Below are positions 1-22,192 of a stretch of DNA of 22,192 bases, one piece after another. The stretch comes from a virus: positions 1 through 22,192 of IMG/VR virus record IMGVR_UViG_3300027963_000372; one strand, given 5' to 3'. The translations under genes were made by a program, and so were the position numbers. Each line of letters starts with the position of its first letter. Positions within the stretch are counted from its first letter, which is position 1. The notes beneath the pieces were generated by a model, which was not told where the DNA came from, searched no databases, and saw only the letters and a program-made list of their open reading frames with translations.

Positions 1-86
1 GCCTTCGGCAAGAGTTGATCAAAGTAATGGACAACGGAAAAATTGCACAGAACGCTATTGGCAAATCACAGAAAAATCTAATTTAA
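1..86 (+). CDS. 3' end of upstream gene, probably portal protein
   Basis: Only the last 27 codons are present, read in frame from base 3 and ending at TAA 84-86. The tail is polar and lysine/asparagine-rich (about LRQELIKVMDNGKIAQN). The next two genes are a scaffold-like protein and the major capsid protein, and in phages with this head module the gene directly before the scaffold is usually the portal. The portal assignment therefore rests on position only. The fragment itself has no diagnostic motif. The other two forward frames either stop early or run on into the scaffold gene out of frame. Confidence 0.5.
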   Translation, partial: LRQELIKVMDNGKIAQNAIGKSQKNLI

Positions 87-95
87 GAAAATACT

Positions 96-1076
96 ATGGC
101 AGAAATACAAGCAATGAATATGGCCGATGCGGCCAGTGCTATCTCAGCAATGTTAGCCCCCGAAAAGGGACAAGCAGAACTTGATGAGACGCAGCCAGTC
201 GAGGAGTCCGATGAGGATTCTGAGACAGCGGCTTCTGAGGAGGATGAGTCTGGTGTGGAAGACGCGCCAGATGAAGAGACTTCAGAGGAACAGTCAGGAG
301 AAGAGGAAGAGACCGAAGAGGGCGAACAGCCACAGACTTTCACTGTCAAAGTTGACGGCAAGGAAGTTTCTGTCACGCTAGACGAACTCCAAAAAGGCTA
401 TTCCAGAACTCAGGACTACACTCGGAAAACGCAGCAGATTGCCGAAGTGCGAAAGCAGGCCGAGCAAGAAACACAAGCAGTCCGAGCCGAACGTGAGCAA
501 TATGCTCAATTGTTGGGAGCATTGCAAGCCCAACTTCAGTCTTCAGAGCCTCAGATCGATTTGGAACGCCTCTACCATGAGGACCCTATCGAGTGGGTGA
601 GGCAAAAGGAAGTCATGCGGGAGAGACAAGAGAAACTTGGTGCTATTCAGTCCGAGCAGCAACGATTATCTCAAGTGTCCCAGTATGAACAGCAGCGCGC
701 CATGGAAGCCCAACTTGCAAGCCAGCAAGAAGCTCTCTTGGCAGCCTTACCTGATTGGAAAGACCCCAAGAAGGCAAAGGCAGAAAAGGCGCTGGTAATT
801 GAGTCTGCTAAAGCAGCAGGCTTTACCGATGAAGATTTGAAGAGCGTTTACGACCACCGACTGGTTTTACTGCTACGCAAAGCGGCACTGTTTGACCAGA
901 TGGTAAGTAAGCGCCAAGGCATTAAGCCTGTGGTGAACAATGGCCCACGAACAGCCAAGCCTGGTGCAGCTGGTCGGGTTTCGACAACAACTGAGAGTGT
1001 GCGAGCAAAGCAGCGTCTTGCAAAAACTGGTCGCATCGATGATGCGGCTTCTGCAATTGAACATTTATTGAAATGA
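96..1076 (+). CDS. Putative capsid scaffold protein
   Basis: This 326-residue protein would act as an internal scaffold during procapsid assembly and be absent from the mature particle. The N-terminal third (about residues 28-78) is extremely acidic, with runs of Glu, Asp and Ser. It is followed by a segment around TFTVKVDGKEVSVTLDELQKGYSR that is common in phage scaffolds. Residues about 105-215 are rich in Gln, Glu, Arg and Ala and look like a long coiled coil. The C-terminus is basic and alanine-rich, as expected for the part that binds capsid protein. It lies directly upstream of the capsid gene with a 7-base gap. The start at 96 has only a weak purine tract before it (TAAGAAAAT). Length, charge pattern and position agree with a scaffold, but there is no sequence match to prove it. 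Confidence 0.8.
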   Translation: MAEIQAMNMADAASAISAMLAPEKGQAELDETQPVEESDEDSETAASEEDESGVEDAPDEETSEEQSGEEEETEEGEQPQTFTVKVDGKEVSVTLDELQKGYSRTQDYTRKTQQIAEVRKQAEQETQAVRAEREQYAQLLGALQAQLQSSEPQIDLERLYHEDPIEWVRQKEVMRERQEKLGAIQSEQQRLSQVSQYEQQRAMEAQLASQQEALLAALPDWKDPKKAKAEKALVIESAKAAGFTDEDLKSVYDHRLVLLLRKAALFDQMVSKRQGIKPVVNNGPRTAKPGAAGRVSTTTESVRAKQRLAKTGRIDDAASAIEHLLK

Positions 1077-1083
1077 GGAAATT

Positions 1084-2313
1084 ATGACTATCGTAAGTAA
1101 CACATTCCTGACTTACTCTGCAAAGGGTATTCGGGAAGATTTGAGCAATATTATTACAAATATAGCTCCTGAAGAAACGCCCTATGCTTCAAACATTGGC
1201 CGTGAAAACGTGTCCAATGCTCTGTTTGAATATCAGACAGATACATTGGCCGCAGCTGCTGCCAATGCCCAGTTAGAGGGTGACGATGTCGCATCGTATG
1301 ACGCTGTGACTGCAACTGTGCGTATGCAAAACTACTGCCAGATTTCACGCAAGACAATCATCTTGTCAGCCACTGAAGAAGTGGTTAACAAGGCAGGGCG
1401 TCGCAGTGAGCTGGCCTATCAAATCGCGAAAAGGGGCGCGGAATTACGTCGCGACCAAGAATTCGTGATGTTGAATGGTGGTATTGCTGTCGCTGGTGAT
1501 TCAACTACTGCCCGTGTGACTGCTTCTTTGGGTGCGTATATCAAGACGAACACAGATAAGCAGACCAATGGTACTGATCCATCTTATACAACGCTGCCAA
1601 ACAGCGCCCGTACAGATGGCACAGTGCGCACATTTACTGAAACCATTCTCAAGAATGTGATTCAAAAAGTGTGGTCACAAGGTGGTACACCTAAGATTTT
1701 GATGTGCGGTCCTGTTAACAAACAGCGCGTATCAGGTTTCTCTGGTATCGCATCCAGCCGTTTCAACATTGATGGAGGCGCAAAGCCAGCAACCCTCGTG
1801 GGCGCTGTCGATATCTACGTTAACTAATGGCGTCGATAAGCAGTAATGCTTATTTGTAACTGGGTGAATTCGGTGAACCTCCTAACTGTCAGGCCGGACA
1901 GAGGACAATACCGAGCCAAGCCGAGAAATCGGAAGGTGTAACGACTAGAGGTGAGAGCCTCGTAGGACCAAGCGGTCCGAAGTGCCCAGCCCCTCAAAGT
2001 GAGGGTGAAGAGATAGTCTGATCTACCAGGTAACTGGTAGCCTCGAAAGAGGGATGAGAGAATAGCGAATCTCATTTAACATTGATGCAGTGATTTCGGC
2101 AATGTGCAAGTGATTGCAAACCGCTTCCAACGTGAGCGTGATGCATGGGTTATCGATCCTGACTACGCCAAAATGACTATGCTGCGCCCTTATCAGCAAG
2201 TCGAATTGGCCAAGACTGGCGATGCTGAAAAGCGTATGCTGATCGTGGAATGGGGTCACAAGGTGACTTCTGAGTTGGCCCATGGTTTGGCCGCTGACTT
2301 GATCACTTCTTAA
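1084..2313 (+). CDS. Major capsid protein, SU10/DUF5309 type, split by a group I intron (join 1084-1820, 2088-2313)
   Basis: Read without splicing, the frame stops at TAA 1825-1827 after 247 codons. Joining 1084-1820 to 2088-2313 gives a continuous 320-residue protein. The split codon GT+C encodes Val and the junction reads DIYVSDFGNVQVIANRFQRER. That segment, together with DPDYAKMTMLRPYQ and LAKTGDAEKRMLIVEW, is typical of the DUF5309 family of HK97-fold capsid proteins, as is the N-terminal part with YSAKGIREDLSNIITNIAPEETPY. The start at 1084 follows GAGGAAATT, a good ribosome binding site. Upstream is the scaffold and downstream a terminator, so this gene can be expressed at high level. 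An unspliced transcript would give a protein lacking about 75 C-terminal residues, which is probably not functional. Confidence 0.9.
1821..2087 (+). ncRNA. Group I intron (IA-like), 267 nt, no internal ORF
   Basis: A full group I fold can be drawn by hand. P1 pairs exon 1812-1820 with guide 1830-1838, with one mismatch and the conserved U.G wobble at U1820. P2 is 1839-1842/1847-1850 with a GUAA loop. P3 is 1860-1865/1984-1989. P4 is 1870-1874/1910-1914. P5 is 1878-1881/1901-1904, with an inner stem 1887-1890/1897-1900. P6 is 1915-1917/1935-1937, and P6a is capped by GAAA. P7 is 1943-1947 (GACTA) with 2014-2018 (TAGTC). P7.1 (1948-1951/1958-1961) and P7.2 (1965-1969/1974-1978) point to subgroup IA. 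P8 is 1991-1996/2000-2005. P9 is 2023-2029/2034-2040 with GUAA, P9.1 is 2041-2044/2049-2052 with GAAA, and P9.2 is 2054-2059/2070-2075. The intron ends with G2087, and C2088-A2089 can pair with G1829-U1828 as a start of P10. Confidence 0.93.
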
Positions 2314-2326
2314 TCGAAGCAAACTG

Positions 2327-2356
2327 AAAGGGCCAGGGAAACTTGGCCCTTTTTTT
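2327..2356 (+). terminator. Rho-independent terminator after the capsid gene
   Basis: AAAGGGCCA (2327-2335) pairs perfectly with TGGCCCTTT (2344-2352), and G2336 can wobble with T2343. The stem is followed directly by a run of seven T (2350-2356). It lies 13 bases after the capsid stop codon. It probably sets a high capsid-to-downstream transcript ratio. The next gene starts only three bases after the T run. Confidence 0.9.
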
Positions 2357-2359
2357 AAC

Positions 2360-2677
2360 ATGATTCACAAAAGACTATTTAGCGAAAACAAAGATCAAGG
2401 CATCAAACGAATCTGGCATGAAAACCCAGAAACTGGCGATGTGACCATTGAGACCCAACAAGATGTCACAGCGGTGATTGACGCCAACAAGGCCATCTAT
2501 AACGCTACAGATGAGAAAGCCAACTGGAATGGTGAATGGCATTTAATTGCATCCATCCCTGAATCCCTTTATTACAAGATGAAGGCCGAGGGCAAGATCG
2601 ATGACCAAGAGTACATGAAGCGCTGGCTCAACGACAGCGACAACCAATTTTTTAGAACTCGCCCTGGGAAAGTATGA
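2360..2677 (+). CDS. Conserved phage protein of unknown function (head module)
   Basis: This 105-residue soluble protein is rich in charged residues and Trp. It has an N-terminal segment with GIKRIWHENPETGDVTIETQQDV and ends with FFRTRPGKV. Proteins of this style and size often sit just after the capsid gene in related phages, but I know no function for them. The first ATG is three bases after the terminator T run and no Shine-Dalgarno sequence is present. The next in-frame ATG (in YYKMKAEG) would remove most of the protein, so 2360 is the likely start. It overlaps the glycosyltransferase gene by four bases (ATGA), which suggests coupled translation. Confidence 0.75.
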   Translation: MIHKRLFSENKDQGIKRIWHENPETGDVTIETQQDVTAVIDANKAIYNATDEKANWNGEWHLIASIPESLYYKMKAEGKIDDQEYMKRWLNDSDNQFFRTRPGKV

Positions 2678-3324
2678 ATTACATTGCAGTCTGCACACCG
2701 GCCCGTGATCAGGTCCACACAAATTACACCTACTGCATGGTGAATATGGTGGCGTATCACACACTCAACACTGAAGACGCTATCAGTCTGAAATTGATGC
2801 AAGGCACAATCATCCAAAACCAAAGGGCTGACCTTTGCTTGGATGCCATGAAAGAAGGCTGCACCCATATCCTTTTCATTGACTCGGACATGACGTTTCC
2901 ACAGGACATGGTCCAGCGGCTGCTGAAGCACGACAAAGAGATTGTGGCTGCCAACTGTGCCAGGAGAAGAATGCCGACTGGCCCGACAGCTCAGAACTAT
3001 GACGAGAATGGCAAGCGCCAGGTGGTCTATACCATGCCAGAATCCACTGGATTGGAAGAGGTGGGAAGCATTGGAACGGGCATAATGCTGATCAAGCGCG
3101 AGGTGTTTGAGGGCATGAGCGAGCCATGGTTTGATATGCCGTGGCAGACCACCAGAGGCTACATGGGTGAGGATGTGTTCTTTTGTAAGAAAGCTCAAGA
3201 GCTGGGTTACAAGGTCTACATTGACCATGATGTCTCAAAGGAAATTGGCCACATTGGCACGTTTGAATTCCGCCATGAACACACTTGGATTGTGAAAGAA
3301 GAGATGGAAAAAGAGGCCCAATAA
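2674..3324 (+). CDS. GT-A fold glycosyltransferase
   Basis: This 216-residue protein would transfer a sugar from a nucleotide-sugar donor. The N-terminus (YIAVCTPARDQVHTNY) and QNQRADLCLDAMKEGCTHILFIDSDMTFP fit a GT-A Rossmann core, with the metal/nucleotide DxD-like motif at residues 70-72 (DSD). A second acidic motif, GYMGEDVFFCKKAQELGYKV (about 162-181), matches the acceptor-side E/D region of family 2-like enzymes. The later HIG (193-195) fits a metal-binding His. There is no signal peptide or membrane segment, so it acts in the cytoplasm. Its place between capsid and adaptor genes suggests that it modifies a virion protein or is carried in the particle, but the acceptor is unknown. It overlaps its neighbours at both ends (ATGA and TAATG). 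Confidence 0.82.
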   Translation: MNYIAVCTPARDQVHTNYTYCMVNMVAYHTLNTEDAISLKLMQGTIIQNQRADLCLDAMKEGCTHILFIDSDMTFPQDMVQRLLKHDKEIVAANCARRRMPTGPTAQNYDENGKRQVVYTMPESTGLEEVGSIGTGIMLIKREVFEGMSEPWFDMPWQTTRGYMGEDVFFCKKAQELGYKVYIDHDVSKEIGHIGTFEFRHEHTWIVKEEMEKEAQ

Positions 3325-3947
3325 TGGCACTGACTACATACGCGGAACTGAAGACATCCATTGGTGACTGGCTTAACCGAGCCGACCTGACTTCTGTCAT
3401 TCCTGACTTTATCTCTCTGGCCGAGGCACAAGTTGAAAGAACACTGCGCACCAGGCAGATGATCGTCAGGGCTAATGCGTATTTTGATGCGCAATATGGC
3501 GCTGTGCCTGCTGACTTTTTGGAGACCAAATCTCTCAAGCTCACAAGTACAAATCCCCAGACCCCATTGCAGTTTTTGAGCATTGATGCCTTGGACAATG
3601 AGATGACCAAATACACGGCCAGTGGCAAACCAAAATTTTTTGGCATTGTTGGTGGCCAGTTTCGTATTGTCCCAACACCAGACAGCAATTACACGATTGA
3701 GCTGACCTATTACGCCAAGTTGTCAAAGTTATCAACTAGCAACACGACCAACTGGCTTTTGACATCAAACCCAGACATTTATCTGTATGGAGCATTGCTC
3801 CAGGCTGCACCATACTTGCAAGATGATGCGAGAATCCAGACATGGGCAACACTCTATGAGCGAGCCTTGAACGATTCACAAACTGCCGATGATCGCGGTG
3901 CATCTTCTGGTGGTGCATTGTTGACCCGTGCAAAGACTTTTGGGTAA
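3324..3947 (+). CDS. Head-tail adaptor protein (SU10 adaptor-like)
   Basis: This 207-residue protein probably forms the ring under the portal that connects head to tail. The start MALTTYAELKTSIGDWLNRADLTSVIPDFISLAEAQVERTLRTR is the hallmark of this phage adaptor group: an N-terminal helix bundle followed by a beta-rich middle (residues about 80-150). The C-terminal helical part includes YLYGALLQAAPYLQDD. I chose ATG 3324 because it overlaps the previous stop (TAATG) and begins the conserved motif. An upstream in-frame start at 3285 would add 13 residues that lie within the preceding gene. The position after the capsid gene and before the small tail proteins fits the role. Confidence 0.82.
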   Translation: MALTTYAELKTSIGDWLNRADLTSVIPDFISLAEAQVERTLRTRQMIVRANAYFDAQYGAVPADFLETKSLKLTSTNPQTPLQFLSIDALDNEMTKYTASGKPKFFGIVGGQFRIVPTPDSNYTIELTYYAKLSKLSTSNTTNWLLTSNPDIYLYGALLQAAPYLQDDARIQTWATLYERALNDSQTADDRGASSGGALLTRAKTFG

Positions 3948-3951
3948 AAAA

Positions 3952-4140
3952 ATGATTGTGACAACGACAAAAGGCGACATGGATGACTCTTTGCTTGAGA
4001 AGCGCGAGGGGTCCATTGACAACGATACCGAGGCAACGGGCTGGGTTGAGTATTGGCTTGATGGCGAATTAGTCCACCGGTCTGTGAATATGGTTTTAAA
4101 ACGAGGTGTTTTTGCCGAAGGCGAAACCCAAGCAATTTAA
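3952..4140 (+). CDS. Small phage protein of unknown function
   Basis: This is a 62-residue acidic protein (MIVTTTKGDMDDSLLEKREG at the start) with a mid segment GWVEYWLDGELVHRSVNM. I do not recognise a domain. ATG 3952 is preferred because it follows the adaptor stop by four bases and keeps the adaptor reading frame separate. A start at 3928 would lie within the adaptor gene. It is followed after 8 bases by a structural gene with a good ribosome binding site, so it is part of the same late operon. It is predicted to be soluble. Confidence 0.65.
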   Translation: MIVTTTKGDMDDSLLEKREGSIDNDTEATGWVEYWLDGELVHRSVNMVLKRGVFAEGETQAI

Positions 4141-4148
4141 GGATTGAT

Positions 4149-4604
4149 ATGGCTAACACTCAAGCAATGTGTACAAGTTTTAAGGGTGAGCTGCTGGTCG
4201 GCCACCACAATTTTGGCACTGGCGTGACCCGCGGCTCGACTGCTGCCGACACTTTCAAGGCTGCACTGTATGTGGACACTGCCACAGTCAATGCGACAAC
4301 CACAGCCTACAGCGCCACCAATGAGGTGTCAGGCACTGGCTACACAGCAGGCGGTGCGACTGTGACGTTTGGCACTGCGCCAAGCACCAGCGGCACGACA
4401 GCCTTTGTGACCCCTAGCGCCAGCATTGCCTACACGACTGTCACTCTGACCACGGCATTCAATGCGGTCTTAATATATAACAGCACGCAAAGCAATAAGG
4501 CTGTCAGTGTCCACACGTTTGGATCACAGACAGTCACAGCTGGCACGTTCACCCTGACCATGCCGGTCAATGACGCAAGCACCGGCCTGATCCGGATCGC
4601 TTAA
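4149..4604 (+). CDS. Minor virion/tail-associated protein, conserved in phages
   Basis: This 151-residue protein is rich in Thr, Ala, Ser and Val. It opens with SFKGELLVGHHNFG and continues with DTFKAALYVDTATVNATTTAYSATNEVSGTGYTAGG. It ends with a beta-rich half containing LIYNST and a TFTLTMPVNDASTGLIRIA tail. This pattern is common in phage structural modules, next to adaptor and tail-fibre genes, where it is annotated as a minor structural or head fibre protein. It is predicted to be all beta. AAGGATT 8 bases before the ATG serves as ribosome binding site. The specific location in the particle cannot be told from sequence. Confidence 0.7.
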   Translation: MANTQAMCTSFKGELLVGHHNFGTGVTRGSTAADTFKAALYVDTATVNATTTAYSATNEVSGTGYTAGGATVTFGTAPSTSGTTAFVTPSASIAYTTVTLTTAFNAVLIYNSTQSNKAVSVHTFGSQTVTAGTFTLTMPVNDASTGLIRIA

Positions 4605-4620
4605 ATAAAGGGGCAGCGGC

Positions 4621-5322
4621 ATGGCTGCTTATGGAACGGGCTATTACGGCCTTGGTGTCTACGGCATAGGCAATGTTGTCATCAGTGGCAACACGGCCAC
4701 TGGTGCTGTCGGCACGCTGCTGACCAATACATCAGTCCAAGAGGATGGGACCATTGCCACCGGCAATGTCGGCACAGTCACTATCGCAATAAGCATTGCC
4801 ATTACCGGCAACGCGGCCACGGGCGCAGCTGGTACGTTAGCCCCAGAATTAAGTAAGGCAGTCACAGGCAACACGGCCACGGCAGCGGCTGGCACGGCAG
4901 TGCCAGGCATTGCATTTGAGATCACAGGAAATCAGGCCACTGGCGCTATCGACTCTTTGGGTGTTTCAGTCAGCAAGGCAGTCACCGGCAACACGGCCAC
5001 GGGTGCTGTGGAAACGATGCCCAGTGAGGTCATTACATTTCAAGCTATCACCGGCAACACTGCCACAGCAGCTGTGGGAAGTGTTGTCAATGTCATATCA
5101 GTGGAAATCACTGGCAATGCGGCCACTGGGTCGGTCGGCACAATCTTTGGCTTTGGCTGGGGTGCAATCCCAGACACGGCAGAAACTTATACGGCAATCA
5201 GCGATACGGCAGAGACTTGGACTGTGCTTGGCGACACGGCAGAAACTTATACGGCCATCAGCGACAGTGCAGAAACTTGGACCACAATCGGGGATAATTC
5301 AGAGACTTGGACACCAGTCTAA
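4621..5322 (+). CDS. Repeat-built virion or adhesin-like protein
   Basis: This 233-residue protein begins with a Tyr/Gly segment (AAYGTGYYGLGVYGIGNVVISG). It continues with eight 20-residue units of the form ITGNxATGAVGT followed by a variable beta strand, and ends with five 10-residue units DTAETWTxIG in which Trp and Tyr alternate. The regular length and strand-forming units suggest a stacked beta structure projecting from the particle, ending in an aromatic array suited to binding a surface or sugar. Function is inferred from architecture and from its place directly before the tail fibre. It has no signal peptide or membrane segment. GGGGCAG before the ATG is a possible ribosome binding site. 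Confidence 0.7.
   Translation: MAAYGTGYYGLGVYGIGNVVISGNTATGAVGTLLTNTSVQEDGTIATGNVGTVTIAISIAITGNAATGAAGTLAPELSKAVTGNTATAAAGTAVPGIAFEITGNQATGAIDSLGVSVSKAVTGNTATGAVETMPSEVITFQAITGNTATAAVGSVVNVISVEITGNAATGSVGTIFGFGWGAIPDTAETYTAISDTAETWTVLGDTAETYTAISDSAETWTTIGDNSETWTPV
4687..5172 (+). repeat. Eight in-frame 60-bp repeats
   Basis: Units begin at 4687, 4747, 4807, 4867, 4927, 4987, 5053 and 5113. Spacing is exactly 60 bp except for one 66-bp interval (4987 to 5053). The conserved core is GGCAACACGGCCAC followed by a less conserved half, giving GNTATGAVGT-like peptide. Unit 2 (4747) is the most diverged. The array is coding, not CRISPR, and is of the kind that changes copy number by recombination or slippage. 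Confidence 0.9.
5173..5322 (+). repeat. Five in-frame 30-bp repeats
   Basis: Units start at 5173, 5203, 5233, 5263 and 5293 and encode D(T/S/N)(A/S)ET(Y/W)T plus three residues. Units 1 and 3 have Tyr and are almost identical at DNA level (GACACGGCAGAAACTTATAC), and units 2, 4 and 5 have Trp. The alternation implies duplication of a 60-bp two-unit block. Confidence 0.9.
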
Positions 5323-5334
5323 AAGGAGCTTTAA

Positions 5335-7140
5335 ATGGCAGATACAACCACAACAAACCTATTACTGACCAAACCAGAAGTCGGTGCATCCACTGATACC
5401 TGGGGAACGAAGATCAACACCGATCTGGACAGTGTTGATGCAATCTTTACTGCCGGTGGAACTGGCACATCAGTGGGCCTTAATGTTGGCTCTGGCAAGA
5501 CTTTGGCTGTGGCCGGTACATTGACATCGACCGGCACATCATCGTTCTCAGCAAACCCCACATTCTCAGGAGGCACAGCCAACGGAGTAACCTATCTCAA
5601 TGGTTCAAAGGTTGTGACAAGTGGCTCTGCGCTTCAGTTTGATGGCACAAGTTTATTTGTTGGTGCTACTTCTGCTGCGGCAGGAAAGTTGGTAGTTAAA
5701 GACACAGCCTCTAGCAATCACTTGTGGCTTATCGGTCGTACAAGTGACGGCGCATCTTCTGTGTCGTTTAGAAATGCGGCTGATTCTGCTTACTCAGGTC
5801 GTATTGAGGTTGATGCAACTAGCGGTATGCAGTTTGGTCTAGTTGGGGCGGCAGAAGGTATGCGCCTCACCTCAACAGGGTTGGGTATTGGTACAACTAG
5901 CGTTGCATCTGGCTACAAACTTGATGTTCGTGGAAATATAAACACACAAGTTGCAACATCTGGAACATTTTTATCATGCGGTGATGGAACAGACCAAGTT
6001 GTATTTGGCTCATATAAAGCAGTTATAGGTTCTGGCAATTTATATGATGGAATTATTTATGCGGGTAAAGCTACCGCAAATCTGTCGTTTTATTTAGGCA
6101 CATCTCAAAAAATGTTGCTCGACTCCTCGGGCAATCTAGGCGTGGGAGTTACTCCGAGTGCTTGGAGTGGTTTTACTGCATCTCAAGTTGGTAATACTGC
6201 TATTTGGTCAACAAGTACAAACAACAGTCACTTTAGTTCCAATACATATTACAACGGCACAAACCGCATTTATATTGGGACTGATTACGCAACTGAATAT
6301 GCGCAACAAACTGGTCAGCATAAATGGTTTATAGCCCCATCAGGTACAGCAGGGGGAACTATTACTGCTACTCAGGCGATGACTCTGGATGCAAGTGGGA
6401 ATTTGCTTGTTGGTACTACAACCGCAAACGGGAAAATCAGCTTGTATTCCACTAGTAGTGTGGCAATGTCGGTTGATGGAACTGGTCAATATAAAGCATT
6501 TGAGTTATATGCATCTGGAGTTCGTAAAGCATATTTTAATATTGACTCGACAAATAGCATCACAACTCTTAGCTCTGTTTACGGAACTTTAACTTTTCAA
6601 ACTGGTGAGACAGAACGAGCCAGAATAACGTCAGCGGGTGACGTATGCGTAAATACAACGTCAGCAACTGATAGTGCAAAACTTACTGTAGCGGCAATTT
6701 ATGGTACTTCTAATGGTATTAGCGTAAGTTCAAGCGCAACAGGCTCAACAAACGCAATGGTCTTTCGCAATCCTAATGGCGCAATTGGAAGTATCTCAAT
6801 AAGTGGTTCTGCAACTGCCTATAACACTTCATCTGATTACCGCCTAAAGAATACCATTGCACCAATGACAGGTGCATTGGCTAAAGTGGCATTACTTAAG
6901 CCAGTCACATATAAATGGAACGCTGACAACTCCAATGGTGAGGGTTTTATTGCTCACGAATTAGCTGAAATTGTGCCAAACGCTGTGACAGGTGAGAAAG
7001 ATGCCGTAAATGCTGATGGCAACCCACAATATCAAGGCATTGATGTGTCATTCTTGGTGGCTACATTGACTGCCGCCATCCAAGAACAACAAGCCCTAAT
7101 CCAATCACTCAAGGCACGACTTGATGCCGCTAATCTTTAA
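5335..7140 (+). CDS. Tail fibre/spike with C-terminal S74 intramolecular chaperone
   Basis: This 601-residue receptor-binding protein starts with [32 protein letters not shown], a typical fibre attachment domain (about residues 5-40). It continues through a long Gly/Ser/Thr-rich beta shaft with repeats such as [11 protein letters not shown] and [14 protein letters not shown]. It ends with the S74 domain, [16 protein letters not shown]. Ser500 and Lys505 fit the Ser-x4-Lys dyad of self-cleaving S74 domains, so the last about 100 residues should trim off after trimer folding. The last 25 residues form a coiled coil. A strong site (AAAAGGAGC) precedes ATG 5335. The middle (about 5640-6840) is visibly more AT-rich than both ends, suggesting exchange of the host-binding part. 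Confidence 0.9.
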
Positions 7141-7148
7141 GGACTGAC

Positions 7149-7637
7149 ATGACCTTGACACAAGATGAAGCGCACAGACTGTTTGAGTACAGGGACGGAA
7201 AGCTGTTTTACAGGAAATGTTCAAGAGGAAGTGGCAAGTTTAAAACTGACCCAGAAGCAGGTGCAAATTCAGGGCATGGATATAAAAAACTTAGCTTGAA
7301 TGGTAAATTTTATTACACGCACCAAATTATTTTCTTAATGCAACATGGACACATCCCTAAGTTGATTGACCATATTGATGGCAACTCAGAAAATAACGCT
7401 ATTGATAATTTAAGAGAATCTAACAAGTCTTTAAATGCTTGTAACTCAAAATTGCCATCTCACAACACATCAGGAACTAAAGGTGTTGTTTGGGGTAAAA
7501 GAGAAAACAAGTGGATTGCTAGAGTTCAAATAAATAGAAAAGTAATTCATTTGGGAACTTTTAAAGATTTAGACCTTGCAAGTTTGGTGGCAGATGAAGC
7601 AAGACTTTTGTATCACGGCAAACACGCCAGAATTTAA
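7149..7637 (+). CDS. Free-standing HNH homing endonuclease with AP2-like DNA-binding domain
   Basis: This 162-residue protein has an HNH core at residues about 56-98. H58 opens it (YYTHQIIFLMQHG), followed by IDHIDGNSENNAIDNLR with H75 and N82/N83/N87. An AP2-like module spans about 107-155 (TSGTKGVVWGKRENKWIARV, then a HLGTF segment). This architecture is typical of phage homing endonucleases that nick or cut intron-free or endonuclease-free relatives and spread by repair. It sits between the fibre gene and a fibre-adjacent gene and is not inside an intron. The gene is AT-rich with many AAA, TTA and AAT codons compared with the virion genes around it, as expected for a mobile gene. AAGGACTGAC provides the ribosome binding site. 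It could act on the intron site in the capsid gene, but this is not shown. Confidence 0.88.
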   Translation: MTLTQDEAHRLFEYRDGKLFYRKCSRGSGKFKTDPEAGANSGHGYKKLSLNGKFYYTHQIIFLMQHGHIPKLIDHIDGNSENNAIDNLRESNKSLNACNSKLPSHNTSGTKGVVWGKRENKWIARVQINRKVIHLGTFKDLDLASLVADEARLLYHGKHARI

Positions 7638-7648
7638 AGGAAATTAAC

Positions 7649-7951
7649 ATGACCACAGTAAACTGGACTATTAGCACTTTGGACAGAGATATCGCCACAG
7701 GATTTGTGCAGACCTGCCATTGGCAAGCCACAGCAGTAGATGGTGAACACACAGCTTCTATCTATTCAACTTGCTCATGGGCTGATGGCACACCAACGAT
7801 TCCCTATGCAGACCTGACACAAGAAACAGTGCTTGGTTGGGTGTGGGCTAATGGGGTGGATAAAGCTAGTACAGAGGCGGCTCTGGCAGCTAATATTGCT
7901 TTGCAGAAGAACCCTGTTACTGCTACTGGCACACCTTGGGGTCAAGCATGA
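7649..7951 (+). CDS. Fibre-adjacent conserved phage protein
   Basis: This 100-residue protein starts with TTVNWTISTLDRDIATGFVQTCHWQATAVDGEHTASIYS and ends with NPVTATGTPWGQA. The N-terminal pattern (WTIxxLDRxxxxGFVxxxHWxAxxxDGxxxxS) is one that I recognise from small proteins next to tail-fibre genes in many phages. There the function is unknown but an accessory role in the fibre or host contact is plausible. AGGAAATTAAC before the ATG is a good site. The gene overlaps the next one by four bases (ATGA). Confidence 0.75.
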   Translation: MTTVNWTISTLDRDIATGFVQTCHWQATAVDGEHTASIYSTCSWADGTPTIPYADLTQETVLGWVWANGVDKASTEAALAANIALQKNPVTATGTPWGQA

Positions 7952-8094
7952 AGCTAGAGTTAGAAGTTAACGAGATTAACTTTGTATTGCAGACTCTTGG
8001 TGAATTGCCAAGCAAGTCAGGCGTTTGGCCTCTGATTCTTAAAATCAAAGAACAGGCTGAAGCGCAAGTACCTAAAGACGCACCAGTGGAGTAA
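7948..8094 (+). CDS. 48-residue phage protein of unknown function
   Basis: ATG 7948 overlaps the previous stop (ATGA) and the frame ends at TAA 8092-8094. The protein begins MKLELEVNEINFVLQTLGEL and ends with QAEAQVPKDAPVE. It looks like a short helical hairpin, without membrane segment. Proteins of this size and sequence style follow fibre genes in many phages. Its function is not known. Start and overlap make it a credible gene despite its size. Confidence 0.72.
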   Translation: MKLELEVNEINFVLQTLGELPSKSGVWPLILKIKEQAEAQVPKDAPVE

Positions 8095-8097
8095 TTC

Positions 8098-8325
8098 ATG
8101 GAAAACGAAGTCACCCACAAGCAAATCTACGACAGGCTGGTTGAAGTTGAAACCAAGGTAGATAGCATAGACCAGAACACTAAAGGTCTTGTAGAGGCTA
8201 TGAAGGCTCTTGATGGGGCTTTTAAAGTGCTTGGATGGATAGCCTCTGCTGCCAAGCCTATTCTTTGGGTGGCGGGTCTAATCATGGCGGCTGGTGCTGT
8301 TTGGCAGACTTGGATTAAAAAATGA
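8098..8325 (+). CDS. Small membrane protein, haemolysin XhlA/holin-like
   Basis: This 75-residue protein begins with a charged coiled-coil half (THKQIYDRLVEVETKVDSIDQNTKGLVEAM). It ends with one hydrophobic membrane segment (about residues 47-70, WIASAAKPILWVAGLIMAAG) and a basic end (WIKK). This layout resembles XhlA-like holin partners. It is the first gene of the overlapping lysis block and its stop overlaps the following tiny gene. GGAG before the ATG is the ribosome binding site. A role as holin partner is plausible, but the sequence alone cannot separate it from other phage membrane proteins. Confidence 0.72.
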   Translation: MENEVTHKQIYDRLVEVETKVDSIDQNTKGLVEAMKALDGAFKVLGWIASAAKPILWVAGLIMAAGAVWQTWIKK

Positions 8326-8414
8326 TGGATTGGCTAGAAGCTATTATTGCTCTAGCCTTTCTTTTTTGTTTCGTCATGTTTTGCGCTAATGTCATTCTTT
8401 GGGCGATGCCGTGA
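8322..8414 (+). CDS. 30-residue single-span membrane peptide
   Basis: ATG 8322 overlaps the previous stop (ATGATGG), and a second ATG at 8325 is also possible. The product MMDWLEAIIALAFLFCFVMF continues as a single hydrophobic helix to the end (ANVILWAMP). Its stop overlaps the next start (GTGA at 8411). Four-base overlaps at both ends argue that it is translated. It could be a small lysis regulator or holin-like peptide. No family is recognised. Confidence 0.55.
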   Translation: MMDWLEAIIALAFLFCFVMFCANVILWAMP

Positions 8415-8698
8415 AATGGCTTATTGCACTTGTTTTAACTCTCTCACTTCACTCCACAGGGCAAGACCTTTGTAGTGTTAGAGAGTTTTATTCAATTGCT
8501 TACACAATCCACAACCCAAGTGAACGTCATCAGCAAATGTCTATATGGCTTACAAATCATCAGAAGTTATGCAAAAGTTCCGACTTTATCGTCATTTGGA
8601 ATAATTTGAGTGAATGGGCTGGTGCGGCCGATGGTGCAGAGTTAAGACATAAAGTAATTCAAGGATACAAGAGCGCACTTGAGAGGGAAAAGAAATGA
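8411..8698 (+). CDS. Secreted small protein of unknown function in the lysis block
   Basis: I start this 95-residue protein at GTG 8411, because it overlaps the previous stop (GTGA) and then begins with a clean signal peptide (MKWLIALVLTLSLHSTGQ). An upstream TTG at 8399 would only add four residues. The mature part has two Cys (residue 21 and one in KLCKSSDF) that could form a disulfide in the periplasm. It also has a conserved-looking helical core with REFYSIAYTIHNPSERHQQM and IVIWNNLSEWAGAADGAELR. Its place within a lysis cassette suggests a periplasmic or outer-membrane step, but it does not look like a classical spanin. Confidence 0.68.
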   Translation: MKWLIALVLTLSLHSTGQDLCSVREFYSIAYTIHNPSERHQQMSIWLTNHQKLCKSSDFIVIWNNLSEWAGAADGAELRHKVIQGYKSALEREKK

Positions 8699-8931
8699 TT
8701 GATACCATCAAATTGTTCCCGACTGTTCAGCCCTCTGGTTATCCAGATAGACATGACCTTGCTCAGAAAAGACTTGAAAGACAGCATGAAGTTAATAAAG
8801 CAAACGAATTAGCCAAACAAAAACAAGTGCAATTACAAGACATAGGCTTTGAGATTTATTGCAAGAAGTCAGTTCAAGAGAGACTCCGCATGGAAATATT
8901 TCAGAATCGTAAACTGGATATATATGTATGA
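8695..8931 (+). CDS. Hypothetical helical protein in the lysis block
   Basis: This 78-residue, strongly charged protein (rich in Lys, Gln, Glu, Arg) has a predicted long helix in the middle (RHDLAQKRLERQHEVNKAN). It has no signal peptide and no membrane segment. It overlaps both neighbours by four bases (ATGA at each end), so it is translated as part of the chain. No family is recognised. It could be a cytoplasmic partner of a membrane lysis protein. Confidence 0.6.
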   Translation: MIDTIKLFPTVQPSGYPDRHDLAQKRLERQHEVNKANELAKQKQVQLQDIGFEIYCKKSVQERLRMEIFQNRKLDIYV

Positions 8932-9188
8932 AACAAGACCAAGATGTTGTAGGTAAGTTGACTTACTCAGTTACCTTGATGGTAGCTTCTACTCTTTGCT
9001 TATCAGTATTGGGGATGGTGGCCGCTTTTCTTTTGGGCTTATGGGCAAAGGAAGTAGACAACGCTGAAATCTTTGCCATGCTTCACCCTGCTTTTCAAAC
9101 CATCATTGGTGGCTTTATTGGCCTCTTGGCGGGTGTCAAACTGTCGCATGGTGACTCTCACCATAAATGTAAACATTGTGAGGACTAA
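8928..9188 (+). CDS. Two-span membrane protein, holin candidate
   Basis: This 86-residue protein has two hydrophobic spans, about residues 12-40 (SVTLMVASTLCLSVLGMVAAF) and 53-70 (AFQTIIGGFIGLLAGV). The C-terminus is His- and Cys-rich (SHGDSHHKCKHCED) and could bind a metal. The topology fits class II holins. It begins in an ATGA overlap with the preceding gene and lies just before a second holin-type gene, so the pair may act as holin and antiholin. This is inferred from topology and place. Confidence 0.65.
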   Translation: MKQDQDVVGKLTYSVTLMVASTLCLSVLGMVAAFLLGLWAKEVDNAEIFAMLHPAFQTIIGGFIGLLAGVKLSHGDSHHKCKHCED

Positions 9189-9190
9189 TC

Positions 9191-9685
9191 ATGCTTGATA
9201 TTCTTAGTGGTGGTTTATTAGGTTCAATTTTTGGTGGCATCTTTAGGATGGCTCCTGAAGTCCTTAAATGGCTTGATAAAAAAAATGAGCGTGAGCATGA
9301 ACTTAATATGTTCAAGTTCCAATGCGATTTGGAAGCTCAACGTGGCCAACAGAAGTTAGCCGAAATTGGCGCACAAAGAGAAGCTGCGGTGGATGTTGGC
9401 GTAATGGATGCATTTAATGCGGCTATCACTCAGCAGGCCGAGATGGTTAAAGCAGCTGGTGGATGGGTGGCCAGTCTGTCAGCATCAGTCAGGCCAGTAG
9501 TAACATATTGGGTACTATTCGTATGGTCATTTATCCATGTTTGGTTTGCTTGGAACGCATGGTTGGCAGGTGCGCCAGCTACTGAAGTTTTTAAAACAAT
9601 GATGACACCAGACTTTTCTGCTTTGCTCTCAGGAACTATTAACTACTGGTTTCTTGATAGAACTCTGTCTAAGCGTGGCATATGA
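9191..9685 (+). CDS. Holin of the 3TM (GTA-holin) type
   Basis: This 164-residue protein starts with an amphipathic Gly-rich helix (ILSGGLLGSIFGGIFRMAPEV), followed by a charged helical region (residues 25-75) with WLDKKNEREHELNMFKFQCDLE. It ends with two or three hydrophobic segments around VVTYWVLFVWSFIHVWFAWNAW and LLSGTINYWFLDR. This order is the one known for 3TM phage holins (PF11351 type). It directly precedes the endolysin with a four-base overlap (ATGA), the normal holin-endolysin arrangement. Confidence 0.8.
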   Translation: MLDILSGGLLGSIFGGIFRMAPEVLKWLDKKNEREHELNMFKFQCDLEAQRGQQKLAEIGAQREAAVDVGVMDAFNAAITQQAEMVKAAGGWVASLSASVRPVVTYWVLFVWSFIHVWFAWNAWLAGAPATEVFKTMMTPDFSALLSGTINYWFLDRTLSKRGI

Positions 9686-10125
9686 ACTTAGAACTGGCTG
9701 CATCTTTATGTAAGCAGTTTGAGGGGTTTAGAAGTAAACCCTATTTATGCCCTGCTAACGTAGCTACGATTGGTTATGGCTCTACTTACTATGCTGATGG
9801 GCGCAAAGTAACCTTGCAAGATAGCCCAATAGATGAGGCTGTAGCTAGTGCTTTACTTATGCACGAGTTAGAGCATACCTACTTACAGGGTGCTCTGAGA
9901 AACTGCCCCATCCTTATGACAGACGAGCGTAAGTGCAATGCCATTGTGGACTTTTGCTATAACTTAGGTATTGGCAGACTCCAAACCTCCACTCTAAAGC
10001 GAAAAATCAATGCCCAAGATTGGGAAGGGGCTAAAGAGCAACTTATGTTATGGAACAAGGGCGGTGGTAAAGTTCTAGCAGGTCTGACAAAGCGCAGAGT
10101 TGCAGAATGTGCATTGTTAAATTAA
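9682..10125 (+). CDS. Endolysin, GH24 lysozyme with E-C-T catalytic triad
   Basis: This 147-residue muramidase hydrolyses the MurNAc-GlcNAc bond of peptidoglycan. The catalytic site is clear: E14 in FEGFRSKPY, C23 at E+9 and T29 at E+15 (CPANVATIGYGST). This fits the E-8-(D/C)-5-T pattern of T4-like lysozymes, here with Cys in place of Asp. A second conserved block is FCYNLGIGRLQTSTLKRKIN, and the end TKRRVAEC fits the RR.AE motif of the family. There is no signal peptide, so release should depend on the holin. It is the last gene of the lysis block. Confidence 0.93.
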   Translation: MNLELAASLCKQFEGFRSKPYLCPANVATIGYGSTYYADGRKVTLQDSPIDEAVASALLMHELEHTYLQGALRNCPILMTDERKCNAIVDFCYNLGIGRLQTSTLKRKINAQDWEGAKEQLMLWNKGGGKVLAGLTKRRVAECALLN

Positions 10126-10135
10126 ACTGTAACAA
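10114..10135 (+). other. AT-rich inverted repeat at the end of the endolysin gene
   Basis: TTGTTA (10114-10119) and TAACAA (10130-10135) are perfect inverted repeats with a 10-base loop, overlapping the stop codon. TTCTT follows. It might be a weak terminator or RNA end, but its stem is only six mostly A-T pairs. Confidence 0.3.
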
Positions 10136-10155
10136 TTCTTGTATAAGGTGTTGAA

Positions 10156-10524
10156 ATGCCTAACATTCCTACGCCAGAACACGCAGAACTGTTTGCACAA
10201 AGTGTCAGAAAGTGGCAGCAAGTGCTTAGTCTTGGCGATTGGAGAATTGAGAAAGGCATAAAGCCAGCTAAAGCAGCGATGGCTTCTGTTGAGTTCACTC
10301 CTAACGCAAGACTTGCTGTTTATCGATTGGGTGACTTTGGTGCTGAGAAAATTACACCTGAGAGCATAGATAAGACTGCTTTGCATGAATTACTGCACAT
10401 CTTTTTGCATGACTTGATGACTGTGGCACAAGACGCATCCTCCTCTGAGGACGACAAAGAAATGCAAGAGCATCGCATAATCAATTTGCTAGAACACCTT
10501 TTAACCAAGGATTCCAATGGGTAG
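10156..10524 (+). CDS. Putative small zinc metallopeptidase (HExxH)
   Basis: This 122-residue protein carries HELLH at residues 77-81, the zincin active-site motif in which H77 and H81 bind zinc and E78 is the base. H85 follows in HIFLHD. A later acidic-His region (EMQEHRIINLLEH, about 102-114) could give a third ligand. The first half has DWRIEKGIKPAK and a beta segment. The fold resembles small phage SprT- or minigluzincin-like proteins, but the substrate is unknown. It follows the endolysin with a 30-base gap and overlaps the phosphoesterase gene by 8 bases. A role in virion maturation, lysis or host takeover are all possible. Confidence 0.72.
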   Translation: MPNIPTPEHAELFAQSVRKWQQVLSLGDWRIEKGIKPAKAAMASVEFTPNARLAVYRLGDFGAEKITPESIDKTALHELLHIFLHDLMTVAQDASSSEDDKEMQEHRIINLLEHLLTKDSNG

Positions 10525-11503
10525 CCATAACGAAACGTGTACTGATACTGAGTTTATCCAACTGTGGGGACAACTTCAATCTGCACAAAAAATAGCTGAA
10601 CATCTTGGAATAGCAAACAGGGCAGTTCATTTGCGTAGAAGATGGATTGAGAAAACTTACAACATGGCACTTCATGCAAGTGACCATCGTGGTGTTAAAT
10701 ACGACAAAAACAAACCCAAGTCATTTAGTCCACTAAAGCAAGTTGAGCTTGGAATGCTAGATGGCACTGTGATTGTTTTCTCTGACGCGCACTTTATACC
10801 TGGTCAAAGGTCCACGGCCTTTAAAGGATTACTGTGGGCCATTCAAGAATTCAAGCCTCATGCGATCGTGTGCAATGGGGATGCCCTGGATGGTGCATCT
10901 ATAAGCCGCCATGATGTGACTGAACTTCCCCAAACTTCTGTCATTCAAGAACTCAAAGCTACGCAAGGTGCGTTGGGTGAGATTGAGGAAGTGGCCAAAG
11001 CAGCCAGGCACAATGTAAAGCTACTGTTTACATGGGGCAACCATGACATTCGTTTTGGCAACCGACTGGCCCAGCACGCGCCACAATTCAAAGAGGTCAA
11101 AGGCTTTAAGCTCACAGACCACATCCCAGACTGGGACTTCTGCTGGGCAGTGTGGCCCACTGAGCAGTGCATCATCAAACACCGGTACAAGGGGGGGATT
11201 CATGCCACCCACAACAACACTGTCAACGCTGGTGTCAGCATAATAACCGGTCATTTGCATTCATTAAAAGTCACGCCATTCAGCGATTACAACGGGTGTA
11301 GATACGGGGTAGATACAGGGACACTGGCCGAGACTGATGGCCCACAATTTAACTATGCCGAGATAAATCCTAACAACCACAGATCGGGCTTTGCGGTTCT
11401 AAACTTCTTTAATGGGACACTTTTATGGCCAGAGCTGGTCCATAAATTTGACGAAGACATGGTCCAGTTTAGGGGTGAGGTCATCGATGTGGGTGCATTT
11501 TGA
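10517..11503 (+). CDS. Calcineurin-like metallophosphoesterase with N-terminal HTH-like region
   Basis: This 328-residue protein has all five metallophosphoesterase motifs: D90-x-H92 in VFSDAHF, GD at 121-122 in NGDALD, GNHD at 174-177, H229/H232 in GIHATHN, and GHLH at 245-248. These bind two metal ions and hydrolyse phosphoester bonds. Residues about 15-47 (LWGQLQSAQKIAEHLGIANR) look like a helix-turn-helix, so the enzyme may act on DNA or be guided to it. Related proteins are common in phages and are often annotated as DNA repair exonuclease-like, but activity is not established. It overlaps the HExxH gene and the next tiny gene. Confidence 0.85.
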   Translation: MGSHNETCTDTEFIQLWGQLQSAQKIAEHLGIANRAVHLRRRWIEKTYNMALHASDHRGVKYDKNKPKSFSPLKQVELGMLDGTVIVFSDAHFIPGQRSTAFKGLLWAIQEFKPHAIVCNGDALDGASISRHDVTELPQTSVIQELKATQGALGEIEEVAKAARHNVKLLFTWGNHDIRFGNRLAQHAPQFKEVKGFKLTDHIPDWDFCWAVWPTEQCIIKHRYKGGIHATHNNTVNAGVSIITGHLHSLKVTPFSDYNGCRYGVDTGTLAETDGPQFNYAEINPNNHRSGFAVLNFFNGTLLWPELVHKFDEDMVQFRGEVIDVGAF

Positions 11504-11643
11504 GCGCCTGGCTAATCATTCTGACTGGCGCGATCTATGCCTACATTGCTGGGGAGCAGCTCTTTAAAGGCAATCTATATATGGCCGTGGTCTATGCAGG
11601 CTATGCATTTTCAAATGTGGGGCTGTACTTGATGTCCAAGTAA
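11500..11643 (+). CDS. 47-residue membrane protein
   Basis: The frame begins at TTG 11500, overlapping the previous stop (TTGA), and ends at TAA 11641-11643. The product begins SAWLIILTGAIYAYIAGEQL after the initiator and has two hydrophobic stretches (about residues 3-17 and 27-45) split by GEQLFKGNLY. Small phage proteins of this pattern are common. Their function is unknown. The start codon is unusual but the overlap and amphipathic pattern support it. Confidence 0.68.
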   Translation: MSAWLIILTGAIYAYIAGEQLFKGNLYMAVVYAGYAFSNVGLYLMSK

Positions 11644-11652
11644 GCCCCATTT
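11618..11652 (+). terminator. Long hairpin, probable terminator at the convergent gene ends
   Basis: TGGGGCT (11618-11624) pairs with AGCCCCA (11643-11649), and inside it ACTTG (11627-11631) pairs with CAAGT (11637-11641). A short T run follows at 11650-11652. It covers the end of the 47-residue gene and lies between convergent genes, so it may act in both directions. The T run is short. Confidence 0.5.
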
Positions 11653-11664
11653 GCAACCCATAGG

Positions 11665-11889
11665 TTAAAGTTCTTCTTTGGAATCTAAAGCAAAAGGTGG
11701 GATTTCTTCTTCTTCAGTGTCTTCTTCAAAATCTTCATCATCAAGGTTAACTGCTTCATATTCAACTGCCCAGCCGTGTTCTTCTTGAAAAGCAATGAAA
11801 TCTTTGATGATCTCAATTTTTTCAAAATCCCACGTTTCGATTGTAATTTTCTCATTCTCAATAAAACCCAATTCCATTTCAAATTTCAT
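11665..11889 (-). CDS. Acidic small protein on the opposite strand
   Basis: This 74-residue protein is very acidic. It begins MKFEMELGFIENEKITIETW and ends with a run of Asp/Glu (DDEDFEEDTEEEE) before PPFALDSKEEL. GGGGAATGTC just before the ATG is a strong ribosome binding site. It is the only minus-strand gene inside the late region, has its own promoter-like sequence and faces a terminator hairpin, so it resembles a moron. The charge suggests that it mimics DNA or binds a basic partner, such as a host nucleic-acid-binding protein, but there is no domain to confirm this. Confidence 0.75.
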   Translation of the reverse strand: MKFEMELGFIENEKITIETWDFEKIEIIKDFIAFQEEHGWAVEYEAVNLDDEDFEEDTEEEEIPPFALDSKEEL

Positions 11890-11906
11890 GACATTCCCCA
11901 GTTAAA

Positions 11907-11921
11907 GCAGCCGATTGCTGC
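11907..11921 (-). promoter_or_regulatory. Hairpin in the leader of the minus-strand acidic gene
   Basis: GCAGC (11907-11911) pairs with GCTGC (11917-11921) around a five-base loop. It lies between the promoter-like -10 and the ribosome binding site and could stabilise the leader RNA or be an operator. Confidence 0.4.
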
Positions 11922-11922
11922 A

Positions 11923-11950
11923 AAATTATCGTAGTCCGATTTTGTGTCAA
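11923..11950 (-). promoter_or_regulatory. Sigma-70-like promoter for the minus-strand acidic gene
   Basis: On the minus strand TTGACA (11945-11950) is a perfect -35. With a 16-base spacer the -10 would be TAATTT (11923-11928). A better hexamer, GATAAT (11925-11930), gives a 14-base spacer. The transcript would start about 25-30 bases before the ATG. Confidence 0.5.
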
Positions 11951-11995
11951 TGAAAAGTCTTATCCATTGGGGGCTGTTTAGGGCAAAATCAAGCC

Positions 11996-12649
11996 ATGGC
12001 CACCAAACAGCAACAACTTGAAGCCCCATCTATACCAAGTCTGGGTTATCCCCCAGAGGCGTATGAGCGCAGGCATTTAAATGAAAATTACAGCGCCTTA
12101 AATAATTACTTCAGAAAAGTCACTTCAGTGCTAGGGTCTTTGTTTGGACCAAGGGGCGGCAAGTTTATGAACAACCCCTATGGGGCATTTCAAGACTCAA
12201 CCGACCAGGTGGCTGCCAACACCACCACGGCCTATGCGGTCACATTCAACACGACAGACTTTTCCAATGGCGTGACCATGGCCAGTGGGTCCAGAATCAC
12301 TGTGGCCGATGCCGGAATCTGGAACTTGCAGTTTTCCATTCAGTTTACAAATACGACAAATTCGTCTCAAGATGTCGATGTCTGGTTTCGGGTCAATGGT
12401 ACAAATGCGGCCAACTCAAACAGCAGATTTGGCTTTGCACCCAGAAAAGGTGTTGGCGACCCATTTCACACTATTGGTGCAATCAATTATTTTTTGAGCT
12501 TAAATGCCACAGACTATGTTGAGATAATGTGGAGACCAACCGATGTGGGTGTCACGATTGAACAATATCCAGCCGGCACAAGCCCCACACGGCCAGCAGT
12601 GCCATCAGCCATTGTCACAATGAGCTTTGTGTCCAACTTACCAACATAA
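11996..12649 (+). CDS. Virion protein with jelly-roll-like C-terminal domain
   Basis: This 217-residue protein has a short helical head (residues 1-45, YPPEAYERRHLNENYSALNNYFRKV). It is followed by a beta-rich domain from about residue 60 to the end. The pattern AYAVTFNTTDFSNGVTMASG, then AGIWNLQFSIQFTN and DVDVWFRVNG resembles C1q/TNF-like jelly rolls found in phage appendages. It is likely an attachment or decoration protein, with the helical head docking to the tail. It begins a new plus-strand run after the lone minus-strand gene. No good Shine-Dalgarno sequence precedes ATG 11996. Confidence 0.75.
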   Translation: MATKQQQLEAPSIPSLGYPPEAYERRHLNENYSALNNYFRKVTSVLGSLFGPRGGKFMNNPYGAFQDSTDQVAANTTTAYAVTFNTTDFSNGVTMASGSRITVADAGIWNLQFSIQFTNTTNSSQDVDVWFRVNGTNAANSNSRFGFAPRKGVGDPFHTIGAINYFLSLNATDYVEIMWRPTDVGVTIEQYPAGTSPTRPAVPSAIVTMSFVSNLPT

Positions 12650-12654
12650 TTGCC

Positions 12655-14133
12655 ATGTACATACCACTCAAATTACCCCCAGGCATTTACAGAAACGGCA
12701 CTGAGTACCAGTCGGCAGGCCGCTGGTATGACGCAAACCTTGTGCGCTGGTACGAGAACACTTTGCGACCCATGGGTGGCTGGAGAAAACGAGCTTCTAG
12801 CCAAATGACTGGTCTGTGCCGTGGTTTCATTACCTGGCGCGATAACAGCGCTTTGAGGTGGATTGCAGCAGGCACACAATCCAAACTCTATGCCATGAAT
12901 GAGGCTGGAACACTCAAAGAGATTACTCCAAGCGGCATTACAGCTGGCAATGCTGATGCAGTTTTGAAAACTGGTTATGGATACAGCACCTATGGCTCAT
13001 TTGGTTATGGCGTGGCCAGACCCGACTTGGGATCAGTTACTGCGGCCACCACATGGTCTATGGACACATGGGGCGAGTATTTGATTGCTTGCTCAAGCAC
13101 CGATGGCAAGCTCTATCAGTGGCAATTGGGGTTTGCGACACCCACATTGGCTGCGGCCATTACCAATGCACCTACGGGCAACAAGGCGGTCTTGGTGACT
13201 GCCGAGCGCATTATGTTTGCTTTAGGTGCTGGTGGTAATCCACGCAAAGTGCAATGGTCTGACCAGGAAGACAATACAGTCTGGACACCGGCAGCCACAA
13301 ATCAGGCCGGTGACTATGAACTGGCAACGCCTGGTTCACTCATTGCCGGCAAGCGAGTCAAGGGTGTCAACCTACTGTTTACAGATGTCGATGTGCATAC
13401 AGCGCAATATGTTGGCGCGCCATTTGTCTATGGCTTTGAGAAGGCTGGCTCTGGTTGTGGATTGATCTCGGCCCAGTCTGTGGCGGCCATTGACACTGCT
13501 GCCATTTGGATGAGCAAGTCTGGCTTCTGGATATATGACGGCTATGTCAAGCCACTGCCAAGCGATGTGTCGGATTATGTCTTTGGGAATATGAACTTTA
13601 ACCAGGCATCCAAAGTTTATGCTGTTCACAATAGTCAGTTTGGCGAAATCTGGTGGTATTACCCAAGCAGTGGAAGTAATGAAAATGACAGTTATGTCAC
13701 TTTTAATTATAGAGAGCAGCATTGGAACATAGGCTCATTGGCGCGTACTGCTGGCACTGATGCCGGAGTATTTACCAACCCATTGATGGTTTCAACCGAT
13801 GGTTATATCTATGAGCATGAAGTCGGTTTTGCTTATGACAGCGCCAACCTCTACGCTGAAAGTGGCCCAGTGCAATTGGGAAATGGCGACAACATCATGT
13901 CGGTCAGGCAAGTGGTCCCAGATGAGCAGACTCTGGGTGAAGCGGTGGTGTCATTTAAAACCCGTAATTACCCGACTGGCGACCAGTCTACATTTGGGCC
14001 ATATACGGCAGCCAACCCAACTTCAGTAAGGTTTTCTGGCCGACAAGTCAATGTAAAGGTGACTGGCAATACTTTGGCCGACTGGCGCGTGGGCATCTTT
14101 AGGCTTGAGGCCATCCCAGCCGGTAAGCGATGA
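12655..14133 (+). CDS. Tail nozzle/DNA stabilisation-like protein
   Basis: This 492-residue protein opens with MYIPLKLPPGIYRNGTEYQSAGRWYDANLVRW and contains repeated WGEYLIACSSTDGKLYQW-type blades, typical of beta-propeller-like nozzle proteins (P22 gp10 or T7 gp12 group) that close the short tail. Other supporting segments are RIMFALGAGGNPRKVQWSDQ and RVKGVNLLFTDVDVHTAQYV. The protein would plug the channel after DNA packaging. Its place before the GNAT-like protein and the internal virion proteins fits a podovirus tail module. It ends in an ATGA overlap with the next gene. Assignment is by pattern, not by a database match. Confidence 0.75.
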   Translation: MYIPLKLPPGIYRNGTEYQSAGRWYDANLVRWYENTLRPMGGWRKRASSQMTGLCRGFITWRDNSALRWIAAGTQSKLYAMNEAGTLKEITPSGITAGNADAVLKTGYGYSTYGSFGYGVARPDLGSVTAATTWSMDTWGEYLIACSSTDGKLYQWQLGFATPTLAAAITNAPTGNKAVLVTAERIMFALGAGGNPRKVQWSDQEDNTVWTPAATNQAGDYELATPGSLIAGKRVKGVNLLFTDVDVHTAQYVGAPFVYGFEKAGSGCGLISAQSVAAIDTAAIWMSKSGFWIYDGYVKPLPSDVSDYVFGNMNFNQASKVYAVHNSQFGEIWWYYPSSGSNENDSYVTFNYREQHWNIGSLARTAGTDAGVFTNPLMVSTDGYIYEHEVGFAYDSANLYAESGPVQLGNGDNIMSVRQVVPDEQTLGEAVVSFKTRNYPTGDQSTFGPYTAANPTSVRFSGRQVNVKVTGNTLADWRVGIFRLEAIPAGKR

Positions 14134-14498
14134 GCGACCAAGAACAATTGGACAGGCTGCGCCATCATGTGGAGGCTGCCTTAGAATACAGTGGAGGCAC
14201 ACATAATTTTGACGATGTCGCTGAGATGGTCGAGGATCACAGATTACAGCTGTGGCCGGCCAAGGACTCGGTGGTATTGACAGAGATCATTGTCTATCCG
14301 CAGCTAAAGAATTTGCATTATTTTCTGGCTGGTGGCGACCTAGATGAACTCTCACGGATGCGACCATTGATCGAATCCTGGGGCAAGTCTGTTGGCTGCA
14401 CCAGGGTGACTTTGGCAGGCCGAAGAGGCTGGGCAAAGACATTTTTGAAAGACGAAGGTTACAGTCCACAATGGTCTGTAATGGCAAAGGAACTTTAG
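14130..14498 (+). CDS. GNAT-fold-like phage protein
   Basis: This 122-residue protein has a C-terminal half that resembles an acetyltransferase: KNLHYFLAGGDLDELSRM, then LIESWGKSVGCTRVTLAGRRGWAKTFLKDEGY. T7 gp13, a morphogenesis protein before the internal core proteins, is often described as acetyltransferase-like, and this gene has the same place. The classical acetyl-CoA loop (Q/RxxGxG/A) is not evident, so catalysis is doubtful and a structural or assembly role is more likely. It overlaps the nozzle gene by four bases. Confidence 0.65.
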   Translation: MSDQEQLDRLRHHVEAALEYSGGTHNFDDVAEMVEDHRLQLWPAKDSVVLTEIIVYPQLKNLHYFLAGGDLDELSRMRPLIESWGKSVGCTRVTLAGRRGWAKTFLKDEGYSPQWSVMAKEL

Positions 14499-14507
14499 GG
14501 GATAAAT

Positions 14508-15743
14508 ATGGCCACAAATACAGAGCAACTACTTTCATATTTGCAGACTCCTGGTCTGACAGATGCGCAAATTGCTGGTGAAGTAAACCGATTAGGTGTT
14601 ACGGCTGCCCAAGTGTCACAGCTCACTGGTGTTCCAATTGCAGATGTCCAGTCTAGGCTTGGCACAGCTGCCAATGTAGTTGGTGGAACAACGGCTGGCA
14701 CAGTGGCTGGTGGTGGTGCAACAACCCCAACATTTGGCACAACCCAAGAGACTGCCTTTTATAACTTCTTGCAAACTCCAAATTTAACTGATCAGCAAAT
14801 TGCTGCTGAAGTTAATCGTCTTGGATTAAAAGGTGATCAAATTTCAAAAATGACTGGTGTTCCAGTTGGTGAGATCAATGCACGTTTGAATCTAATTTCA
14901 ACGCAAACGGCTGCACAGACTAAAGCGGCTGCTGATGCCTTGGCATTGACCAATTCTCAGAATGCTTTAAATGCGGCTAATGCAAGAGCTTTGGCTTTGC
15001 AAAACAAAACAACAACGCCAACAAATACAGCCAACTTCAGCGCATTTACAAACTTTCTTAAAACACCAGGCTTGACTGACCAGCAGATTGCAGCCGAGAT
15101 GAATCGTCTTGGCATCACAAACAGCCAAGTGTCTGGTCTGACTGGCGTGTCAGAAAATGATGTGCAAAACCGATTCAATGCAACTGCACCATTCTCAAAT
15201 GCCACACAAGGCTTTGCACAGAACTTCAACAATTACCAGTCAATCCCAATTGGCGCTCAATACAACCCTGGCGTGACAGCCGGTGGTGCATCCCCCTACT
15301 CTCAGATCATGTCGCAGATGAGACCAGTGGGCAACCCCTATGCTGGCGTGGTCGGTAACTTGAGCATGGGTGGCTATAACCCTGGTCTCTATGACCAGAT
15401 CAATGCAGCTAATGTTGCAAAAGCTATTGCTGCAAATGCTGGCACTACATTGGCTGACTATTATGGTGGCGGTGCTGGTGCTGGTGATGGTGGTGGAACT
15501 GGTGGTGATGGCGGTGGAGCTACCGGTGGCGGTGGTGGTGGTGCAATGGCCAAAGGCGGCTATGTCCATGGTGGCCTAATGTTTGGCCCCAATCCTCCTG
15601 GTCCAGATGATGGCGCTGTCAATCTTGATATGGGTGAATATGTGATCAAGAAGTCTTCAGTCGATAAATATGGCAAGGGACTTTTGGACATGATCAATGA
15701 AGGCAAAGTGCCTGCCAAGAAAATGAAATCTTTACTCGGATAA
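14508..15743 (+). CDS. Internal/tail protein with three 48-residue helical repeats
   Basis: This 411-residue protein contains three copies of a helical unit (about residues 5-51, 81-128 and 177-224). Each reads roughly FLxTPGLTDQQIAxEVNRLG, then QVSxLTGVPxxDVQxRL. Linkers of Ala/Thr/Gly and Gln separate them, and a Gly-rich stretch follows (about 322-347). The C-terminus (GGYVHGGLMFGPNPPGPDDGAVNLDMGEYVIKKSSVDKYG) matches a tail often seen at the end of phage internal virion proteins. The TDxQIAxEVNRLG and LTGV segments look like small DNA- or protein-binding helical domains. It is preceded by a strong site (AGGGGAT). Confidence 0.72.
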   Translation: MATNTEQLLSYLQTPGLTDAQIAGEVNRLGVTAAQVSQLTGVPIADVQSRLGTAANVVGGTTAGTVAGGGATTPTFGTTQETAFYNFLQTPNLTDQQIAAEVNRLGLKGDQISKMTGVPVGEINARLNLISTQTAAQTKAAADALALTNSQNALNAANARALALQNKTTTPTNTANFSAFTNFLKTPGLTDQQIAAEMNRLGITNSQVSGLTGVSENDVQNRFNATAPFSNATQGFAQNFNNYQSIPIGAQYNPGVTAGGASPYSQIMSQMRPVGNPYAGVVGNLSMGGYNPGLYDQINAANVAKAIAANAGTTLADYYGGGAGAGDGGGTGGDGGGATGGGGGGAMAKGGYVHGGLMFGPNPPGPDDGAVNLDMGEYVIKKSSVDKYGKGLLDMINEGKVPAKKMKSLLG

Positions 15744-15752
15744 GGTGGCGAT

Positions 15753-16706
15753 ATGTCAAAAGGTGGAACAACAACCTCAACAAGCTCCATTGATCCACAG
15801 ATCAAAGAAGCATTCTTGGCCAATTTTCAGCAGGCCCAAGGGGTCGCTGGCGCTTTGCCGACTCAGCAGTTTGCCGGCTACAACCCTTTGTATCAGGCAG
15901 GCGAGGAGGCTTTGGTCAACACCGGCCTTGCTGGCCCAGGCATTACTGGCACAGACTTAGCAGCCCAGATGGCCGCGTATGGCGGTGTCTATCAGCCTGG
16001 TCAGATCACAGCGCAGCAGACCAATCTAGGTCTTGGACAAGGTCCAGGCACTATCGGCTCTTACATGAATCCCTACTCAGAGATGGTGCGCAAGAACGCA
16101 TTGACTGACCTTGAGGCTTCACGCCAGACTGCCATCCAGCAGATGGGCGAGCGCGCAACTGCTGCCAAGGCTTTTGGTGGATCACGCCAAGGTGTGGCCG
16201 AGGCTTTGACCAATGCAGGGTTTGCTAAACAGGCCGGCACTCTTGGGGCAACATTAAACGAGCAGGCATTTAATCAGGCAATGGCCGCGCAGCAGGCCGA
16301 CATTGGTCGCAGATCAGCAGCAGACATTGCCAATCAGCAAGCAGGCTTGCAAGGTGCGCAATTAAGGCTAGGCGGTGCAAGCCAGCTAGGAAATTTGGCT
16401 GCACAGCAACAAGCATTGCGTCTTGGTGGCGCTCAAGCGGTCATGGCCGCTGGTGGTGCGCGTCAGGCATTGGACCAGCAACAAATGGATGCGATCCGCA
16501 ATATTGGTTTGCAGCGTCTTGGTGTGGTCCAGTCTTCACTCGGTGCGCAGCCTGCCAATCTTGGCATGGTGGCCACAACGCCATACACCCAGAATGTCGG
16601 TGCTGGCCTATTAGGCGGTGCATTGGCTGGCTCTCAATTGGCTGGTGCGGCTGGTATTTCAGCAGGCACTGGCGCGACTCTTGGTGCATTGACTGCCTTA
16701 ATCTAA
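15753..16706 (+). CDS. Internal virion (ejection) protein, Ala/Gln-rich
   Basis: This 317-residue protein starts with Ser/Thr residues and has YNPLYQAGEEAL and GSYMNPYSEMVRKNALTDLEASRQTAIQQM, a pattern known from small internal virion proteins of podoviruses (T7 gp14-like position). The middle is a long Ala/Gln-rich helix with AKAFGGSRQGVAEALTNAGFAKQAG. The end is hydrophobic and Gly-rich (GAGLLGGALAGSQLAGAAG) and could insert into the host envelope. TAAGGTGGCGAT before ATG is the ribosome binding site. Its role is inferred from place and composition. Confidence 0.7.
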   Translation: MSKGGTTTSTSSIDPQIKEAFLANFQQAQGVAGALPTQQFAGYNPLYQAGEEALVNTGLAGPGITGTDLAAQMAAYGGVYQPGQITAQQTNLGLGQGPGTIGSYMNPYSEMVRKNALTDLEASRQTAIQQMGERATAAKAFGGSRQGVAEALTNAGFAKQAGTLGATLNEQAFNQAMAAQQADIGRRSAADIANQQAGLQGAQLRLGGASQLGNLAAQQQALRLGGAQAVMAAGGARQALDQQQMDAIRNIGLQRLGVVQSSLGAQPANLGMVATTPYTQNVGAGLLGGALAGSQLAGAAGISAGTGATLGALTALI

Positions 16707-16707
16707 C

Positions 16708-17157
16708 ATGAGACAAAACCCAACTCCAGAGCCACAACGCTACGCTGATGCGCAGCTGATGGCTTTGCTTGATCCATCAAGCAAGCGTGACACCATCCTG
16801 ATCACGCCTGGATCACCGATGCCCTCGCGCATCCCTGATGGGTTAACAGTGGCTCAGACAAGCCGTGGCATTGTGATAACCAGTGATCCTGCAAAGGTCA
16901 AGATCATTGACCAAGGGTCTGAGAAAGATGTGGGCATGGCACTGTTTGGCTATGCGCATGATCAGACCAAGGGATTTGACAATGTGGCGGTAGCCATGGA
17001 CAGAAACAAAACACCGGTGGCAGAACTGGCCATCAAGCCTGGTCAAGAAAGACAGGCCATGAAGGCTGCATCTTTGCTTGCACCAGATACAGGATCAACT
17101 AACATGATGAGCAGAGGCGATGTGGTCAATACACGCCTCAAAGGTTTATTGGATTAA
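16708..17157 (+). CDS. Hypothetical protein in the internal virion module
   Basis: This 149-residue protein begins MRQNPTPEPQRYADAQLMAL and has a mixed middle (TVAQTSRGIVITSDPAKVKII) and an end with LLAPDTGSTNMMSRGDVVN. I do not recognise a domain. It starts only two bases after the previous stop and has no visible ribosome binding site, so it is probably made by coupled translation. It lies between two large internal proteins and is probably a virion or assembly protein. Confidence 0.65.
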   Translation: MRQNPTPEPQRYADAQLMALLDPSSKRDTILITPGSPMPSRIPDGLTVAQTSRGIVITSDPAKVKIIDQGSEKDVGMALFGYAHDQTKGFDNVAVAMDRNKTPVAELAIKPGQERQAMKAASLLAPDTGSTNMMSRGDVVNTRLKGLLD

Positions 17158-17166
17158 GGTGGGAAT

Positions 17167-18744
17167 ATGGCTAATGAATTTGACTTCAGCAGTTTAGGAA
17201 GTATGTTTGGCGGTGGTGGAGTGCCAACTGGTCTTGATGCATTGCTGACAGAAGATCAGCGCAAACTCTTGGGCCGTAATGCTGCACTGTCAGCAGCTGG
17301 TGCATTGCTCCAAGCCAGTGGCCGAAGTGCAGTGCCTATTAGCATGGGCCAAGCGCTTGGATCAGCTTTGCAGGCAGGCCAGCAAGGTTATCAACAAGCC
17401 CGTGCCACTTCTTTTCAAGATTTGATTTTGGGTGCAAAACTCCAAGAGGCAAAAACAGCCCAAGATTTGCAAAAGCAAGTCGCAGGCATATTGACTGGCC
17501 CTGCACCAACTGCATTGAGTCCAGAGATGCAGGCTTTGGCTATTCCTGGTATGCAGGCTGGCCCAACTGTGGCCCGTGCTGAACTGGCCGCAAACATTCC
17601 ACAGCCAAGTGCCAATGAAGCTAAGGCTTTGCAATATCAAAGAATTGCAGACATTTATACAGCAGCCGGTAAGAGTGAAGATGCAAAGCGCTATCAAGAC
17701 ATTGCCAAAGAACTCAACCCAAGGGCTGAGATAACGGGACAACCATTTGAAGTGACTGATCCAAAAGGCAATGCCATATTGGTCCAGCAATACAAAGATG
17801 GCACTGTGAAGACCATGCAAGGCTATGGTCCAAAACGTGATGTCGTTTTGCAATCCCTTGGTGGCCAGACTGTGGCAATTGACAAGTCAAAACTAAAAGG
17901 CAACGAGACATTTGCCCAGACAATGACTCCGAGTGAGATTGCCAATTTGCAGGTGGCTAGAGGAAATTTGGCCGTGGCTCAAGGTGGTCTTGGCTTGCGT
18001 CAGCAAGAATTTTTGCGTGGTGGATATCAACTAAAAGAAGGCCCAGATGGTCTGTCTTATGTACCAACTGCACCAGGCGGCCCAGCCATCCCAGTGATGA
18101 CAGCAGCCGGAACACCATTTGAAGGTGCTGGCGCTAAACCTACTGAAGACCAAAGTAAGTCAGCAGGCTTTGCTTATCGCATGAAGCAATCGACCGCAAT
18201 TTTTAATCAGCCTGCTGTGGATAAAACTGGCCAGCCAATTTTAGACCCTAAGACTGGAAACCCAGTAACTCTTGAAGATTTGTATGGAAAGCCATCAAGA
18301 ATACAAGCGGCCTTGCGTGAAATCCCAAGCGCTGGATTGACTACAGGCATTGCTAATGTGACTGAAGATGTTGGACGTCAGCAGTATCGTCAAGCCCAAG
18401 AGAACTGGGTTACTGCCAATTTGCGACCAGAATCTGGTGCAGCCATTGGTGTGGATGAAATGGCCAAAGAGATTCAAAAGTATTTCCCACAGGCCAATGA
18501 TGCGGCAAAAACAATCGAGCAAAAAGCCCGTGCTAGGCGTGACACTGAACTGGCCATGACTGTGCGCGCTGGTCCAGCCTATAAGCAAGTGGAAAAAGCA
18601 GTGGCTGCACAGAATTTAACAAATGCAGCGCCTGCACCCATGGCACAACCTGGTGCAGCAGTGCCAACTGTTAGGCAACCGGCTGGTGTTGGTAGATTAG
18701 TCAGAGACCCAGTGACGGGTGTTTATCGTTATGTAATGGAGTAA
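17167..18744 (+). CDS. Large internal virion/ejection protein
   Basis: This 525-residue protein starts with a Gly-rich tail (FDFSSLGSMFGGGGVPTGL) and a helix that looks membrane-active (LSAAGALLQASGRSAVPISMGQAL). It continues with Gln/Ala-rich helices up to about residue 190, a small beta part (EVTDPKGNAILVQQYKDGTVKTM), then further helices and a proline-rich end (RDPVTGVYRYVME). Size and composition match the large ejected core proteins of podoviruses. The ribosome binding site is TAAGGTGGGAAT, almost the same as that of the other internal protein at 15753. It is four codons or fewer from the next gene, so the two are one unit. Confidence 0.68.
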   Translation: MANEFDFSSLGSMFGGGGVPTGLDALLTEDQRKLLGRNAALSAAGALLQASGRSAVPISMGQALGSALQAGQQGYQQARATSFQDLILGAKLQEAKTAQDLQKQVAGILTGPAPTALSPEMQALAIPGMQAGPTVARAELAANIPQPSANEAKALQYQRIADIYTAAGKSEDAKRYQDIAKELNPRAEITGQPFEVTDPKGNAILVQQYKDGTVKTMQGYGPKRDVVLQSLGGQTVAIDKSKLKGNETFAQTMTPSEIANLQVARGNLAVAQGGLGLRQQEFLRGGYQLKEGPDGLSYVPTAPGGPAIPVMTAAGTPFEGAGAKPTEDQSKSAGFAYRMKQSTAIFNQPAVDKTGQPILDPKTGNPVTLEDLYGKPSRIQAALREIPSAGLTTGIANVTEDVGRQQYRQAQENWVTANLRPESGAAIGVDEMAKEIQKYFPQANDAAKTIEQKARARRDTELAMTVRAGPAYKQVEKAVAAQNLTNAAPAPMAQPGAAVPTVRQPAGVGRLVRDPVTGVYRYVME

Positions 18745-18747
18745 AAG

Positions 18748-20550
18748 ATGGCTGACAAAATTGTTGAAATACCAAACATTGGGCCAGTGTCTTTTCCAGA
18801 GGGAATGACTGATGCTGACATCATCAAGGCCATTCAAGCATTGCAAGCACCAGCTGCTGCACCACCAACTGGAAAAGCCCCAGAGTCTTTTGGAGCAAAA
18901 ATTCTGAATTCACCAGTCGGTGGTGTCATTCGCGGTTTGCGTGATATTCCAGACGCTGGCGCTCAACTGCTAACCCGTGGCCTAGAAGCTATTTCACCAG
19001 CAGGCTCAAGTCTTGAGCAGTTTGCGCAATCAGAACGCAAAAGAGTTGAAGACATCAATCGTCAGGCTGAACTTGATTACCAGAGAAACTGGCGACAAGG
19101 TCAGATGCGTCAAGGTGAAATTGATGTGGGCCGTGTCGGTGGCAACATTGCAGGCACATTGATCCCATCAAGCGCTGCCGTGCGCGTACTTGGCGCGACC
19201 ACGGCCCCAGTGCGAGCTGGCGCAATTAGTGGTGCAGTCGGTGGCGCTTTGCAACCCGTGGCCACAACGCCTGGCACAACAACTCCAGAATTCATGGCTC
19301 AGAAAGTCGAGCAAATGGGTGCTGGTACAGCATTTGGTGCAGGCGCTGGATATCTTGGCGGTAAGTTATCTGACATTCTGTTTGGCGCTAAACCACCAGC
19401 CATGCCAATGCCTGGTCAACCAGGTGTCGGTGGCGCTCAAGTCAATGTGACCACAACGCCAACGGCCACAGTCACTGGTGGTGGTTCAACTATGGGCGCT
19501 GTCGGCCCAGATGCATCAGCCGGACTGACTGCGGCCCAGCAGGCCATTCTTGGCCGTGGCAAGGAAATGGGATTTAGAACAACGCCTGGTCAAGAGACTG
19601 GCTCTAGGTCTTTGCAGCAGATGGAAGCTCGAATGGAGTCAAACCCGTTTACTTCTGGACCATTTAACACAATCAAAGATACAAACCAAAAGATTCTTAA
19701 TCGATCCACAGCGCAAGCCATTGGTGTGGATTCTGCTGAATTGAGCAATCCAGTATTGGCCCAAGCACAGCGCCAGATCAGCAAGGTCTACCAACAAGTG
19801 GCCAGTCCAGACGTCAAAAAGGTAGATGGTAATACTATCCAGACTGGCATTGAAATTGTCGATAAGGCTTTTGAAGGTCTGACAACTCAGCCATTTAAAA
19901 ATAATCTTTTTGTGCAGCAGCTGCAAAACATAGCAGCCAAAGGCGAGGCCAGTGGCAATGAATTGCAGGCTTTATCGTCAAAAATTGGCAAGCGTGCCAA
20001 AAACGAAATGACCACAGCAATGGGTGATCGTGAGCTTGGTAGCGCTTTGTTCCAAGTTAAAGAAATGGTCGATGATGCCTTGGCCCAAGGCTTGTCTAAA
20101 GAGCAGCAGGCTGCATTCCAGCTGGCCCGTGCCAACTATCGCAACTTGATGACCATCAGGTCCAATCAAGGTGTAGTCAATCCATCGACCGGAAATGTGT
20201 CAGGCTTGAATCTAGCCAGTGCGTTGACCCGCAAAGACCCACAAGGCTTTGTGTTTGGCTCTAATCAGACACCGATGTATGAGGCCGCTAGATTTGCCCA
20301 GGCATTCAAGCCAATTGTTGGTGACTCTGGAACGGCCACAAGGTCCATGGAAATGAGTCCTTTAAGCATGATGTTGGCCGCGCCAACAAACATTGCAGCC
20401 CGTGCCTATACGGCCCAGCCAACTGCTAACCTTGCCTCAAGAATGCAGACTGGTGTTGCACCAGGCACTGATCTGGCCACACAAGAACTCTTGAAAAAGA
20501 TGTTCCCGCAAACTGGTGCAGCCGGCTTGATCAGCCTTTTAGGCCAATAA
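18748..20550 (+). CDS. Large internal virion/ejection protein with FPxGMTDxxI motif
   Basis: This 600-residue protein opens with VSFPEGMTDADIIKAIQAL, a motif known at the start of many phage ejected or internal proteins. Residues about 130-180 and 190-215 are Gly/Ala-rich and hydrophobic (VGGNIAGTLIPSSAAVRVLG, GTAFGAGAGYLGGKL), as expected for segments that build a channel through the host envelope. The remainder is a long helical region with QLQNIAAKGEASGNELQALSS and EQQAAFQLARANYRNLMTIRSNQG. It is the last gene of the late operon and abuts the minus-strand operon with no gap. GGAGTAAAAG precedes ATG 18748. Confidence 0.7.
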   Translation: MADKIVEIPNIGPVSFPEGMTDADIIKAIQALQAPAAAPPTGKAPESFGAKILNSPVGGVIRGLRDIPDAGAQLLTRGLEAISPAGSSLEQFAQSERKRVEDINRQAELDYQRNWRQGQMRQGEIDVGRVGGNIAGTLIPSSAAVRVLGATTAPVRAGAISGAVGGALQPVATTPGTTTPEFMAQKVEQMGAGTAFGAGAGYLGGKLSDILFGAKPPAMPMPGQPGVGGAQVNVTTTPTATVTGGGSTMGAVGPDASAGLTAAQQAILGRGKEMGFRTTPGQETGSRSLQQMEARMESNPFTSGPFNTIKDTNQKILNRSTAQAIGVDSAELSNPVLAQAQRQISKVYQQVASPDVKKVDGNTIQTGIEIVDKAFEGLTTQPFKNNLFVQQLQNIAAKGEASGNELQALSSKIGKRAKNEMTTAMGDRELGSALFQVKEMVDDALAQGLSKEQQAAFQLARANYRNLMTIRSNQGVVNPSTGNVSGLNLASALTRKDPQGFVFGSNQTPMYEAARFAQAFKPIVGDSGTATRSMEMSPLSMMLAAPTNIAARAYTAQPTANLASRMQTGVAPGTDLATQELLKKMFPQTGAAGLISLLGQ

Positions 20551-20937
20551 CTAAGACCCAAAAAACGCGGCAACAAGTGGGTCGCGTTTAACTACCCGTC
20601 TCTTCTGCCTGCGTCTGGCCAAGCCAAAGTCTTTGTCGTCTGCTGACATTTTCTCGCGGTATTTTTTGATGCGCTCTGAGCCTGGCACTGGCCCAGGCGC
20701 TTCAGCATCAACCCCATCACCCCATGACCACAGAGGCCGCCACTGGCCATTGGCGCTCACTCTGGTGTAGCCGCTGATATATACCAATTCATGGCGGTGC
20801 AGATCAAACAGAATCCTCGCAGCACTGCGTCTGGCACAGAAGCACAGCTTGGCCAGATCAAGGTCTGACAGATTGCCTTTTTTCTGGAGTGCTGCCTCAA
20901 TGGCAGGGCCTACACGGGGCTTTAAGCCTCTGGCCAT
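20551..20937 (-). CDS. Winged-helix-like DNA-binding protein
   Basis: This basic 128-residue protein has a winged-helix-like part at about residues 10-75: AIEAALQKKGNLSDLDLAKL, then RRSAARILFDLHRHELVYIS and a wing up to the WRPLWSWGDG segment. A C-terminal basic tail follows (ERIKKYREK, ARRRQKRRVVKR). Similar proteins occur as small regulators in phages of Gram-negative bacteria. It is the last gene of the minus-strand operon and its start overlaps the previous gene by 16 bases. Whether it regulates early or late genes is unknown. Confidence 0.68.
   Translation of the reverse strand: MARGLKPRVGPAIEAALQKKGNLSDLDLAKLCFCARRSAARILFDLHRHELVYISGYTRVSANGQWRPLWSWGDGVDAEAPGPVPGSERIKKYREKMSADDKDFGLARRRQKRRVVKRDPLVAAFFGS
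20555..20589. terminator. Possible bidirectional terminator at the convergent junction
   Basis: AAACGCG (20563-20569) pairs with CGCGTTT (20583-20589). An alternative stem GACCC (20555-20559) pairs with GGGTC (20579-20583). Both lie within the last codons of the minus-strand gene. The stems are good but lack a long T run, so this is a candidate only. Confidence 0.4.
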
Positions 20938-21155
20938 GTGCCGGTCTCCATTCGGGCTTTCAAGCGCTCCAGCATTGTTTTGACAACGAATGCATGGGTC
21001 CTGATCTCTTGAGTGGTAGCATGGCCATAACCATCAGGCGATGTCAGCGCCATGGTCAGGTCCAAGCAAGCCTCAAGGGCCAATGGCAATTCTTTCTGGG
21101 AATTCATGAATTGCTCATTTGGCACATGGTAATGATGGGCGGGTTTATTGGTCAT
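20922..21155 (-). CDS. Hypothetical small protein of the minus-strand operon
   Basis: I start this 77-residue protein at ATG 21155 (MTNKPAHHYHVPNEQFMNSQ), 11 bases inside the end of the preceding gene. A longer start at 21182 would lie further inside it. The product is helical, with LPLALEACLDLTMALTSPDG and TQEIRTHAFVVKTMLERLKARM. No domain is recognised. Overlap with both neighbours indicates one translational unit. Confidence 0.62.
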   Translation of the reverse strand: MTNKPAHHYHVPNEQFMNSQKELPLALEACLDLTMALTSPDGYGHATTQEIRTHAFVVKTMLERLKARMETGTWPEA

Positions 21156-21420
21156 TGAACTTAGCCAAAGCCGTGATCTCAATGTGGTCCACCATGGATT
21201 GCAAAATCATGTGGGCAATGTCCACATCAGTGCCAGCAATGTATGCGTTATTGAGGGTCATGCACTCTTCAATATCAGGCTCATAAGGCGCGCCATAAGA
21301 GTCGGTGTAGCCTTTCTCTTCTGGGCTGTATTCGAGAAAACAGACCAGATCAACGTCTTCTACTGAGCATTCAAACTGGAACAAGTCTCTGGGGCAACTG
21401 GGTGTTGGGCCGTAGTTCAT
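21145..21420 (-). CDS. Hypothetical acidic protein of the minus-strand operon
   Basis: This 91-residue protein has a Cys-containing start (MNYGPTPSCPRDLFQFECSV), an acidic Tyr-rich middle (YSPEEKGYTDSYGAPYEPDIEE) and an end that looks helical (DVDIAHMILQSMVDHIEITA). No domain is recognised. It starts one base after the stop of the tiny membrane gene upstream (TGATATG) and is preceded by AGGGGT, a fair ribosome binding site. Confidence 0.65.
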   Translation of the reverse strand: MNYGPTPSCPRDLFQFECSVEDVDLVCFLEYSPEEKGYTDSYGAPYEPDIEECMTLNNAYIAGTDVDIAHMILQSMVDHIEITALAKFNDQ

Positions 21421-21421
21421 A

Positions 21422-21514
21422 TCAACCCCTCCAAGCCAACATCACGCCAATGCCACCAAAAATAATGATGGCCAAGGTGCATTCGATCAGGGTGGTAATG
21501 ATTTTCTGTTTCAT
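21422..21514 (-). CDS. 30-residue single-span membrane peptide
   Basis: ATG at 21514 and TGA at 21422-21424 give MKQKIITTLIECTLAIIIFG followed by GIGVMLAWRG. A basic start is followed by one hydrophobic helix. It is preceded by the same 12-base purine-rich leader as the 127-residue gene upstream, which supports expression. Function is unknown. Confidence 0.58.
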   Translation of the reverse strand: MKQKIITTLIECTLAIIIFGGIGVMLAWRG

Positions 21515-21516
21515 CG

Positions 21517-21528
21517 GTTTCTTTCGTT
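21517..21528 (-). repeat. Purine-rich leader motif, copy 1
   Basis: On the minus strand this reads AACGAAAGAAAC, two bases before the ATG of the 30-residue gene. The same 12 bases occur at 21943-21954. Confidence 0.6.
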
Positions 21529-21531
21529 AAT

Positions 21532-21545
21532 GGGGCCGAAGCCCC
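21532..21545 (-). promoter_or_regulatory. UUCG-capped hairpin between two minus-strand genes
   Basis: On the minus strand GGGGC-TTCG-GCCCC forms a five-pair stem with a highly stable UUCG loop. It lies 10 bases after the stop of the 127-residue gene. No T run follows, so it is more likely an RNA-stabilising or partial termination element than a full terminator. Confidence 0.55.
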
Positions 21546-21555
21546 GTAGGTTTAA

Positions 21556-21939
21556 TTAGGCTGCGGCTTTCTCAGAAAATAAGCGCTTGGCTTCTGTGCC
21601 TTGATCTGCATACTCATCAGAGCCATAAGCTGGATCAACTTCATCCCAAAATGTAGGAGAAATAAACTTACCAGCTTCAAGCGCTGCGTTAACACGGGCG
21701 GCTAAACGATCTGCTTTGGCTGATGCCTCTGCGCGTAAATCGGGAAAGTAAGAATCGCCAGACTCTGGGCAAACAACTTCCTGAGTGCCATTGAAAATGG
21801 CTTGATGACGAAAGCGCTTACCAGCTGCATTCTCGATCAGCACATAAAACTGTTCTGCAATGAATGGATGACCATCACAAGCAAAACCAGCGTTAAACAA
21901 ATCAGAAGCCACATAAGCAGTAAAAGTTGTCGTTTTCAT
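21556..21939 (-). CDS. Hypothetical protein, first gene of the minus-strand operon
   Basis: This 127-residue protein begins MKTTTFTAYVASDLFNAGFA and has an aromatic first half (GHPFIAEQFYVLIENAAGKRF). An alanine-rich helix follows (LRAEASAKADRLAARVNAAL), then an acidic end (FWDEVDPAYGSDEYADQG). No domain is recognised. It is the promoter-proximal gene, and the leader AACGAAAGAAACGAA before the ATG is purine-rich. It would be made early if the promoter at 21974-22001 is active. Confidence 0.68.
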   Translation of the reverse strand: MKTTTFTAYVASDLFNAGFACDGHPFIAEQFYVLIENAAGKRFRHQAIFNGTQEVVCPESGDSYFPDLRAEASAKADRLAARVNAALEAGKFISPTFWDEVDPAYGSDEYADQGTEAKRLFSEKAAA

Positions 21940-21942
21940 TTC

Positions 21943-21954
21943 GTTTCTTTCGTT
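21943..21954 (-). repeat. Purine-rich leader motif, copy 2
   Basis: The same AACGAAAGAAAC (minus strand) as at 21517-21528, here three bases before the ATG of the 127-residue gene. Confidence 0.6.
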
Positions 21955-21973
21955 TAAGTAGTAGGAGTAACGA

Positions 21974-22001
21974 AGTATGACAGAAATGAACTATCTGTAA
22001 A
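21974..22001 (-). promoter_or_regulatory. Sigma-70-like promoter of the minus-strand operon
   Basis: On the minus strand TTTACA (21996-22001) and CATACT (21974-21979) are 16 bases apart. They match the consensus at five and four of six positions. The start of transcription would be near 21967, leaving a leader of about 28 bases. Confidence 0.5.
21980..21998. promoter_or_regulatory. Operator-like palindrome in the minus-strand promoter
   Basis: ACAGA (21980-21984) and TCTGT (21994-21998) are perfect inverted repeats with a nine-base centre. They lie between the -35 and -10 boxes, so a bound repressor would block the promoter. Confidence 0.4.
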
Positions 22002-22018
22002 GAATTATTTTTAAACTG

Positions 22019-22048
22019 TTGTTTTTTTACATATACCGCAATTAGAAT
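22019..22048 (+). promoter_or_regulatory. Sigma-70-like promoter of the HTH regulator
   Basis: TTGTTT (22019-22024) and TAGAAT (22043-22048) are 18 bases apart. The expected start point is about 7 bases after the -10, that is at or beside ATG 22055, so the transcript may be leaderless. Confidence 0.45.
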
Positions 22049-22052
22049 GCGG
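22036..22052. promoter_or_regulatory. Operator-like palindrome over the regulator promoter
   Basis: CCGCA (22036-22040) and TGCGG (22048-22052) flank a seven-base centre that contains most of the -10 box. It is well placed for autoregulation. Confidence 0.4.
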
Positions 22053-22054
22053 CC

Positions 22055-22192
22055 ATGGAATCAATTCACACTATCAGGGCAAGGGCCAAGGCTCACAAGA
22101 TAACCATGTCTGCGGTGTGCGATGAGGCTGGCATCCAGCAGTCCCAAGTCAGCCGGTGGCTGTCTGGAACTGTGGAGCCTCTGTGGACATCA
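22055..22192 (+). CDS. HTH transcriptional regulator, 3' truncated by the window
   Basis: The first 46 codons are present and remain open. The protein begins MESIHTIRARAKAHKITMSA and continues VCDEAGIQQSQVSRWLSGTV. This is a helix-turn-helix of the Cro/XRE-like type, with AGIQQSQVSRWLSG as turn and recognition helix. There is no ribosome binding site before the ATG. It is divergent from the minus-strand operon and probably controls one or both promoters in between, as a Cro- or C1-like switch. Whether the phage is temperate cannot be told, because no integrase is in the window. Confidence 0.75.
   Translation, partial: MESIHTIRARAKAHKITMSAVCDEAGIQQSQVSRWLSGTVEPLWTS

Follow-up and report, generated by a model that had tools for sequence, protein, structure and literature searches.

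The acidic gene as an accessory unit

On balance, the small acidic gene described here is best read as an accessory, moron-like unit of about 327 bp with its own promoter-like start, which phages acquire or discard at the convergent gene junction that follows a phosphoesterase gene. Judged by comparison with related loci, the unit has recognizable edges, a history of repeated presence and absence, a protein core under purifying selection and an upstream element of fixed geometry. The sequence studied, referred to as the window, is a whole virus record of 22,192 nt, linear and probably a fragment. As supported by the ORF list, the relatives and dN/dS, the coding sequence starts with ATG and occupies positions 11665–11889 of the minus strand, including the stop codon. 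Its 74-residue product, P0001, contains 27 Asp/Glu and only 5 Lys/Arg residues, has a pI of about 4.05 and carries its acidic run in the C-terminal third, in agreement with the acidic protein ending in an Asp/Glu run that an earlier note on this DNA had described. The gene itself can be regarded as real, since relatives are found in 62 viral loci and the core is under purifying selection. By judgement from the ORF list, it is the sole minus-strand gene within the plus-strand block.

The protein family and its predicted structure

A profile-derived scan of IMG/VR returned at least 453 relatives of P0001; 80 of these matches were studied, as were 80 of the 289 matches of a separate search. The 141 loci considered below represent 87 distinct sequences, some contigs being present twice. 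Across the 80 aligned rows, residues F22, F31, Q35, W40 and Y44 are invariant, and the median pairwise dN/dS is 0.18 for residues 1–47 and 0.58 for the tail, values by which the protein core is under purifying selection. The types of C-terminal tail (11665–11712 in the window, and the relatives) vary, with an FAL..E[PE]L end in 47 of the 80 members and a TEV end in nine. The acid run that precedes PPF in the tail of P0001 presumably resembles the tip of SSB proteins, but does not lie at the very end here. A shortened family copy of 35 aa with an early stop occurs in L060 (6001–6108), where the promoter-like element is intact and the hairpin is longer and compensated.

The AlphaFold2 model (mean pLDDT 74.4, pTM 0.48), built from the 80-row alignment, predicts a beta-beta-alpha arrangement for residues 2–38 with good confidence. 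The tail, where most of the acidic residues lie, is predicted with a pLDDT of about 50 and varies in length among relatives; according to the model, it is probably disordered. A fold search of the PDB with this model found nothing significant (best Foldseek E 1.4, best VIA Z 2.6), and its weak matches were to protein-G-like folds or designed mini-proteins. Similarly, no convincing family match for P0001 was obtained in Pfam, PHROG, NCBIfam, PADLOC or the PDB sequences, nor any in Rfam. Weak matches to CpcF, RraB, a host exonuclease inhibitor, DUFs and others, all with E values of 0.0049 or worse, were taken as chance. In NCBIfam, one of the 80 members matched the RraB model at E 0.014, whereas these members gave no RraB match in Pfam, and resemblance to this type of RNase E inhibitor is probably due to chance.

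No relative of P0001 appeared in bacterial genomes, which were searched with short peptide patterns only, or in phage and plasmid collections by protein, and DNA searches of the latter gave only short, chance-like matches. UniProt A0A6J5LQI9, an uncharacterized protein of an uncultured Caudovirales phage, evidently belongs to the family, having the same length of 74 aa and 72% identity to P0001 in a structural alignment; no function is assigned to it. A limited literature search of partial coverage, in which the gene cluster was barely targeted, found no account of the acidic gene or its cluster. Apart from that single uncharacterized UniProt relative, the acidic homologs are thus an undescribed phage family.

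The earlier note had suggested a host-directed or anti-defence function, possibly through mimicry of DNA. The net charge of the 80 members (median −20, range −8 to −24) and the accessory, patchy distribution of the gene are compatible with a DNA mimic or another anti-defence protein. However, no family or fold match supports such a role, the neighbours are genes of DNA metabolism and a phosphoesterase, and the acid is mostly placed in a low-confidence tail of variable length, unlike the folded surface described for Ocr (PMC2806950). The suggested host-directed role is unsupported, and a DNA mimic or other anti-defence protein is considered quite unlikely.

Genomic neighbourhood and its possible meaning

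In the window, the acidic gene faces the end of a metallophosphoesterase gene (MPP; 10517–11503, plus strand; PHROG 221, Pfam PF00149) followed by tm47, a convergent 47-aa hydrophobic ORF (11500–11643, plus strand). The flank on its other side, which characterizes the late context, is g11996, a 217-aa ORF (11996–12649, plus strand) located before a stabilisation-like structural gene. Convergent tm47, after MPP, is the next recognised gene 3' of the acidic gene in 137 of the 141 loci. L062 and L063 carry the acidic gene 13 nt behind MPP and co-directional with it, and L060 and L220 have no tm47 or MPP neighbour. In the named environmental phage MW202879.1 (L240), MPP, a 47-aa ORF and the stabilisation protein likewise follow one another in this order, and the annotation shows no gene between the 47-aa ORF and the stabilisation protein.

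The adjacency of tm47 in 137/141 loci, together with the same-strand copies 13 nt behind MPP, might indicate that the acidic protein acts together with the adjacent metallophosphoesterase or regulates it. Nevertheless, MPP and tm47 occur without the acidic gene in 34/74 loci, and a shared insertion site would yield the same linkage, which makes this explanation unlikely. The nearly invariant tail-to-tail layout and the structured junction could also be taken to mean that the RNA rather than the protein matters, as a convergent transcript restraining the opposing MPP-tm47 genes. This is very improbable in view of the purifying selection on the protein core and of the L062 and L063 copies, which run in the same direction as MPP.

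Two contexts predominate on the other side of the gene. Of the 141 loci, 43 have g11996 as their nearest recognised neighbour and 65 a MazG-like, p60 or p109 gene on the same strand as the acidic gene; 31 are unassigned, and two are MPP cases. The leftward operon of the MazG-like/p60/p109 context also holds Erf-like and SSB-like genes, ends with the acidic gene and, by its gene content, would be early. Thus, the acidic gene might be, in essence, the terminal member of a leftward operon for DNA metabolism (with genes for an Erf-like annealing protein, an SSB-like and a MazG-like protein) and have a role in recombination or replication, and it merely rode along with the MPP-tm47 end in the group of the window. 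Consistent with this, several acidic-gene starts overlap the upstream gene or sit 8 nt after it, and 65 loci have one of the same-strand upstream neighbours named above, supported by family matches. However, 31 of the 44 distinct copies with MazG, p60 or p109 have their own upstream element, and the 34/74 MPP loci that lack the acidic gene mostly retain that operon, so that we regard this alternative as rather unlikely.

Two other features of the window can be mentioned here. A 122-aa ORF adjoining MPP (10156–10524), without Pfam or PHROG match, contains HELLHIFLH, which we take to be a zinc-peptidase-like motif. Moreover, the major-capsid-like ORF (1084–1827) has 247 aa as against about 320 aa in the three matching relatives (G002, G003 and G004) so that the reading frame seems to be interrupted in this record or in its assembly.

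Gain and loss of the unit

The distribution of the gene among relatives was assessed in loci sampled by MPP, and not by the acidic gene, 74 of 80 being informative; the six left out were contigs ending less than 450 nt after MPP. The acidic gene is present in 40 of the 74, always on the opposite strand, and absent from 34. In the empty loci, tm47 is mostly 2–30 nt from the next recognised gene, and the promoter-like element described below was found in none of the 35 empty loci listed. All 11 late-context empty sites share one direct junction, in which the tm47 stop is followed by CCATTT and ARGGCAAAAT and then by g11996. The extra DNA of the window, therefore, amounts to about 327 bp, and the whole portable unit on the minus strand can be placed at 11653–11979, with edges uncertain by a shared TTT. 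Its G+C content is 36.4%, as compared with 47.9%, and is among the lowest 1.3% of stretches of 327 nt.

On a tree of 75 MPP proteins, the presence of the acidic gene changes at least 13 times, at least five of which are forced by strong branches, and the genome context switches seven times. The mean after shuffling is 24.4 changes, so presence is clustered on the tree. In L076, the acidic gene is absent but a piece of the outer edge (CCATTGGGG) is retained, which reads as loss of the unit. Thus, the presence and absence check proposed in the earlier note gave a patchy pattern, as expected of a moron-like gene, but not the recent gain that had been anticipated, since the gene is widespread, with the IMG/VR relatives noted above, and loss is also seen. 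Its moron-like character is otherwise borne out by occupied and empty sites, repeated changes of presence, a promoter-like element of its own and a deviating base composition.

A second sample was taken by the stabilisation protein and leaves out 10 loci without a g11996 start and 15 with less than 1500 nt upstream. Among its 55 loci, the acidic gene is present in five; three contain MPP and tm47 but not the acidic gene, and all three genes are missing from the other 47. Different content at the same junction is seen in L273 (after 5124) and L304 (after 5127), which have no acidic gene and gaps of 725 and 565 nt, respectively, with other ORFs. The start of the ORF in L304 resembles that of the 7149 ORF of the window, which presumably is HNH-like. 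Small genes of various kinds may, thus, be accommodated at this site.

The upstream promoter-like element

The perfect TTGACA box reported in the earlier note is present at 11945–11950 of the minus strand and is the core of a conserved block. Eleven nucleotides after it lies TACGAT (11928–11933, minus strand), an instance of a conserved, −10-like TAnnAT box; the window contains one TTGACA-N11-TAnnAT combination, more than the 0.04 expected by chance. A promoter scan found no sigma-70 promoter with 16–18 nt spacing at the upstream site of the acidic gene. Conservation extends from 5 nt before to 4 nt after the TTGACA-like box (−5 to +9), which corresponds to −34 to −20 if TAnnAT is set at −12 to −7.

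The element was found in 70 of the 85 distinct sequences with upstream DNA, including all 20 of the late context. The 15 that lack it comprise seven MazG, five p60, one p109 and two MPP cases, and these copies of the acidic gene look operonic. When spacers of 7–20 nt were tried, the distance between the boxes was 11 in 71/71 distinct sequences where both fit; the spacer letters vary and, therefore, the fixed spacing is not mere identity, although shared descent still contributes. By matrix, the strong element is present as a single copy each in the window, G001, G002, G003, G004 and G006, and was absent from G005, G007, G023 and G025.

Other promoter types were considered. A promoter for a single-subunit phage RNA polymerase was set aside, as the strong element is limited to one copy in each of six records and forms no repeat set; a search with PF00940 gave no match, but its control also matched nowhere. 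TAnnTTTG is the consensus of the Bacteroidetes-type promoter box; by eye, the window agrees with it but the relatives do not.

Leader hairpin, ribosome-binding site and downstream boundary

The predicted transcription start coincides with the first base of a leader hairpin, GCAGC-AATCG-GCTGC (11907–11921, minus strand), whose first G follows TAnnAT at a distance of 6 nt in 53 of the 56 distinct matrix rows, the lowest-scoring of these 56 (−15) probably being a spurious match. The 19-nt hairpin alone has a folding-energy z of −3.3, but inside the 42-nt leader the value is an unexceptional −0.38 and, thus, the case for the leader hairpin proposed in the earlier note rests on conservation and covariation, which do support it. 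Pairing is kept in all 260 cells of 53 rows, and L021 lacks the 3' arm. Both bases of one pair differ in 11 rows, and seven cells contain G-U pairs, so the hairpin fits RNA better than a DNA palindrome; two-sided change is limited to one of the five pairs. The ribosome-binding site that follows, GGGGA (11895–11899, minus strand), had been called strong. As judged by anti-SD pairing energy, it is a moderate Shine–Dalgarno-like site, with −5.5 kcal/mol as opposed to a median of −7.4 kcal/mol among the relatives.

The hairpin that the earlier note took for the terminator of the unit exists at 11619–11648, with a z of about −3.2 on either strand. However, it covers the stop of the plus-strand 47-aa gene, which it ends, is followed by no T-run on the minus strand and persists at loci without the acidic gene, and a scan of the minus strand found no terminator-like site. 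A link between a GGGGC...GCCCC hairpin and the acidic gene, suggested by L076, L079 and L084, where both are absent, was refuted by the larger MPP sample, the hairpin being kept in late-context empty sites such as L279, L310, L312 and L317. The description of the unit as self-contained is, thus, valid on the upstream side, where it has its promoter-like element, but not downstream, since no terminator of its own was found. Morons are defined by a flanking promoter and terminator, and expression from the prophage is typical of them. As the search for an own terminator found none, the unit is called moron-like here and is not classed as a moron. Moreover, prophage expression is not indicated, because no PF00589 integrase was found in 10 records, which may be fragments, whereas the control matched in 14/14.

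Proposed mode of action

The upstream element could function as a promoter in which TAnnAT would be the −10 box and the block at about −34 to −20 would replace a normally spaced −35 box. The transcript would begin with the first hairpin base (11921, minus strand), leaving a paired mRNA 5' end that might resist RppH and RNase E, and production of the acidic protein would be independent of the opposing late genes. Far more speculatively, the beta-hairpin-helix core might bind a partner, and the flexible polyanionic tail might compete for a basic surface with which a host or phage protein binds nucleic acids; a role in DNA metabolism or with the phosphoesterase is nearly as likely. A more far-reaching reading, in which a portable cassette combines an unrecognised promoter type (a −34 to −20 block, 11-nt spacing, no regular −35 and a hairpin at +1), a dedicated host or phage activator and a polyanionic partner-binding protein made independently of the late genes, seems possible but doubtful.

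If the favoured reading of an accessory unit with its own promoter-like start is true, it would provide an accessory gene with sharp boundaries, for which two genome contexts offer natural occupied and empty sites, so that its gain, loss and function are directly testable. It would also provide a conserved promoter-like signal, overlooked by ordinary sigma-70 scans, in uncultured phages that form a widespread group.

Comparison with known systems

Overall, the acidic gene is an accessory gene that is well bounded and undescribed and has an unusual upstream signal, but it is not a new kind of system. The unit resembles phage morons (PMC7067206) in being a single gene antisense to late genes, with a promoter-like signal and an odd base composition, present or absent between syntenic genes. 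It differs in that no terminator of its own was found, in showing no sign of lysogeny in the records searched, and in forming the end of an operon in other phages. With regard to the upstream element, PMC2988021 describes T4 middle promoters in which the MotA box takes over the −35 function. The likeness, in that a conserved block around −30 accompanies the −10 box in place of a regular −35, is a comparison of geometry only, and the block of the acidic unit has another sequence, is closer to the −10 box and occurs as one strong copy per genome. Structure at the 5' end stabilises mRNA, according to PMC3997798, and the acidic gene likewise would have a hairpin at the 5' end of its transcript, provided that the predicted start and the resulting stability are correct. 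Finally, Ocr bears its acidic residues on a folded surface (PMC2806950), and an Ocr-like DNA mimic would be expected to show them on a folded, DNA-shaped surface; the model of P0001 places most of them in its poorly predicted tail.
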